Program-made: the position numbers and the translations under genes | Shown: positions 1 through 64,000 of the stretch, piece by piece | Position numbering within the stretch: the stretch's first letter is position 1 | Layout of the letters: each line of letters begins with the position of its first letter | Notes under the pieces: generated by a model | Seen by the model: only the letters and a program-made list of their open reading frames with translations | Database searches by the model: none | What the model was told of the DNA's origin: nothing | Assembly (NCBI GenBank): GCA_026989335.1 | Contig: JALSJN010000040.1 | Span: 1-64,000, forward strand | From: Thiotrichaceae bacterium | GTDB lineage: Bacteria; Pseudomonadota; Gammaproteobacteria; Thiotrichales; Thiotrichaceae | Length of the DNA stretch: 64,000 nt | Direction: 5' to 3'

Positions 1-1022
1 TTTAGCTCTTCACCAAGTTGATCTTTTTTTACAAATAAATCATCTTTTACTTCTTGGATTTGAATCACTGTTTTGGCATTACTGCTTTCTACCGCATGTT
101 CAATACTGTGATCACGCGGATTGTCGATGAACATATCCTTAGTCAGGTTACCTTGCAAAAATGAATTGGTGAAGTCACGGTTAAATACGCGGTGCAGGTT
201 TGAATCATCTGTGATTAACTTGCCCGACTCAACAAGGCGGTCAATTGACTTTCGCCACGTATCGGTCACAGTATAAACATAGTGGGCATTTTTAATGCGC
301 CCTTCAATTTTTAATGAATCAACCTGCGCATCGACAAGCTGCGGCAAATCAAAATAAGCTGAGTTATCCTTTAAGTTCAGCGGAAAACGATTACCCGCAG
401 GGGTGATTTCATACTCATCACGGCAAGCTTGACTGCAACTACCACGATTACCCGAGTTACCCACGCTTACTGAGCTAGAATAACACTGCCCCGAAAACGC
501 GATACACAAAGCGCCATGTACAAAAACTTCAGTTAGCACATCATACTCATGCGCTAGTGCTGATAATGATTTGATCTCATCAATATTGAGTTCACGCGAT
601 AAGTTAAGCCGCGATGCGCCAATTTTTGCCAAGAACTTAATCTGACCTTCGTTATGCGTGGTGAGCTGAGTTGAAGCATGAATATCAAGCGCTGGAAAAA
701 ACTTTTTCACCAGGTTAAACACCCCAAGATCTTGCACAATAATGCCATCAAGCCCTGTATTAACCAGTTTATTGAGCAGCTTGATTAACGTTGGAAGCTC
801 TTGTTCTAAGATCACCACGTTGATGGTTAAAAATACCTCGCAATCATACTTGTGCGCAAGGCGAATAACGCCAGTTAACTCATCAAATGAAAGGTTAGAT
901 GCACGGTTACGCGCGTTGAATTTATCCAACCCACAGTAAACAGCATTCGCACCAGCAATTACCGCCGCCTTAATCGCCTCAACATCACCGCCGGGGGCTA
1001 ATAATTCAATTTTTCTCTTCAT
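1..1022 (-). CDS. U32 family peptidase / RlhA(YdcP)-like protein, 3' part outside window
   Basis: The reading frame starts at the ATG on the minus strand at 1022 and runs off the left edge, so about 340 N-terminal residues are visible. It opens with MKRKIELLAPGGDVEAIKAA, then CGLDKFNARNRASNL, IHASTQLT and the signature VHGALCIAFSGQCY followed by GNRGSCSQACR. These are hallmarks of peptidase family U32. The spacing resembles Escherichia coli YdcP/RlhA, which is needed for hydroxylation of a cytidine in 23S rRNA. The U32 cysteines that bind an iron-sulfur cluster in this group appear present (ALC, GQC, SCSQAC). The C-terminal half that separates RlhA from other U32 proteins is not seen, so the exact subgroup is open. 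Confidence 0.85.
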   Translation of the reverse strand, partial: MKRKIELLAPGGDVEAIKAAVIAGANAVYCGLDKFNARNRASNLSFDELTGVIRLAHKYDCEVFLTINVVILEQELPTLIKLLNKLVNTGLDGIIVQDLGVFNLVKKFFPALDIHASTQLTTHNEGQIKFLAKIGASRLNLSRELNIDEIKSLSALAHEYDVLTEVFVHGALCIAFSGQCYSSSVSVGNSGNRGSCSQACRDEYEITPAGNRFPLNLKDNSAYFDLPQLVDAQVDSLKIEGRIKNAHYVYTVTDTWRKSIDRLVESGKLITDDSNLHRVFNRDFTNSFLQGNLTKDMFIDNPRDHSIEHAVESSNAKTVIQIQEVKDDLFVKKDQLGEEL

Positions 1023-1176
1023 GGTTTTTTAACTCGTTACTAAATATGTGAAGGCTGTTATCCATTATTGCAATAAAGGGAATTAACTCCTAATAGTTTG
1101 AAGTTAAGTCTGCTGGCTAATTTATGGTTGGAGTTTTGTAAAGTATTTTGCAGCGAGACCGCAATATCTAATAACC

Positions 1177-1695
1177 TTATTTGGAGCTTGGATCAATATG
1201 TTCAAGCTCCAATAAGCCTTCACCCACGAGTTTATATGCTTTACCAAAACCTTTTACATATTGTCCTTGATAAGGTTTTAAGCGAAATAATATAAAGTCG
1301 GGTAGGGTTCGCAATACCTCAACAACGTTACCAAATCGTTGTTCCATAGTGTCAAGTGTTGTGTCGAGTAAAGCAAAAGACTCTATAGTGTCTTTTTCCA
1401 CGATCTCTACATCACACTGATAACTTATACGACGTCGTGCAAAAATCTGACGTGCTTCAACTTCATCTTGAATAAGTAAGATACTCGCCTGAGGGTTAGA
1501 TAATAAATTTTGAGTATGACTTGCAAGCTGGCTTACAAAGATATAAAAATTGCCTAAGTCATCTACAACAAACGGGCTATAACTTGCGTTGGGTTTGCCC
1601 TCGGCCGTTAAGGTTGATAACTGCAGGGTTTGTACGCTTTGTTTGAAGCTGACAAAATCTTGCTGTAGCGTTTCTTTGGCGTGATCTTCTGTCAT
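1177..1695 (-). CDS. HugZ/HutZ-like pyridoxamine-phosphate-oxidase-fold protein
   Basis: A 172-residue protein with the split-barrel flavin/heme fold. The N-terminal half has the pattern TLQLSTLTAEGKPNASYSPF (substrate side) and NPQASILLIQDE, as in PNPOx-like domains. The C-terminal LRTLPDFILFRLKP followed by GQYVKGFGKAYKL matches the HugZ/HutZ heme-utilisation group, where a GFG-A motif is characteristic. Helicobacter HugZ degrades heme using a histidine near its C-terminus. Here the tail is short (ELEHIDPSSK) with one histidine, so heme oxygenase activity is plausible but unproven. It is a single gene, separated from the U32 gene by about 150 bp and divergent from the downstream exporter. 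Confidence 0.75.
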   Translation of the reverse strand: MTEDHAKETLQQDFVSFKQSVQTLQLSTLTAEGKPNASYSPFVVDDLGNFYIFVSQLASHTQNLLSNPQASILLIQDEVEARQIFARRRISYQCDVEIVEKDTIESFALLDTTLDTMEQRFGNVVEVLRTLPDFILFRLKPYQGQYVKGFGKAYKLVGEGLLELEHIDPSSK

Positions 1696-1742
1696 ATTAT
1701 TCTCGTGTTTAAATCGTTGCTGACAATTATAGTAGCACTAGC

Positions 1743-2582
1743 TTGCTAATCGCGCGGTTTTTTAGCAAGTCTGTTATGCTCGCCTCCTTATTAATCTGCG
1801 GCTTATGCGTTCAAATAATAGTAATGAATGAATCAACTCTTTTAATTTTTTTAAGTGCCATCGCCATCGGGGCCTATGTTCAAACCGTAACGGGTTTTGC
1901 TATGGGGTTGATTATTATGGGGATTACCGCCTCCTTACAATTGATGCCAATTTCATTTATCGCAGCAGTGATTAGCTTAACCGGCTTAACGAATGTCACG
2001 TTGGCTGTTTATAAAAACCATGCGCATATTAATTGGAAAATAGTACGAACCATTATGGTTGGCTTTGTGCCTGCAGCGCTTGCAGGGCTTTTTCTACTTT
2101 ACTATTTAGATAAAACATCCACCCAGTTATTGCAATTCATCTTAGGGCTGGTGATTATCTTAGGTGGCGTATTATTAATTTTGAAACCCAAACCGATAAA
2201 GGGTGAGCCATCATCCTACTTTTCATTAATAGCGGGGGTCGCCTCAGGGCTTATGGGAGGCTTATTCAGCACCAGTGCGCCGCCACTCATTTTCTATTTA
2301 TACAAACAATCACTCAGCATCAAGGTTATTCGTAATACGTTGTTGATGATATTTATGATCGGCTCGCTAATTCGTATCACTACGATCGGTGTGCAAGGCT
2401 ATATTACTCAAGAAATTTTATTGTTTGCGGTATACAGCTTGCCAGTGGTCTTTTTATTCACTTGGCTGGGTAAGAAATACCCGCCCGCCTTAAGCGATAT
2501 TAATATGCGCCGAGCCGCGTTTGGTTTGCTAATTGTTTTGGGAATTTCTACAACATTTACAGCGCAGTATTTAGTGCTTTAA
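1743..2582 (+). CDS. TSUP (TauE/SafE) family membrane transporter
   Basis: An integral membrane protein with about eight hydrophobic segments and two repeats of the TSUP type. The first carries the typical VQTVTGFAMGLIIMGI signature and the second ASGLMGGLFSTSAPPLIFYL. The family exports sulfite, sulfoacetate or similar organosulfur anions. The longest frame begins with TTG at 1743. In-frame ATGs at 1776 and 1824 are alternatives; the one at 1824 (MNESTLL...) removes an extra hydrophobic leader and is my preferred start, although no strong ribosome-binding site decides it. It converges on the lipoprotein gene and overlaps its 3' end by about 12 bp. Substrate not predictable. Confidence 0.8.
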   Translation: MLIARFFSKSVMLASLLICGLCVQIIVMNESTLLIFLSAIAIGAYVQTVTGFAMGLIIMGITASLQLMPISFIAAVISLTGLTNVTLAVYKNHAHINWKIVRTIMVGFVPAALAGLFLLYYLDKTSTQLLQFILGLVIILGGVLLILKPKPIKGEPSSYFSLIAGVASGLMGGLFSTSAPPLIFYLYKQSLSIKVIRNTLLMIFMIGSLIRITTIGVQGYITQEILLFAVYSLPVVFLFTWLGKKYPPALSDINMRRAAFGLLIVLGISTTFTAQYLVL

Positions 2583-3530
2583 ATCAGACCGCCACTTCGC
2601 ATGATGAAAGTGCAAGCGATGATCGCATGAATTAGAAACAATCGAACTATTTAAGGTGATTCGCCCAATATCCAGCCAGTTTTTTTGCCCGTTAACACGG
2701 TCACTCGCAACTGAAATACTAAAAACTAAAGGCTTACTTTTAATACCAAGCTCGTCTCTAAAGTCAGACTTATTAACCGTTTGCCCTTGGAGCGCATTAA
2801 CCTTCATCCACCGAGGTGTGATTGCATTATTTAGGTTTTTCTCACCTAATTGTGAAACCTCATAAAGTTGGCGGACTTTGGGGTTTTCATCGGCTTGCGA
2901 AAATGAGCGGGCAAGCTTTGCCGCATAAAGAAAGCTTTTTAGGACGGTACTGGTAATAGTCGCAGGTGGGCTATTTGTAAGGCTTACATCAGTATAATGC
3001 TTAGCCCGTGTACCACCAAGGTCATCAATTAAAAAGAAGTTTGCTGTATTTTCCGTATTTATTTGTATGGGGTTTATTGTTGGGAAGATTTTTCCTGCAA
3101 AACCAAAAGAGCGCAACTGCCCACTTTTCGTATTCGACATCGCAGAAGATGCACGCACAATAATTAACCCTTTCGTGCCCTGTTTAAAATAGCCCGAGTA
3201 TTTATTTTTAGCCGTAATATTCCAGCGTCCCTTAAAACAAATACCATTCGGATGAGCCAATTTTTCGAACTGCGGGAGAATATCCGCGTGGTTGTTTAAG
3301 GTTCTTTTAGCATCGCCAAGAATGATATTTTTACCCTGTGCGACTAGCTTGCGATAAGAGACCTTGAGTTGTGGTAATTTTTTAACAGGGTCGGAAGTTA
3401 TCTGATTCCAAATAGTTTGAAATTGATTGGGTTTATTTTTTTCAACAGGAGGTGGAGAAACTGGGGAGCTAGTAGCGCAAGCTGAGAGTAGGAAAAGGGA
3501 AGTAGTTATTATTGTGTAAACATGAGTCAT
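2571..3530 (-). CDS. putative lipoprotein with catalase-like domain
   Basis: I chose the internal ATG at 3530 because the protein then starts MTHVYTIITTSLFLLSACAT, a clean signal peptide with a lipobox (LSAC); the longer frame to 3581 only adds a hydrophilic leader. After a proline-rich linker the mature protein contains HPNGICFKGRWNIT, YSGYFKQGTKGLIIVRAS, FGFAGKIFPT and ANFFLIDDLGG. This series resembles the heme-catalase core (HPxGxxxxGxF, YSGLF, RGFALKxYPT, NLLxxDD). The classic catalytic histidine position is not obvious, and SrpA-like and mini-catalase families vary here. The call is a catalase-fold lipoprotein by motif order, function unknown. Confidence 0.5.
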   Translation of the reverse strand: MTHVYTIITTSLFLLSACATSSPVSPPPVEKNKPNQFQTIWNQITSDPVKKLPQLKVSYRKLVAQGKNIILGDAKRTLNNHADILPQFEKLAHPNGICFKGRWNITAKNKYSGYFKQGTKGLIIVRASSAMSNTKSGQLRSFGFAGKIFPTINPIQINTENTANFFLIDDLGGTRAKHYTDVSLTNSPPATITSTVLKSFLYAAKLARSFSQADENPKVRQLYEVSQLGEKNLNNAITPRWMKVNALQGQTVNKSDFRDELGIKSKPLVFSISVASDRVNGQKNWLDIGRITLNSSIVSNSCDHRLHFHHAKWRSDLKH

Positions 3531-3621
3531 GAATTGAAGATAGCATAAGACCTTTGCTTTCGTAAGTTTATATTCAATCAAAAGTCATACAAAATATCAC
3601 TGTAAGAAGCAATTCTCTACC

Positions 3622-3683
3622 TGTGTAAAGCCCGCTAGAGAAAACTCTTATCCGGAAGCTCTTTCCGAGTGAATACTTACACA
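3622..3683. repeat. small nested palindromic element
   Basis: The ends TGTGTAA (3622-3628) and TTACACA (3677-3683) are inverted copies. Inside lie ACTC...GAGT and CGGAA...TTCCG stems around a CTC loop. This fills much of the gap between two divergent genes, upstream of the phnA-like gene. It could be a small mobile palindrome or a transcribed structure; only one copy was seen here. Confidence 0.45.
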
Positions 3684-3736
3684 AAGGCAGTCTAATCCTT
3701 TAAAATCATCCCTTTAAATTGATTGTCGGGATTATC

Positions 3737-4306
3737 ATGTCTATTGATAGCGCACTATTAAAACGCGGTAATTCAAAATGTGAGTTTTGTAAATCTGATA
3801 AAAATCTATCCGCTTACGACATCCCCCCGATCACACAAAGAAGCTTAGATAAATCCGTTTTAGTTTGCTCAAGCTGCCTTCATCAAATCAAAAATCAAGA
3901 CGAAATGGAACCTAATCATTGGCGTTGTTTAAATGACAGCATGTGGTCAGACGTTGCAGCCGTTCAGGCAATGAGTTGGCGTTTATTAAGTCGTCTCAGC
4001 GGTCAAGGCTTAGGATGGCCCGAAGAATTATTAGAAATACTGTATCTCGAAGATGATGTGAAAAAATGGGCAATGTCAGACATGCGCCCCGTAGATGAGC
4101 CAACCGTTGATATAAACGGCGTACCCTTTACCGTTGGCTGTTCAGCCATTATGACAAAGGATAGATACATCACCGGAGCAAACTTTATGGCAAAACGTGG
4201 CTGGGTGGTGAAAAATATTGGGCTTACCAATAAATCAACTTCTATTGACGGGAACCTTAATGGTTTCAGGGTTGTTCTGGGTACGGGATATTTGAAGATA
4301 ATATGA
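3737..4306 (+). CDS. PhnA family zinc-ribbon protein
   Basis: The start is the ATG at 3737 (MSIDSALLKRGNSKCEFCKSD); the longer frame from 3719 adds only a few residues. The N-terminus has a CxxC pair (CEFC) and a second pair of cysteines in VLVCSSCLHQI, forming a zinc ribbon of the PhnA_Zn type. The C-terminal DINGVPFTVGCSAIMTKD, GWVVKNIGLT and IDGNLNGFRVVLGTGYLK matches the PhnA small beta domain (DxDGxxLxxGDSVTLIKDL...VKNIRL...IDGxxxxLK). PhnA proteins sit in phosphonate gene clusters in some bacteria, but this version is about twice the length of E. coli PhnA and stands alone. The family's biochemical role is poorly defined, so no specific reaction is claimed. Confidence 0.75.
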   Translation: MSIDSALLKRGNSKCEFCKSDKNLSAYDIPPITQRSLDKSVLVCSSCLHQIKNQDEMEPNHWRCLNDSMWSDVAAVQAMSWRLLSRLSGQGLGWPEELLEILYLEDDVKKWAMSDMRPVDEPTVDINGVPFTVGCSAIMTKDRYITGANFMAKRGWVVKNIGLTNKSTSIDGNLNGFRVVLGTGYLKII

Positions 4307-4367
4307 GTGCGTATTATTTCGGCGTTTGTACGAGGAATTGATACTCAATGGTCAGTGTTTTTATAAG

Positions 4368-4397
4368 TTGAGACCTTTGCACGATTCTGCTGACGAG
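4368..4397. repeat. solo end of the GAGACCTTTGCACG repeat family
   Basis: The sequence TTGAGACCTTTGCACGA here matches the inverted ends of the complete element at 15059-15222 and continues with a related CTGCTGACGAGTAAA. No matching right end was found before 4519, so this appears to be a decayed or partial copy in the 213-bp gap after the phnA-like gene. Confidence 0.5.
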
Positions 4398-4519
4398 TAA
4401 AAATGGCTGAAATCTCGATATTTTTGTTGGCTTTGAACTGAGTATTTACACGGTTTTTAAATACACTCGTGGCTATTTTTTTAAAATAGTCATAACTACT
4501 TTTATGTAGACGCTAAAAA

Positions 4520-4744
4520 TCAAAAGCAGTTTTCGGTATATTTATTTTTCCAATATTTTCGATTAGCCTCTAATTTATTATACTGCTTCACCGTATAACC
4601 ACGCAGCATACGCTCTTCAGCATTATCTTTTTTCTCTTCAATATACGCACACAATGCTTCTTTGGTTTTAAATTTCTTTAGCTTTTTAGGTTTCGCAAAT
4701 ACGCTAACAGTCATCGCGCAAATAATAATTACCATATTCTTCAT
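4520..4744 (-). CDS. small secreted basic protein, unknown
   Basis: A 74-residue product starting MKNMVIIICAMTVSVFAKPKK, which reads as a short signal peptide with cleavage after VFA. The mature part is lysine-rich and helical (FKTKEALCAYIEEKKDNAEERMLRGYTVKQYNKLEANRKYW is one continuous amphipathic stretch) with two cysteines, one near the C-terminus, that could form a disulfide. I do not recognise a family. It is divergent from the AmpG-like gene, with starts about 60 bp apart. The signal peptide and composition make it likely real despite its size. Confidence 0.55.
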   Translation of the reverse strand: MKNMVIIICAMTVSVFAKPKKLKKFKTKEALCAYIEEKKDNAEERMLRGYTVKQYNKLEANRKYWKNKYTENCF

Positions 4745-4804
4745 ATTATGCCTTTCTTATAATCATTCCCTCATTTATTGTATACTCCCCGCAAGGGGAA
4801 TGAA

Positions 4805-6397
4805 ATGACGACAAGTAACCTAGGCACACAAGACGCACAAATAAAAAAACAACAAAAAAGCTGGGGCGAAACCTTAAAAGAATTTAAAAACCCGCGTGTT
4901 CTCACCATGTTATTTTTGGGTTTTTCGGCCGGTGTTCCCATTCTTCTGATTTTTTCCTCACTCAGCTTATGGCTACGAGAAGCGGGTGTTGAACGCTCCG
5001 CAGTAACTTTTTTTAGTTGGGCTGCGTTGGGTTATTCATTTAAGTTCGTATGGGCGCCTTTAATTGATAAGTTGCCGTTACCGTTATTAACCAAGCTACT
5101 CGGGCGCAGGCGTAGCTGGATGCTAGTCGCCCAATTTTTTATTATTGGTGCTATTTTTTGGATGGCACAAACAGACCCGACGATTGAAGGCAGCTTAACC
5201 AGCATGGCCTTCGCTGCCATATTATTAGGGTTCTCATCCGCCACTCAAGATGTGGTGATTGATGCCTACCGTATTGAATCTGCCGATTCCGATTTACAGG
5301 CGTTAATGTCATCTACCTATATTGCAGGTTATCGCATTGGTATGTTGGTCGCAGGTGCTGGGGCATTATATTTGGCCAGTTATTTTGGCTCTGATAAAGG
5401 CGCTTATAATTACCAAGCGTGGCGAATGAGTTATATGATTATGGCAGGGGTGATGCTGGTAGGTATTGCAACGACACTTTTAATTCCCGAGCCAAAAATA
5501 CAACGCTCGAACGAGTCAATCTATTCTGGGTCAGATTACTTTCGATTTTTATTGCTCTTTTCCTTTGCAGTAGCCAGCTTTATCGCAGTCTTTTATTTTA
5601 GCGTTGATCTCGCTAAAAGCCTTAAAACCACCTTGACGGATGCTTTTTCAAATAAACATTTAGCGGGGTTTTTAGTACAAACACTGCGTCTATTTTCTGC
5701 ACTGCTGGCAGCAGGGGTTATTGCAAAATTATTAGTGAGTTTTGGCATCGTTAATAAAAGCATGGTGGTTGATACTTATGTTGCGCCGGTTAAGGATTTC
5801 TTCTCTCGATACGGTTATTCATTGGCTTGGCTGTTATTAGCACTCATTGGCTTATATCGAATTTCAGATATTGTGCTAGGCGTTATTTCCAATGTTTTTT
5901 ATCAGGATTTAGGTTTCACCAAAGTTGAAATAGCCAGTGTTGTTAAAACCTTTGGCTTGCTTATGACTATTGCTGGCGGCTTTCTCGGTGGATTATTAGC
6001 TGTTCGATTCGGCGTGTTAAAAATACTCTTTTTAGGCGCGTTACTATCCGCAGCAACCAACCTATTATTTATGGCGTTAGCGGGTATGGGGCATAATTTG
6101 CCGATGCTTTATTTGGTTATTTCAGCTGACAATTTATCCGCAGGTTTGGCCAGTGCGGCATTCATTGCATTTTTATCAAGCTTAACCAATATCTCATTCA
6201 CCGCAATTCAATATGCGATTTTCAGCTCATTAATGACGTTGTTACCTAAAATACTGGGTGGCTATTCTGGATCAATGGTGGATGAGTTGGGTTATTCCAA
6301 CTTTTTTATCATCACCGCCTTAATGGGGATACCTGTTTTAATCTTGATTGTTTTAGCCAGCAAACGGTTTGACAAAAATCCGATAAAAGTAGACTAA
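4805..6397 (+). CDS. AmpG-like MFS permease (muropeptide transporter family)
   Basis: The ATG at 4805 is preceded at good spacing by AAGGGGA (4793-4799), so it is preferred over the upstream frame start at 4778. The product is about 530 residues with roughly 12-14 transmembrane segments. FKFVWAPLIDKLPLP and LGRRRSW form the conserved loop between TM2 and TM3 of AmpG permeases, and SSATQDVVIDAYRIE is the AmpG signature in TM4. E. coli AmpG imports anhydro-muropeptides for cell-wall recycling and is about 490 residues long. An insertion around residues 260-330 lengthens this one. It is monocistronic by context. Good family assignment; substrate inferred from the family. Confidence 0.85.
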   Translation: MTTSNLGTQDAQIKKQQKSWGETLKEFKNPRVLTMLFLGFSAGVPILLIFSSLSLWLREAGVERSAVTFFSWAALGYSFKFVWAPLIDKLPLPLLTKLLGRRRSWMLVAQFFIIGAIFWMAQTDPTIEGSLTSMAFAAILLGFSSATQDVVIDAYRIESADSDLQALMSSTYIAGYRIGMLVAGAGALYLASYFGSDKGAYNYQAWRMSYMIMAGVMLVGIATTLLIPEPKIQRSNESIYSGSDYFRFLLLFSFAVASFIAVFYFSVDLAKSLKTTLTDAFSNKHLAGFLVQTLRLFSALLAAGVIAKLLVSFGIVNKSMVVDTYVAPVKDFFSRYGYSLAWLLLALIGLYRISDIVLGVISNVFYQDLGFTKVEIASVVKTFGLLMTIAGGFLGGLLAVRFGVLKILFLGALLSAATNLLFMALAGMGHNLPMLYLVISADNLSAGLASAAFIAFLSSLTNISFTAIQYAIFSSLMTLLPKILGGYSGSMVDELGYSNFFIITALMGIPVLILIVLASKRFDKNPIKVD

Positions 6398-6467
6398 TAT
6401 TGATAAGCACCGAATTTAAAGATAAGCTCACGCCATCAGATAGCGTGGTAATCATCAAGGAGAGAAT

Positions 6468-8669
6468 ATGCCATCCCGTTTATTAAAAGGATTGCTTTTA
6501 CTATTTATAACCCTGGCGCTTTTACCTGCCAGTGCACGCCAAACCAACCATCCAAAGCTAGGTATTAATGTCGCTGGTTTAGGCAAGTTAACCTCCGCTA
6601 TTCCGTTTACCGATATTTTTAAATCATCGCGCGGTTGGTTTACCTCATGCGATTATGACTGGCGGGCAAGCCGGCCAATAGATCCTGGCTGTTCACGTAA
6701 AAAGTCTTTAAATACGGGCGAACAAGCCTTATTAGATTTAGATGGTGATGGCTGGGTACGTTCATTACCGCCTCAACAAGACCCTGCAATTTACACCAGC
6801 GTTACCAGTACATGGAAGCTACCAAAAGCCTTTCCTACTGGACGTTATGTTATTCTCTATGAGGGTGAAGGTCTTATCAAAATGACTGGCGACCTGAAAA
6901 TAATCAACGACTTTAATGGGCATATTGAGTTTGATTTATTATCACCTAAGCGTAACTTAAGGCTACAAATTCTTCAAACAGACCCAAGAAGAAACGGTAA
7001 TTACATCCGCAAATTGAGTATTGTCCCGAAGAGAAACGAGCATAACTATAAGCGCCAAATTTTTAATATTGACTACCTGCGCAAAGTACGTGATATGCAC
7101 TCGCTACGCTTTATGCCTTGGACTAACCCGCGCGGCAACGTCGCCACTGAATGGTGGCAACGCGCCACCTTAGGCGCAGCACATTACACTGGCCCTAATG
7201 GTGTACCCGCCGAGCGCATGGTTGATTTAGCCAACGCAATCAATGCAACACCTTGGTTAAGTGTGCCGTATAAAGCCAATGATGAGTATATGCGACAGTA
7301 CGCCCGCATGGTTAAGAATCGTTTACGCAAAGATCAAAAAGTCTATATCGAATACTCTAACGAAGTGTGGAACAGCATCTTCCCCGCTGCTACTTATGCC
7401 GCACGCAAAGCGGATAAACTTTGGAACTTCCCTTACAAAAAAGTAGCGCCTGGTAAACGCCGCGTATTACTTGGTGCTAACTGGTACGCAAAACGTAGCG
7501 TTGAAATGTGTCAGATTTTCAAAAAGGAATTTGGCGGGCAACGTAACCGTGTAAAATGTGTCGTTGGCTCACTTAATTCTGTTCCTTGGATCGGCAAAGA
7601 AATTCTTGAATGTCCACTCTGGAAAGAAGCTAATGGCTGTGGGAACCGTGTAGACGGCTACGGTATTGGACCCTACTTTGGCGACTACATTGCGCGTAAA
7701 GAAAACCGCGCAACCGTTAAAGCTTGGGCCAGAGATGGTGACGGTGGAAAATCACGCCTGTTTCAAGAAATTTTGCATGGTGGGATGATTAAAAATGGGC
7801 CTGAGGGTGGCTCAATGAGTCGCTTACGTGATCAAATTTATGCGAATAAAAAACTCGCTGATAAATACGGCCTAGAGTTACTCGCCTATGAAGCGGGGCA
7901 GCATTTAATTCGCTATGACCCACCGCATACCGTTAAAGACCCTGCAGTTCTCAATTTATTTATGAGCGCGCAGAACGACCCGCGCATGCGACAAGCTTAC
8001 AAGCAATATTTAAATACTTGGCAACAAGGCGGCGGCGGCTTATTACTTCACTTTTATGGCATTGGTGAAGTAGAGCCAAAGAATTTCTTTGGTATGCTGG
8101 ATAGTTTGGATCAAAAAACATCGCCTAAATATGCGGCACTCATGGATTACTTGTCTACCCGCTCAACCTATGTTGCACCAAAGCGTAAAGCTTATTTACC
8201 ACCCGTGATAGATAACCTACCTGACCCTGTCATTGACGAACCACAAGCTAAACCTGTTAAACCCGTGGTAGCAGCCGCACCAGTACAGGTTAAAAAGCCA
8301 AAACCAGCTATTGCAGCTGTCAACAACGTCACTGCAATAAGTGGCCGCTCAGTTAGGCGCTGGAAGAAAACGGGTAATAGTGCAACCTCACCCCCCGTAC
8401 GAATTAAAAATGGAAAAAGTTATTTACGTTTCTACTGGCACTATTTAAATGCGGACGGCAACGCAAATGACTACTTTCGTTTGTACGCTGTAGATGCCAA
8501 AGGTGGACGTAAACTATTATTCGAACAACCTGCAGGCGATATAAAGCAAGTCGGTAATACCGACCAACTTTATGAAGAAGACGTGAGCCGCTATATTGGC
8601 CCAGCTGTTCGTTTACATATTGAAGTAAACCCTGGGCTACAAGTCGCTGTGACTAAAATCACTTTCTAA
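6468..8669 (+). CDS. secreted glycoside-hydrolase-like (cellulase-type TIM barrel) protein with C-terminal beta domain
   Basis: AAGGAGAG lies just before the ATG. A signal peptide (MPSRLLKGLLLLFITLALLPASA) precedes a jelly-roll-like N-terminal region (about residues 25-190: LGINVAGLGK, PFTDIFKSSRGW, LDLDGDGWVRSLP). A barrel-like domain follows, with VYIEYSNEVWN (N298-E299, the usual acid/base pair of clan-A hydrolases) and LLAYEAGQHL (E475, a candidate nucleophile). After a Pro/Lys/Ala-rich linker (about 570-625) there is a small C-terminal domain with aromatic residues suited to sugar binding. This architecture is found in proteins annotated as cellulose-binding or endoglucanase-like. The likely role is cleavage or binding of an extracellular polysaccharide; the substrate is unknown. 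Confidence 0.65.
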   Translation: MPSRLLKGLLLLFITLALLPASARQTNHPKLGINVAGLGKLTSAIPFTDIFKSSRGWFTSCDYDWRASRPIDPGCSRKKSLNTGEQALLDLDGDGWVRSLPPQQDPAIYTSVTSTWKLPKAFPTGRYVILYEGEGLIKMTGDLKIINDFNGHIEFDLLSPKRNLRLQILQTDPRRNGNYIRKLSIVPKRNEHNYKRQIFNIDYLRKVRDMHSLRFMPWTNPRGNVATEWWQRATLGAAHYTGPNGVPAERMVDLANAINATPWLSVPYKANDEYMRQYARMVKNRLRKDQKVYIEYSNEVWNSIFPAATYAARKADKLWNFPYKKVAPGKRRVLLGANWYAKRSVEMCQIFKKEFGGQRNRVKCVVGSLNSVPWIGKEILECPLWKEANGCGNRVDGYGIGPYFGDYIARKENRATVKAWARDGDGGKSRLFQEILHGGMIKNGPEGGSMSRLRDQIYANKKLADKYGLELLAYEAGQHLIRYDPPHTVKDPAVLNLFMSAQNDPRMRQAYKQYLNTWQQGGGGLLLHFYGIGEVEPKNFFGMLDSLDQKTSPKYAALMDYLSTRSTYVAPKRKAYLPPVIDNLPDPVIDEPQAKPVKPVVAAAPVQVKKPKPAIAAVNNVTAISGRSVRRWKKTGNSATSPPVRIKNGKSYLRFYWHYLNADGNANDYFRLYAVDAKGGRKLLFEQPAGDIKQVGNTDQLYEEDVSRYIGPAVRLHIEVNPGLQVAVTKITF

Positions 8670-8718
8670 TAGCTAACCTCTTTAGGTCAGGATATCAGAG
8701 GTATTTCTGATTTAAGGC

Positions 8719-8837
8719 AAACCTGGATTAAGTCGATTAGAATTTAGCGCAGAACAAACTGTCGCTATTTTTCAGGAAGTGAGTCGTAATAGTCACTCTA
8801 TTGCACCGAAATAGTTGGACTTGATCAGAATCTCCTT
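8719..8837. repeat. MITE-like repeat family R1, copy A
   Basis: The left end reads AACCTGGATTAAGTCGATTA and the right end AGTTGGACTTGATCAGAATC; the right end is an inverted near-copy of the left. The interior AATTTAGCGCAGAA...GTCGCTATTTTTCA...GAAGTGAGTCGTAAT is shared with copies C and D. The element ends inside the stop codon region of the DUF1501 gene. It is about 119 bp, too small to encode anything, and consistent with a non-autonomous mobile element. Confidence 0.75.
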
Positions 8838-10239
8838 AAATAAACCCAAGATTTTTTGTATTAAAATTCTTCAAATTAGGAAATATCTCATCCGCATCAC
8901 CTGCCGACATTCCCATCCACTGCGCTAACGTAGCACCGTATTGATCAACACCGTACTGCGGAATAAACCGACCATTATCACGCGCATCATCTTTGCCATC
9001 TAACTTCAACTCTGGCATTGTGCCGTAAATTTTCCCGCCTTTGACAGCACCACCCATTATCAAGTTATGCGTCGCCCAGCCATGATCGGTGCCATCATCA
9101 TTGGCGCTGTATGAGCGACCAAATTCACTGGCTGTAAACGTGGTTACACTATCTGCAACACCCAACTCTTCGGTCGTTTTATAAAAAATTGCCATCGCAT
9201 CATTGAGTACTTTGAGTTGTACACGATGATCATTGATTTGGTTGGCGTGCTGATCCCAGCCACCAAATTTAAGGAAGAATATCTGGCGTTTCATGCCTAA
9301 ACCTTCGCGTATCGAAATCATTTTCGCAGTCATCTTTAAGGCACTAGCAAGGTCATTCCCTTCGGGGTATGGCGTTGTTATTTGAGGTGCTTCTGCCATT
9401 TTCCCAACCAATAAGCCTACCCGCTCTTCTGCACTAATATAGGACTTTGTCATATGCTGTTGTATTAGTGACGGGTTGCTTATTTTTAGTATTTTGTGCC
9501 ATGCATCTATGCGGCTAGTTTTCCAACGAGGCCAATCATTTTTGGCAAATGCATGAATTTCATCAACGCCCGTATAGGGGTTGAGTGCAAAGTCTAAAGG
9601 GTTTAAGCCACGTTGCCAGACGCTATTACCGGCAAAACTAAACAGTGCAGGGTCGCGCGGACGATCATTGGCAGCGGCTAGCATATCCATCATGCGTCCA
9701 CCCCAGCCGGGTGGGTGAATACTTGATTTAGCGGCGCTACAGGCTTGTAAAAACTCCTGCTGGTGACTGTGTGAAAAAAGATCCGCGGGGAGTTGTGCGG
9801 TTTTATTTTGATAAGTTGTACGTGTAGTCGGCTCAATCAGTGAGCCGATATTAGCGGCAATGGCTAGTTTTTTGTTGTTATACAAGCTTTGTAGCTCAAG
9901 CATTGAAGGGTGAAATGCGTAGCTACTACCTGTAAGTGGTAAAAGGTTTTCATGTTTCAGTGCGATTTTTTTGCGTGTTTTCTTGTATTGATCGTAAGCG
10001 TTTTTTTCATAAGGCACGAGCATGTTAAACGCATCATTACCACCCGCCAAGAAAATACAGACTAAGGATTTATGATCGTTTAGGGCTGTATAGTCACTAC
10101 TTTGAGCCATCGCAGATTGTATCAAACTAAGCTTACCTTGTGTCGCCATTAAGGAGGATGCGCCGATACCCAAGACTAATGATTTTAAAAATGAGCGGCG
10201 ATATTTTGATTGTGAATTAGGCGTGCTTTTCATTGTCAT
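8836..10239 (-). CDS. DUF1501 family protein with Tat-type signal
   Basis: A 467-residue protein. The N-terminus has SKYRRSFLKSLVLGIGASS, a twin-arginine motif (RRSFLK) followed by a hydrophobic stretch and AMAQ cleavage site, so it is probably exported folded by Tat. The body has the DUF1501 hallmarks: LVCIFLAGGNDAFNMLVP near the start, SHSHQQEF, WGGRMMD, and near the C-terminus FGRSYSANDDGTDHGWATHNLIMGG. DUF1501 proteins belong to the alkaline-phosphatase/sulfatase-like fold. They are nearly always paired with DUF1800 proteins, as here: the DUF1800 stop lies 4 bp upstream in the same operon. The reaction is not established for the family. Confidence 0.85.
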   Translation of the reverse strand: MTMKSTPNSQSKYRRSFLKSLVLGIGASSLMATQGKLSLIQSAMAQSSDYTALNDHKSLVCIFLAGGNDAFNMLVPYEKNAYDQYKKTRKKIALKHENLLPLTGSSYAFHPSMLELQSLYNNKKLAIAANIGSLIEPTTRTTYQNKTAQLPADLFSHSHQQEFLQACSAAKSSIHPPGWGGRMMDMLAAANDRPRDPALFSFAGNSVWQRGLNPLDFALNPYTGVDEIHAFAKNDWPRWKTSRIDAWHKILKISNPSLIQQHMTKSYISAEERVGLLVGKMAEAPQITTPYPEGNDLASALKMTAKMISIREGLGMKRQIFFLKFGGWDQHANQINDHRVQLKVLNDAMAIFYKTTEELGVADSVTTFTASEFGRSYSANDDGTDHGWATHNLIMGGAVKGGKIYGTMPELKLDGKDDARDNGRFIPQYGVDQYGATLAQWMGMSAGDADEIFPNLKNFNTKNLGFI

Positions 10240-10243
10240 ATTC

Positions 10244-12061
10244 CTACTTTTGATTCAAGTACTCAGGCGAACTACTGATTAATAAGATTGCTTCACGCGC
10301 TTTCTCTAATCCTTGCCTTTCGTCTTTATGGAAAATTCCTTCTTCGTTCAAGTGCTCACTCACAATTTGTTTAAGCGGCTGTGACATTTCACCGTTGAGC
10401 AACACTATGTTTAAGTGTTCTAACAACTCATCCGTGTTTTTGGCTAATTTCGCTTCGATTGATAGATTAAGCTGAGAGCGTTGTTTTTTACCTTTCTCAT
10501 TGAGTAACGCAGCAGTCATCGCTTTACTGTCACTGAGGCGGGTAATTAAAGTGTGGGTTAAATTACTTGCCCCAACGCTGGTATTTTCATTGATTATTTG
10601 AAACTCTGGTGCTGTAAGCCCCGCGTTGTTGATCGCTCCTGCTGGTGAGAAACCTGAGGTAAAAAAACTAAAAACAGACTTCGCCTGTAACGGCCCTTGA
10701 CCTATCTTGTTTTTAAAATCGTTCATGCTTGTCCAAAAGCTGTAATAAGGGTAAGTACCCTGCCCGCAGGTTTTTTCAGGTTTCCAGCGATGCCCTTCTT
10801 TAAGCGTAGGCTGCATTTTAAAAGCACGCCATAAATGACTGATGCGTAATAACGGTTCACGTAGCTTGCCAAAGTTTGCAGGTTTATATGCTGCCAATGC
10901 ATCCTTGTCTAACAGAATTGCACTAGCAACTGATCCTAAATCACCCCGTACACCGCTACCGTTATTATCAAAAACCTCAGCAACACGCCTTACATAGTCT
11001 GGGCTTGGATTACTGGTGACAAGACGTTGAATCAGTAATTTGCTTATAAAAGGCGCAACATTGGGATGATTAAAAATATTATCTAAAGCAAACTTTAAGT
11101 CGGCTTTTGCCGTTTGCCCTGCAGGACTTTTTGCACCATTTAAAAGTGTTTTAGTGGAAGTGTCATGGTATTTTTCGACCGCCACCAGTGGGCGCGTTTT
11201 ATCCGCATTACCTGCATATTGTTGCCATTTTAAGTCGGCATAATTCCAACCCGTAAACACTTTTGCAAAGGCCTCAATGGTTTGTTGGTCATAAGTTGGG
11301 ATTGGATTGCCGCCTTTACTAGTAGAACCATCTAACTTTTCTGTGCCATCAATATTTAACTGATGAACACCGATACTAAATAACTGTAAAATCTCACGTG
11401 CATAGTTTTCATCAGGGCGAATATTCTCTTTTTTATTGGCTTTTTGATTACGACTCATACTTAAAAAATCACCCATCGCGGGATGCAAGGTGACCTCTTC
11501 AAGCAAATCACGATAATTCCCTAAACTATGTTTGACCAAGACATCATAATAACTGGTAACCGCTTTTTGATAATCACTTAAGCCCAAGCCATCTGAATCT
11601 GAAATAACCATAATTTCGCTTAACGCAAATGCCATACGCTGGCGTAGTTGATCAGGTGCATGCAAAGCCGTTTCCCACCAAATTTGTAAACGCGGGTAAA
11701 CAAACTCCCATGAGTCTTTAAGCTTTGTACCGTCATCATCTAAATTTGCACACATTTTCGTCGCGCGTTGAATAACTTTGGGTAAATGAAAGCTTGGTGT
11801 AAGCGTTAATTGATTTGCCAACCAATTTTCGTAACTTTTATCTTTAATCAGTTGATTAATGCTTTCTGTGGTAGGTCCAAACGTAGCACGAGTTAAAAAT
11901 GCAGCTGCATCTTTTTTGTTTGTGACAATATGATTATTGGCAAGTACTTCGAGCCTATTATTGCTTTCTTGTACAGGGTCTGTTTCATTTGTATTTCCAC
12001 CGCAAGCGCTAATTAACCAGGGGATGAATAGCATTAAAGCTATTGCCGCTTTCTTAGGCAT
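10244..12061 (-). CDS. DUF1800 family lipoprotein
   Basis: I prefer the ATG at 12061, giving MPKKAAIALMLFIPWLISACGG with a clear lipobox (ISAC); the frame can be read from 12100. The mature protein has AAAFLTRATFGPT (DUF1800 start), RLQIWWETALHAPDQLRQRMAFALSEI, LVKHSLGNYRDLLEEVTLHPAMGDFLS, ENYAREILQLFSIGVHQLN, FTGWNY and a C-terminal LLISSSPEYLNQK. All are typical of DUF1800. It is the first gene of a two-gene operon with the DUF1501 gene. In many proteobacteria this pair accompanies polysaccharide or cell-surface genes, and the neighbouring secreted hydrolase would fit, but the molecular role is unknown. Confidence 0.85.
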   Translation of the reverse strand: MPKKAAIALMLFIPWLISACGGNTNETDPVQESNNRLEVLANNHIVTNKKDAAAFLTRATFGPTTESINQLIKDKSYENWLANQLTLTPSFHLPKVIQRATKMCANLDDDGTKLKDSWEFVYPRLQIWWETALHAPDQLRQRMAFALSEIMVISDSDGLGLSDYQKAVTSYYDVLVKHSLGNYRDLLEEVTLHPAMGDFLSMSRNQKANKKENIRPDENYAREILQLFSIGVHQLNIDGTEKLDGSTSKGGNPIPTYDQQTIEAFAKVFTGWNYADLKWQQYAGNADKTRPLVAVEKYHDTSTKTLLNGAKSPAGQTAKADLKFALDNIFNHPNVAPFISKLLIQRLVTSNPSPDYVRRVAEVFDNNGSGVRGDLGSVASAILLDKDALAAYKPANFGKLREPLLRISHLWRAFKMQPTLKEGHRWKPEKTCGQGTYPYYSFWTSMNDFKNKIGQGPLQAKSVFSFFTSGFSPAGAINNAGLTAPEFQIINENTSVGASNLTHTLITRLSDSKAMTAALLNEKGKKQRSQLNLSIEAKLAKNTDELLEHLNIVLLNGEMSQPLKQIVSEHLNEEGIFHKDERQGLEKAREAILLISSSPEYLNQK

Positions 12062-12247
12062 GATAAAATCTCGTGTGCACTGAAATGAGCAAGTCTGCAA
12101 ACGGTTTTACATTACAAAAAACCGCTTGAGAATTGCTTTACAGCTTATTTTTATTTGATACTCAAGTTTTATAACCGCTAAATTATCAACCTAAGTTGCT
12201 TAACACACCCTTAACTCATGGTAATAAATTAAGTAAGTGATTCTCAT

Positions 12248-12721
12248 ATGACCACACTAATCCAAAAAGTTTCAGAAAATTTGCATAAAAATAAATTACG
12301 CGTCGCTACAGCCGAATCCTGCACCGGCGGTTGGTTAGCAAAACAAATAACAGATCTAGCAGGTAGTTCTGCCATTTTTGATCGCGGTTTTGTGACCTAT
12401 AGCAACCAATCTAAAGTTGATATGCTAGGTGTGCAAGCATCAACCTTGGAAGCACATGGTGCAGTTAGTGAAGCGGTTGTAAAAGAAATGACACAAGGCG
12501 CACTGTTAAACTCTCAGGCAAATATTGCCGTTTCTATTAGCGGCATTGCAGGGCCAGAAGGAGGCAGTGACGATAAACCTATCGGCACAGTCTGTTTTGG
12601 CTGGCAACGTAAAGGACAACAAGGGATTGTTGAAACATGTTTTTTTAACGGTAATCGAGATTCTATAAGAGCGCAAGCCGTTGATTTTGCACTAAATAAG
12701 ATAAGTGAAATAATTAATTAA
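12248..12721 (+). CDS. pncC: nicotinamide-nucleotide amidohydrolase PncC (CinA C-terminal domain)
   Basis: A 157-residue stand-alone CinA C-terminal domain. AESCTGGWLAKQITDLAGSS contains the conserved catalytic serine/substrate loop, FVTYSNQSK follows, and SISGIAGPEGGSDDKPIGTVCFG is the second signature. The enzyme deamidates nicotinamide mononucleotide to nicotinate mononucleotide in NAD recycling. It lies directly upstream of recA, an arrangement common in gammaproteobacteria. A recA promoter lies in the 180-bp gap, so the two genes need not be cotranscribed. Confidence 0.93.
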   Translation: MTTLIQKVSENLHKNKLRVATAESCTGGWLAKQITDLAGSSAIFDRGFVTYSNQSKVDMLGVQASTLEAHGAVSEAVVKEMTQGALLNSQANIAVSISGIAGPEGGSDDKPIGTVCFGWQRKGQQGIVETCFFNGNRDSIRAQAVDFALNKISEIIN

Positions 12722-12729
12722 TATTTTGT

Positions 12730-12759
12730 TTGCTTTATGTTCGTCATTATACCTATAAT
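12730..12759 (+). promoter_or_regulatory. predicted sigma-70 promoter of recA
   Basis: -35 TTGCTT (12730-12735), an 18-bp spacer and a perfect -10 TATAAT (12754-12759). The -10 is flanked by the inverted pentamers TGTTC (12738-12742) and GAACA (12761-12765). I found no CTGT-N8-ACAG LexA box of the enterobacterial type between pncC and recA. Confidence 0.6.
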
Positions 12760-12819
12760 AGAACAAAGAGTAACTAGCTCTAATAAATGACTGATTTAAA
12801 TTAATTTAAACTTTTTTAT

Positions 12820-12844
12820 GACTCCCTCACGAATTGAGGGAGTC
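12820..12844 (+). other. perfect hairpin in the recA leader
   Basis: GACTCCCTCA and TGAGGGAGTC pair over 10 bp around a CGAAT loop. The hairpin sits about 60 bp downstream of the predicted promoter and 57 bp before the recA ATG. No T-run follows, so it is not a canonical terminator. It may affect leader RNA stability or translation. Confidence 0.7.
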
Positions 12845-12901
12845 AACGATTAAGATACTCACATCAATTAACGGAAGCTAGAAAAAGCAAAGGACAAAAA
12901 A

Positions 12902-13969
12902 ATGGATGAGCAAAGAAAACAAGCATTAGCAGCAGCACTTGGGCAAATCGAAAGACAATTCGGTAAAGGCACAGTCATGCGCATGGGCGACTCAGCCGCC
13001 TCAAGAAATATTGATGTGATTTCATCAGGGTCATTAACACTCGACTTAGCACTCGGCATAGGCGGGCTACCTAAAGGACGCGTGATCGAAATTTACGGCC
13101 CAGAGTCATCCGGTAAAACGACCATGACCTTGCATGCCATTGCAGAGTGTCAAAAAGCAGGGGGCACCGCAGCCTTTATTGATGCAGAGCATGCACTTGA
13201 CCCTGGTTATGCAAAAAAGTTAGGCGTAAATATTGATGAGCTATTAATCTCACAACCTGATACTGGCGAGCAAGCCTTAGAAGTTACCGATATGTTAGTG
13301 CGCTCTGGCGGTGTTGATATGGTCGTCATTGACTCAGTGGCTGCCTTAACACCTAAAGCAGAAATTGAAGGTGATATGGGTGACTCACACATGGGCTTGC
13401 AAGCACGCTTAATGTCGCAAGCCTTGCGTAAATTAACGGCTAATATTAAACGCTCGAATACCATGGTCGTCTTCATCAACCAAATCCGTATGAAAATCGG
13501 TGTTATGTTCGGTAGCCCAGAAACAACCACGGGTGGTAATGCACTTAAATTTTACGCCTCGGTACGTCTTGATATTCGCCGTATCGGAGCCATCAAAAAA
13601 GGCGATGAAATTGTCGGCAACGCAACCCGCGTAAAAGTGGTTAAAAACAAAATGGCTCCTCCTTTCAAGCAAGCAGAATTTGAAATTAGATATGGTGAAG
13701 GTGTTTCGCACGTCGGTGAGTTATTAGACCTTGGGGTACAGGAAGGTTTAGTCAATAAAGCAGGCTCATGGTACAGCTACAAAGGTGAGAAGATTGGTCA
13801 AGGAAAAGATAACTCGGGCACTTACCTGAAAGAGAATCCAAAAATTGCTGATGAGTTAGAAGCGCTAATACGCGAAAAACTTCTACCTAAAAATGAAACA
13901 GAAGAAGCGACAAAGGAAGTTATTGATACCAAAACGGGCGAAGTGAAAAAAACTTCTGCAAAAAAATAG
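12902..13969 (+). CDS. recA: recombinase RecA
   Basis: 355 residues, normal for RecA. The Walker A loop is [19 protein letters not shown]. Other signatures are [62 protein letters not shown], and [35 protein letters not shown]. The C-terminus is shorter in acidic residues than in E. coli and ends lysine-rich (KTSAKK). RecA forms the ATP-dependent filament for homologous recombination and SOS induction. recX follows after 462 bp that contain a terminator and a mobile repeat, so recA is probably mostly transcribed alone. Confidence 0.98.
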
Positions 13970-14096
13970 CAGATAAGATATACTTGTTCGTAGATTATTG
14001 TACGCAATTATAATGAGTTAAGAATCCCTGATCCTTCCCATAGCTTAATTCGCAATACTTGTGTGCAATAATCACTACATTTTCAGCCCTCCCCTT

Positions 14097-14117
14097 ACCC
14101 CTCTCTGAGGGGTTTTT
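14097..14117 (+). terminator. rho-independent terminator after recA
   Basis: Stem ACCCCTC (14097-14103), loop TCT, stem GAGGGGT (14107-14113), then a run of T to 14117. It lies 128 bp after the recA stop. Confidence 0.75.
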
Positions 14118-14264
14118 ACTTTTAAAGGCTCACCAAGAGCTAAACGATCCACTCTAATAATTGAGTTCAGCATTTCAAGAACAAAAAATGGTAGCTCACT
14201 ATAAATACATCGTTACAGCTCAAAAGGAAGTGCCGATGTTATTATAGCAAGGACAATAGTCTTT

Positions 14265-14399
14265 CTAGGGGAGGCCTGATTAAGTCGATTGGATTTTAGC
14301 GTAGAAAAATTTGTCGCTATTTTTTGCGCCTATCTTCGTGGATAATATCGGCAAATTTGGCAAGCTAAAAATAATTGGACTTGATCAGGGTCTCTCTAG
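14265..14399. repeat. MITE-like repeat family R1, copy B
   Basis: Ends GAGGCCTGATTAAGTCGATT and ATTGGACTTGATCAGGGTCT are inverted near-copies, bounded on both sides by CTAG. The interior shares TTTAGCGTAGAAAAATTTGTCGC-like sequence with copy C and TTCGTGGATAATATCGGC-like sequence with copies C and D. With the terminator it accounts for most of the 462-bp recA-recX gap. The remaining part (about 14120-14260) shows nothing I recognise. Confidence 0.75.
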
Positions 14400-14431
14400 A
14401 AGAATGTTGATCAGTAAGTGAGTAAATTAAT

Positions 14432-15040
14432 ATGAGTGAAATAGTAAATATAAACGACATCCTAAAACAAATAGAAGAAAAGCCAAAAACGAAAATTCAA
14501 AAAGTCAAAATTAACCCACCCAATAAATACGCTAAGCAAAACCAATATGCCAATAATAAAAAAGCCAAAAAGAAAACCAGTAAACTAGGTTTTACTAAAA
14601 GAAGTAACTTCGACCGCTGCAAAAACTCAGCTATTTATTCACTCGCCATGCGCGAACACTCACGTTTAGAAATCAAAAATAAGTTAAAGAAAAAAGACTA
14701 TATTGAAGGCGTAGATTTAGAAGAATTACTCAATGAGTTGGAAGAAAGTAATTATCTAAATGAAGAACGCTTTGTAGAAAGTTTTATCCGTTATCGAAGC
14801 GGGCGTGGTCAGGGGGTGATTAAAATTTCCAATGAATTAAGGCAGCGAGGAATAAAAGCCACCTTGATTCAATTGGCTATGCAAGAAGCAGAAATAGACT
14901 GGTTTAAACTCGCTAAAGAACAGCGTGAGAAAAAGTTTGGGCTGAAAAAACCAGAAGATTTTAAAGAAAAAGCACGACAAATACGTTTTCTTTCAGGGCG
15001 AGGGTTTGATTCTGAAGTGATCCGCGCTACTGTAGACTAG
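14432..15040 (+). CDS. recX: regulatory protein RecX with basic N-terminal extension
   Basis: The C-terminal 145 residues have the RecX three-helix repeats: AIYSLAMREHSRLEIKNKLKKK, LLNELEESNYLNEERFVESFIRYRSGRGQGVIKISNELRQRGI and KAREIRFL-like KARQIRFLSGRGFDSEVIRATV. RecX binds inside the RecA filament groove and inhibits RecA. The first 55-60 residues are lysine- and asparagine-rich (INPPNKYAKQNQYANNKKAK), predicted disordered, and absent from typical RecX proteins (about 150-165 residues). The gene follows recA in the usual order but is separated from it by a terminator and an R1 element. Confidence 0.88.
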   Translation: MSEIVNINDILKQIEEKPKTKIQKVKINPPNKYAKQNQYANNKKAKKKTSKLGFTKRSNFDRCKNSAIYSLAMREHSRLEIKNKLKKKDYIEGVDLEELLNELEESNYLNEERFVESFIRYRSGRGQGVIKISNELRQRGIKATLIQLAMQEAEIDWFKLAKEQREKKFGLKKPEDFKEKARQIRFLSGRGFDSEVIRATVD

Positions 15041-15058
15041 TTGAAATAATTAACACAC

Positions 15059-15222
15059 TGAGACCTCCTTTGCACGACTCGGATGACGGGTAAATAAGAC
15101 TTAAATTTCACTGCTTTTCGTTGGAAAACTTGCTAATAACTCGTTATTAGCTTCATTTCCCGCCTCAATCCGTAAAATTTAACCCAATATTTCTTTCGCC
15201 ACCCACCCGTGCAAAGGTCTCA
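15059..15222. repeat. MITE-like repeat family R2 (complete copy)
   Basis: The ends TGAGACCTCCTTTGCACG and CGTGCAAAGGTCTCA are inverted copies except for a 3-base insertion on the left. It is 164 bp, non-coding, and lies between recX and the DUF2306 remnant. A solo end of the same family is at 4368. Confidence 0.7.
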
Positions 15223-15230
15223 CACTAAAT

Positions 15231-15649
15231 ATGCCATATATCTATTTAGCTTATTTACACTTAGCAACTGTAGCCCCTACTTTTTTGTTAGGGAGCTACT
15301 TATTAGTTAGTAAAACAAAAGGGACTTCAAAACATCAATTAACTGGCAAAATATATATGCTTCTGATGTTACTCACCGCTGTTATTACATTATTTATACC
15401 ATCACAATTGGGCCCAAATTAGCGCGGCACTTTGGTTTTATCCATCTATTTAGCGCCTTGGTTTTATACAATGTACCCGCTGCATATTTCGCTATCAATA
15501 AAGGAGATATTGAAAAGCATAAGAGCATAATGATCGGTTTATATATTGGAGGTTTACTAATTGCCGGAGGCTTGCTTTCACCCCCGATCGCATGCTGTAT
15601 AACTGGCTATTTAATTGATGAGACCTTTCGAGAAAGTCATAATACATAA
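15231..15649 (+). pseudogene. DUF2306-like membrane protein, one-base frameshift
   Basis: Two frames make one protein. The first (15231-15422) reads MPYIYLAYLHLATVAPTFL and on to HQLTGKIYMLLMLLTAVITL and ends FIPSQLGPN-stop. Reading one frame over from the same spot gives KLARHFGFIHLFSALVLYNVPAAYFA and continues to the end at 15649 (KGDIEKHKSIMIGLYIGGLLIAGG). The joined product is a four-helix membrane protein of the DUF2306 type with conserved histidines. One missing base near 15415 (after GGGCCC) explains the break. It is either a recent inactivation or a base-calling error in a homopolymer. No function is known for the family. Confidence 0.75.
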
Positions 15650-15728
15650 AATTTCAAAAGGTCGCTTGAAACTCCCACAACAACCGTAGACAATACACTT
15701 TCATCCAAAAATGTAAGTAGAGTCACGC

Positions 15729-18368
15729 ATGTCATTAGAGTCAAAGAACGTACCCAGTACCGCAGAAGTCAGACAGGGGTTTCTCGATTTTTTTGCGAGT
15801 AAAAAACATAATAAAGTAGCTTCAAGCTCCCTCATTCCAGGAAATGACAAAACCTTACTATTCACCAATGCGGGTATGGTGCAATTTAAAGATGTATTCT
15901 TGGGTGAAGAGCAACGTAACTATACACGCGCCACAACCTCACAACGTTGTGTGCGTGCAGGCGGCAAACATAATGATTTAGAAAATGTGGGTTACACCGC
16001 CCGTCATCACACCTTTTTTGAAATGCTCGGAAACTTTAGTTTTGGCGATTACTTTAAAGAAGATGCTATCAGTTATGCTTGGGAATATTTAACCAAGGTT
16101 GCTAAATTACCCGCGAACAAACTATGGATCACGGTGTATGCCGATGACGAAGAAGCTGAGAATATTTGGATTAACAAAATTGGCTTTCCTAAAGAACGCA
16201 TCAGTCGTATCGGTGATAAACCCGGTAAAAAATACGACAGTGACAACTTTTGGGCAATGGGTGATACCGGCCCTTGTGGGCCATGCTCTGAGATTTTTTA
16301 TGACCATGGTGAGCATATTTGGGGTGGCCCTCCGGGTACAGCAGAAGAAGATGGTGACAGATTTATCGAGATCTGGAACTTGGTCTTCATGCAGTACAAC
16401 CGTTCAAAAGATGGCACGATGAATCCCTTACCCAAGCCTTCTGTTGATACAGGTATGGGTTTGGAAAGATTAGCCGCAATTTTGCAAAAGGGGCATAGCA
16501 ACTATGATATTGATTTGTTTCAAAACCTGCTTAAATTCATCGCGGGCTTAGCCGCAACTAATGACTTAAATAACGCCTCACTCAAAGTGATCGCAGACCA
16601 TATTCGTTCTTGCTCATTTATGATTGTCGATGGTGTTGTACCTTCTAATGAAGGACGTGGTTATGTATTACGCCGTATTATTCGTCGTGCCGCTCGTCAT
16701 GCGCATAAGCTAGGCCTGAAGGATGCATTCTTCTACAAGCTTGTTAAACCACTGGTTAAAGAAATGGGGGGAGCTTACCCTGAACTTGCTAAGGCAGAAA
16801 AAAAGGTCGAAGAAACGTTATTAAAAGAAGAGAAACGCTTTGCCGAAACGCTTGATCAAGGAATGAAAATATTAGATGAGGCGATCAAGGAAATGGAAGG
16901 AGATACCATAGCAGGAGAAGTATTATTTAAGCTTTATGATACCTATGGTTTTCCCTTAGACTTGACCGCTGATATTGCGCGCGAGCAGAATCTAAAGGTT
17001 GATGAAGCTGGTTTTGACGCTGCAATGAACCAACAGCGTGAACGTGCCCGTGCGGCAGGTAAATTTGAAACCGACTATAACGATAAGCTTGACGTGAATA
17101 GCACCACTCACTTTAGCGGTTATGATAAAACGGCAGATGAGGTCGAAATCGAGGCAATTTTTATTGAAGGTAAAAAGGTTGCCTCTTTAACCAAGGGCGA
17201 ACAAGCTCAGCTTATTTTAAAAACAACACCGTTTTATGCTGAGTCGGGTGGCCCTGTGGGTGATACGGGGTTACTGGTATCTGGCGAGACTATTTTTGAG
17301 GTACAAGATACTCAAAAACAAGGCACTACTTTTATTCATAACGGAGTGACGCAAAAAGGTACATTAACAGTAGGCGATAAAGTTACCGCTAAAGTAGCAG
17401 AGGATCGTCGCCAAGCAATTGTCTTAAATCATTCTGCTACACATCTCATGCACAAAGCATTACGTAATGTTTTGGGTGAGCATGTAGAGCAAAAAGGCTC
17501 CTTGGTTACGCCCACTTATTTGCGCTTTGATTTTGCGCACACTGACCCTCTGACTACGCAAGAAATAAGCTTAGTTGAGCACATGGTTAATGATGAAATT
17601 CGTCTTAATGCCGAAGCAAAATCAACCGTAACCAATATGGATGAAGCCATTAAACAAGGTGCAATGGCGCTGTTTGGTGAAAAATATGGCGATGAAGTTC
17701 GCGTCGTAAACATTGGTTACTCAACTGAACTTTGTGGTGGCGTTCATGTGAAACGTGCCGGTGATATTGGCTTATTTAAAATCACCAGTGAAAGTGGTGT
17801 GGCAGCGGGAGTTCGCCGTATTGAAGCAGTTACAGGCGCATCAGCATTAGAATGGATCGAGGCTCGCTCTAATCAATTAGACACAATTGCAAATTTGGTG
17901 AAATCAAGTAGTAAGGGCGTCGAAGAAAAGGTTTCGTTGGTATTAGAAAAATCACGCTCTTTAGAAAAAGAATTGCAGCAATTAAAGCAAAAGCTAGCGG
18001 CGCAAGCAGGTTCTGATTTAGCCTCGGATGCGACTGAAGTGTCTGGCATTCAAGTGCTTGCCACTAACCTTGAAGGTGCAGACCCTAAATCATTACGCGA
18101 TACAGTGGACCAATTAAAGAATAAATTAGGCAAAGCCGTTGTGATTGTTTCAACAGTCGTCGATGGAAAAGTAAGCTTGGTGGCAGGTGTAACTAAGGCA
18201 GAAACAGCACAAATAAAAGCGGGGGATTTATTGAAGCACGTTGCCAGCCAGATTGACGGTAAAGGTGGCGGGCGACCCGATATGGCACAAGGCGGCGGCA
18301 GTAATGCTGCGGCACTACCTGCTGCGCTAACTTCGGTTGAAACTTGGGTGAAGGAACAACTCGCATGA
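15729..18368 (+). CDS. alaS: alanine-tRNA ligase
   Basis: 879 residues, full length. Class II core motifs are at the start: [57 protein letters not shown] and [16 protein letters not shown]. The editing domain has [16 protein letters not shown] and [13 protein letters not shown], whose zinc-binding His/Cys set is intact. The C-Ala domain ends [14 protein letters not shown]. The enzyme charges tRNA-Ala and clears mischarged Ser/Gly. The stop overlaps the lysC start (ATGA), so the two are translationally coupled. Confidence 0.98.
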
Positions 18369-19621
18369 CAACAAACAAACAAAGACTCATCGTTCAAAAA
18401 TACGGAGGAACATCCGTAGGCTCACCTGAAAGAATTCGTGAAGTGGCTAAACGAGTCGCGCGTTATCGTAATCGTGGAGACTCTATTGTGGTGGTACTTT
18501 CTGCGATGTCAGGTGAAACCAATAAGTTAGTCGCATTAATAAATGAGCTAAACCCGCATGGTTCTTCACGTGAAAAAGACGTGGTTTTATCAACTGGCGA
18601 ACAAGTCACTATCGGCTTGCTAAGCCTTGCGCTGGAAGCACTAGATTGCCCTGCAAAGTCATACACTGGCACACAAGCAAGGTTGATGACGGACAGCGCT
18701 TTTTGTAAAGCACGCATTAGTAAAATCGACGGCAGTAAAATTCAAGCTGATATTAATGCGGGGAAAGTAGTGGTGGTGGCAGGTTTTCAAGGTGTTGATA
18801 GCGAAGGTAACATTACGACTTTGGGTCGTGGTGGCTCTGATACAACGGCTGTTGCGTTAGCGGTTGCACTGGGTGCTGATGAATGCCAAATCTATACCGA
18901 TGTGGATGGCGTGTACACCACCGACCCGCGCATGGTGCCAGAAGCTAAGCACATTCCCAAATTAGCCTTAGAAGAAATGTTAGAAATGGCAAGCCAAGGT
19001 TCAAAGGTTTTACAGATTAGAGCCGTGGAATTTGCCCATAAATACAATATGCCGATTCGAGTTTTATCCAGCTTTGATGACGGCGATGACGGAAAAAGTA
19101 CGCTAGTAACGCGTGAGGAAGATATAATGGAAGAAGTTTTAGTTCGCGGTGTGGCGTTCAATAAAGATGAAGCTCAGTTAACGATAACCGGTGTACCGGA
19201 TCAACCGGGCGTGGCGTTTAAAATTCTTGGTGATATTTCGTCGGCAAATATCGAAATTGATATGATAGTGCAAAATATTGCTACAGCCCATAATGGAACC
19301 GATGGCACGACTGATTTTACCTTCACCGTACACCGCAATGATTATGATCAAGCAATGAAAATCCTTAATAATACCGGTGAAAAGCTCGGAGCAAAAAATG
19401 TAAGCGGTGATGACAAAATTGCTAAGGTCTCTATTATCGGTGGTGGAATGCGCTCTCATGCAGGTGTTGCGACCGATATGTTTAAGGCACTCGCCGATGA
19501 AAATATCAACATCCACATGATTTCAACGTCTGAAATTAAGGTATCGGTGGTTGTCGATGAGAAGTATCTAGAACTTGCGGTACGTAGCTTACATGAAGCT
19601 TTTGATTTGGATAAAGCTTAA
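18365..19621 (+). CDS. lysC: aspartate kinase
   Basis: The ATG at 18365 overlaps the alaS stop by 4 bases; an upstream in-frame start at 18344 is inside alaS. The 418-residue product begins [18 protein letters not shown] (ATP site KYGGTS) and has [48 protein letters not shown], and two C-terminal ACT domains ([36 protein letters not shown]). It catalyses the first step from aspartate to lysine, threonine and methionine. The ACT domains imply feedback control by lysine and/or threonine. The recA-recX-alaS-lysC order is classical for gammaproteobacteria. Confidence 0.96.
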
Positions 19622-19660
19622 ATACAACGTTATCAGCAACATTTAAAACTAATAAACATT

Positions 19661-19780
19661 AAGGAGATCCTGATTAAGTTCCATAAACTCTAGCAACGCC
19701 AAGTTTCCAAGTTCGAGGCATTGATTTTAAGATAGTCATTCTAAGGTTCAAATCAATAACGAATAAATTGGAAACTTGGC
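19661..19780. repeat. R1-type end joined to a palindromic element
   Basis: TTAAGGAGATCCTGATTAAG at 19661-19680 equals one end of repeat family R1 but diverges afterwards. It is followed by a separate palindrome: GCCAAGTTTCCAA (19698-19710) is exactly inverted at 19768-19780, with an inner TTGATTT...AAATCAA pair. This looks like one repeat inserted in or next to another. Confidence 0.6.
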
Positions 19781-19801
19781 TAAGCCCCGTAGGGTAAGTC
19801 T

Positions 19802-19968
19802 CTAGGAGCCTGTCCGAGAACTGTAGCCGTAGCGAGAGAAAGCAATTTTTAGGCAGGTTTTTTGATCATTTTCAGCGAATAGTTGTTCTCTTCGATGAAA
19901 ATTAGCAGAAAACCTGACAAAAATAGCTTTTTCGCAGTAGGCTAATCAGTTCTCGGACAAGCTCCTAG
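19802..19968. repeat. 167-bp long palindromic element
   Basis: The first 22 bases (starting CTAGGAGCCTGTCCGAGA) are inverted at 19947-19968 with one mismatch. The homology continues inward (TAGCC, AGCGA, ATTTTT, CAGGTTTT blocks pair with GGCTA, TCGC, AAAAAT, AAAACCTG), so almost the whole element could fold into one arm. Non-coding and MITE-like. Confidence 0.75.
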
Positions 19969-20046
19969 GGCATCATCTCCGTCGTGCATTTTTCATGAAG
20001 ACAATAAGCATTCATTATAAAGTGCGCCTAGGATATGATGCCCTAG
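19965..20046. repeat. 82-bp palindromic element overlapping the previous one
   Basis: CTAGGGCATCATCTCC (19965-19980) is inverted at 20031-20046 with one mismatch. Its left end shares CTAG with the right end of the preceding palindrome. Together the three elements fill the 479-bp lysC-FKBP gap and leave only about 50 bp of ordinary leader. Confidence 0.65.
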
Positions 20047-20100
20047 AGACTTACAGAACCTCAACTAGGTTAATCAGAAATTCCTCAAGGAAAATATAAA

Positions 20101-20571
20101 ATGAATAAAGTATCACGCGTATTTATTTACTTAGCATTATTAACAACACCTTTTGCATTTATAGCGAATACCCATGCAGAGCCAAAGAATACCGCTACTT
20201 CAGAACAAAAAACAACCGTAGCTCCCACCTCACTAGTAAAAAATGATGTAAAAGCCGGTAAAGGTGCGGAAGCAAAAAAAGGACAAACCGTTGCCGTTCA
20301 TTACACTGGCTGGTTATTTGATGCTAAAGCCGATAATTTCCATGGCAAGCAATTCGATAGCTCGCGTACTCGCGGCACTCCCTTTAAGTTTCCTCTTGGT
20401 GCAGGGCGTGTTATTAAAGGCTGGGATCAAGGCGTTCAGGGAATGAAAGTAGGCGGACAACGTACCTTAATTATTCCTTCGAAGCTCGGCTATGGTGAAC
20501 GAGGCGCAGGTGGGGTGATTCCACCAAATTCTGTTTTGGTATTTGATGTTGAATTAATAGGGGTTGAGTAA
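20101..20571 (+). CDS. exported FKBP-type peptidyl-prolyl isomerase
   Basis: 156 residues: signal peptide (LLTTPFAFIANTHAEP), a short Ala/Thr/Lys linker and one FKBP domain. VAVHYTGWLFD, GKQFDSSRTRGTPFKFPLGAGRVIKGWDQGVQGMKVGGQRTLIIPSKLGYGERGAGGVIPPNSVLVFDVELI contains the active-site aromatic and Asp residues (Y, F, D, W, Y, F). Such proteins assist folding of periplasmic and outer-membrane proteins. The following gene encodes a beta-barrel outer-membrane-like protein, which fits. It lacks the N-terminal dimerisation domain of FkpA. Confidence 0.9.
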   Translation: MNKVSRVFIYLALLTTPFAFIANTHAEPKNTATSEQKTTVAPTSLVKNDVKAGKGAEAKKGQTVAVHYTGWLFDAKADNFHGKQFDSSRTRGTPFKFPLGAGRVIKGWDQGVQGMKVGGQRTLIIPSKLGYGERGAGGVIPPNSVLVFDVELIGVE

Positions 20572-20656
20572 CGTATGTGAGCTGGGTTACAGACGCAACG
20601 CATTACTCTGCTATACTGCTTATTTTTTAATCATATTTAAAACAAGGAGCATCCTT

Positions 20657-21226
20657 ATGAAACGTACAACTTTACTTACTGCCGCATTATTGGCAACAAC
20701 CATAGCCTTACCACTCAGCGTTCAAGCAGAAAGCTGGCAGGTATTGCCGGTGATGAAACCAGGTTATAAAACGGATGTGGCCGTAGCGGTTGTTGGCGGT
20801 GTTATGCAAGCTAAAGATGATAATGTCGATGTATTTTCGCCAGTGGGTGTTGAAGTGTCTATTAATTGTCCGTTACTAAAAGCTCCAAATCACACCATAA
20901 GACAACGTGTCAGTTATTTGCAAAGTGATAAGCATGGTTTTAAGACTCAGGCATTTGAATTAAACCCACATCATATGTATAAAGTCGCTCCTAAAGTAAC
21001 AGCAGGTTTTGGCCCATCAATCGGTTACACCAAGGTTGAAAACGCAGCGGGAGATGATGGCGTATTTACCTTTGGGCTTGGTGTGAGCGGGCGCTATGAA
21101 CTCCCTAATAATATGTTCCTTGGCGCAGAAGCACGTTTTGTTAAAGCACAAGAGTTTGAAATAGCAGGTAAAAAGACAGGCTTCGATAATGCTAGAGCGC
21201 TTGTAAAGTTTGGTTACCAGTTTTAA
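20657..21226 (+). CDS. outer-membrane beta-barrel protein, unknown
   Basis: The ATG at 20657 has AAGGAG at 20644-20649 and starts a signal peptide (MKRTTLLTAALLATTIALPLSVQAES). The ATG at 20564 in the longer frame lies inside the FKBP gene and is rejected. The mature protein (about 165 residues) alternates hydrophobic and polar residues in strand-like blocks (TDVAVAVVGGVM, HTIRQRVSYLQS, KVAPKVTAGFGPSIGYTKV, VFTFGLGVSGRYEL, NMFLGAEARFV) and ends ALVKFGYQF. A terminal phenylalanine is the usual BAM recognition signal. Small OmpA/OmpW-like barrel by shape; no specific function. Confidence 0.75.
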   Translation: MKRTTLLTAALLATTIALPLSVQAESWQVLPVMKPGYKTDVAVAVVGGVMQAKDDNVDVFSPVGVEVSINCPLLKAPNHTIRQRVSYLQSDKHGFKTQAFELNPHHMYKVAPKVTAGFGPSIGYTKVENAAGDDGVFTFGLGVSGRYELPNNMFLGAEARFVKAQEFEIAGKKTGFDNARALVKFGYQF

Positions 21227-21248
21227 TTAGAAACTAAAAGAAACTTTG

Positions 21249-21280
21249 AAGGCGGAGCAAACCGATTGTCTCCGCCTTTT
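21249..21280 (+). terminator. rho-independent terminator after the barrel gene
   Basis: AAGGCGGAG (21249-21257) pairs with CTCCGCCTT (21270-21278), followed by T residues. Confidence 0.75.
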
Positions 21281-21447
21281 ATACGCCTATAATTTGTGTG
21301 AAATCTATCAGAAACACCACTTATCGGCTAAAACAGACCTAAAAATAAAATTCAGTTATTCTAGGTGAACTTAAAAATAACAATAAAGAGTACATAGGCA
21401 ATGTCACTCTTGCATTTCTAAAAAACTAATAAAAACAAGATTGCATT

Positions 21448-22617
21448 ATGGATAAGATAACAGCCTCTCAGAAAGATGCTTTTCAATCGTATATATTGAT
21501 AGATAGATTAAAGAACTCCCGTAGCATGTGTATGTTGGGTGCTGTGTTATTCGTACTCTTTTCGATTATTGATGTGTTTTCTTTAAGTTCGTCTCTCTCC
21601 GATGTTTTAGCTATTCGGGGCATTGTTATCGCAGGCCTTATGCTTGGCTTTGTACTCACATATCAGAGTTATTTTGATAAGTATTACGACTATATTATGT
21701 CGAGTATTTATCTAGTCGCGGCGGTAGGTGTTGTAGTTTCAATTTATCTCGCACTACCAACCGACTACGCCTCACAAATCTATTTAGCCACCTTGCTTAT
21801 TATCATTATGACTATATTTGCATGGTCTTATTTTAGTATACGCACTTCTGCTTTGTTAATTGCAACCATAATTTCATCCTACGCTTTTGTAGCGATTCAA
21901 AAAGACATGCCCACAGCGCACATGTGGATCAACATTGCATTTTTAATCGGGGCGACGAGTATTGGTTATTTCTCACAACACATTCGTAACAGTTACTTGA
22001 TGCAAAACTTTTTGTTACAGCAATCGTTAGAGGCGTCGGTCGAGGAAAAAACCATCGAGGCGGATCAAAATGCCTTTATCGCCAACCATGATGAGTTAAC
22101 AGGACTACCCAACCGTCGCTATATTACTGAGCTGCTCGAAGAAATGCTTGAAACAGCAAAAGAAAAAAATAAAGTAATGGCGCTAATGTTTCTTGATCTC
22201 AACGGTTTTAAACAAGTGAATGATGTTTATGGGCATGCAACGGGTGATGACGTTTTAAAAATTGTCGCGCAACGCTTAGAACTAGCGACAAGAAAAGGTG
22301 ATCAAATTTCTCGCTTGGGTGGCGACGAATTTTTAATGGGCCTTTTAATGAAAGAAGGTACCTTAACAAACCTTGAAGCTATGGCTCATAAATTTATTGC
22401 TTTGATTTCACAGGATATAAATATTAACGGTGTAACGATTCAAATTGGCGCAAGTATTGGCGTATCGGCCTACCCTATCCACGGCAATACTATTGATGGC
22501 TTAATCAAAATTGCAGATCATCAAATGTATAAAGCCAAACATGGTCGCAAAGAGCCTGTGATTCGAGAGTATCAGCCAAGTAACTCTGTGATTATTTTTC
22601 CAGGTGTTGCACGCTAG
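21448..22617 (+). CDS. membrane diguanylate cyclase (GGDEF)
   Basis: 389 residues. About six transmembrane helices fill residues 27-180 with no recognisable sensor family. A short coiled linker (QQSLEASVEEKTIEADQ) leads to the GGDEF domain, which starts at NHDELTGLPNRRY. The active site is intact (GGDEF at residues 291-295), and an inhibitory I-site RxxD (R282-K-G-D285) sits five residues before it. The protein should therefore make cyclic-di-GMP from two GTP and be subject to product inhibition. It is monocistronic with its own 220-bp upstream region. The stimulus sensed by the membrane domain is unknown. Confidence 0.92.
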   Translation: MDKITASQKDAFQSYILIDRLKNSRSMCMLGAVLFVLFSIIDVFSLSSSLSDVLAIRGIVIAGLMLGFVLTYQSYFDKYYDYIMSSIYLVAAVGVVVSIYLALPTDYASQIYLATLLIIIMTIFAWSYFSIRTSALLIATIISSYAFVAIQKDMPTAHMWINIAFLIGATSIGYFSQHIRNSYLMQNFLLQQSLEASVEEKTIEADQNAFIANHDELTGLPNRRYITELLEEMLETAKEKNKVMALMFLDLNGFKQVNDVYGHATGDDVLKIVAQRLELATRKGDQISRLGGDEFLMGLLMKEGTLTNLEAMAHKFIALISQDININGVTIQIGASIGVSAYPIHGNTIDGLIKIADHQMYKAKHGRKEPVIREYQPSNSVIIFPGVAR

Positions 22618-22708
22618 CTCCGTATAACTTTAGATAACACCAGAATTAACAATAAAACTAAGCACAACCGTCGAGTCATGTAATAATTACCTCTATCAAT
22701 TTACGGTA

Positions 22709-23611
22709 ATGAACATGGCAAACTCCCTCCAACGCTTCACGCTTGAAAACCTCCATACCCGTGGTGAATGGGTATCCCTAGAAGAAACATGGCAGGAAAT
22801 TCAAGATACCAATGACTACCCACCCGCTGTTAGAAATGTTTTAGGCGAAGCACTTGCCGCTATTAGCTTACTTGCTGAATCCATAAAGTTTGATGGCTCA
22901 TTAACACTACAAATTCGGGGTACTCAACCCGTTACTATGCTTGTTGTGCAAGCAAATTCAAATGCAGGAATTCGTGGTATTGCGCATTGGCAAGGTGATA
23001 TTCCCAGCGATGCGTCATTTAATCAATTATTTGGCGCTGGTACTATGGTAATTAGTGTCGAAAACACTCCCAAAAAAGGCCAACAACAAGGTGAACGTTA
23101 CCAAAGCTTAGTATCACTCAATGGCGAGACATTGGCAGACTGCTTCAAAGAATACTTTACGCAATCAGAACAACTAAAAACCCAATTATGGCTTGCAGCT
23201 GATGAGAAACATGCCGCAGGATTAATGCTACAAAGCCTGCCTGAAGATATGTTCGATAAAACCAGCCAAAACAATCATTGGACGCATGCCACCGTATTAG
23301 CAGAAACCATTAAAAAAGAAGAGTTATTAACGCTTGATGCCAGTGAATTACTACACAGACTTTACCATGAAGAAGAGATCCGGCTTTATGACTCTCAAGC
23401 AGTACATTTCGAGTGCAGCTGTTCGCAACAAAAAATCGAAGGTACCGTCTACTCACTCGGCGAAAAGGAAGTTAATGACATGGTTGCTGAACAAGGCAAT
23501 ATCAGCATCAACTGTGAGTTTTGTAATACCCATTACCAGTTAGATGCTGTTGATGTTAAACGATTATTTAGTGATGCCAATGTCACTATTGATGATAAAA
23601 CCCTACACTAG
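22709..23611 (+). CDS. hslO: redox-regulated chaperone Hsp33
   Basis: 300 residues, slightly longer than E. coli Hsp33. The N-terminal fold carries NVLGEALAAISLLAESIKFDGSLTLQIRG and RGIAHWQG. The redox switch at the C-terminus has the CxC (ECSCSQQ) and CxxC (NCEFCNTHY) zinc cysteines. Under oxidative stress these form disulfides, release zinc and activate holdase activity. An alternative start two codons in (22715) is possible. An R1 repeat abuts the stop codon. Confidence 0.95.
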   Translation: MNMANSLQRFTLENLHTRGEWVSLEETWQEIQDTNDYPPAVRNVLGEALAAISLLAESIKFDGSLTLQIRGTQPVTMLVVQANSNAGIRGIAHWQGDIPSDASFNQLFGAGTMVISVENTPKKGQQQGERYQSLVSLNGETLADCFKEYFTQSEQLKTQLWLAADEKHAAGLMLQSLPEDMFDKTSQNNHWTHATVLAETIKKEELLTLDASELLHRLYHEEEIRLYDSQAVHFECSCSQQKIEGTVYSLGEKEVNDMVAEQGNISINCEFCNTHYQLDAVDVKRLFSDANVTIDDKTLH

Positions 23612-23612
23612 T

Positions 23613-23815
23613 CATGGAGAACCTGATTAAGTCGATTAGAATTTAGCGTAGAAAAATTTGTCGCAATTTTTAACGAAGTGAGTCGTAATAATTATTACGC
23701 ATTCGCTTTTAAGTCATTGCAAGCAAAGCACTAAATATATTGCGCTGACCTTTGTGGATAATATCAGGCAGACTTGGCAAGCTAAAAGTAATTGGACTTG
23801 ACCAGGCTCTCTATG
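23613..23815. repeat. MITE-like repeat family R1, copy C (longest)
   Basis: Ends GAGAACCTGATTAAGTCGAT and TTGGACTTGACCAGGCTCTC are inverted near-copies. It begins 2 bp after the hslO stop and ends 17 bp before the stop of the convergent protease gene. At 203 bp it contains an extra internal stretch (TTATTACGCATTCGCTTTTA...) not present in copies A and B. Confidence 0.75.
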
Positions 23816-23831
23816 AAGACATCCTTAATTA

Positions 23832-25967
23832 TTAAACTCGTTTTCTTGTTAAAAATCCAACAAGCAATAATGCGAATAAAAGAAAGTCTGTTGAGCCTGC
23901 TGACTTTTCCTTCTGTGTCTTTTTGTTAACCGATTTATCCAATAATTCATCTTCAGGCCCTACTTCAGGGGCATCTTCGGTACTGCCTAAAGTAAGTCTA
24001 GTATTTTTATTGGAGATAGCGAAAAAGATATTATCGCTACATTTTACTTTGAATCTTGCCTGATAAACTTCTGGCAAGCTTGTTTCTAAAAAGACACTCG
24101 CGCTACCAGAATTAGGGACATGCTTAACGAGACTATGAGCAAAGCTGTAACCACCATCGGTAGATAATGAAAGATCAACACTATCACAGCTAACGGGTGC
24201 TTTATTGGTATTGGCTACATTCCATTTAACGGTGTGATTTTTTCCTAAAGCATAATAAGCGCGTGGCTTTTCAAGTGCAAAGCGACTGCCTGTACGTTTC
24301 ACATTAATTTTCATGGCATCGCTGCGTGCTGAATTGAAGCCATCTTGTACGACAAATTTGAAATTAAGCTCACGAGTTTCTGTGGGTAACGTTTCACCTT
24401 TAATTTCTTTGCCTGGTAATAAACTATCTAAACTAGGAAAAGTGCGGCTGGCATTATTATTTAACACATACGCTCTAAATAAAGCATTATCGCCTTTATC
24501 CTCACCATCAAAAGAATCTGACCCTGCATCCACTTGTTGCCAGCCATACACCAAACTATCGCTGTCAGAGTCTTGTGCATTTCCTGTTAATTCGAAAGGC
24601 GTTCGTGCTGGAATGGTGTAATCTATCCCGGCATCTGCAATCGGTGCTTGATTTAATTTGCTGCTGCGCACGCCACATGTTGCCCCCAAGCCTTGTTGAG
24701 TATAAGACCTGATCTGTTCAATGCTGCCAATATGAAACATCGCATCTGAATTTGACTGCAAGTTATCCACACCACAAGAGCCTGCATAAGCCATAACCGA
24801 TGAGCCGCTACCTGGCTCAAATGAACTAAAGTTAGTGCGTGTACCCGAACACGAGCCTTCAGTGCTGTTAAAAGTATGTGTTGCACCGAGTTGATGACCA
24901 ATTTCATGGGCAACAAAATCAATATTAAAGCTATCATTAAAAGGATTGGTAATACCAGAAACACCCAAGGCTTTACGCGAATCATTACAAAGACTAGCAA
25001 TAGCTGCTACACCACCACCGCTATTAGTGGTAAATAAGTGACCAATATCGTAGTTTTGCGAGCCAATAACGTGATCTGTATTCAGTTGATTTTGGTTAAT
25101 TAAGCTTATAGGGTCTTTCGCATCATAAGGGTCAGATTCGGCATCGGTATAAATAATCAAATCATTATTTTCAACTAGTGTTAAGTGGATACCTAAGTCT
25201 CTCTCATAGACTTGATTAACGCGCGCTAAGGTCGTTGAAATTGCGGCTAATGCACTGGCAACCGTACCGCCTGATTTTTTAACATATTCACCTGTTGCTG
25301 CTATCGCAATACGATAATTAATTCGTGTTGATGTGGGGTTAAGTTTGGCTTTAATACCTGCAAGGCTGGTATCGTTTACTAGGCTCTGAGACGCAATCCC
25401 TGGCATCATTGGGTTTGTAGAACTTGCATGGTCAACACCGCAGGAATAACTTTTATCTTGGTGTTGATCATGTTTTTTGTAAGTTACGTAAGTGTTAGCC
25501 GTTGTCTCTGAGCGCGAAACAGGATCAATAAAAATTGTTTCGCCATTACGCAATTGCAACATGCCGTGAAAACCTTTTTCTGTCATATCTAAACGACCAG
25601 AAATAAGCTGTTGATTAGGTAGCACGCGGTAAGATTGAATGTCGGGGTATTTGTTTGCTAACGCTGCAGGTAGGATATTATCTGACTCAATAGTCACTGC
25701 AATCATTCCACCAGTTGGCAATGGTAAATTAATTGACTGAGGCTGTTGAAGCGCGTCCCCCATACTTGCTTCATTTAAGGTTAACGTTCTTGCATTATGG
25801 TGTGTTTCTTTTATAGCGCTAATCTGCGAAACGCCTAGGGCTAACGTTTTAAAATTCTTGGTAGTCGGCACAACATCTTGCCATAAAGACTCATTCGCCG
25901 AAACGCTTAGGTTAAATGTTATAGCGGTAAATAATGTTAGTAATGTTAGTAATTTTAGTGTTTTCAT
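23832..25967 (-). CDS. secreted reprolysin-like zinc metalloprotease
   Basis: 711 residues. A signal peptide (MKTLKLLTLLTLFTAITFNLSVSA) is followed by a propeptide-like region to about residue 200 and then the catalytic domain. That domain has HEIGHQLGATH (H354, E355, H358, H364), the extended zinc motif of metzincins, and a Met-turn SVMAYAGSC. Paired cysteines (CSGTR, GSCG, CGVR) resemble PF13583-type reprolysins. A PKD/Ig-like region follows (ADAGIDYTIPARTPFELTGNAQDSDSDSLVYGWQQ). The C-terminus SAGSTDFLLFALLLVGFLTRKRV is a hydrophobic helix with a basic tail, like a GlyGly-CTERM/rhombosortase-type sorting signal. It is likely an extracellular or surface-attached protease. Confidence 0.88.
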   Translation of the reverse strand: MKTLKLLTLLTLFTAITFNLSVSANESLWQDVVPTTKNFKTLALGVSQISAIKETHHNARTLTLNEASMGDALQQPQSINLPLPTGGMIAVTIESDNILPAALANKYPDIQSYRVLPNQQLISGRLDMTEKGFHGMLQLRNGETIFIDPVSRSETTANTYVTYKKHDQHQDKSYSCGVDHASSTNPMMPGIASQSLVNDTSLAGIKAKLNPTSTRINYRIAIAATGEYVKKSGGTVASALAAISTTLARVNQVYERDLGIHLTLVENNDLIIYTDAESDPYDAKDPISLINQNQLNTDHVIGSQNYDIGHLFTTNSGGGVAAIASLCNDSRKALGVSGITNPFNDSFNIDFVAHEIGHQLGATHTFNSTEGSCSGTRTNFSSFEPGSGSSVMAYAGSCGVDNLQSNSDAMFHIGSIEQIRSYTQQGLGATCGVRSSKLNQAPIADAGIDYTIPARTPFELTGNAQDSDSDSLVYGWQQVDAGSDSFDGEDKGDNALFRAYVLNNNASRTFPSLDSLLPGKEIKGETLPTETRELNFKFVVQDGFNSARSDAMKINVKRTGSRFALEKPRAYYALGKNHTVKWNVANTNKAPVSCDSVDLSLSTDGGYSFAHSLVKHVPNSGSASVFLETSLPEVYQARFKVKCSDNIFFAISNKNTRLTLGSTEDAPEVGPEDELLDKSVNKKTQKEKSAGSTDFLLFALLLVGFLTRKRV

Positions 25968-26121
25968 TTCGCTTCTCTTATTTACACCGGCTTGTTTTTA
26001 TTTTGTGGTGTTCTTTAATGCAGCGAATAATCGGCGAGATGGCGTTAAATCAGTACTTTGTGAGGTATCAAAAGACCCGTTTTTAGGATGACGAACGCTG
26101 ACAAGCGCTTATACTTTTAAA

Positions 26122-26151
26122 CTGACCGCTGGTGCAAAGCTCCGTTATAAT
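26122..26151 (+). promoter_or_regulatory. predicted promoter of the zinc-ribbon/primase-HAD unit
   Basis: -10 TATAAT (26146-26151) preceded by CTGACC (26122-26127) with an 18-bp spacer. AGGAGAG follows about 15 bp before the ATG at 26209. The -35 match is moderate. Confidence 0.5.
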
Positions 26152-26208
26152 GCGCACTCTGTCGGTGAATTTAAGCGTTAAATAGTTTTAGGAGAGAGAA
26201 ATCAATCT

Positions 26209-26754
26209 ATGAATAGTGAGTTTAAATTAGTACTTTATCCAGTAGATTCAGGGTTGGAAATCGACCTAGATAACTTACGGAAGCACCTAGATAGTCTCGC
26301 GTTGTTAGGGGCTGAACTTGTTGATTTACTAGGGGCTGATCATTATACCGTGGGCGATAAGTTCTTATCCTATTTCACCTTTATGGGCTGCTCTCCTGAT
26401 ATTGAGCTAGAACCACAAACAGATAAACCCTTTTGCTATTTAGCCTTGGAGAGCTTTTTACAGCCACAATTTGTTTTGGGCAGTAACGTAAAAAAGGCGC
26501 GTTGTACGTCGTGTAAACATGATCTGCAAGAAATCACTAATTCTCTTAATTGCTCACATTGCGATAAGCCATTACAACTGGATAAAATCAATTGGCGCAA
26601 AAGTGCTTTTATCGCAAAAACATGGATTAGCATTGGTAATATTTATGAGCTAGAAGCGATTCCGAATGATGAATTACTCGACAGTTTAAAACGGCTAACG
26701 AGCGTACAATGGAAGCCTGCTTACATCCGAAATGCAAAATTAATAGAAGTTTAA
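26209..26754 (+). CDS. zinc-ribbon protein of unknown function, partner of the primase-HAD gene
   Basis: 181 residues. The N-terminal 90 residues are an alpha/beta stretch without a family I can name (FKLVLYPVDSGLEIDLDNLRKHLDSL; FLSYFTFMGCSPDIELEP). A zinc ribbon follows with CTSC and CSHC pairs 16-17 residues apart, and then a 60-residue C-terminal segment (WRKSAFIAKTWISIGNIYELEAIPNDELLDSLKRLT). It is the first gene of a tight operon: 3 bp separate it from the primase-HAD gene. A zinc ribbon next to a primase-like gene suggests a nucleic-acid or protein-binding accessory factor, but this is inference. No signal peptide; cytoplasmic. Confidence 0.65.
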   Translation: MNSEFKLVLYPVDSGLEIDLDNLRKHLDSLALLGAELVDLLGADHYTVGDKFLSYFTFMGCSPDIELEPQTDKPFCYLALESFLQPQFVLGSNVKKARCTSCKHDLQEITNSLNCSHCDKPLQLDKINWRKSAFIAKTWISIGNIYELEAIPNDELLDSLKRLTSVQWKPAYIRNAKLIEV

Positions 26755-26757
26755 ACA

Positions 26758-27999
26758 ATGGCAACCAAACACGAAATTATCGGCGAAGAATGGAAAGAAC
26801 GAGCCACCGAGCTTGCGGAATGGGCGATGCAAAACATGGTCAACCGCAAAGATGTGTGGGGCCAATATTCAGTTCTTACCCCCAGTGAACGCATTAAAGA
26901 AGGCAGAAGTTACAAAGCCATGACGCTACCGCGCAAAGACATGCGCGGTGAAGATATGGTAACGCTGGATAAACTCACCCGCCATTTTGCGAGCCGTCAT
27001 CATCACAAACCACAAATTATCGGCTTGCATGAAAAATCCAAAGAAACGACCAGTAAATGGTTGGGCATTGATATTGATTGCCACGATAGTGACTCCGTGG
27101 CGGCTGAAGACCATGCACGTCGTAACTTAAATGGTGCGCTAAAGTGGTGGCGTGATTTTCAAAAAATGGGTTATGACCCTCTATTAATAGACACCAACGG
27201 CGCAGGTGGTTATCACCTATGGGTATTATTTAGAGAGCCTGCGCCCACCGAAGATGTGTACATGTTGGCGAAAAGTTTTGTGACCCAGTGGGAGGGCAAT
27301 AACTTAGATGAAGAGCCAGAAACGTTTCCCAAAAAAGTGAAAGAAGGTAGCTTAGGCTCATGGTTTCGCTTGCCCGGCTTGCATCATACTAAGGAGCATT
27401 ATGGCAAGGTGTGGAGTGGTGATGATTGGCTCGATGACCCATGGCTTGATGGCCACGCAGCGATAGATGCGATCATAAGTGTAGTCCCTGGGCCGCCACC
27501 GCCCAAAGCAGATAAGCAAGATTTAAGCCCACGAAAAACCAGACGTTCTACCTTAAAAGAAGAACCTGTTAAAACTAAAAAAGCTAGCGCCCGCCGCAAT
27601 AACTTTAAATCAACCGGTAAATCAACCATCTGCCTCGACCTTGACGGGGTACTCGCTGATCGTACTTATACCAAAGGAAAAACAGCTATTGGTGAGCCGA
27701 TTGATGGCGCGGTGGACTTTACGCGGGAACTTGCCGAATTTTCTAAAATCTTAATTTTAACCGCACGTTTTTCTGAGATGAAAACTCAGCAAGAAACCGA
27801 AAAAATGGAAACATCCATAAAAGCGTGGCTCGATAAACATAATTTTAGCTACGATGAAATTTGGACTAAATCAGCCAAGCCACCTGCACAAGCCTATATT
27901 GATGATCATGGGGTATATTGCTGCCCGAAAAAAGAAGGGATTGGAGCGTTTAAAGCGGCCGCTAAAGCTACCAAATATTTACTAAAGATAAAAGATTGA
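26758..27999 (+). CDS. fusion of AEP/PrimPol-like domain and HAD phosphatase
   Basis: 413 residues in two domains. Residues 1-240 resemble archaeo-eukaryotic primases: WLGIDIDCHD gives the metal-binding pair D105/D107, DTNGAGGYHLWVLF gives the GYH motif with H153, and SWFRLPGLHHTKEHYGKVW (about 201-219) is a basic/His motif seen in related bacterial proteins. A Lys/Arg/Pro-rich linker (245-285) leads to a minimal HAD domain. It has motif I DLDGVLAD (nucleophile D294, D296), motif II LTARF (T335), motif III lysine in KSAKPPA and motif IV YIDDHGV (D382/D383). The lack of a large cap suggests a polymeric or nucleotide substrate. A primer-synthesis plus end-processing enzyme is plausible but unproven. 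It lies just upstream of ruvCAB. Confidence 0.7.
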   Translation: MATKHEIIGEEWKERATELAEWAMQNMVNRKDVWGQYSVLTPSERIKEGRSYKAMTLPRKDMRGEDMVTLDKLTRHFASRHHHKPQIIGLHEKSKETTSKWLGIDIDCHDSDSVAAEDHARRNLNGALKWWRDFQKMGYDPLLIDTNGAGGYHLWVLFREPAPTEDVYMLAKSFVTQWEGNNLDEEPETFPKKVKEGSLGSWFRLPGLHHTKEHYGKVWSGDDWLDDPWLDGHAAIDAIISVVPGPPPPKADKQDLSPRKTRRSTLKEEPVKTKKASARRNNFKSTGKSTICLDLDGVLADRTYTKGKTAIGEPIDGAVDFTRELAEFSKILILTARFSEMKTQQETEKMETSIKAWLDKHNFSYDEIWTKSAKPPAQAYIDDHGVYCCPKKEGIGAFKAAAKATKYLLKIKD

Positions 28000-28049
28000 C
28001 CTAAAAGGTTCTAGCATTCAGATCTTCCCCAGCTCTGCGTTACTCCCGT

Positions 28050-28075
28050 GCTTTGATCATTTAGATGATCAAAGC
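28050..28075. repeat. palindrome between the primase-HAD gene and ruvC
   Basis: GCTTTGATCAT and ATGATCAAAGC pair over 11 bp around TTAG, enclosed by an imperfect outer pair AGCTCTGCGTT / AACGCTAGAGCT. It could terminate or stabilise the upstream transcript or be the edge of the adjacent insertion-sequence relic; there is no T-run. Confidence 0.55.
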
Positions 28076-28088
28076 AGCAGCAGAATCA

Positions 28089-28212
28089 ACGCTAGAGCTC
28101 ATTGAGGATGCGATACCCGATGAACAACTATTTAAACTTCCATCGTCTAATTGAAACACATGACCTTAGTGCGCATTGATTGATGACAGCAATGCTTAGT
28201 TGGTTTCGCAAG
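28089..28212 (+). pseudogene. relic of an IS5-like transposase
   Basis: Translation gives TLELIEDAIPDEQLF in one frame, then NFHRLIETHDLSAH-stop-LMTAMLSWF in the next. The order (G)LELxEDxIPDE..., NFRHLLExHxL..., ...AxNAWL is that of IS5-family transposases just before their second domain. The fragment has at least one frameshift and one stop and covers only about 40 residues. It lies where yebC is usually found before ruvC in many proteobacteria. Confidence 0.45.
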
Positions 28213-28292
28213 CTATCGCGATTAATTGAGTTACCCATTCCCCCTAGAATCTGGTAAGCTCAATAAATAAAACAAAAAGGAAACATAGGGGA

Positions 28293-28796
28293 ATGAGAAT
28301 AATAGGAATAGACCCAGGGTCGCGGATTACCGGCATAGGCATTATTGAAAGTGATGGCCGTCACAGCAAGCATATATTTAGCACTTGTATTCGCTTAGGC
28401 ACAGCTAATTTTCCTGAGCGCTTAGGCAAGATATATCAAGAAGTTGAGCTTTTGATTCGTGAGTTTCAACCACAGCAAATGGCGATTGAAGAAGTATTTT
28501 TATCAAAAAACCCGCAGTCTGCTTTAAAATTAGGTCAAGCACGCGGAGCTGCTATTTGTGCTACGGTGATGCAAAATGTGCCTGTTTTTGAATACAGTGC
28601 CCGAGAAATTAAACAGGCAGTTGTCGGCAAAGGCAGTGCTGATAAGTCACAAGTCCAGCACATGGTAAAATTACTGTTAAACTTGCAAGGTAAAATTCAA
28701 GAAGATACCGCTGATGGGCTTGCAATCGCATTAAGCCATGCGCATGTCGGGGCAACGAAAATACGTTTACAAAAAGCATTAGCAGCAAATGGATAA
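28293..28796 (+). CDS. ruvC: Holliday junction endonuclease RuvC
   Basis: 167 residues starting MRIIGIDPGSRITGIGII, with the first catalytic Asp (D7). AIEEVFLSKNPQSALKLGQARG supplies the catalytic Glu, and DTADGLAIALSHAH the C-terminal Asp pair. The enzyme cleaves Holliday junctions made mobile by RuvAB. Three bases separate its stop from the ruvA ATG. The window shows no yebC directly upstream. Confidence 0.97.
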   Translation: MRIIGIDPGSRITGIGIIESDGRHSKHIFSTCIRLGTANFPERLGKIYQEVELLIREFQPQQMAIEEVFLSKNPQSALKLGQARGAAICATVMQNVPVFEYSAREIKQAVVGKGSADKSQVQHMVKLLLNLQGKIQEDTADGLAIALSHAHVGATKIRLQKALAANG

Positions 28797-28799
28797 ATT

Positions 28800-29402
28800 A
28801 TGATTGGACGATTACGCGGTACGGTACTTCACAAACAAGCCCCTGATTTATTACTGGATGTGGCAGGTGTGGGTTATGAGTTATTGGCATCAATGACGAC
28901 CTTTATCGACTTGCCAGAAATTAATAATGAAGTTATTTTATTTACCCATTTAATTGTGCGTGAAGATGCCCACACTTTGTATGCCTTTAGTTCAGAAAAA
29001 GAACGCGCACTATTTCGCTTACTTTTAAAAGTAAATGGTGTGGGGCCTAAAATGGCCTTAGCGATTGTCTCTGGAATGACGGCGAATGAATTTGCAGAGC
29101 GGGTTCATTCGGGGGATGTTGTAGGTTTAACCAAGCTCCCTGGTGTTGGTAAAAAAACAGCGGAACGATTAATTATAGAAATGCGTGATCGTTTACCAGA
29201 GCCGAACGAAACATCAGAGTCGGGAGATTTATTAACACACACAAGCCCAAGAAAACTTGAAAATGAAGCTGTTGAAGCACTTTTAGCGTTGGGTTATAAA
29301 CCCGCTCAAGCAAGTAAAATGGTAGCACTATCACTTAAAAATAATTCAACATCGTCGGTAGAAGAAATCATACGTAATGCACTTAAGGCCAGTCTTTCAT
29401 GA
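28800..29402 (+). CDS. ruvA: Holliday junction branch-migration protein RuvA
   Basis: 200 residues. [27 protein letters not shown] opens the OB-fold domain. Two helix-hairpin-helix motifs follow ([45 protein letters not shown]), and a C-terminal helical domain ([20 protein letters not shown]) contacts RuvB. RuvA binds the four-way junction as a tetramer and loads RuvB. It overlaps ruvB by 4 bases (ATGA). Confidence 0.97.
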
Positions 29403-30463
29403 GTACATTTGACGACTTAGATGATCTGAATGACGGTTTAAGTGAAAATGGAAGGCTTATTTCACCTGTCGCGGGGTTGGAAGAGACAAGTAATGAACAA
29501 GAAGAACAAATTCGCCCTAAGTTTTTAAAAGACTATATCGGCCAACCTGTGGTGCGTGAGCAGATGGAAATATTTATTCCGGCGGCAAAAGCACGTGGTG
29601 ATGCACTTGATCATGTGCTGATTTTTGGCCCTCCGGGTTTGGGTAAAACCACGCTGTCACATATTATTGCCAACGAGCTTAGCGCAAACTTACGCCAAAC
29701 CTCTGGCCCCGTGCTTGAAAAAGCGGGTGACCTTGCTGCACTGCTGACAAATTTAGAGCCGCATGACGTTTTGTTTATCGACGAAATTCATCGCCTCAGC
29801 CCGGTTATCGAAGAAATACTTTATCCCGCTATGGAAGATTTTCAGTTGGATATTATGATTGGTGAAGGCCCCGCTGCGCGCTCTATTAAACTTGATTTGC
29901 CGCCTTTTACGTTAATTGGTGCTACCACAAGAGCTGGTCTATTAACCTCACCGCTACGTGATCGCTTTGGCATTGTGCAGCGACTTGAGTTTTATAACGT
30001 AGAAGATTTAACCTATATCGTCACCCGTGCCGCAGGAATTTTGAATGTGGAGATTAATAAGCCTGGATCGACAGAAATTGCGCGCCGTGCTCGTGGAACA
30101 CCGCGCATTGCAAATCGACTACTACGCCGAGTACGAGATTATGCGCAAATTAAAGCTGACGGAAAAATAACCCAAAATATCGCGAATAACGCTTTAAATA
30201 TGCTAAATGTGGATGACCTAGGTTTTGATCATATGGACCGGCGCGTATTGCTCGCTATTATGGAAAAGTTCGATGGTGGCCCAGTCGGGGTTGAAAGTGT
30301 GGCTGCCGCAATAGGTGAAGAGCGCGGAACCATTGAAGATGTAATAGAACCTTTTTTGATTCAGCAAGGGTTTTTAATGCGAACTCCACGCGGCAGAATG
30401 GCAACGCGACATGCTTGGCAGCACTTTGGGTTAACAGCTCCAAAGGATGAGTCACAAATATAA
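29399..30463 (+). CDS. ruvB: Holliday junction DNA helicase RuvB
   Basis: 354 residues. After a short acidic leader come [22 protein letters not shown], Walker [23 protein letters not shown], Walker [27 protein letters not shown], sensor 1 [21 protein letters not shown] (with the arginine finger) and the winged-helix end [25 protein letters not shown]. The ATP-driven hexamers pull DNA through the RuvA-bound junction. Last gene of the ruvCAB operon, converging on avtA. Confidence 0.97.
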
Positions 30464-30483
30464 AAATTATTCATATTTTTAAA

Positions 30484-31737
30484 TTACTTGCTTACAATTC
30501 GTTTAATAACTTCCAGGCCTTTTCTTAAGGTAGCTTCATCTTTTGCATAATTAATACGGATACACTCATGTTTGTGAGGCCAATTATCATCTACACCAAT
30601 AAAGAAATTATGCCCTGGGATGACATAAACATTCTCTTTTTTGAGTGCTTCATATAACGCTTCGCTATTTACACCTAAGTCTTTAAACCAAAGCCACATA
30701 AAAAACGCACCTTCGAGCTTGTGTAAATAAACAGGTAAGTCTGCAAATAATTCATCAAATAAGGCTACCGCAGTTGCTGCTTTTTGTTGGTAATACGGCT
30801 TGATAACCTGATTACAAAGCGGTAGTAGCTCTTTATCTTTAATCAGCCGCGTCAACAATGCTGGGCCAACGCTGTTAGGTGCTAAAATCATAATGCCATT
30901 GATGCGAGCCATCGCAGAAATGATTTCTTTCTTAGCAATCACTATGCCTGTTCTAAGCCCTGGCAAACCTAGCTTAGAAAGTGACATGCAGAGAATGGTA
31001 TTCTCATTCCATGTCAATCTAGCATCCGTATAGATTGCTCCCGGAAAGGGATGCCCGTAAGCATTATCAATAATGAGAGGAATCCTGTATTGATGAGCCA
31101 GTTCATCAAGCTTGTTTAGCTCACCATCTGTAATTACGTTGCCGGTGGGGTTGGTCGGGCGTGAGACGCATATCGCGCCAAATTTTTGTGCCGATTCCAA
31201 AGTAGCTTTTAAAGCATCAAAATCAATCTTATATTTGAATTGCTTGTTCTCTAATAAATGAATCGATGGTTTAATTGAAACAAACATATCTTCAGATAAA
31301 CCTTGGTCTGCATAACCCACATATTCTGGGGCGAGCGGGAAGAGAATTTTTTGCTGACTAGCATCGTCCATTTCGCCCGCTAATAGATTGAATAAGCCGA
31401 AAAAATTACTCTGGCTACCATTACTAAGCGAGATATTATCAGCATCCAAACCCCAATCATAATGACTGTTTAGCATGCTTGCTAAAGCATCACGGAATGC
31501 ATCATGTCCTTGAGGCCCATCATAAAGCCCAACCATTTTTTCCACTTCAGAAGTGCTAATAATCTGTTGTAATTCTTTAACAAAAATAGCATTCGATTCG
31601 GGGATAAGGGCAGGATTTCCACCACCCAACATAACAATATCCGGATTAAAACTGCTATTCGCCTTACCCAAATCATCCATCAGTTGGGTGATGCCGTTAG
31701 GGCGTGTGAATTTGTTACCAAATTTTGAGAAAATCAT
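30484..31737 (-). CDS. avtA: valine-pyruvate aminotransferase
   Basis: 417 residues, the same length as E. coli AvtA and collinear with it. FSKFGNKFTRPNGITQLMDDLGKAN and IVMLGGGNPALIPE open the protein. GLYDGPQGHDAFRDALA, ISLSNGSQSNFFGLFNLLAG, FPLAPEYVGYADQGL, ICVSRPTNPTGNVITD, IDNAYGHPFPG and MSLSKLGLPGLRTGI (PLP lysine) follow. It is a fold-type I PLP enzyme interconverting pyruvate/alanine with 2-oxoisovalerate/valine. It stands alone, convergent with ruvB. Confidence 0.93.
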   Translation of the reverse strand: MIFSKFGNKFTRPNGITQLMDDLGKANSSFNPDIVMLGGGNPALIPESNAIFVKELQQIISTSEVEKMVGLYDGPQGHDAFRDALASMLNSHYDWGLDADNISLSNGSQSNFFGLFNLLAGEMDDASQQKILFPLAPEYVGYADQGLSEDMFVSIKPSIHLLENKQFKYKIDFDALKATLESAQKFGAICVSRPTNPTGNVITDGELNKLDELAHQYRIPLIIDNAYGHPFPGAIYTDARLTWNENTILCMSLSKLGLPGLRTGIVIAKKEIISAMARINGIMILAPNSVGPALLTRLIKDKELLPLCNQVIKPYYQQKAATAVALFDELFADLPVYLHKLEGAFFMWLWFKDLGVNSEALYEALKKENVYVIPGHNFFIGVDDNWPHKHECIRINYAKDEATLRKGLEVIKRIVSK

Positions 31738-31918
31738 AGCAGTCTATAAACACCGTTTAAAAAGGGAATATAACAATTGTAGCGGAGCTGCGTAACGTTT
31801 AATTAGTAGCGTTCAAATAATTTAGCGAAGGATAGGATAGAAGTCGAAGCTTTTTTATTAATCAAAACGTTTACGCTACCCCAGGCCTGTCCTGCTAGAG
31901 GATGTTGCAAAAATTCCT

Positions 31919-31960
31919 TGTAGATTGGTGTTGGGGTTCGTTCCTCAGCACCAACCTACA
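31919..31960. repeat. GTTGGTG-type palindromic repeat
   Basis: TGTAGATTGGTGTTGGGG on the left is an imperfect inverse of CCTCAGCACCAACCTACA on the right around a TTCGTT loop. The pattern (GTAGGTTGGTGCTGAGGAAC read on the minus strand) is a common style of intergenic repeat in bacteria. It lies in the 269-bp gap upstream of avtA; the rest of that gap is featureless. Confidence 0.6.
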
Positions 31961-32006
31961 CCTAATCTATAAATACTTATGAACGACTTATACTTACCGT
32001 TTTTGA

Positions 32007-32765
32007 TTAATTAACAGGCAATTTTGCACGTAGCGCATCACGGTCAAACCACCAATCTCCTGCGACAATGGCATCTATAACTTGTGAAAGTTTAGGTAAG
32101 AATTGTGCGGGATCGTTGAGATCTAACTTATCCATCCAAAAATTTAGTTGCCCTTGATCGCTAATATTACTGTGTCTTTCAGCAACCGTAGTAATAAGGT
32201 TTTTAGTTAAAAACATAATGCTTTCGCGCTTCTCATCTTCCAGGCGTAAGTCAGCAATATAGTGTGCGGTTACTGCTGCAACCGCTGCACCGTCTGATTT
32301 TACGGGGGTATCATCAATGAGGTTTTTCATCATAATGATGCTTAACTCTGGGTCGATAGGGTAAGTCACAGACAGCCACATACCATGGCCTAATGCGACT
32401 ACCGATGCGGGTAATTCGGTTTGATACAAAGTGTCACAAGCGTGGACGGCATCTTCGAACATTTCTTGTTCTAAGTAAATGTTAAATGACTCTTTGGCTA
32501 AACCCCATGCTGCTTCTGGCATACCAGGTTGACCTGCATCCAACATGATATTGGCAATTTCTAATTGTAAGTTTGCACGCACCAAAGGATCACAGTCTGC
32601 TTTGAGTTGAAGCAGCTCATCTTGCTTTATTTTTAACTGATCTTTTAAAAAGTCTCTAGACTCCGTTCCTTCGGTGAAGGCGAGTGCTGTCTCTTTGTCG
32701 CTACTTTTAATAACGGTGCTATTAGTCTTATCAGCGTTGTCGTTTATGTCGGTCTTATCGTTCAT
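32007..32765 (-). CDS. conserved-looking helical (TPR-like) protein, unknown
   Basis: 252 residues. A disordered Asp/Lys/Thr-rich leader (about 1-38) precedes a helical body: FLKDQLKIKQDELLQLKADCDPLVRANLQLEIANIMLDAGQPGMPEAAWGLAKESFNIYLEQEMFEDAVHACDTLY has TPR-like spacing. The second half continues with helices and ends in aromatic residues (AGDWWFDRDALRAKLPVN). No signal peptide or membrane segment. I do not recognise a named family. It is separated from nadC by about 100 bp on the same strand. Confidence 0.6.
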   Translation of the reverse strand: MNDKTDINDNADKTNSTVIKSSDKETALAFTEGTESRDFLKDQLKIKQDELLQLKADCDPLVRANLQLEIANIMLDAGQPGMPEAAWGLAKESFNIYLEQEMFEDAVHACDTLYQTELPASVVALGHGMWLSVTYPIDPELSIIMMKNLIDDTPVKSDGAAVAAVTAHYIADLRLEDEKRESIMFLTKNLITTVAERHSNISDQGQLNFWMDKLDLNDPAQFLPKLSQVIDAIVAGDWWFDRDALRAKLPVN

Positions 32766-32868
32766 GATGAGTTCTACGTTTAAATTTAAATGTATATTAG
32801 CATACGCTTATGAATATGCTAATTTAGTTACTTGGGAAGGGGTTTTTAGCTTCCACTCAGGCTTCTCG

Positions 32869-33702
32869 CTAAACGAGCTCAAAGCGCATTGATAAATCAA
32901 CCGCCTGAATATCTTTAGTAATTTCACCGATAGAAATATAGTCTACCCCAGTTTCAGCAATAGTAGCGACTGTATTAATATCAACGCCACCAGAGGCCTC
33001 TAATATTACTTTACCCTTATTCTCTTGAACCGCTTCGCGCATGCTTTCTAGGTCAAAATTATCCAGCATTATAATATCAGCGCCTGCTTTACTAGCTTCT
33101 CTAAATTCTGCTAAATCCTCGGTTTCTACTTCAACTTTAATGCTTGGGTGAAGGTGCTTTGCTTGCTTCACGGCTGCGGTAATCGAGCCGGCTGCCATAA
33201 TATGATTTTCTTTTATTAGGATCATATCGTAAAGTCCAATACGGTGATTTTTTCCACCACCACAAAGTACTGCATATTTTTGGGCATTTCGTAGGTTCGG
33301 CAAGGTTTTACGCGTGTCTAAAATTTTTGCTTTGCTACCAGCAATTTTTTCAACAAATGTCTGGGTCAAGGTTGCGGTAGCCGATAAGGTTTGTACAAAA
33401 TTTAAAGCAGCTCGTTCCCCACTAAGAATGGCACGAGAGTTACCTGAGATTGTGCATAAGGTTGCACCTGCTTTTACCCTTTCGCTATCTTTATAATTCC
33501 AGACAATTTTGATAGTTTTATCAATTTGTTTGAAGACCTCTTCAAACCAAGTAACACCTGACAAAATAGCCTCATCACGGCAAATTACATTGGCAACCGA
33601 ATTTGCATTTTCAGGGATGAGTTGCGCAGTGACATCACCACTACCAATATCTTCTTGCAGTGCTAGTTTGACTTGTTCACTTATATTAGCTGGCAGTTTC
33701 AT
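32869..33702 (-). CDS. nadC: nicotinate-nucleotide pyrophosphorylase (quinolinate phosphoribosyltransferase)
   Basis: 277 residues. LALQEDIGSGDVTAQLIPE, LSGERAALNFVQTLSATATLT, ILDTRKTLPNLRNAQKYAVLCGGGKNHRIGLYDMILIKENHI and the C-terminal VILEASGGVDINTVATIAETGVDYISIGEIT are the standard NadC signatures with substrate-binding Arg/Lys residues. It converts quinolinate and PRPP to nicotinate mononucleotide in de novo NAD synthesis. nadA and nadB are not in the window. Confidence 0.96.
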   Translation of the reverse strand: MKLPANISEQVKLALQEDIGSGDVTAQLIPENANSVANVICRDEAILSGVTWFEEVFKQIDKTIKIVWNYKDSERVKAGATLCTISGNSRAILSGERAALNFVQTLSATATLTQTFVEKIAGSKAKILDTRKTLPNLRNAQKYAVLCGGGKNHRIGLYDMILIKENHIMAAGSITAAVKQAKHLHPSIKVEVETEDLAEFREASKAGADIIMLDNFDLESMREAVQENKGKVILEASGGVDINTVATIAETGVDYISIGEITKDIQAVDLSMRFELV

Positions 33703-33716
33703 TTATTTTATCCATT

Positions 33717-33740
33717 AAAAAGGGAGGCTATTGCCTCCCT
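33717..33740 (-). terminator. terminator after the sqr gene (minus strand)
   Basis: AGGGAGGC (33721-33728) and GCCTCCCT (33733-33740) pair around TATT. On the minus strand the stem is followed by TTTT, 37 bp after the sqr stop and just before nadC. Confidence 0.75.
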
Positions 33741-33776
33741 CTATTGTAGCGTTTTACATCGCTATTTAAAATGTGC

Positions 33777-35052
<1,276 letters not shown>

Positions 35053-35262
35053 TTTATGCTCCTTAATTAGTACTCTTCTGATCTATTCAACTATTAATAT
35101 TTAGAGGATTATTAATCAAATGAATATACTCCTAGAAATATAAGAGAGTGCCAATTAAAATAGCATTTCCAACATTTTATAAGGATTTCATTAAATGCTT
35201 ATTTAGAGTAGGATTTTATTTCCGTTAAAAACCTGTAATCCTTTTTAAGATATAATCCACCT

Positions 35263-36495
35263 ATGAAAACATATTTAGTCGGCGGTGCAGTTCGCGATAA
35301 ACTACTAGGGCTTCCTATAAAAGACCGTGACTGGGTAGTTATAGAGTCCACGCCAGAAGAAATGCTTAAACAAGGCTATGCCTCTGTCGGCAAAGATTTT
35401 CCTGTTTTTTTGCACCCAGAAACAAAAGAAGAATATGCGCTAGCGCGAACTGAGCGAAAAACCTCAACGGGCTATCATGGCTTTCAATTTAATACCGATT
35501 CTACCGTCACCCTTGAAGAAGACGTACAGCGCAGAGATTTAACCATCAATGCATTAGCAGAAGATGATAACGGCAACCTGCTCGATTTTGTAGGCGGAAA
35601 AACTGACCTGGAGAATCGTTGGCTGCGTCATGTATCCTCGGCTTTTGCCGAAGACCCTGTCAGAATCTTACGCATTGCGCGCTTCGCTTCACGCTTTGCC
35701 AATCTCGGTTTTAAGGTTGCACCTGAAACGATGATATTAATGCGTCAAATGGTTGCTGATGGGGAAGTCGATGCGCTGGTTCCTGAGCGTGTTTGGCAAG
35801 AAATGTCTCGTGCGCTTAGCGAACCTTCTCCTGAAATATTTATTGAAGTGTTACGCGAATGTGGCGCACTAAAAATTCTGTTTCCTGAAATTGATCGGCT
35901 TTTTGGTGTACCGCAACCTGTTGAGCATCACCCCGAGATTGATACAGGGGTTCATACGATGATGGTATTACAACAAGCTTGTCTTTTAACTGATGACCCT
36001 GTGGTACGTTTTTCTGCTTTAACACATGATTTGGGTAAAGGCACCACACCGAAGAAAATATTACCGCATCATTATGATCATGAGGAACGAGGTTATCATT
36101 TAGTCAAAGTATTATGTAACCGTTATAAAATTCCTAATAACTATCGGCAATTGGCTGAAATCACCGCGCGTTATCACACCCATGCACACCGAGCTTTCGA
36201 GGTTAAACCAAAAACCCTGCTTAAAGTGTTAAATAAAACGGATGCATTTCGTAAGCCTGAACGCTTCGAACAATTTTTACTGGCCTGTATTGCAGACAGT
36301 CACGGTAGGCCTGGGTATGAAAACTACGACTACAAACAAGCGCCGTTTTTTTCATTAGTCAGAAACAAAGCAGCCGAAGTCAGTACCCGTGATATAATCG
36401 CGGACGGCTTTGAAAATGAAAAAATATCAGAAGAATTGTACAAACGTCGGTTACTTGCTATAAAAAGTCTTCGTCAAAGCATTGAAACTGAATAA
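35263..36495 (+). CDS. cca: CCA tRNA nucleotidyltransferase, multifunctional with HD domain
   Basis: 410 residues. The head has [24 protein letters not shown] (GGxVRD and the D-x-D metal pair), [24 protein letters not shown] and [16 protein letters not shown]. The C-terminal half has [17 protein letters not shown] and [10 protein letters not shown], the HD phosphohydrolase motif seen in gammaproteobacterial Cca. The enzyme adds and repairs the 3' CCA of tRNAs without a template; the HD domain gives 2',3'-cyclic phosphodiesterase/phosphatase activities. It starts a rightward run with hspQ. Confidence 0.96.
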
Positions 36496-36540
36496 TCAAG
36501 CCATACATTTATATTACGAATCACATCAATAGAGGTAACT

Positions 36541-36870
36541 ATGACATCAATAGCAGATACAACAATCGCAGGCTTTAATCTTGGTGATATTGTGGTTCAT
36601 CGCGTGCATAACTTTCGTGGTGTCATTGTCGATGTTGATGCTGATTTTCAGGGTTCTGATGATTGGTATGATCAAAATACTACTAATGAGCCTTCTAAAA
36701 CAGCGCCTTGGTATCATATATTGATTGATGAGGAAGGTGCGATGGCGTATGTGTCTGAGCAAAATATTTACACCGACTCATCAAAGCAAGAAGTCGAAAA
36801 CCCCATGATTGATGATATGTTTGAGAATTTCGATTCAGGACATTACCTACCGCGTCAAACCCTTAACTAA
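36541..36870 (+). CDS. hspQ: heat shock protein HspQ
   Basis: 109 residues of the YccV/HspQ family. NLGDIVVHRVHNFRGVIVDVDADF, WYDQ, PWYHILIDEEGAMAYVSEQNI and HYLPRQTLN are typical. AGAGGT lies in front of the ATG. HspQ binds hemimethylated DNA in vitro and modulates Lon protease specificity in enterobacteria. It has its own leader of 45 bp after cca and may be cotranscribed. Confidence 0.9.
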   Translation: MTSIADTTIAGFNLGDIVVHRVHNFRGVIVDVDADFQGSDDWYDQNTTNEPSKTAPWYHILIDEEGAMAYVSEQNIYTDSSKQEVENPMIDDMFENFDSGHYLPRQTLN

Positions 36871-36926
36871 ACGAGTTGAAACACACTTTATTTAGATGCC
36901 TTCACCCGCTATTAAACTAAAATAAA

Positions 36927-37610
36927 ATGCCTGATTGGTTAATACACTCTCAGTACCTAGTCGCTTTTATTACGGGTCTACTGGGTGGTGTACACTGCTT
37001 TGGTATGTGCGGTGGCATTGTTGGGGCGTTGAGCTTAAGCTCCCCACAGCAGCAAAAATCCCCTCAAATTTCTATATTATTAGGTTATAACATTGGCCGA
37101 ATATCGGGCTATGTCGTGGCTGGCACTTTTGTAGGTTTTCTCGGCGCATCGCTTGTTGATCTAACCGGTATTCAAAATACTAAACAAGTACTTTCTGTGG
37201 TTGCCTCAGTCTTTATGATTGCTTTAGGCTTCTACCTTACCGGACTCTGGAGCAGTTTTAGTAAACTGGAAATTATTGGTACAGGCCTGTGGAAAAGAAT
37301 TCAACCGCTTACTAAACGTTTTATCCCAGTACACAGCTTTTCTCAAGCACTGCCATTAGGTTTTTTATGGGGCTGGCTGCCTTGCGGCTTGGTTTACACT
37401 GCTTTAATTTGGACGCTATCCGCAGGTAGTGCTGTCAAAGGCGGCTTAATTATGCTGGCTTTTGGTTTAGGTACTTTGCCTAATTTATTGATAATGGGTG
37501 TATTAGCCGCTCAACTTGGGCGGTGGGTTAAACACCCGATGGTTAGGAAACTCGCGGGTTTGTTAGTCGTTTTGATGGGTATATTGACCTTATTGCGTGC
37601 TTTTTATTGA
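36927..37610 (+). CDS. DsbD_2-type membrane protein (sulfite exporter TauE/SafE-like annotation)
   Basis: 227 residues with six to seven transmembrane helices. TGLLGGVHCFGMCGGIVGALSLS at the start and PLGFLWGWLPCGLVYTAL in the middle are the HCxGMCGG and PCG motifs of the PF13386 family. Relatives sit next to cytochrome c oxidase (cco) assembly genes and may move metal or reductant across the membrane; databases often name them sulfite exporters. No cco genes lie next to it here. The cysteines in both motifs suggest thiol or copper chemistry. Confidence 0.8.
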   Translation: MPDWLIHSQYLVAFITGLLGGVHCFGMCGGIVGALSLSSPQQQKSPQISILLGYNIGRISGYVVAGTFVGFLGASLVDLTGIQNTKQVLSVVASVFMIALGFYLTGLWSSFSKLEIIGTGLWKRIQPLTKRFIPVHSFSQALPLGFLWGWLPCGLVYTALIWTLSAGSAVKGGLIMLAFGLGTLPNLLIMGVLAAQLGRWVKHPMVRKLAGLLVVLMGILTLLRAFY

Positions 37611-37631
37611 AAAGAATTTTCAGGTATTTTT

Positions 37632-38243
37632 TTAATTAGGAGTACTACTATCAGCCTTACGTAATAAAAAGCTTTTAACCTGCCCTGCCTTTGCTTCTTT
37701 AAAAGCGCTTATGCCAAAACTGTTCCAATCAAAATCTTCTTCTGATTCATGTTCTAAATAAATAAGCGTATGGGATTGAATTAATTTTTTTTCTATTAAT
37801 AACGCTAACGAAGACGCTAACAGGTCTTTTCTGTAAGGCGGGTCTAAAAAAATTATATCAAAAGGCGTGGCGGATTGTGATGATAGATAGTCCAGCGCAT
37901 CGGTATTGATAACGTTTGTATCTGATTTTAACAAAGCTAGATTATATGTTAATTGGTGGGCAACAGCCTTGTTTTTTTCAATAAAAACGACTTCATTTGC
38001 GCCACGTGATAATGCCTCTAAACCGAGCGCACCACTGCCCGCAAATAAATCAAGACAGCGTGCGCCGTGAATAGTATTTTGTAACCAGTTAAACAGTGTT
38101 TCTCGCACTCGGTCTGGTGTTGGACGCATGCCTTCCGCATTAATAATCTGTAGTTTTCGGCTACGCCACTGCCCCCCGATAATACGTAGGCTGTTACTGG
38201 TGCAACTTTTATTATTTTTCTGCGGTCGTTTTTTTCGTGGCAT
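37632..38243 (-). CDS. rsmD: 16S rRNA (guanine966-N2)-methyltransferase
   Basis: The start at the ATG of 38243 (MPRKKRPQKNNKS) is preferred; the longer frame lies deeper in the upstream protease gene. LRIIGGQWRSRKLQII, MRPTPDRVRETLFNWL, CLDLFAGSGALGLEALSRGA (SAM site) and FDIIFLDPPYRKDLL (catalytic DPPY) are the RsmD signatures. It methylates G966 of 16S rRNA in assembled small subunits. It overlaps the 3' end of the M16 protease gene by about 30 bp and is followed by a converging gene. The neighbourhood with ftsY is common in gammaproteobacteria. Confidence 0.94.
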   Translation of the reverse strand: MPRKKRPQKNNKSCTSNSLRIIGGQWRSRKLQIINAEGMRPTPDRVRETLFNWLQNTIHGARCLDLFAGSGALGLEALSRGANEVVFIEKNKAVAHQLTYNLALLKSDTNVINTDALDYLSSQSATPFDIIFLDPPYRKDLLASSLALLIEKKLIQSHTLIYLEHESEEDFDWNSFGISAFKEAKAGQVKSFLLRKADSSTPN

Positions 38244-39591
38244 CTTTTTCTTTTGCTTTGTCAGCGCCTTTAGCCTCACCGCCGACAATAATGGTTAGCA
38301 TTTTACTAGGGTCAAGTCTGCGCTTGTAAGCATCTTTAATCTCATCACGGGTAATTTTATTGATGGTATCAGTAAAGGTATCTAGATAATTTAGCGGTAG
38401 CCCATAAAAACCGATCATGGCGAGGTAGCCTATAATATCACTATTACTGGCCGTTCTTAGCGGAAAACCACCCGTAATATTGAGTTTTGAGGCGATAATC
38501 TCTTCTTCTGTTGGGCCATCTTTTTGAAATTTTTCAAGCTCATCGCGCGCTACTTTTATGGCTTCATCAGTTTGTGATAACTTGGTTTGTAACCCTAACA
38601 TGAAGGGGCCGTTTTCTTGCATCGGGATAAAGTAGCTATAAACACTGTAAGAAAGCCCACGTTTAACACGTACCTCTTTCATTAAACGTGAAGTGAAGCC
38701 ACTTCCACCAAAAACGTGATTACCTAAATAAAGCGAGAAATAATCCTTATCACCACGCTTGTCACCTGGCTGCCCAATGGTAATATGTGCTTGAGTGGAG
38801 GGAAAAGGTATACGCACCACTTTAGCTTTTTCGAGTGCTTTAACCTCAGGTACTTTGGGCGCTGCGTTACCTACACCTCGATCACCGCCAAGTATTGCTT
38901 TTGAAATGCTATTAGCAATAGCTTCTGCTTGTTTTTTACTAATAGCACCGACCATTGCAAGCTGACCATTTTTATTCACAAAGTATTGTTTATAAAAAGT
39001 CTTTAAGTCATCGCTTGTCATAGCAGCGATAGTTTCTTCTGTTCCATTTTGTGGGCTTGCGTAAGGGTGGTTACCGTATAAATTTTTGTAAAAAGCTTTA
39101 TCGGCGATTGAAGCGGGGTTTTGTTTTTCAGCCTGTAAACCCACTAATGCTTGCTTTTTTAAGCGTTCAAAATCTGTTTCAGGAAAGTCAGGCTTTTCGA
39201 TAACCTTTTGCCACATTGTTAGTGCCGGTTTCATTTGCTCATCAAGTGTTAGTGTACGCAAATTAATCCACGCCATATCGCGGGCAGAACCGGTTGAAAA
39301 GTTTGCGCCAACGGACTCAAACGCATCAGCAATTTGATCTGCGTTTAAGCCAGCTGCACCTTTGTCTAACATACTAGTAACCATGCCAGAAATGCCTGCT
39401 TTATCCTTATCGTAAGCACTTCCTGCTGCAAAAGTGAAGCGGGCATCTAGCATCGGTAGCTCGGGCACATGTACGTAATAAATTCGTAAGCCTGATTCTG
39501 TTGTCCAGTTCTCGATCTTAGGCGTAGCAGAGACGAATGTGCTAAATAATAAAACAAAGCCCAGTAGCCAAATCTTTAATTGGTTATTCAT
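38212..39591 (-). CDS. M16 family protease-like subunit, non-catalytic
   Basis: 459 residues with a signal peptide (MNNQLKIWLLGFVLLFSTFVSA). It has the M16 fold (ARFTFAAGSAYDKDKAGISGMVTSMLDKG at the equivalent site; GSGFTSRLMKEVRVKRGLSYSVYSYF in the C-terminal half). The zinc motif HxxEH is replaced by MVTSM-like sequence, so it is the inactive partner. The C-terminal RGLSYS substrate motif is kept. It forms a pair with the upstream catalytic subunit (TAATG overlap of one base), like the two-subunit mitochondrial-processing-peptidase arrangement. Periplasmic heterodimer predicted. Confidence 0.9.
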   Translation of the reverse strand: MNNQLKIWLLGFVLLFSTFVSATPKIENWTTESGLRIYYVHVPELPMLDARFTFAAGSAYDKDKAGISGMVTSMLDKGAAGLNADQIADAFESVGANFSTGSARDMAWINLRTLTLDEQMKPALTMWQKVIEKPDFPETDFERLKKQALVGLQAEKQNPASIADKAFYKNLYGNHPYASPQNGTEETIAAMTSDDLKTFYKQYFVNKNGQLAMVGAISKKQAEAIANSISKAILGGDRGVGNAAPKVPEVKALEKAKVVRIPFPSTQAHITIGQPGDKRGDKDYFSLYLGNHVFGGSGFTSRLMKEVRVKRGLSYSVYSYFIPMQENGPFMLGLQTKLSQTDEAIKVARDELEKFQKDGPTEEEIIASKLNITGGFPLRTASNSDIIGYLAMIGFYGLPLNYLDTFTDTINKITRDEIKDAYKRRLDPSKMLTIIVGGEAKGADKAKEKDATKKTTAEK

Positions 39592-41012
39592 TACTTTGTC
39601 TCCTTTTTATTATTTTTATTTTCAAGTGGTTGTGGTATTAACTCGGCAACGGTTAAATGTTCTTCGATCAGGTATTTTTTAGCAACATCTTGAATTTGTT
39701 GCGCTGTGACTGCAAGAACTCCAGGAACATATTCATCCATATACTTATACCCTAAACCTACCGACTCTAACGAGCCGAGCAAGGTCGCGATGTGTTGAAT
39801 TGAATCACGTTCAAAAACCTCACTGGAAATAACCTGTGCCTTTACGCGTTTAAGTTCTGCTTCACTAACAAGTTCTTTTTTAAGGACGTTGATTTCATCT
39901 AATAAGGCTTTTTTTAATACGCTGGTTTCAATATCTTTTGCTGGAGTGGCCGTGATGACCAATAAATTAGGCAAGCGACCATAGCCGTAATAACCTGCGC
40001 CTGCACCTGCCGCAATGGCTTTGCCACGAACTAGGTTTTTGGCAAAGCGTGCGCTACTGCCACCATCTAAAATATTAGCGAGTACTTCTAAGGCATAAGG
40101 CTCCCATTTGGGTACTTTGCCTTGTTTTGCAGTAATCATAGCTGGGGTTTTAAAGCCCATGCGCAAATTGGCTAATTTAGCAGGTAGCTTTAGAGTGATA
40201 TTACGAATACCTCTTTGCTCAACTTCGGTACGTAGTTTTACTTCAGGTAATGGGTTTGACTCATAAACAGAAAAATATTTTTTTGCCATTGCTATGACTT
40301 TTTCAGGATCAACATCGCCCACTACAACTAATGTTGCATTATTGGGGGTGTACCATTTTTTATACCAAGCATAAGCATCATCAACTTTCATGCCGTCTAA
40401 ATCAACCATCCAACCAATCACTGGTGCGCGGTAAGGGCTATTTAAAAAAGCCACGGCATTGAACTGTTCGCGCGTTAACGAGCTTGGTTTATCATCAGTG
40501 CGCCAACGGCGCTCTTCTTTTACCACTTCAATTTCTTTTTTAAATTCTTCAGGGTCAAAGACTAGGTTGCGCATACGGTCGGCTTCAATTTCCATGGCCG
40601 CTTCTAACTTATCACTGGCAAGTACTTCATAATAAGCAGTGTAATCTTGCGAGGTAAAAGCATTGTTTCTTGCGCCAATAGCAGAAACTAACTTTTCAAA
40701 CTCACCCGACTTATGTTTTTTAGTGCCTTTAAACATCATATGTTCTAAAGCATGGGACAAGCCTGTAATACCTTCGTGTTCATAGCTGGTGCCAATCTTA
40801 TACCAAACTTGAATCACGGCAACAGGCGCGCGTTTATCTTGCTTGACCAAAACTTTCATGCCATTTTTTAAAATAGCTTCGTGAACGGTGTTTTTCTTTT
40901 CTTCTGCATAAGTCGTACTCAATGTACAAAATAGCGATAAGCTGAGTAAAATTTTACCTAAGCTTAAAAAAGAACCCCGAGCCTGTACAACAGGTGATAA
41001 ACTAGTATTCAT
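39591..41012 (-). CDS. M16 family zinc protease, catalytic subunit
   Basis: 473 residues with an N-terminal signal (LGKILLSLSLFCTLSTTYA). GLSHALEHMMFKGT holds the inverted zinc motif (H87, E90, H91). The distal glutamate lies in YEVLASDKLEAAMEIEADRM, and EVVKEERRWRTDD follows. This is a periplasmic peptidase of the insulinase superfamily, most likely working with the non-catalytic partner encoded next. The gene is divergent from ftsY with only 38 bp between starts, so both promoters must overlap. Confidence 0.92.
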   Translation of the reverse strand: MNTSLSPVVQARGSFLSLGKILLSLSLFCTLSTTYAEEKKNTVHEAILKNGMKVLVKQDKRAPVAVIQVWYKIGTSYEHEGITGLSHALEHMMFKGTKKHKSGEFEKLVSAIGARNNAFTSQDYTAYYEVLASDKLEAAMEIEADRMRNLVFDPEEFKKEIEVVKEERRWRTDDKPSSLTREQFNAVAFLNSPYRAPVIGWMVDLDGMKVDDAYAWYKKWYTPNNATLVVVGDVDPEKVIAMAKKYFSVYESNPLPEVKLRTEVEQRGIRNITLKLPAKLANLRMGFKTPAMITAKQGKVPKWEPYALEVLANILDGGSSARFAKNLVRGKAIAAGAGAGYYGYGRLPNLLVITATPAKDIETSVLKKALLDEINVLKKELVSEAELKRVKAQVISSEVFERDSIQHIATLLGSLESVGLGYKYMDEYVPGVLAVTAQQIQDVAKKYLIEEHLTVAELIPQPLENKNNKKETK

Positions 41013-41050
41013 ATCTTTTTATTAAACTTCCAAAAATTGAATTATAACTG

Positions 41051-42286
41051 ATGTTTCGTTTATTTAAGAAAAAAAAGCCAAAAACTGATTCAGGTACTGA
41101 TGATATTACCTCTGAACTTTTAGAAGAGTCTTCTCAAGATACGATGGAAGCGTCTCTTTTAAATACGCCAGTGGAAGAGTCAGGCCTTTCGGTTGATTTA
41201 GAACCTCACAATGCACCAAAAGTTTCAACAGAGTCGATAGAAAAACCAATTCAAGAAAAGCCCTTAGAAGACAATCCAGAAATTAACCCCATCACAGAAC
41301 AGATTGAGGCTCAGGCAACACGAAAACAACAGGCCGAACTCGAAACAACTGAGCCGAAAAAAGAAGGTTTATTTAGTCGCCTTCGCTCAGGCCTATCTAA
41401 AACAGGCGACGCCCTCACCGAAGGTATGGGTGCATTAGTTTTAGGTAAAAAAGAAATTGATGAGGAGATTCTTGAAGACCTTGAAACCCGACTTTTAATG
41501 GCCGATGTTGGCATTGAGGCGACCCAACGTATTATTAATGACCTAACCAAACGCGCCGCGCGCGATGAGTTAAAAGACTCAAAAGCAATGATGAAGGCAA
41601 TGTACGTCGAGATGACAAAAATATTGCGACCCATTGCCAAGCCCTTAATTATTGATGAGACTCAATCCCCCACTGTTATTTTAATGGTCGGTATTAATGG
41701 TGCTGGCAAAACGACCACCATCGGCAAGCTTGCCAAGCAATTCCAAAATGATGGCAAGTCAGTGATGCTTGCCGCAGGTGATACCTTCCGCGCCGCTGCC
41801 GTTGAGCAACTCGAAGTATGGGGCGAGCGTAATAATATTCCTGTGGTGGCACAAGGTACGGGTTCTGATAGTGCCTCAGTTATCTATGATGCGATGGAAT
41901 CTGCTAAGGCTAAAAATATTGATATTTTGCTTGCGGATACCGCCGGGCGTTTGCATACACAAACCAACTTGATGGAAGAGCTTAAAAAAGTAAAACGAGT
42001 AATGCAAAAAATTAATGCCAATGCGCCACATGAAATAATGCTGATTGTAGATGCCAGTATTGGCCAAAATGCTTTGGCGCAAGCGAAAGAATTTAACAAG
42101 GCGCTTGGGCTTACGGGTATTACGGTGACTAAGTTAGACGGTACTGCAAAAGGCGGGATTTTATTTGCGATTGCAGAGCAGACGGGAATACCAGTCCGTT
42201 ACATTGGTGTTGGCGAATCTATTGATGATTTACAAGAATTTGATGCCTATGAGTTTTCGGGCGCCTTGCTTGCTGGTGAGAGCTAG
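41051..42286 (+). CDS. ftsY: signal recognition particle receptor FtsY
   Basis: 411 residues. A basic start (MFRLFKKKKPK) and an acidic A domain (about 12-105) precede the N domain (GLFSRLRSGLSKTGDALTEG...) and the SRP-type GTPase. Its G1 loop is GINGAGKTTTIGKLA (214-). DTFRAAAVEQLE, DTAGRLHTQTNLMEELKK and TKLDGTAKGG follow, and the end has GVGESIDDLQEFDAYEF. It receives ribosome-SRP complexes at the inner membrane for cotranslational insertion. Confidence 0.97.
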   Translation: MFRLFKKKKPKTDSGTDDITSELLEESSQDTMEASLLNTPVEESGLSVDLEPHNAPKVSTESIEKPIQEKPLEDNPEINPITEQIEAQATRKQQAELETTEPKKEGLFSRLRSGLSKTGDALTEGMGALVLGKKEIDEEILEDLETRLLMADVGIEATQRIINDLTKRAARDELKDSKAMMKAMYVEMTKILRPIAKPLIIDETQSPTVILMVGINGAGKTTTIGKLAKQFQNDGKSVMLAAGDTFRAAAVEQLEVWGERNNIPVVAQGTGSDSASVIYDAMESAKAKNIDILLADTAGRLHTQTNLMEELKKVKRVMQKINANAPHEIMLIVDASIGQNALAQAKEFNKALGLTGITVTKLDGTAKGGILFAIAEQTGIPVRYIGVGESIDDLQEFDAYEFSGALLAGES

Positions 42287-42303
42287 GTTTAAGTTAACCG
42301 CAG

Positions 42304-43902
42304 CTAGCTTTTATTGGCAATAAGAATGCCTTGCCAAAATTCTTGTGCCGTTTCTTCTGAGCCAAAATAACGAATTAAACGCTGTTCACCTTTTTCTAAT
42401 AAATCTGGCATATTCACTAATGCTTTTTGTAGCTCGATCTTTGCTTTTTCGATCTCGTCTAGTTTTACATAAGTCATGCAACGCACCATTTCACCACTAA
42501 ATAAAATGGGTGCGTCAATAATCAGCGCTATCTCTAAAGCTCTTTCATAATTACCTTTTAGATACTCATCACAAAAAGGAACCACATTGAACCAGCTGGG
42601 GTAATTAGAAGAAAGTGCTAATACTTTGTGAATTAACTCCATGCCTTGCTCGCGCTCCCCCATCATAAAGAGGTGGAAGCCAACACCAAACTCAATATAA
42701 GCATGGTACTGACAAAGATCTCGGGTAATTTTGAACTCATTTAAAGCATGTACTCTTTCATCCAAACAAAAGAGTATTTGCCCTAAGGCATAGTGCGCTT
42801 CATGGCTATCTGGTTTTGAGTTGATTGCCCTTAGCGCACATAACCTGCCTAGCTCTAAGGAGATTTTAGGATCAGTAAAGGTATAGACATAATTACGCCG
42901 ACAAAGGTCTGCTAAAATAATATTGCTTATAACGTCACTGGGGTTTTTTTCTAAGTAACGTTGGCACACATCAACACTTTTTTGTAACGCAGCTACGCTT
43001 AAATTATCAATATATTTTCTATAATACACAAGTGCTTTAAATTGCTCAGGAATAGTAGACTCATCTTGCATCAGCTTTTTAACCCAATGTTGGTATAAAA
43101 TCCCTTGTTGAATATCGCTAGCAGCAGCAGTAATACTGCCAATAATGGTTTGTTGCTTGTGAAAAGGCACTTCGCTATCGATGTCATAGGTCTCTGACCA
43201 AATAATCTCTTTTGATTCAACATCTATTATTCGGCACAGTAACAAGTGCCCATCTTTAGGAAGTTGCTGAATACAAAATACCAGCATGTAGTCAGCTTGG
43301 AAGCGCTCTCTAATTTCTGACGCGGCAAAAAGTGTGTCACTCTTATCGCCATGCGGGATTAAAATAACAATTCTTGCTAATATAAAGCGACTAAGCTCTT
43401 TTGCTAAAGTATCCGTTACATGAAAAACTAAACGGTTACTTTCATCATTTTGTGTTCTATCTGAATAACACATCACGGCGAGCTTGGGAGCTAGAGAATA
43501 GCTTTCACTCACCAACTCTTTTTTAGGAATTAAGTTTTTAGCAAAAGAAGGCGTATAATGACCTTTAGGTAATGTGATGCGAAGTGAATCAGCAAGCCCT
43601 TCTTTTTTATAATAGTCTTCCAGCTTTTTGCGTATTCGACCCGCATTAATACGAATCGCAGGGTTGGTATCAGAATCAAAGGTTTCTGCATAACCTAAAC
43701 CTTCTACAGCAATGGTGTACTGTTTAAGTTGTTCACTTTCTCCAACCAAAGCTTTACCAATAATAAATTGAAGAAACTTTTTTTGTTGTGCCGCATTCTT
43801 AAAATAACTACTCGTTAATATCTTACGTAGTTGATTATTAATCAGCACACAATCATCTTCACTTAATGATTTTAGGTCGATAATGTCTTGGTTATTAGCC
43901 AA
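42304..43902 (-). CDS. regulator-like protein with N-terminal AGRxRxKLxxYY domain and TPR region
   Basis: 532 residues. The N-terminal 115 residues contain LRKILTSSYFKNAAQQKKFLQFIIGKAL, YTIAVEGLGYAETFDSDTNPAIRINAGRIRKKLEDYY and LPKGHYTPSF, a winged-helix-like domain that begins many bacterial TPR proteins. The middle (about 120-265) resembles the TolB-N-like segment of adenylate-cyclase-type regulators. The C-terminal half is tetratricopeptide-like (SHEAHYALGQILFCLDERVHALNEF; AYIEFGVGFHLFMMGEREQGMELI). No membrane segment. It lies directly downstream of the narK-type transporter on the same strand, with 283 bp between, and may regulate nitrate genes; that link is positional only. Confidence 0.65.
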   Translation of the reverse strand: MANNQDIIDLKSLSEDDCVLINNQLRKILTSSYFKNAAQQKKFLQFIIGKALVGESEQLKQYTIAVEGLGYAETFDSDTNPAIRINAGRIRKKLEDYYKKEGLADSLRITLPKGHYTPSFAKNLIPKKELVSESYSLAPKLAVMCYSDRTQNDESNRLVFHVTDTLAKELSRFILARIVILIPHGDKSDTLFAASEIRERFQADYMLVFCIQQLPKDGHLLLCRIIDVESKEIIWSETYDIDSEVPFHKQQTIIGSITAAASDIQQGILYQHWVKKLMQDESTIPEQFKALVYYRKYIDNLSVAALQKSVDVCQRYLEKNPSDVISNIILADLCRRNYVYTFTDPKISLELGRLCALRAINSKPDSHEAHYALGQILFCLDERVHALNEFKITRDLCQYHAYIEFGVGFHLFMMGEREQGMELIHKVLALSSNYPSWFNVVPFCDEYLKGNYERALEIALIIDAPILFSGEMVRCMTYVKLDEIEKAKIELQKALVNMPDLLEKGEQRLIRYFGSEETAQEFWQGILIANKS

Positions 43903-43972
43903 ATGAAGTAAGCCTTGAGATAGTGTTTAATAGCGGGGCAAGGTATTGTATATGGATTTTAGTCATAATTAC

Positions 43973-44028
43973 ATTGCACGTAAGTTATTATTTTTAATAT
44001 GTGGATAAAGATATCACATTGGTGCAAT
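43973..44028. promoter_or_regulatory. ATTGCAC/GTGCAAT inverted pair upstream of the TPR regulator gene
   Basis: ATTGCAC (43973-43979) and GTGCAAT (44022-44028) are exact inverted heptamers 42 bp apart in the 283-bp region before the TPR gene (minus strand). They may be paired operator half-sites or chance. The rest of the gap is AT-rich with no clear terminator for narK. Confidence 0.3.
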
Positions 44029-44185
44029 AAATTAGAGCAGTTGGTCATGTCTTTTCTGCCTTCTATCATAATAATTTAAGCTTATAGCTAAAAACTAAGG
44101 TCATCACTTGCAATAAGCCCAGCCCCCCCAAAAAATAAAATTATATTATTTAGTTGGGAACATTAATTTGTGATGCTAGAAAGCC

Positions 44186-45670
44186 TTACTTGACATCAAT
44201 CATTTGTACCGTGCCATCAGGGAGGGTCTCGGCAATTTGTCCTTTAGGTTCTTCGAGAAAGATTAAAATCAGTAGGAATACCGCACTAGAAACGACACCA
44301 ATAAACAAAAAGAATTGGTCGTAGCTGATTAATGAATTTACCGTTAAAAACAGTACTGCACCGACATTACCAAATGCACCTGCCATGCCCGCAATTTGCC
44401 CTGTCATACGCCGTTGAATTAACGGCACCATTGCATATACCGCACCAGAGCCGCCTTTGGAGAAGATGCCGCCCATAATGGTCATGCCCACAACCATCCA
44501 AATCGGCCAGCTTTTATCCACCATTCCCAGTACCAAAAAGCTTGTGGTGATGCCTGCAAAAGCAATAATCAGGGTACGCTTACGCCCAATAACATCACTG
44601 ATCCAACCGCCACCTGGGCGCGCAAATAGGTTAATAAAAGGGTAGATGCCAGCCATTAATGCTGCGCTGACTTTAGGTATATCAAACCATTCGACATAAA
44701 ACATCGCGAGCATTGAAACTACCGCCAACTCGGTACCAAAAGTTACAAAATAAGCAAAATCTAAAATAGCTACTTGCTTAAATTTATAGCGCTGCATAGC
44801 GGGCACAGGCTCTTTTAAAATATGTGAATTCACATGCCAAATTTTCCACACTTGTACGGCATAGATCAATAACAAAACAACGTAAATAACCAAAGCAGTT
44901 GATGCGCTAATCAAACCCATATTAGTCGGTGATAATTTCCAAGTCAGTAACGCCAGTGCTAAAAATAACGGGATGTTCATAAGTACATAAAGTACTAGGT
45001 CAAAGCCACTGGTCACTTCCATTGCACCTGTTTTGGCGGGCTTAAAATAAGTAGAACCTTGTGGTGTATTACGCGCTACGGTGTAATAAAAAACACCGTA
45101 AGCAATCGCCGCAATACTGGCAAATGTAATAGCATAACGCCAACCATCAGTACCACCCATATTTGCTGCTATGAAAGGTAGTGTAACCGCCGCACCCGCT
45201 GATCCAAAGTTACCCCAGCCGCCGTATATACCTTGTGCGAGACCTGTTTGTCTAGCCGGAAACCACTCACCAATCATACGTATACCAACCACAAATCCAG
45301 CACCAATAAAACCAGATAAAAAACGCATAATGGCTAGATTTTGATAACTATCAGCCCATGCAAACGCAATACTAATAAAGCCGCCCAAAATCAAAATAGA
45401 GCTAAACATAATGCGCGGACCAAACTTATCCACCAACATACCAACGATGATGCGCGAGGGGATTGTCATCGCAACATTTAAAATAAGTAAAACTTTGGCC
45501 TGCTGATCACTTAAAGAAAGCGCCTCTTGAATAAAGGGCATGATTGGCCCTAGCCCCAACCAAACCACAAAGGTCATGAAGAAGGCAATCCATGTGATAT
45601 GTAGTGTCCTGATATTGGCTTTGCCAAAGTTGAAAAGATTGAGTTTTTCAACGCCTGTTGGTGACGACAT
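44186..45670 (-). CDS. NarK-type nitrate/nitrite MFS transporter
   Basis: 494 residues with about 12 transmembrane helices. TWIAFFMTFVVWLGLGPIMPFIQ, RIIVGMLVDKFGPRIMF, GFIGAGFVVGIRMIGEWFPARQTGLAQGIYGGWGNFGSAGAA (first nitrate signature) and GGIFSKGGSGAVYAMVPLIQRRMTGQIAGMAGAFGNVGAVLFL (second nitrate signature) identify the NarK/NasA transporter family. The arginines in TM2 and TM8 regions that bind nitrate appear present. A sigma-54 element precedes it and it is divergent from nirB, so it likely brings nitrate in for the assimilatory enzymes. Confidence 0.92.
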   Translation of the reverse strand: MSSPTGVEKLNLFNFGKANIRTLHITWIAFFMTFVVWLGLGPIMPFIQEALSLSDQQAKVLLILNVAMTIPSRIIVGMLVDKFGPRIMFSSILILGGFISIAFAWADSYQNLAIMRFLSGFIGAGFVVGIRMIGEWFPARQTGLAQGIYGGWGNFGSAGAAVTLPFIAANMGGTDGWRYAITFASIAAIAYGVFYYTVARNTPQGSTYFKPAKTGAMEVTSGFDLVLYVLMNIPLFLALALLTWKLSPTNMGLISASTALVIYVVLLLIYAVQVWKIWHVNSHILKEPVPAMQRYKFKQVAILDFAYFVTFGTELAVVSMLAMFYVEWFDIPKVSAALMAGIYPFINLFARPGGGWISDVIGRKRTLIIAFAGITTSFLVLGMVDKSWPIWMVVGMTIMGGIFSKGGSGAVYAMVPLIQRRMTGQIAGMAGAFGNVGAVLFLTVNSLISYDQFFLFIGVVSSAVFLLILIFLEEPKGQIAETLPDGTVQMIDVK

Positions 45671-45719
45671 AGGTATTTCCTTTGCTTGTACTTCGTGAGT
45701 GATAATGATTATAACAAAG

Positions 45720-45735
45720 GCAAGTAGTGTGCCAA
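45720..45735 (-). promoter_or_regulatory. sigma-54 promoter of the narK-type gene
   Basis: On the minus strand the sequence is TTGGCACACTACTTGCC. It has GG, exactly 10 bases, then GC, and fits the -24/-12 consensus (TGGCAC-N5-TTGC) almost perfectly. It lies about 50 bp before the transporter ATG. Confidence 0.8.
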
Positions 45736-45811
45736 CTTTGCCACCCCCATTTTATTAAAGATAAAACTAGAACCCTTTGCTATTACTACTGAGCAATTAC
45801 CTTAACAATAT

Positions 45812-45850
45812 TAGAATGCACTTATATTGAGCATTCTAGATTGAATGCAC
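45812..45850. promoter_or_regulatory. inverted and repeated GAATGCA sites between narK and nirB
   Basis: TAGAATGC (45812-45819) is exactly inverted as GCATTCTA (45831-45838), and a third half-site GAATGCAC begins at 45843 (running into CACCA). The sites lie about 80 bp upstream of the narK and 200 bp upstream of the nirB sigma-54 elements, where an NtrC-type activator would bind. They share TGCAC with the NtrC half-site but are not a full consensus. Confidence 0.45.
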
Positions 45851-46036
45851 CAAAAAAGAACACCTATCTTGCTATCACTAACAATCAATAATTCTAGACA
45901 GTTTCTTACTCTTAATCATAGTTCCAGGTTAGTGGATATAGGCTTGAGCAGGTTTTCCTGATCCCCTCAGCTTAAACCCTACGCATATAATTACAGAACA
46001 ATTAAATATAGCGCCGCAACAATTCTAAAGCAGTAT

Positions 46037-46051
46037 TGGCATAGAAATTGC
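46037..46051 (+). promoter_or_regulatory. sigma-54 promoter of nirBD
   Basis: TTGGCATAGAAATTGCTT (from 46036) has GG at 46038-46039, a 10-base spacer and GC at 46050-46051, with TTGC at -12. It lies about 48 bp before the nirB ATG. The remaining parts of the 428-bp narK-nirB gap show only the GAATGCA sites and AT-rich sequence. Confidence 0.75.
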
Positions 46052-46098
46052 TTCTATCAAATTAAGTAAATTATTTCATTCAAATTTAGGAAGTAGAC

Positions 46099-48546
46099 AT
46101 GAGCCAAAACTCTAGGCAGAACCTCGTATTAATTGGCAACGGCATGGCAGGTATGCGCACCGTTGAAGAATTATTAAAATTAGAGCCAGAAAAATACACT
46201 ATCACGGTATTTGGTGATGAGCCTTACGGTAACTATAACCGCATTATGCTATCTCCCGTTTTGGCCGATGAGAAGACCTTAGAAGAGGTTATGCTCAATG
46301 ATGACGATTGGTACAAAGACAATAATATACGTTTTGAAAAAGGCAAAAAAGTCACTGAGATTCACCGTACTAAAAAGGAAGTGACTGCTGAAGATGGCAC
46401 CGTTGTTCCTTACGATAAGTTATTAATCGCGACTGGCTCAACATCCTTTATGTTGCCACTCCCTGGTGCGGATAAATACGGCGTAATTGGTTTTCGCGAT
46501 GTGAAGGATGTCGATACCATGATCGAAGCGGCAGAGCATTACAAAAAAGCCGTGGTCATCGGTGGCGGTCTGCTTGGGCTTGAAGCCGCAAATGGCTTAA
46601 TGAAGCAAGGCATGGATGTGACCGTTGTACATATCATGGATACCTTGATGGAGCGTCAACTCGACGCACCTGCCGCAAAAATGCTACAAAGATCATTAGA
46701 AGAACAAGGCATGACTTTCTTAATGGATCATCAAACCGAAGAGATCCTAGGTGATGATCGCGTAACCGGTCTTAAATTTACTGATGGCACACAAGTCGAT
46801 GCGGACTTATTAGTTATGGCAGTGGGCATCAAGCCAAATTTTGAACTCGCACAATCATCCGGCTTACATTGTGAACGCGGCATCGTCGTTAGCGATACGA
46901 TGCAGACGTTTGACCCAAACATTTACTCAGTCGGCGAATGTGTGCAACATCGTGGTGCAACCTATGGTTTGGTTGCGCCCTTGTTTGAGCAAGCCAAAGT
47001 TGCCGCCAATCACTTGGCAGAATTAGGCTACGCGCGTTATGAAGGCACAGTGACGTCCACCATGCTAAAAGTCACAGGCATTGATTTATTCTCGGCCGGT
47101 GATTTCCATGGCGATGAAGATACTGATGAGTTACTGTTTCATGATGCCTCTTCTGGCACGTATAAAAAGCTCATTGTGCGTGATGATGTGATCGTTGGTG
47201 CATGCCTCTACGGTGACACAATCGACGGCACGTGGTACTTCCAAATGATGAAGGATGAGACCAAAATCACCGATTTTCGTAGTACCATTTTATTCGGACA
47301 AGCGCATCTAGGTGATGCCGGTCACGGCGATGAAACGCGTGTAGCCGCTATGGCAGATGATGCGGAAATCTGTGGCTGTAACGGCGTAACTAAATGTGAA
47401 ATAGTTGACACCATTGTTGAGAAAAAACTGTTCACGCTAGATGATGTACGCGCGCACACCAAAGCATCTTCATCTTGTGGCTCTTGTACTGGCTTAGTTG
47501 AATCATTATTGGCTCACACACTAGGCGGTGATTATTCGCAAGCACCTAGCAAAAAGCCGCTGTGTGGCTGTACCGAATTAACGCATGACGAAGTACGTGC
47601 GGGCATTCGCAAACACACCTTAAAAAATCATGTAGAAGTACGCGAAACCTTAGGCTGGAAAACAGAAGACGGTTGTGCCGTTTGTCGCCAGGCCACCAAC
47701 TATTATTTATTGTGTGAATACCCTGAGTACAACGACCCAGAATCACGCTTCATCAATGAGCGCGCCCACGGTAACATTCAAAAAGACGGTTCATATTCTG
47801 TCGTGCCACGTATGTTCGGTGGTATGTGTACGCCCAAAGATTTACGTGCGATTGCCGATGTTGCGGATAAATTCAACGTGCCAGAAATGAAAGTCACCGG
47901 TGGTCAACGCATCGATATGTTCGGCATTCAAAAAGAAGACTTACCCGCCATGTGGAAAGATTTATCGGATGCAGGTTTTGTCTCAGGCCACGCCTACGGT
48001 AAAGCGATGCGAACCTGTAAAACCTGTGTTGGTGATTCCTGGTGTCGAATGGGTACGCAAGATTCAACCGGCCTAGGCGTTAAACTAGAAGAACTCACCT
48101 GGGGTTCTTGGATGCCACACAAATACAAACTAGCGGTATCCGGTTGCCCACGTAACTGTGCAGAAGCCACCATAAAAGACTTCGGCGTTGTGTGTGTGGA
48201 TTCGGGTTACGAGCTTCACGTTGGCGGCAACGGCGGCATAAAAGTACGCGTAACCGACTACCTAACTAAAGTGGACACCGAAGAAGAAGTGCTAGAGTTT
48301 GCAGGCGCATTTGCCCAATTCTATCGTGAGGATGCACATTATTTAGAGCGTACTGCACCGTGGATCGAGCGTGTTGGTTTGGATAAAATTAAAGCGGCTA
48401 TTTTGGATGATGCAGAAGGCAGAAAAGTTCTACATGAACGTTTCTTAGTATCGCAAAAGCCCGCACAAATTGATCCGTGGAAGAAGCACGCCGAAGGTGC
48501 CGATGAGCATCAGTTCCAGAATATTAAAATCAAAATAGAAGCGTAA
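46099..48546 (+). CDS. nirB: nitrite reductase (NAD(P)H) large subunit
   Basis: 815 residues. It has the FAD domain (LVLIGNGMAGMRTVEELLKLEPEKYTITVFGDEPYGNYNR), the NAD domain (AVVIGGGLLGLEAANGL) and a BFD-like [2Fe-2S] site (CGCNGVTKCEIVD ... SSCGSCTGLVE). The sulfite/nitrite-reductase core follows, with GGQRIDMFGI, and the siroheme-[4Fe-4S] cysteines in CKTCVGDSWCRMGTQDS and SGCPRNCAEA. A second cysteine-rich stretch (CGCTEL, CAVCRQ) lies between them. It reduces nitrite to ammonium in the cytoplasm with NirD. It is preceded by a sigma-54 element, typical of assimilatory, nitrogen-controlled use. Confidence 0.96.
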   Translation: MSQNSRQNLVLIGNGMAGMRTVEELLKLEPEKYTITVFGDEPYGNYNRIMLSPVLADEKTLEEVMLNDDDWYKDNNIRFEKGKKVTEIHRTKKEVTAEDGTVVPYDKLLIATGSTSFMLPLPGADKYGVIGFRDVKDVDTMIEAAEHYKKAVVIGGGLLGLEAANGLMKQGMDVTVVHIMDTLMERQLDAPAAKMLQRSLEEQGMTFLMDHQTEEILGDDRVTGLKFTDGTQVDADLLVMAVGIKPNFELAQSSGLHCERGIVVSDTMQTFDPNIYSVGECVQHRGATYGLVAPLFEQAKVAANHLAELGYARYEGTVTSTMLKVTGIDLFSAGDFHGDEDTDELLFHDASSGTYKKLIVRDDVIVGACLYGDTIDGTWYFQMMKDETKITDFRSTILFGQAHLGDAGHGDETRVAAMADDAEICGCNGVTKCEIVDTIVEKKLFTLDDVRAHTKASSSCGSCTGLVESLLAHTLGGDYSQAPSKKPLCGCTELTHDEVRAGIRKHTLKNHVEVRETLGWKTEDGCAVCRQATNYYLLCEYPEYNDPESRFINERAHGNIQKDGSYSVVPRMFGGMCTPKDLRAIADVADKFNVPEMKVTGGQRIDMFGIQKEDLPAMWKDLSDAGFVSGHAYGKAMRTCKTCVGDSWCRMGTQDSTGLGVKLEELTWGSWMPHKYKLAVSGCPRNCAEATIKDFGVVCVDSGYELHVGGNGGIKVRVTDYLTKVDTEEEVLEFAGAFAQFYREDAHYLERTAPWIERVGLDKIKAAILDDAEGRKVLHERFLVSQKPAQIDPWKKHAEGADEHQFQNIKIKIEA

Positions 48547-48557
48547 TAAATACAAAG

Positions 48558-48595
48558 CACACCCTAGTTTTACATGATGTAAAACTAGGGGTGTG
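48558..48595 (+). other. intercistronic hairpin between nirB and nirD
   Basis: CACACCCTAGTTTTACA pairs with TGTAAAACTAGGGGTGTG (one bulged G) around TGA, 23 bp before the nirD ATG. There is no T-run, so it is probably an mRNA-processing or stability element rather than a terminator. Confidence 0.6.
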
Positions 48596-48617
48596 AAAGC
48601 AAATAAGAGAATACAAA

Positions 48618-48926
48618 ATGAGTAACTGGCAAGAAATAACCACCCTAGATTCAATCCCTGTTTTAGGCTCCCGCGTGGTAGAAACAGACAGCGTAAACAT
48701 CGCCATCTTTAGAGGCAAAGACGACAACGTCTTCGCCATAAAAGACGAATGCCCGCACAAAAAAGGCCCACTATCACAAGGCATCATGCACGGTGATTCA
48801 GTCACCTGCCCACTGCATAATTGGAAAATTAGTTTGGTATCAGGTGAGGCTCTGGGGGTTGATGAAGGGTGTACGAATACCTATGAGGCTAAGGTTGAGG
48901 ATGGTAAAGTATTTTTGAATTTATAA
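48618..48926 (+). CDS. nirD: nitrite reductase (NAD(P)H) small subunit
   Basis: 102 residues of the NirD/Rieske-like family. LGSRVVETDSVNIAIFRGKDDNVFAIKDECPHKKGPLSQGIMHGDSVTCPLHNWKISLVSGE keeps the full Rieske-type CxH...CxxH set (CPH, CPLH), so unlike E. coli NirD it may bind a [2Fe-2S] cluster. It is the second gene of nirBD. The assimilatory nitrate reductase that would normally follow is 4 kb away, beyond an accessory island. Confidence 0.93.
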   Translation: MSNWQEITTLDSIPVLGSRVVETDSVNIAIFRGKDDNVFAIKDECPHKKGPLSQGIMHGDSVTCPLHNWKISLVSGEALGVDEGCTNTYEAKVEDGKVFLNL

Positions 48927-48930
48927 ACCC

Positions 48931-49010
48931 GTAGGGTCGGTGAAGTTTACGCAATTGGCCAGAGTACGCACATAAAATGGTCGGTTTCGCAAAGCTACCA
49001 CCGACCCTAC
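48931..49010. repeat. GTAGGGTCGGTG palindromic element (80 bp)
   Basis: Perfect 12-bp inverted ends: GTAGGGTCGGTG (48931-48942) and CACCGACCCTAC (48999-49010). It begins 4 bp after the nirD stop. The right half has a direct partner at 50481-50528 beyond the DUF4143 gene. Confidence 0.7.
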
Positions 49011-49022
49011 ACGGTTGGTTAC
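48969..49022. repeat. left direct repeat flanking the DUF4143 ATPase gene
   Basis: The stretch CACATAAAATGGTCGGTTTC ... GCTACCACCGACCCTA ... GGTTAC recurs in the same orientation at 50481-50528 as TACATAAATGGTTGGTTTCG ... GCTACACCGACCCTA ... GGTTAC, with small differences. The ATPase gene and its iterons lie between. Confidence 0.6.
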
Positions 49023-49090
49023 ACAACTGAAAGATCAGCTTGGTTGCGGGTGAGGCAAGGAAGCCCAATATAATGGTTAAAAGACAAAAC

Positions 49091-49179
49091 ACCATATAAA
49101 ATTTGGAATCATACCTTGGTAATTTTTGGATTAACACCGTGTAAAATATGGAATTGAACCTTGTGAAAATTGGAATTGT
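49091..49179 (+). promoter_or_regulatory. four 22-bp iterated repeats upstream of the DUF4143 ATPase
   Basis: Units start at 49091, 49113, 49136 and 49158 (22, 23, 22 and 22 bp). Each begins ACC and carries a core like GTGTAAAATATGGAATTG; variants are ATATAAAATTTGGAATC, TTGGTAATTTTTGGATT and TTGTGAAAATTGGAATTG. The spacing of two helical turns suggests a protein binding side by side on one face. The last unit ends 17 bp before the ATG at 49197. Confidence 0.65.
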
Positions 49180-49196
49180 ACGGTTTAATAGGACTT

Positions 49197-50438
49197 ATGT
49201 ATGAAAGAAACATAAACCCTAAACTTGTCACAGCATTACAAAGCTACCGGATTATTCTGTTAAATGGTCCTCGTCAGGCAGGGAAAACTACGCTTGTCAA
49301 AGAATTGTCTGAAAAATATGGCATGTCTTATCTAACATTGGACGACCCAGTAAAACTCACCCTAGCCCAACAAGACCCTAAAAACTTTCTTACATTTTAT
49401 TCAAAAGAACCCTTGGTGATAGATGAGATTCAACTTGCCCCAGAATTAATCCCCTACATTAAAATCTTCGTTGACGAGAACAATAAAAAAGGGCAATTTC
49501 TACTTACTGGCTCTGCTGACTTTATGCGAATGCATGAAATTACCGAGTCACTTGCTGGAAGAATGGTTCGCTATAACCTCTATCCTCTGTCACAAGCTGA
49601 AATTAACACCACTAAGAAAAATATTATTGATCAGCTTTTTACAGAAGAGATAACAACATTAAAAAACAACACGTCACTGGATGGTGTTTTAGATAGAATA
49701 ATAGCAGGTGGTTATCCCGAAATTATCAGCTACGAAAAATCGCTACGAGACGATTGGTTTGCCTCCTATATAGAATCCCGCATACAAAAAGATATACTTG
49801 AACTCAGGCAAATATCACTCGCCAAACGCCAATCCATCAAACAACTACTACAACTACTCGCAACTTACGATGCTCAACTTCTAAACTACAATACACTGGC
49901 AAAGAAATTACAAATTTCCAACAAAACCGTACTTACCTACGTTGAACTACTGGAAGCCATGTACATTATAAAAATCTTGCCCTCTTATCATGTCAATGCC
50001 TCATTACGCGTTATCAAATCCCCTAAAATTCATTTTATAGATACTGGCTTAGCAAGCTACTTGTTACACGTAGATAAGGAAAACCTGTTTCTTCACAAAG
50101 ATGGTCATTACGGCAGTTTAATTGAAAATTATGTGTACTCAGAACTTTTAAAAGAAGCCAGTTATACAGAATCCAGCGTAGAAATTTACCATTTTAGAGA
50201 CCTGCGAAAAAAAGAAGTCGATTTTGTACTGGAAAACCGTAATGGGAAAATAATCGGTGTGGAAGTCAAAGCAAAAGCCAACATTAAACAAAGCGATTTA
50301 AAAGGCATGGTTGAATTAGCAACAGAATCAAAAGGACGCTTTGAAAGAGGCATTATTTTCTATGGCGGTGATGAAATAATGCCGATTTCATCGGGTGGTT
50401 TTTTATTTTATTGTGTGCCTTTAGGGGTGCTGGGTTAG
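49197..50438 (+). CDS. DUF4143-type AAA ATPase
   Basis: The ATG at 49197 (MYERNINPKLV) fits better than the upstream frame start at 49170, which lies inside the repeats. Walker A is LLNGPRQAGKTTLVKELSEK and Walker B PLVIDEIQLAPELIPYIK. LLTGSADFMRMHEITESLAGRM is the AAA_14 sensor. The C-terminal DUF4143 part has IKSPKIHFIDTGLASYLL, GSLIENYVYSELLKEA and EVDFVLENRNGKIIGVEVKA, a PD-(D/E)XK-nuclease-like core with D, E and K positions. The family is widespread and mobile; a role in conflict or toxin systems is suspected, not shown. It sits alone between direct repeats in the nitrate cluster. Confidence 0.85.
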   Translation: MYERNINPKLVTALQSYRIILLNGPRQAGKTTLVKELSEKYGMSYLTLDDPVKLTLAQQDPKNFLTFYSKEPLVIDEIQLAPELIPYIKIFVDENNKKGQFLLTGSADFMRMHEITESLAGRMVRYNLYPLSQAEINTTKKNIIDQLFTEEITTLKNNTSLDGVLDRIIAGGYPEIISYEKSLRDDWFASYIESRIQKDILELRQISLAKRQSIKQLLQLLATYDAQLLNYNTLAKKLQISNKTVLTYVELLEAMYIIKILPSYHVNASLRVIKSPKIHFIDTGLASYLLHVDKENLFLHKDGHYGSLIENYVYSELLKEASYTESSVEIYHFRDLRKKEVDFVLENRNGKIIGVEVKAKANIKQSDLKGMVELATESKGRFERGIIFYGGDEIMPISSGGFLFYCVPLGVLG

Positions 50439-50480
50439 ACTCAGTATTTGTTGGGCTTCCTGTGCCAGCGCAATAAACGA

Positions 50481-50528
50481 TACATAAATGGTTGGTTTCG
50501 CGATGCTACACCGACCCTAGATGGTTAC
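50481..50528. repeat. right direct repeat flanking the DUF4143 ATPase gene
   Basis: It matches 48969-49022 in the same orientation (see TACATAAATGGTTGGTTTC and CACCGACCCTA). It lacks the left inverted end, so it is a half copy of the 80-bp palindromic element. Confidence 0.6.
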
Positions 50529-50594
50529 TGCATTGCAGCACCAGTCGCACCACTTACAAATTCGCGCTACAATTACCCCAATTGAGGTAATATC

Positions 50595-50798
50595 ATGATT
50601 CGTGAAGCACCTGCCATGACTGTTCGTAATAATCTCGGTGAATTACTCAATGAGATTCAATATCGTGGTGATTCTGTGATGATCACAAAAAGTGGCAAAC
50701 CCATTGCCGCACTAATTGATATTGAGTTATTTGAACGACTGCGTCGATTAGATGAAAACTTTGCTAAATTACCCAAAAATTCTAAGCACTTGGGATAA
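50595..50798 (+). CDS. Phd/YefM family antitoxin
   Basis: 67 residues: MTVRNNLGELLNEIQYRGDSVMITKSGKPIAALIDIELFERLRRLDENF is a complete Phd/YefM DNA-binding N-terminal domain. The C-terminal toxin-binding tail is short (AKLPKNSKHLG) and its last part comes from the sequence where the toxin's own start should be. The gene overlaps the toxin remnant. It can probably still bind its promoter, but the partner toxin is damaged. Confidence 0.8.
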   Translation: MIREAPAMTVRNNLGELLNEIQYRGDSVMITKSGKPIAALIDIELFERLRRLDENFAKLPKNSKHLG

Positions 50799-51117
50799 TC
50801 ACAGCTTTGAGCTGGCAATGTCAGAGTTTCAGCTTGCCGAAATCACACGAGTATTGGCTTACCCCAAAATTAGAAAAATATTAAAATGGGATAACAACCA
50901 AATTCAAGAATTTATACGCCAACTCTACCTACGCATTGAAATAATAGACATAACAGGCATAGATGTAGAAGTCCCAACCGACCCAGATGATAGCGCAATA
51001 CTCGCCAGCCTAATCGCATCAAAAGCAGAATATTTAGTTCAGGAGACAAGGATTTTACTGGCACTGCGTGAGAATTATTCAATAGAAACACCAGTAGAAT
51101 TTGTTAGGCGATTGTAG
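50752..51117 (+). pseudogene. truncated PIN-domain toxin
   Basis: The frame aligns with the COG1569-type PIN toxin from about its 25th residue: STWDNHSFELAMSEFQLAEITRVLAYPKIRKIL, DVEVPTDPDDSAILASLIASKAEYLV. The normal N-terminus VVLDTNVLVSAL, with the first catalytic Asp, is absent. The usual SGDRDLLAL motif is changed to QETRILLAL, so the fourth acidic residue is lost too. The reading frame begins inside the antitoxin gene. A deletion joining the antitoxin end to the toxin middle explains this; an active RNase is unlikely. Confidence 0.7.
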
Positions 51118-51181
51118 GGGATATTTTTCCCAAGCCATCTAAACCTTAGAATAATACTCAACCCCCGCGAATCCTTAAAAA

Positions 51182-52471
51182 TCATTGACTCAATAACCCC
51201 TTATTACCCCGATAAACCTCATTAAGCTGTTTAGCAATCATCTTGCTAATGCTTGGTTTTATTTCCAATTCATTGGCGATACTTGTCCAGTTTGATAAAG
51301 CTTCTAGCACTTTATTAATTTCAATTTGTGCTTTTTTCCAGCTTGAAAAGTTGGCTTGTTTTGCGAGTTGTTGAATCGCTTTTAATGTGGGTTTTGTGCC
51401 GTAACCTGCATACGCCATCATGTGTTGCTGGTGTGGGCTGGGGCTGAAGGTTACATCATAAAATGGCGCGGGTTGCCACTGCCCTTTGTTATTCAATAAA
51501 AATGACCAGTTTTTGGTGTGGTCGTCTTGGTTGTCTGCAAACAGGTTAAACAGGGCGCGGATAAATTGTTGTTGCCCTACTGCGGGACTGTTACAGAGTG
51601 TTTGGCTGGCTTTGATGCAGTCTTCGTAATCCAATGAGGGTTGTCTGAAATCGGCATCCAGTAAGCCACATAATGTTTGGGTGTGATAGCGACCGCCGTT
51701 CTTGGTACAGTCAAATCGTTTTGTTGCTAGCCATGCTTTTGCGTCATTTTTATTATTACTTTGACTCGGCTTTAATAATTGCCATTCTGGAACATTAATG
51801 CCTGCTTGTTTTGCCATGGTTAAATAAGCGGCTTCACACAAGCCTTCATCATGCCCTAGTAATAAATGCTGGGAAGTGAATTTTACCAACCATGGCTCTA
51901 AGCCTTTATTTGGCTGTGTTGATATTTTATCGCTTGTTGGATCAATATATATAAGCGCCTTAGGTCTTGCACCGCCAGAACTTCCTGCATTTGCCAATGC
52001 GGTTAAGACTAATTCTGCATCGCCATCAAAAAGCTGTGCGGCGTTTTTGCCTAATTCAGAAAGGTTAATCCACGGCTCTTCTTTTTGCTTCCAATCGACT
52101 GTGGGGCTAAAGGATAAAGCACCAATTCCCGTGTCTCCGACGTAGGCTAGCCTATCCATTGCTGTTATTTGTTGTGGTTGGATGTTCTGTTGGCGGAATA
52201 TTCTATCCATAAGCAATAAGCCCCAACCGTCGGGGAGCGAGTCTGCAAATAAGCCATGTAAGCCTGAGTGCGGCTGGCTGGGTGCTTTTGCAAGTACATT
52301 ATTAAATGGCAAAGTAAAAGGGGATAGGTTTTGGTAGCTACTCAAGTAACTTGTATCGTATTGAAAATATACCCCTTGTTGGTTTTGCGCGAGCTGCCCA
52401 ACCATTATTTTATTTCCATCACTTAAAGATCGAAACACATCCAGTTTTTTGATGGGTGAGAAGGCACTCAT
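51182..52471 (-). CDS. hipA: HipA family toxin kinase
   Basis: 429 residues. An N-terminal HipA domain (GQLAQNQQGVYFQYDTSYLSS..LSPFTLPF, HSGLHGLFADSLPDGWGLLLMDR) is followed by the kinase. SSGGARPKALI is the ATP loop. NLFADNQDDHTKNWSFLLNN is the catalytic NxxDxxxKN-like segment, and PFYDVTFSP the metal-binding Asp. HipA phosphorylates an aminoacyl-tRNA synthetase (GltX in E. coli) and causes growth arrest and persistence. The catalytic residues look intact, so the toxin should be active. It is cotranscribed with the antitoxin gene (4-base overlap). Confidence 0.88.
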   Translation of the reverse strand: MSAFSPIKKLDVFRSLSDGNKIMVGQLAQNQQGVYFQYDTSYLSSYQNLSPFTLPFNNVLAKAPSQPHSGLHGLFADSLPDGWGLLLMDRIFRQQNIQPQQITAMDRLAYVGDTGIGALSFSPTVDWKQKEEPWINLSELGKNAAQLFDGDAELVLTALANAGSSGGARPKALIYIDPTSDKISTQPNKGLEPWLVKFTSQHLLLGHDEGLCEAAYLTMAKQAGINVPEWQLLKPSQSNNKNDAKAWLATKRFDCTKNGGRYHTQTLCGLLDADFRQPSLDYEDCIKASQTLCNSPAVGQQQFIRALFNLFADNQDDHTKNWSFLLNNKGQWQPAPFYDVTFSPSPHQQHMMAYAGYGTKPTLKAIQQLAKQANFSSWKKAQIEINKVLEALSNWTSIANELEIKPSISKMIAKQLNEVYRGNKGLLSQ

Positions 52472-52761
52472 GTATTCAATGACTCTTGATTAAGGACTTC
52501 ATCAATTGACGTTGGCTGGTAAGGATCTTTTTCAGCTAGTTTTACTAGGCTTTCGAGTGTATCTACACATTGCCAAAGTAAAATAAACTGACGCAGAGAT
52601 ATTTGCCCTGTTGTTTCAAATTTTTTTATGGTTGATGCAGGAACAGTGCTTTTTTTAGCTAATGCATCACGCGATAATTTAATTTGTTTACGCTTGGTGC
52701 GAACGGCTAAAGCAAGTTGTTGCTGAACATCATTTGCTGTGATTAAAGATAAGGAGACCAT
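52468..52761 (-). CDS. hipB: HipB-like XRE antitoxin
   Basis: The start at 52761 (MVSLSLITANDVQQQLALAVRTKRKQIKLS) is chosen because it has AAGGAG-like sequence upstream on the minus strand and leaves the operator region free. The longer frame to 52788 would run into the -10 box. The HTH is RTKRKQIKLSRDALAKKSTVPASTIKKFETTGQISLRQFILL. The C-terminal tail after residue 75 probably binds HipA. It overlaps hipA by four bases. Confidence 0.85.
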   Translation of the reverse strand: MVSLSLITANDVQQQLALAVRTKRKQIKLSRDALAKKSTVPASTIKKFETTGQISLRQFILLWQCVDTLESLVKLAEKDPYQPTSIDEVLNQESLNT

Positions 52762-52781
52762 AGTGTGAAGCAACAATAAAA

Positions 52782-52836
52782 GATACAACTATATCCTTTA
52801 TTTCTATAAATATCAATACATGGATACTACTGTATC
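52782..52836 (-). promoter_or_regulatory. hipBA promoter with two palindromic operators
   Basis: On the minus strand, -35 TTGATA (52811-52816), a 17-bp spacer and -10 TATAGT (52788-52793). Operator O1 is GATAC-AACT-ATATC (52782-52795), covering the -10. Operator O2 is GATAC-TACT-GTATC (52823-52836), just upstream of the -35. The two sites are 41 bp apart, about four helical turns, so HipB or a HipBA complex could bridge them. Confidence 0.7.
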
Positions 52837-52944
52837 TATATTATAGGATGTGGCGGAGTCGCACCAAAACAAGGCGCGGATTATGCTAACGCATCAAATT
52901 AAATCATGATAATTATGATTGTGTAAATTTATGGCGTATATTGT

Positions 52945-52959
52945 TGGCACACTTATTGC
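52945..52959 (+). promoter_or_regulatory. sigma-54 promoter of nasA
   Basis: TTGGCACACTTATTGCT (from 52944) has GG at 52946-52947, a 10-base spacer and GC at 52958-52959. It is about 40 bp before the nasA ATG. A possible activator site GCACC-N7-GGCGC lies near 52860-52875. The element is nearly identical to the one before narK (TTGGCACAC in both). Confidence 0.82.
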
Positions 52960-52998
52960 TATATTGATAATAAGTATTTAACAAGAGTTATTAATTAG

Positions 52999-55215
52999 AT
53001 GTTATTCGGTCGTGGAAAAAAGAACCCTATCAAAATTGCAGATAAAGGTGTTAAAGAATGGAAATACGCCACCTGTGGTTACTGTTCTACAGGTTGCGCC
53101 ATTGAAGTCGGCTTAAATGAAGAAGGCAGAGCCGTATCATCGCGTGGTGTAGGTAATGCGGATGTAAACCGTGGCAAGTTATGCTTAAAGGGTATTTTTG
53201 AACATGAGTTGTTTGAATCTGATGGGCGTGGAACAGAGCCTAAGATTCGCGATAGCTTTCATGATGACTGGCAGACCACCGACTGGGATACAGCACTGGA
53301 CAAAACCTATTCTGAAATTCGCCGCGTGCAAGAAAAGTATGGCCGTGATTCGGTTGCGGTAATTTCTACGGGCCAAATGCTCACCGAAGAGTTTTACACC
53401 CTTGGCAAATTAACCCGCGGCATAATCGGCACAAACAACTACGATGGCAATACCACACTGTGTATGGCTTCGGCTGTATCAGGTTATAAACGCTCGTTTG
53501 GTTCTGATGGCCCGCCGGGTTGTTATGATGATTTTGACCAGACTGATTTACTCATTGCTTGGGGTTCTAACTTGCCTGAGCAGCATCCGATTATTTACTG
53601 GCGGATGAAAGAAGCACAAGAAAAATCTGGCTTTCCACTGATTGTTATCGACCCGCGCGTGACCATGCTAGCGCAAAATGCAGATCGTCATTTAACCGTT
53701 ACACCCGGCACCGATGTGGTGCTGATGAATTCGATGATGCATGTGATTTTGGATGAAGGCTTAGAAGACAAGCGCTACATCGAAGCAAACACCAACGGTA
53801 TTGAAGAGCTACGTGCTGAAGTGGCAAAATATGATCCCGTCACTGCTGCAAAGATTTGTGGTATTGATGAAGATACAATTCGTGCGGTCGCGCGCCAGTT
53901 TGCCAAAGCTAAAACCGCTATGCAAATTTGGACCATGGGTATCAACCAAAGCACGCACGGCTCTGATGGTGTGGTTGGCATTAATAATCTGGCGTTGATT
54001 ACAGGAAATATCGGCATTCCCGGCGGCACTTCGCTTTCTATCACAGGGCAATGTAATGCGATGGGCACGCGCGAGTGGTCATCATGCTCAGGCTTGCCCA
54101 ATCACCGCTTATTAGAAAACCCACAAGACCGTGAAGATATTGGTAAATTCTGGAATGTTGACCCTGAATTCTTCCCGAAAAAACGTGGCATGTTCCAGAC
54201 TGATATTTACCAAGCGATGGAGCTGGGCGAGATAAAAGGCTTATGGTTAATCGCCACAAACCCGATGAGCTCCTTACCCAATACCGCACGTATTCGTAAG
54301 GCGATGGAGCAATTAGAGTTTTGTGTAATCCAAGATTGTTATGAAGATACCGAGAGTGCGCAATATGGCGATGTGTATCTTCCTGCAGGCACATGGGCAG
54401 AAAAAGATGGCGTGATGACGAATACCGAGCGGCGTATTAATGTCGTTAAGCCGGTGATTAAACCACATGGCAATTCAAAGCCTGATTTGTGGATTTTTAA
54501 TCGCATGGCGGAGCGTTTTAACGCTGAAAAGAAGCCAGAAGACAAACTTAACTTTCCTGAAAAGGCCGCTGATATTTTCTTAGAAATGGGTAAATTATCC
54601 GAAGGGCGTTTGTCTGATAATTCGGGTATGACACACGAGTTAATCGAAAAGCACCGTGGTATTCAATGGCCTTACACCAAACAACAAGCCGAAGCAGGTG
54701 AAGCGCCAAAAACGAAGGGAGTGCGCTTGTATACCGAAGATGCCACCTTCCGCTACCCTGATGGTAAGGCGAAGTTAATTCCGCTTCCTTTTATTGATAA
54801 TAACGAAGTTCCCGATAACAAATTCCCGTTCTGGCTAAACACTGGTCGATTAATCGAACATTGGCATGGCAGGACTAAGACAGGCAAGCTCAGTAATAAC
54901 AATAAGTATTCTCCAATACCGTTTGCTGAGTTGAATCCTGACGCCGCTAGGGAACTTGGCGTGATTGCAGGTGATTACATAAGACTCGTATCACCCCGCT
55001 CTGACGCCATTGTAATGGCACAGCTTACACATCGTGTTCCTAAAAACATGATATTTGTGCCATTCCATTTTCATGATTGTGCAAACAGGCTTACGCTGGG
55101 TTTGCTCGATCCGCATTCGCGACAACCTGCTTATAAACAATCTGCCGTTAGGCTTGAGCGCATTGAAGACCAAGAAGCTGCGGCGCAAATGAGTATGGAG
55201 ATGCGAACCTTTTAG
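52999..55215 (+). CDS. nasA: assimilatory nitrate reductase catalytic subunit (molybdopterin)
   Basis: 738 residues. The N-terminal [4Fe-4S] site is C26-x2-C29-x3-C33-x28-C62 (CGYCSTGCAIEV ... LCLKG). The bis-MGD domains have STGQMLTEEFYTLGKL, TLCMASAVSGYKRSFGSDGPPGCYDD (Cys ligand to Mo), AWGSNLPEQHPIIYWRM, DPRVTMLAQNADRHLTVTPGTD and LITGNIGIPGGTSLSITGQCNAMGTREWS. The C-terminal domain has FWLNTGRLIEHWHGRTKTGK. The short length and missing signal peptide point to the cytoplasmic NasA/NarB group. It lacks the C-terminal BFD [2Fe-2S] extension of some NasA enzymes, so electrons must come from another protein, probably the DmsBC fusion next door. Confidence 0.9.
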   Translation: MLFGRGKKNPIKIADKGVKEWKYATCGYCSTGCAIEVGLNEEGRAVSSRGVGNADVNRGKLCLKGIFEHELFESDGRGTEPKIRDSFHDDWQTTDWDTALDKTYSEIRRVQEKYGRDSVAVISTGQMLTEEFYTLGKLTRGIIGTNNYDGNTTLCMASAVSGYKRSFGSDGPPGCYDDFDQTDLLIAWGSNLPEQHPIIYWRMKEAQEKSGFPLIVIDPRVTMLAQNADRHLTVTPGTDVVLMNSMMHVILDEGLEDKRYIEANTNGIEELRAEVAKYDPVTAAKICGIDEDTIRAVARQFAKAKTAMQIWTMGINQSTHGSDGVVGINNLALITGNIGIPGGTSLSITGQCNAMGTREWSSCSGLPNHRLLENPQDREDIGKFWNVDPEFFPKKRGMFQTDIYQAMELGEIKGLWLIATNPMSSLPNTARIRKAMEQLEFCVIQDCYEDTESAQYGDVYLPAGTWAEKDGVMTNTERRINVVKPVIKPHGNSKPDLWIFNRMAERFNAEKKPEDKLNFPEKAADIFLEMGKLSEGRLSDNSGMTHELIEKHRGIQWPYTKQQAEAGEAPKTKGVRLYTEDATFRYPDGKAKLIPLPFIDNNEVPDNKFPFWLNTGRLIEHWHGRTKTGKLSNNNKYSPIPFAELNPDAARELGVIAGDYIRLVSPRSDAIVMAQLTHRVPKNMIFVPFHFHDCANRLTLGLLDPHSRQPAYKQSAVRLERIEDQEAAAQMSMEMRTF

Positions 55216-55277
55216 CTGGAATAAGGTGTCTTTGATTAAGTTTTAGACTTCATTAAAGCCTCCATATCATTGGCTAG

Positions 55278-55321
55278 TCAGGTTGGGAGTCCCCTTCCAA
55301 TTATGCCCAACCTGATTTTTT
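55278..55321 (+). terminator. hairpin terminator between nasA and the DmsBC fusion gene
   Basis: TCAGGTTGGG (55278-55287) pairs with CCCAACCTGA (55306-55315), followed by six T. It lies 62 bp after nasA and 26 bp before the next ATG, so it may reduce rather than stop expression of the partner gene. Confidence 0.7.
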
Positions 55322-55347
55322 ATTTTTACTGAGAAAACTATAACGAC

Positions 55348-57252
55348 ATGTTTCAAGTTAGAGAAGACGAACCAAAATACGCATTCTTGCAAGACAAGGA
55401 CAGCAAAGATCAAAATCGTTACGGCAAGCCGATTGAGCTAACTACCGAAGGCGATGCGCTGCGTGATCAAAGCCTAAACATTAATAATGATAGCGACATC
55501 GGCGACAACCCAAATCGCTACAAACAACACGGCTTTTACTTCACCGCCGACAACTGTATCGCTTGTCACGCCTGTGAAGCGGCTTGCAGCGAGAAAAACG
55601 ATAACGCAGGGCATATTGCATTTCGTTCGGTGGGCTTTGTTGAAGGTGGAACGTATCCCGATTACCGTCGCCAAAATATCTCAATGGCGTGTAATCATTG
55701 TGATGATCCTGTTTGTTTAAAAGGTTGCCCAACGCGCGCTTATACCAAGTTTGCAGAATACGGCGCGGTGCTACAAGACCCTGATATTTGTTTTGGCTGT
55801 GGTTACTGTACATGGGTTTGTCCTTATAATGCGCCGCAGTTAGACCCCGTCGAAGGCACGGTTTCAAAATGTAATATGTGCGTGGATCGCTTAGAAGTTG
55901 GGCTTAAACCTGCCTGTGTTTCTGCTTGCTTAGGCAATGCATTAGAGTTTGGAGTGATTGAAAACACCCCTGATGATCGCTACCAAGTAGATGCGCAAAT
56001 ACCGGGGTTTCCCGACCCTAGTATCACTCAACCCAATATTCGTTTTCAGCAAACTAAAACACTCAGCCGTGATATGAAACGTGTTGATTCTACTGCGATT
56101 AAATATCACCGCGATGATGATGCTGGCAATTACCAACCGGTACTGGATGAAAAACACGGCAAAACCAAACACTGGGGCATGAAAACGCTATTAGCCTCAC
56201 ACGAAAATGCACACGTTATGTTCACCTTGTCTGCCCAAGCCGTGATGGGCGCATTTGTTATGTTAGTGATTTTAGGCTCATTCTTTGGCGCACCTGTTAT
56301 TGAAAGCTTACAAGCATCTAACGCCAAAATACCCTTATTGCTTATTATGTTTGGCTTGATGGGCACAGGCTTATATAAGCTTAATATGCATTTGGGTAAG
56401 CCTCACCGTTTTTATCGAGGTTTTAATAATTTGCGCCACTCACCGTTAAGTCGTGAAATTGCGGGCGTGTCGGCATTTTTTGCAGGGCTGGCTGGCTATA
56501 CCTTCTTTAACTTCTTTGATAATGCTTTTACTAATTTCTTAGCGGGTGCTTCTGCACTCTTAGGTTTGATCGGTTTTGCGGCAGGTTCGTACTATATGTA
56601 TAAACTGTATCGCATCAAAGCGCGCCCATTTTGGGATCACTGGCAAACTGCATCCACCTTTTATGGCACGATGCTTAGCTTAGGTGGCTTATTAATGGCG
56701 GTAGTTGGCAGCCTATTTATGCCAAACAGTGCCGAGTTAATTAAGTATTTTGCGATGATTATCGCGTTCGGATTAATCATTGAAGCGTTTGGTTTATTGT
56801 TTCATGCCAAAGATTTAAAAAGTGGCTCGGGCGAAGGACAAGCTGCGCACTACGAGTTATCGACCACTTTTGGTAAAACCTACTGGCTAAGAAATGCTTT
56901 GTTAGTGCTGAATATTATTCTTGTAGTAGTAATTAGTTATACAAGTCTATCGGGTATTGGCGGTATTTTAGTCGGCTTATTATTGACAGCATCATTAATT
57001 GCTATGGCGTACCTTGGGCGAATTATTTTCTACGCCTTAGTAACCCCAACCACAATGCCCGGCGCTTTCTTTTGGAAGAACAAAGGCTTTGTCGATCACG
57101 CCCGTGAATCTGGCTTAGCGGATATGCAACAACTGGGTGTTGCCTATGAGCGTCATCATAAATTTGATGTGAAAGAGTTAATGGATACCGTCAAAGAAAA
57201 CTCTTTAATGGATATGATCGAACAAGCTAAGGCGATTGTGACTGGAAAGTAA
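55348..57252 (+). CDS. DmsB-DmsC fusion: four-cluster ferredoxin with membrane anchor, electron donor to NasA
   Basis: 634 residues in two parts. Residues 60-200 are a DmsB/NrfC-type ferredoxin with sixteen cysteines in four sets (C70/73/76/80, C115/118/123/127, C148/151/154/158, C175/178/190/194), enough for four [4Fe-4S] clusters. From about residue 270 (HENAHVMFTLSAQAVMGAFVMLVIL) to the end there are about eight hydrophobic helices like DmsC, the quinol-oxidising anchor of DMSO reductase. No signal peptide precedes the ferredoxin, so it should lie in the cytoplasm. Following nasA directly, it probably passes electrons from membrane quinol to the nitrate reductase. In classical systems a flavoprotein or ferredoxin does this. 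Confidence 0.82.
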   Translation: MFQVREDEPKYAFLQDKDSKDQNRYGKPIELTTEGDALRDQSLNINNDSDIGDNPNRYKQHGFYFTADNCIACHACEAACSEKNDNAGHIAFRSVGFVEGGTYPDYRRQNISMACNHCDDPVCLKGCPTRAYTKFAEYGAVLQDPDICFGCGYCTWVCPYNAPQLDPVEGTVSKCNMCVDRLEVGLKPACVSACLGNALEFGVIENTPDDRYQVDAQIPGFPDPSITQPNIRFQQTKTLSRDMKRVDSTAIKYHRDDDAGNYQPVLDEKHGKTKHWGMKTLLASHENAHVMFTLSAQAVMGAFVMLVILGSFFGAPVIESLQASNAKIPLLLIMFGLMGTGLYKLNMHLGKPHRFYRGFNNLRHSPLSREIAGVSAFFAGLAGYTFFNFFDNAFTNFLAGASALLGLIGFAAGSYYMYKLYRIKARPFWDHWQTASTFYGTMLSLGGLLMAVVGSLFMPNSAELIKYFAMIIAFGLIIEAFGLLFHAKDLKSGSGEGQAAHYELSTTFGKTYWLRNALLVLNIILVVVISYTSLSGIGGILVGLLLTASLIAMAYLGRIIFYALVTPTTMPGAFFWKNKGFVDHARESGLADMQQLGVAYERHHKFDVKELMDTVKENSLMDMIEQAKAIVTGK

Positions 57253-57293
57253 CGTTTGTGTCCTGATTTGTTTTGACTGAATCACGTACAAAA

Positions 57294-57330
57294 AAAGATA
57301 CGCAAAATTATCTGCGTATCTTTAATTTTT
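57294..57330 (+). terminator. terminator after the DmsBC fusion gene
   Basis: AAAGATACGCA (57294-57304) and TGCGTATCTTT (57313-57323) form an 11-bp stem, followed by AATTTTT. Confidence 0.8.
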
Positions 57331-57470
57331 GCTGTTTCGACATTTTAGGATAATGCTGTAATCCAACATCTATGCTTTTATAAAATCCAACAGATATGCG
57401 CCTATAGCGCACTATGCAATTCCATTAAAATATTTTTTCATTAATGGCTTTAACTCATTAAATAGTTTCA

Positions 57471-58499
57471 CTAGCTCGTGAGACTAATACTTTCTTTATT
57501 CCGCTTGTTCCACCAATCTCGTGCCATTTCCAATGCAGCTTCGTGACTATCAGCTTTACCCATTGTGTATAAGGTAATCGCTGCCGTACCAATAATTGCC
57601 CCCACTCCGTATTCATCATCCTCTTCACCGCGCCATACTCTTGCCAATTTTTCAGGATCGAGCGTTTTATCTTTGACGTGTCGTTTAGAGAAAAGTGGTT
57701 GCCATTCTTCTTCTATTGCTTGTTTGTTTTTAATAGAGCGCACCAAGTTTGGCATATCGGGGTTCCATTCTGTTTCGCCACCATCGCCTTTTAAAACAGC
57801 CATTGTAGGTTGCTTTAATAATAATGATGCCTCTTGATGGGTATCTCGATACGCAGGGTGATGAATACCTTGCATGGAGCAATCCGCACGGCAAGGGTTA
57901 ATCAAGCGCGTGAAAGTATTGACGGGGGAACGTAAGCCCAATGTCCACTTTAAATCCATAATACGCGCAAGTTCAGGCAAAAAGTCATGTAAGGAAAGAT
58001 AAGCAAAGTGGTGTGATTTAATATGCTCACCCGCCTCTTCAAAAGAGCTTGCAATGGGAATATTTAAGACCTTAAGTACATCATCGGTGTAAATTCTGTT
58101 TGCCGTATGCGCGCCTTCACCATGCATAAGAATAGAAATACCGTTCTCAGCTAATAACCAAGTTGATAAAATAAACCAAGGTAAACGACGTGCTTTTCCT
58201 GCATAACTTGACCAATCTAAATCTACCTTTGGCATATCATCAGGTATCGTTAGCACGTCATAGGTTGCATCCACAAAACCTGCCAGCTCTTCACCGCTTT
58301 CTTCTTGGTAACGCATTAACATCATAAAAGCGCCGAGCTGCTCTGGCTCAACTTCTGATTTTAAAATCATCGTCATGGCGCTTTTGGATTCATCATACGT
58401 TAGATTGCGTGAGCCCGTTTTACCTTTGCCCAGTAAACGTACATATTGCGCAAAAGGATGTTCGGTGCGAGGTGTAGATTCAGAACTTTGTTGTGTCAT
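57471..58499 (-). CDS. TrpD2/YbiB family anthranilate-phosphoribosyltransferase-like protein
   Basis: 342 residues. FAQYVRLLGKGKTGSRNLTYDESKSAMTMILKSEVEPEQLGAFMMLMRYQEESGEELAGFVDA is the N-terminal helical domain of the TrpD fold, and ILMHGEGAHTANRIYTDDVLKVL and GLRSPVNTFTRLINP follow the PRPP/phosphate region in altered form. E. coli YbiB (TrpD2) binds nucleic acids and lacks anthranilate activity; no trp genes are near here. Homologues are often found next to nasA/nirB in gammaproteobacteria, as here, but the reason is unknown. It is transcribed toward the nitrate cluster. Confidence 0.85.
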   Translation of the reverse strand: MTQQSSESTPRTEHPFAQYVRLLGKGKTGSRNLTYDESKSAMTMILKSEVEPEQLGAFMMLMRYQEESGEELAGFVDATYDVLTIPDDMPKVDLDWSSYAGKARRLPWFILSTWLLAENGISILMHGEGAHTANRIYTDDVLKVLNIPIASSFEEAGEHIKSHHFAYLSLHDFLPELARIMDLKWTLGLRSPVNTFTRLINPCRADCSMQGIHHPAYRDTHQEASLLLKQPTMAVLKGDGGETEWNPDMPNLVRSIKNKQAIEEEWQPLFSKRHVKDKTLDPEKLARVWRGEEDDEYGVGAIIGTAAITLYTMGKADSHEAALEMARDWWNKRNKESISLTS

Positions 58500-58679
58500 T
58501 AGGATTCCTATACCGCTTTGGCACGGTAATGTTAAATGTATGCAAACGCATTTTAGTGAAGTTTGAAGCGAATGAAAGCACTGCTTCTTTTATTAAGGTT
58601 TTAGGCCTTTAGCCTAAATAACTTCCTCTATTACTGTAATATGAGGTTCTCCCAACTAAATACAATGCTGGAATTATTA

Positions 58680-59828
58680 ATGTTTGAAGTCATCGAAACC
58701 AAGTCCGACCTAATTCAATTTGTAGAAAAAATAAGTCAGTCTGAATGGCTTGCTTTGGATACAGAGTTTTTGCGAGAAAAAACCTATTACGCCAAACTTT
58801 GTTTAATCCAAATTGAATCAAGCGATGGACTTCGCGCTTGTATTGACCCCATTAGTATTGATGATATTTCGCCACTTACTGATTTACTCAATGACGATAA
58901 GATCACCAAGGTATTCCACGCTGCGCATCAAGACCTTGAAATTTTATTACAAATGACAGGCAGTGTACCTTCGCCAATTTTTGACTCACAGGTAGCAGCA
59001 TCTGTTTTAGGTATTGGTGATCACATGGCTTATGCCAGATTGGTTGAAGCGATGACAGGAACCGTATTAAGTAAAGCGCAGTCACGCACTAATTGGGCAC
59101 AACGCCCGCTAAAGCCTGCTCAGCTAGATTATGCGATAGACGATGTCCGTTACCTTGCTCAGATTTATCCAAAGATGTTAAAACAACTAGCGTCTAAAGG
59201 TCGCTTGCAATGGTTGGATAAAGATTTTGAGCAGGCCGCAGACCCACAAACCTATGCAATTAACGCACAGAACCGTTGGAAAAAAGTACGTGGGCTACAA
59301 GTCTTAAAACGCCCACAACTTTCAATATTAAAAAACCTTGCGGCATGGAGAGAAGAAAAGGCAGAGCAATCAGATTTACCGCGTAAGTGGATAATTGGTG
59401 ATGAAATTTTAATCGAACTGGCGAAACAACAACCTACTAACAAAGAAGAGTTATCTGAGATTCGCGGCTTAAATGTTGATCGCACACAAAAATATCACAA
59501 GCTTTGGTTTGATTTAATCGCAAAAGGGCTCGCCACACCCGAAGATGAATGGCCCGAATTACCACGCAGTAAAAAGCCCACACCCAATCAAAATATAACC
59601 ATTGATTTATTAATGCTTGTACTTCAAATTCAAGCCAAAAAGCATGGCATTATGCCCGCTGTTATTGCCACCCGAAAACAAGTTGCAACGATGATTCAAG
59701 CAGGTAATAGTCAGCTTTCAAATGACTGGCGCGGTGAAATAGTCAACGATGAATTTAGCAAACTATTATCAGGTGAGTTACGTTTAGGGGTTGACGGTAA
59801 TAGTGTCCAATTAATATCCAAATCCTGA
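58680..59828 (+). CDS. rnd: ribonuclease D
   Basis: The start is placed at 58680 (MFEVIETKSDLIQFVEKIS); the longer frame from 58641 adds 13 hydrophobic residues not seen in RNase D. The DEDD exonuclease residues are in WLALDTEFLREKTYYAKLCLIQIE (D, E), VFHAAHQDLEIL (D) and LDYAIDDVRYLAQIY (Y/D). An HRDC domain follows (LAAWREEKAEQSDLPRKWIIGDEILIELA). The enzyme trims 3' ends of tRNA and other small RNAs. It is monocistronic and divergent from trpD2. Confidence 0.93.
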   Translation: MFEVIETKSDLIQFVEKISQSEWLALDTEFLREKTYYAKLCLIQIESSDGLRACIDPISIDDISPLTDLLNDDKITKVFHAAHQDLEILLQMTGSVPSPIFDSQVAASVLGIGDHMAYARLVEAMTGTVLSKAQSRTNWAQRPLKPAQLDYAIDDVRYLAQIYPKMLKQLASKGRLQWLDKDFEQAADPQTYAINAQNRWKKVRGLQVLKRPQLSILKNLAAWREEKAEQSDLPRKWIIGDEILIELAKQQPTNKEELSEIRGLNVDRTQKYHKLWFDLIAKGLATPEDEWPELPRSKKPTPNQNITIDLLMLVLQIQAKKHGIMPAVIATRKQVATMIQAGNSQLSNDWRGEIVNDEFSKLLSGELRLGVDGNSVQLISKS

Positions 59829-60038
59829 GCTCTTAAATTGCTTACCTATCTGAGCGCGGTTGATTTTACTCCTATATACTTATATAGGAACGCCTAGAAT
59901 GAACATTCAGCAGTAAAAATTTGAATATAAGTTTATTAGCCCTCGCTAATCTGCTGAAAAGTATAATGTTTATTTGAAGTTATCGCTTAACTATGATATT
60001 AATATGTGTTCATCCCCCAATTTCAATAGGTTTTATAA

Positions 60039-60311
60039 ATGAATAAATTTTTATCACTTCTCACTTTTTTACTCTTTTTTTCAGCTTCTATGAATACCAG
60101 TTTTGCGGGTAGCCATGAGAAAAAAGCAGACGATTCTGCAACAACAGAAGAAAAGTCAGAAAGTACTGAAGATAGTACAAAAAAAGAAATGAAAGAAACA
60201 AAGTCTGCAGATGCTGGCTCTACAGAGTCTAAATCAGACGAAGCTGGCGAGAAAAAAGAAGCAGAAAAAAAGAAAGAAGGCGAAGAAGAGGAAGAGCCAG
60301 ATTGCGACTAA
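60039..60311 (+). CDS. small exported Lys/Glu-rich protein, partner of the rhodanese
   Basis: 90 residues: signal peptide (MNKFLSLLTFLLFFSASMNTSFA), then GSHEKKAD followed by a low-complexity stretch of Lys, Glu, Ser and Thr ending EEEEEPDCD. The mature start AGSHEKKAD almost equals that of the rhodanese encoded 78 bp downstream (AGSHGKKAD). The rest is probably disordered. No family recognised. The two probably share an operon and export path. Confidence 0.6.
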   Translation: MNKFLSLLTFLLFFSASMNTSFAGSHEKKADDSATTEEKSESTEDSTKKEMKETKSADAGSTESKSDEAGEKKEAEKKKEGEEEEEPDCD

Positions 60312-60389
60312 CCACACACGTTTTTTGTAAGAAATAATTTAATAAAATGGACACTGTCCTTATATACCATCTCTAGGAGGAGATAAACT

Positions 60390-61118
60390 ATGAACGTAAC
60401 TAAAAAACTATTAACAACATTGTCACTAACTACAGCACTAGCATTTACATCGAATGTAATGGCGGGTAGTCATGGTAAAAAAGCCGATGGGAAACCTGTC
60501 GGCATTACGCCAGAAATGTCTGACATCACTGTTAAGCATAACGGTAAAGACGTTAAAATCACCCGTGATCAAGATAACGGAGCAATGGTAGATCCAGCAT
60601 TTGGCAAAACTTCACGCCCTTGCCCACCATTTTGTATTCAACCTATGAGTTTAGGTGAAGGTATTGAAACCATTGGCGAAGTGGAAGTTATCGATTACGC
60701 TAAAAAACTAAGTGGCGGTGATAGCGACATCGTTCTTGTGGACTCACGTACACCTGATTGGGTAGCTAAAGGAACTATTCCTAGCGCAGTGAATGTTTCA
60801 TGGGTTGAGTTGACACCTAAGAAAGGTGCTACCACTGAAGGCATTATGAAAGTTATGGCTGATAAATTTGGCGTAACCGTTGCTAAAGGTAAAGATGATG
60901 TTGATGTTGATGAGGCGATTGCTGCTGGTGATACCTCAAAAGTATTTGATTTCTCAAAAGCTAAGACCTTAGTGATGTTTTGTAACGGCATGTGGTGTGG
61001 TCAATCACCTGCAAGTATCGCTGCATTACGTAAATTTGGTTACCCTGCTGAAAAAATTAAATACTTCCGTGGTGGCATGCAGACTTGGAAGATTCTTGGT
61101 TTAACAACTGTAAAATAA
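60390..61118 (+). CDS. periplasmic rhodanese-like sulfurtransferase
   Basis: 242 residues. AGGAGGAG lies before the ATG. A signal peptide (TTLSLTTALAFTSNVMAG) is followed by GSHGKKADGKPVGI and an extra N-terminal region with CPPFCIQPMSLGEG. The rhodanese domain has IVLVDSRTPDWVAKGTIPSAVNVSWVELTP and the active loop MFCNGMWCGQSPASIAALRKFGYPAEKIKYFRGGMQTWKILGLTTV. The first Cys of CNGMWC is the likely sulfur carrier; the second is unusual and could form a disulfide with it. It may move sulfane sulfur in sulfide or thiosulfate oxidation; sqr is elsewhere in the window. Confidence 0.85.
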   Translation: MNVTKKLLTTLSLTTALAFTSNVMAGSHGKKADGKPVGITPEMSDITVKHNGKDVKITRDQDNGAMVDPAFGKTSRPCPPFCIQPMSLGEGIETIGEVEVIDYAKKLSGGDSDIVLVDSRTPDWVAKGTIPSAVNVSWVELTPKKGATTEGIMKVMADKFGVTVAKGKDDVDVDEAIAAGDTSKVFDFSKAKTLVMFCNGMWCGQSPASIAALRKFGYPAEKIKYFRGGMQTWKILGLTTVK

Positions 61119-61124
61119 CGCTTT

Positions 61125-61150
61125 AAAACTCGGATAAGACCGAGTTTTTT
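61125..61150 (+). terminator. terminator 1 after the rhodanese gene
   Basis: AAAACTCGG and CCGAGTTTT pair around ATAAGA, followed by TT; it lies 7 bp after the stop. Confidence 0.8.
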
Positions 61151-61156
61151 AACGCT

Positions 61157-61191
61157 AAAATACCTGTATCGAAAGATACAGGTATTTTTTT
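61157..61191 (+). terminator. terminator 2, GAAA tetraloop
   Basis: AAAATACCTGTATC and GATACAGGTATTTT form a perfect 14-bp stem with a GAAA loop, followed by three more T. It is symmetrical enough to act on both strands. Confidence 0.8.
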
Positions 61192-61261
61192 ATGTGGCAG
61201 AACGTACAGTTTTAAATGAATGACTATGCTAGCGTCATTCTAAATTACGACGTGAAAAAAT

Positions 61262-61310
61262 AACACAAATAAAAAAGCCTCTCATTTCGAGAGGCTTTTT
61301 TATTTGTGTT
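61262..61310. terminator. bidirectional terminator 3, 22-bp stem
   Basis: A perfect 22-bp stem (core GCCTCTC/GAGAGGC with A6 and T6 arms) around ATTTC. The A-run on one side and T-run on the other suit termination in both directions. It stands between the rhodanese gene and the convergent algR. The rest of the 509-bp gap holds repeat R1 copy D and short AT-rich stretches. Confidence 0.8.
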
Positions 61311-61397
61311 ATTAAATTTAAGTATTTGCTTAACCTTAAATACACACGCCGGCAAAAATGAACATCACTTAATCTAGTTAGCTAGCCGTTCGTTTCT

Positions 61398-61569
61398 TTA
61401 AGGAGAACCTGATTAAGTCGATTAGAATGTAGCGCAGAAAAAACTGTCGCTATTTTTCACGAAGTGAGTCGTAATGGTCACTCCCTTGCGCCGAACTTCG
61501 TGGAAAATATCGGCTGTTTTAGCAAGCGTGAATTCTAGTAATAATTGGACTTGATCAGGATCTCCTTAA
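61398..61569. repeat. MITE-like repeat family R1, copy D
   Basis: Left end TTAAGGAGAACCTGATTAAG and right end CTTGATCAGGATCTCCTTAA are inverted near-copies over about 25 bp. The interior has AATGTAGCGCAGAAAAAACT and CACGAAGTGAGTCGTAAT as in copy A. It lies 59 bp from the algR stop. Confidence 0.78.
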
Positions 61570-61627
61570 GGAGAGTCCCGATTAGTAAGCTTTGCCTCTG
61601 CCTACAGCAGATGGAATCTTCACTAAA

Positions 61628-62368
61628 TTAACGATTACGAACAAAACGACGAATTTCAGCAACATGACGACGGCTAACTTCTAGCTGGTCTTCAATGTTA
61701 TCAATCTTCACTTTTATACGACCGATATTCGTTTTAGATAAGCCCGAAATTCGGCTCTTAGCGACTAATGCATTACGGTGTATTCGAATAAACTTGTCCG
61801 ATAAATCAGTTTCAAGTGACTTTAAAGACTCTTCAATAATTACTTCGCCTTTCTTGTGACGTACTGTCACGTATTTTTGATCGGCTTGAAAATAGAAAAC
61901 ATCTTCAATTGGGATAAGTTCTAAGTTACCACGCATACGTGCGCAAATATGTTTACGACCTGCACCTGCTTCTTCTCCTGTATCAACGCCTGTACGTTGT
62001 GCCCGGTTAAGTGAACGTGCTTGTTGTAGACTTTTTAATAATTGTTCTTGTCTAATTGGTTTCATAAGGTACCCTGTTGCTTTGGTTGAAAAGGCTTCAA
62101 GCGCATACTCCCCGTATGCAGTTGTGAAGATTACGGCTGGTGGATTTGGCATGCCTGCAAGATGTTTAGCTACTTCTAGGCCGTCCATTACTGGCATAGA
62201 TATATCAAGTAGTATCAAGTCTGGCTGATGGCGTTCTACCATCATTAATGCTTCGGCCCCGTTTTCGGCCTCTGCACAAATTGTGTATTCGTCGTGATCT
62301 TTCAACAAACTGTTGATGCGTTGACGAGCTAACTCTTCATCATCGACGACTAGGATATTCATTGTCAT
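61628..62368 (-). CDS. algR: LytTR response regulator AlgR
   Basis: 246 residues. The receiver has ILVVDDEELARQRI, phosphoacceptor D55 in LILLDISMPVMDGLEVA, TTAYGEYALEAF and YLMKPIRQEQL. A linker (about 128-145) leads to the LytTR DNA-binding domain: RGNLELIPIEDVFYFQADQKYVTVRHKKGEVIIEESLKSLE and IRIHRNALVAKSRI. AlgR controls alginate, type IV pili and virulence genes in Pseudomonas. Here it follows algZ by 6 bp, in the same operon. Targets in this organism are unknown. Confidence 0.92.
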   Translation of the reverse strand: MTMNILVVDDEELARQRINSLLKDHDEYTICAEAENGAEALMMVERHQPDLILLDISMPVMDGLEVAKHLAGMPNPPAVIFTTAYGEYALEAFSTKATGYLMKPIRQEQLLKSLQQARSLNRAQRTGVDTGEEAGAGRKHICARMRGNLELIPIEDVFYFQADQKYVTVRHKKGEVIIEESLKSLETDLSDKFIRIHRNALVAKSRISGLSKTNIGRIKVKIDNIEDQLEVSRRHVAEIRRFVRNR

Positions 62369-62374
62369 TATTAT

Positions 62375-63433
62375 TTACTCCTTAGGAATTGAAAATGAGA
62401 CGCGGTATTGGTGCTCAGATTTTGTTATTTTTAAATTAGCTTGATCACCGTAAGCAAGCCTCAATCGGTTCTTTAAATTCTCTTGAGCGATGTGATTACC
62501 CTTTGAATGTTTGGTGGTGTTATCAGGTGGCACAGGATTAGTTACAACCACATCAAGACGTTGTCCTGCATCGTACAAACTAATTCCAAGAGTTCCGCCA
62601 TCTTTACAAGGCTGGATACCATGATAAATTGCATTTTCAACCAAAGGCTGAAGTAATAAAGGTGGAATTTCCATATTGAAGGGCAGGGTTTTCTTATCCA
62701 TATCCCAGACAATATTTAAGCGGCGCTTACCTAAACGTAATGCCTCCATACGCAAGTAACGTAGCGTTACATCAAGCTCTTCACCCAATGAAATACGGTT
62801 ACGTGTATCTAAAGTGGTTCTAAAAATATCCGCCAAATCAAGTAGTGCATCTTCGGCTTTGTTTTGATCGACATGAATTAACTGTGCGATAGTGTTTAAA
62901 CTATTGAATAAGAAGTGTGGGCGCATACGTGACTGTAAAGCATCGTACTTTGCGCCTGTATCGGCATCGCTTAATTCTGTTTTTTGATTTAATAGACGAA
63001 AGTACTGCAAAATCATTAAACTTAAGATTAAGGCAATAAACGCATTACGAAGAATAAAAGGCGTATCCCAGTATTGAAGCCCGCCAACTTTTTGGTAACT
63101 ACCTGTCATTGTTGATACAACGGATGCTCCTATAGTAAATATCACCATAAATCCGCTAACGACGGCAGCAGCTTGAGGCGCGCTTAATTTATTTAACTTT
63201 TTAGAAAGTAAGCAAATAGCTAATACCGAACTTAAAGCGATCCATTGAACAAATAATGAGGTTAAGCCAACTTTAAGAAAAGCGGCTAAATAAGTTTCTG
63301 ATGCGCTAGTGAGTGCCAATACCACCGCTAAAACCTGTGCACCCATCATCACACGCAATATTGCCTGTGGTGTACAGATGTCAGGCAAAAAGTTGCCTGT
63401 GGTACTTGAAGGTTGTGTAACAGCAGTGGTCAT
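62375..63433 (-). CDS. algZ: sensor histidine kinase AlgZ/FimS family
   Basis: 352 residues. Four to six transmembrane helices lie in about 25-145. The LytS-type kinase core has LQSRMRPHFLFNSLNTIAQLI with phospho-acceptor H173, and an ATPase part IPPLLLQPLVENAIYHGIQP (N box) and GTLGISLYDAGQRLDVVVTN. The expected G-box is short (KGNHIAQENLKNRL). It is followed by algR and divergent from argH, the same order as fimS-algR and argH in Pseudomonas. The stimulus is not known. Confidence 0.9.
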   Translation of the reverse strand: MTTAVTQPSSTTGNFLPDICTPQAILRVMMGAQVLAVVLALTSASETYLAAFLKVGLTSLFVQWIALSSVLAICLLSKKLNKLSAPQAAAVVSGFMVIFTIGASVVSTMTGSYQKVGGLQYWDTPFILRNAFIALILSLMILQYFRLLNQKTELSDADTGAKYDALQSRMRPHFLFNSLNTIAQLIHVDQNKAEDALLDLADIFRTTLDTRNRISLGEELDVTLRYLRMEALRLGKRRLNIVWDMDKKTLPFNMEIPPLLLQPLVENAIYHGIQPCKDGGTLGISLYDAGQRLDVVVTNPVPPDNTTKHSKGNHIAQENLKNRLRLAYGDQANLKITKSEHQYRVSFSIPKE

Positions 63434-63640
63434 ATTATTTTTAGTTAATTATTTAACCTGCGCCAATAATGCTTATAATGCTAAATACAACGCATATTGT
63501 ATATGCGATGCTAGCAAGCAACTAATGAAGCGAGTCTTTATTTTTATTATTTATACTGCAACCATTCAACTGTTTTGTCGGCAAAGTTACAACGCTGATC
63601 GCATTATAGCTACCTTTTACTTTCTGGAAACTGAACAAGC

Positions 63641-64000
63641 ATGTCTAACATTGAAAAAAACTTAAATGAAGCCGATAAATTGTGGGGCGGACGTTTTACT
63701 GAATCGACCGATGCCTTTGTTGAGGCCTTTACTGCATCGATCACTTTTGACAAGCGTTTGTATAAACATGATATTGCAGGTTCTAAAGCGCATGCAAAAA
63801 TGCTGCAAAAAGTTGGGATACTTACTCGGCAAGAAGTGGATGACATTGACAAGGGCTTGGATGAAATTATTGAAGATATAGAAGCTGGCAATTTTGAATG
63901 GTCGATTCATCTTGAAGATATTCACATGAATATCGAAGCACGTTTGACCGATAAGATTGGCATAACCGGTAAAAAGCTACATACAGGTCGTTCACGCAAT
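63641..64000 (+). CDS. argH: argininosuccinate lyase, N-terminal part (runs off window)
   Basis: 120 codons are visible from the ATG at 63641: [43 protein letters not shown] and [22 protein letters not shown], then KLHTGRSRN. These are the N-terminal ArgH signatures (LWGGRF, EDxHxxIExxL, HTGRSRND). The enzyme splits argininosuccinate to arginine and fumarate. The catalytic C-terminal loop is outside the window. Confidence 0.93.

Follow-up and report, generated by a model that had tools for sequence, protein, structure and literature searches.

Results

The window carries an AEP-HAD fusion gene

The window analysed here, a stretch of 64,000 nt from a Thiotrichaceae bacterium (genome G000), contains two open reading frames on its plus strand that are separated by a gap of 3 nt and that agree in length and spacing with the original prediction. 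The first (26209..26754) encodes a 181-aa zinc-ribbon protein with two CxxC pairs, which reached no family cut-off in family searches and which we place outside the module described below. The second (26758..27999) encodes a protein of 413 aa that, based on its ORF and on Pfam, PHROG and PDB profile matches, joins an AEP primase-polymerase domain to a HAD phosphatase. A sigma-70-like promoter match (CTGACC-18-TATAAT, 26122..26151, plus strand) lies 5' of the zinc-ribbon gene, which is adjoined by a gene for a reprolysin-like metalloprotease (23832-25967; PF13583, E 1.4e-38). The ruvC-ruvA-ruvB-like genes at 28293..30463 on the same strand, named from their sequence rather than by family search, are neighbours by position.

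The N-terminal half of the fusion protein matched the Pfam AEP-TOTE family PF22548 over residues 68-211 (26959..27390; E 1.5e-6) with 28.4 bits, which exceeds the curated cut-off of 27 bits. It carries motif I of the DxD type (DID, 27070-27078), motif II of the xxH type (GYH, 27208-27216) and, 3' of motif II, an ETFPKK...LPGLHH segment. A profile built from nine fusion sequences matched the CRISPR-associated Prim-Pol chains 7nqf/7nqd in the PDB over residues 86-212 (E 4e-5), in an alignment that pairs DID105-107, GYH153 and the ETFPKK...LPGLHH segment. An absence of the AEP fold was thus not borne out, as judged by sequence profile rather than by a structure model of the fusion. The C-terminal part, in which residues 282-398 (27601..27951) were delimited as the HAD domain by PHROG and PDB matches and invariant residues, matched PHROG 1238 (HAD phosphatase, E 7.5e-14) and PHROG 415 ('polynucleotide kinase', E 1.2e-6), and the nine-homologue profile matched the HAD structure 1xpj over residues 289-386 (E 1.7e-6). 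Across the nine fusion homologues, D105, D107 and H153 of the AEP domain as well as D294, D296, T335, K374, D382 and D383 of the HAD domain are invariant, the latter providing the DxD, T/S, K/R and acidic motif IV residues of the HAD superfamily. The original prediction of an AEP-HAD fusion was thereby borne out. PADLOC returned only marginal matches for the fusion.

Intact fusion homologues were found in six of 57 related genomes, the window's own genome counted, and in addition in Alphaproteobacteria and Verrucomicrobiota. A sister genome, G004, retains a decayed copy that is interrupted by several stops and has lost a large internal part (L046:2131-2715, G004:C168).

The zinc-ribbon gene and ruvCAB are neighbours rather than partners of the fusion

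The zinc-ribbon gene is present in 20 of the 57 related genomes regardless of the fusion, and co-occurrence of the two was not significant (Fisher P = 0.17, 57 genomes). The two lie directly together in the window genome and its nearest relative G001 alone, as against two intervening genes in G006 and separate contigs in G025, which comes close to their never being found together. In relatives, the zinc-ribbon gene neighbours groES/groEL, hfq/hflX-type genes, reprolysin and others (names from sequence), and relatives of the reprolysin-like gene adjoin it also in G006, G007 and G010. On its distribution, its varied neighbours and the Fisher test, the zinc-ribbon gene was rejected as a partner of the fusion; the pairing of the two as a unit is not conserved, and the suggestion that the zinc-ribbon protein guides the fusion enzyme is not supported. 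The claim that the pair has its own promoter did not hold up either: while the match at 26122-26151 is good individually, the region contains three promoter-like sites as compared to 5.4 expected from shuffles. Likewise, ruvC does not neighbour the fusion at any other fusion locus examined, and the proposed link to ruvCAB recombination was rejected on this basis.

K1, K2 and a DNA ligase co-occur with the fusion

Inspection of fusion loci in other genomes revealed three recurring neighbours, encoding two proteins termed K1 (~210 aa, 'MARSLTF...LDFGML') and K2 (~240 aa, 'MANINLTDPRKRDAVVKAES...') and an ATP-dependent DNA ligase. In the window, the fusion is the sole gene of this module. In the window genome, K1 (G000:C68:40409-41032), K2 (G000:C51, about 42809-43684 including its tail) and the ligase (G000:C51:46539-48002) reside on contigs other than that of the fusion.

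K1 and the ligase were each found in all six genomes with an intact fusion and, among the other relatives, in G013 alone (Fisher P 1.9e-7, n=57), and K2 in five of these six and in G013 (Fisher P 8e-6, n=57), counts that stem from a small sample and are not independent, as five of the six fusion genomes belong to one genus. The exception for K2 is G002, whose assembly is split into 490 contigs and gave no K2 match. Independent support for the co-occurrence comes from the Alphaproteobacteria, Verrucomicrobiota and G025 cases. Ligase matches in G039 and G054 (E 3.5e-5 and 7e-4) are weak and fall in genomes with canonical Ku, and were therefore assigned to other ligases. G004, with its broken fusion, has neither K1, K2 nor the ligase.

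The genes are arranged as fusion-K1-K2-(HEAT/UPF0149/SEC-C gene)-ligase in G006 and as fusion-K1-(Imm33-like gene)-K2-ligase in Hellea (Alphaproteobacteria, L013). G002 and L012 each have the fusion directly beside K1, module genes are adjacent or close also in G011, G025 carries a compact K1-K2-ligase arrangement, and in G278 K2 abuts the ligase. In the Verrucomicrobiota, G783 has both the fusion and K1-K2-ligase, and K1, K2 and the ligase are tightly packed into an operon in two genomes in which a profile search detected no fusion. K1-K2-ligase without the fusion occurs also in G399 and in G013, in which the fusion search gave a match to the HAD part only. Because G013, G399 and the two Verrucomicrobiota lack the fusion, K1-K2-ligase is the core of the module and the fusion an accessory. 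The four proteins diverged in step, their pairwise identities correlating with r 0.96-0.99.

The module is rare among the genomes sampled: K1 was found in three of 369 gammaproteobacterial genomes, and K2 in one of 398 genomes from the phylum, in one of 249 from the order of Hellea and, as true matches, in three of 388 from the phylum to which the Verrucomicrobiota genome G783 belongs. A weak K2 match in G1127 was discarded as chance, the protein resembling a ribosome-hibernation factor by sequence. Where viral contigs, phages and plasmids were searched, the fusion drew matches to its HAD part only and no full-length relatives, and K1 and K2 had no relatives; a viral or plasmid origin was rejected for this reason.

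Several other genes recur at these loci. An endonuclease/exonuclease/phosphatase (Exo_endo_phos) gene (PF03372; L074:7766-8476, L078:5523-6236, L080:2-664) accompanies the ligase in three genomes, lying 3' of it in that of the window and in G025 and in its vicinity in G011, and may be a fifth module member, supplying a further nuclease. In the genus of the window genome, a HIT-family gene and a SnoaL-like gene recur close to the fusion or to K1 (L041:12536-13427, L075:3445-4329, L044:2287-3285, L046:2772-3730, L048:7365-8290); as the pair is present also in G007, a genome without the module, the two are probably mere neighbours with no role in it. A 373-aa uncharacterised protein and a helicase-like protein are encoded 3' of a Verrucomicrobiota K1-K2-ligase operon (L110:8527-10699, G1104:C16). 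Visual inspection of the loci that were read picked out no TOTE helicase or nuclease genes.

The partner ligase is closest to NHEJ ligases

The ligase combines an invariant KxDG adenylation motif (K68-x-D70-G71) with an OB domain (DNA_ligase_A_C, PF04679; E 1.8e-10), the features that define an ATP-dependent DNA ligase, and matched the PDB entry 3rr5 (E 6e-19). Among NCBIfam models, it matched TIGR02779 (NHEJ ligase) best, with E 1.9e-13 and, for the Verrucomicrobiota ligase, E 2.3e-18, although its score of 50.3 bits falls far below the curated cut-off of 227.75. A weak match to the RNA_ligase model was also observed, and PADLOC gave no match. A LigD-type fusion of LIG to POL and/or PE was not seen: at every locus read, the ligase stands as a gene of its own.

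Structure models of K1 and K2 point to Ku

The K1 and K2 members tested matched no Pfam, NCBIfam or PADLOC family. Neither protein matches the Ku sequence profiles (PF02735/TIGR02772), and profile-profile comparison with 18 Ku sequences was not significant (K1, E 0.23; K2, E 0.076). None of the seven relatives with the module that were searched for canonical Ku (PF02735) has it (G000, G001, G002, G006, G011, G013 and G025).

An AlphaFold2 model of K1, built from ten sequences and of moderate quality (pLDDT 67), retrieved Ku or Ku complexes as all of its top 50 Foldseek matches on the PDB, the best being B. subtilis Ku (E 7.4e-6), and aligned with Ku at a VIA Z of 11.4 and an rmsd of 2.2 Å over 97 residues. 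In a viral library, phage Ku proteins were its top two matches, with a clear gap before the next. The K1 model was matched as well by the barrels of SPOC, Integrator INTS13/14 and Med25, at Z 8.5-9.7. The model of K2, built separately from that of K1, is poor (pLDDT 44); its first 34 Foldseek matches on the PDB were Ku (best E 4.2e-4), and its Z of 7.7 against Ku lies inside the range reachable by unrelated models. Taken strictly, K1 and K2 are therefore predicted Ku/SPOC-type barrels for which Ku is the best match. The main argument for Ku, at the level of models, is that two mutually dissimilar and separately modelled proteins both point to it beside an NHEJ-like ligase.

The C-terminus of K1 (e.g. 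L075:4410-5036) pairs an acidic linker with a hydrophobic tip that is strongly conserved (LDFGML, FDFDML or EFDMM), an arrangement kept from Gammaproteobacteria to Verrucomicrobiota. It is likely a docking motif and, as a lead only, recalls the C-terminus of Ku80. An SSB-like identity of K1, suggested by the acidic tail, was dropped after the fold search. K2 of the window genome, G001 and G025 ends in a long lysine-rich tail (about 45% K in the window genome), a feature also found in some bacterial Ku.

Discussion

We consider it likely that the AEP-HAD fusion acts as the end-processing enzyme in a dispersed NHEJ-like system of double-strand-break repair, together with K1, K2 and the ligase. 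In the system that we infer, K1 and K2 would bind DNA ends in a Ku-like manner as a heterodimer, two different Ku-fold proteins forming a ring on each end. The acidic tail of K1 with its LDFGML-type tip may recruit partners or anchor DNA, as may the lysine-rich tail of K2 in some species. The HAD domain would then strip blocking 3'-phosphates, the AEP domain would fill gaps, and the separate ATP-dependent ligase would seal the break. In eukaryotes, it is the HAD domain of PNKP that removes blocking 3'-phosphates. The original prediction of an enzyme for end cleaning and for gap filling or priming gains strength from this context, as the partners conserved with the fusion comprise a DNA ligase and two proteins modelled as Ku-like. 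Extending the proposal to a bacterial NHEJ lineage with an obligate heterodimeric Ku of K1 and K2, a stand-alone ligase and sometimes an AEP-HAD fusion, beyond the reach of Ku sequence models, is a step on which we are evenly divided.

In bacterial NHEJ, a homodimeric Ku recruits LigD, in which polymerase and ligase are combined with a phosphoesterase that generates 3'-hydroxyl ends (PMC8656161, PMC12784961). The module resembles this POL-PE-LIG set in its AEP-type polymerase, its putative 3'-end phosphatase, its ATP-dependent ligase with NHEJ ligases as best family, and its predicted Ku-fold partners. It differs in having two distinct Ku-like proteins without recognisable Ku sequence in place of a homodimer, a separate ligase, a polymerase that matches TOTE/CRISPR-PrimPol models, genes that are scattered in some genomes, and a HAD domain that replaces the unrelated PE domain of LigD, whose job it is proposed to do. 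By sequence, K1 and K2 do not belong to Ku, and the module, with its unfused ligase and HAD in place of PE, is not LigD. Paired Ku genes are known from rhizobia, such as Sinorhizobium Ku3/Ku4-LigD4 (PMC12844678). On rhizobial plasmids we found two adjacent Ku genes, in one case near ligD, an arrangement that recalls the neighbouring K1 and K2 genes; however, the two rhizobial proteins that were tested belong to TIGR02772 as ordinary Ku (E about 1e-84) and are used with LigD, whereas K1 and K2 match neither TIGR02772 nor PF02735.

Eukaryotic NHEJ (Ku70/80, PNKP, Pol X, ligase IV) works with two different Ku proteins, an end phosphatase of the HAD type and an unfused ligase. The module is similar in its two different predicted Ku-like subunits, its HAD phosphatase and its stand-alone ligase. 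In contrast to Ku70/80, K1 and K2 are too short for vWA domains and show no sequence similarity to it; moreover, the polymerase of the module is an AEP rather than a Pol X enzyme, and no kinase domain was found. A description of such a K1-K2-ligase/AEP-HAD system was not found in the open-licence literature.

The four genes might instead serve a repair or ligation process other than NHEJ, for instance at nicks, gaps or RNA ends, with K1 and K2 as beta-barrel adaptors of the SPOC/Ku superfamily that form no ring on ends. The matches of the K1 model to SPOC, INTS13/14 and Med25, the weak RNA_ligase match and the lack of a sequence link between K1/K2 and Ku fit such a role, but bacterial and phage Ku head the K1 lists in two libraries, Ku heads that of K2, and the ligase has a DNA_ligase_A_C OB domain and NHEJ ligases as its best family, so that we regard this explanation as unlikely. 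Still more improbable is a conflict system against phage or plasmid DNA akin to TOTE or CRISPR-Prim-Pol systems, a defence role having been raised by the original prediction and having found no direct evidence here. Its appeal derives from the AEP domain, which is closest to AEP-TOTE and CRISPR-associated Prim-Pol (7nqf/7nqd) and shares their motif set and FPK...P.G.H segment, from the Imm33-like gene within the Hellea locus and from the patchy distribution. Unlike these relatives, however, the AEP domain of the fusion is joined to a HAD phosphatase and tracks a ligase and Ku-like genes, partners that point to joining; PADLOC recognised neither K1, K2 nor the ligase and the fusion only marginally. 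A two-gene zinc-ribbon and AEP-HAD unit tied to ruvCAB recombination, as the 3-bp spacing in the window and the close pair in G001 might suggest, is scarcely credible given how widely the zinc-ribbon gene occurs without the fusion and beside other genes, their separation in G006 and G025, and the fusion loci without ruvC.

Returning to the NHEJ-like reading, surveys for NHEJ seek Ku and LigD by sequence, and genomes such as that of the window would be counted as NHEJ-less. A survey of bacterial NHEJ that relied on sequence profiles (PMC7719229) would probably miss the K1/K2 system. Our analysis suggests functions for two unannotated protein families, K1 and K2, and for the AEP-HAD architecture, and the fusion probably belongs to an unrecognised bacterial system that rejoins broken chromosomes. 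If true, this would represent a second, hitherto unrecognised form of bacterial end joining, built on a pair of distinct Ku-like subunits, would provide compact new end-joining enzymes, and would bear on a possible origin of the Ku70/80 heterodimer.
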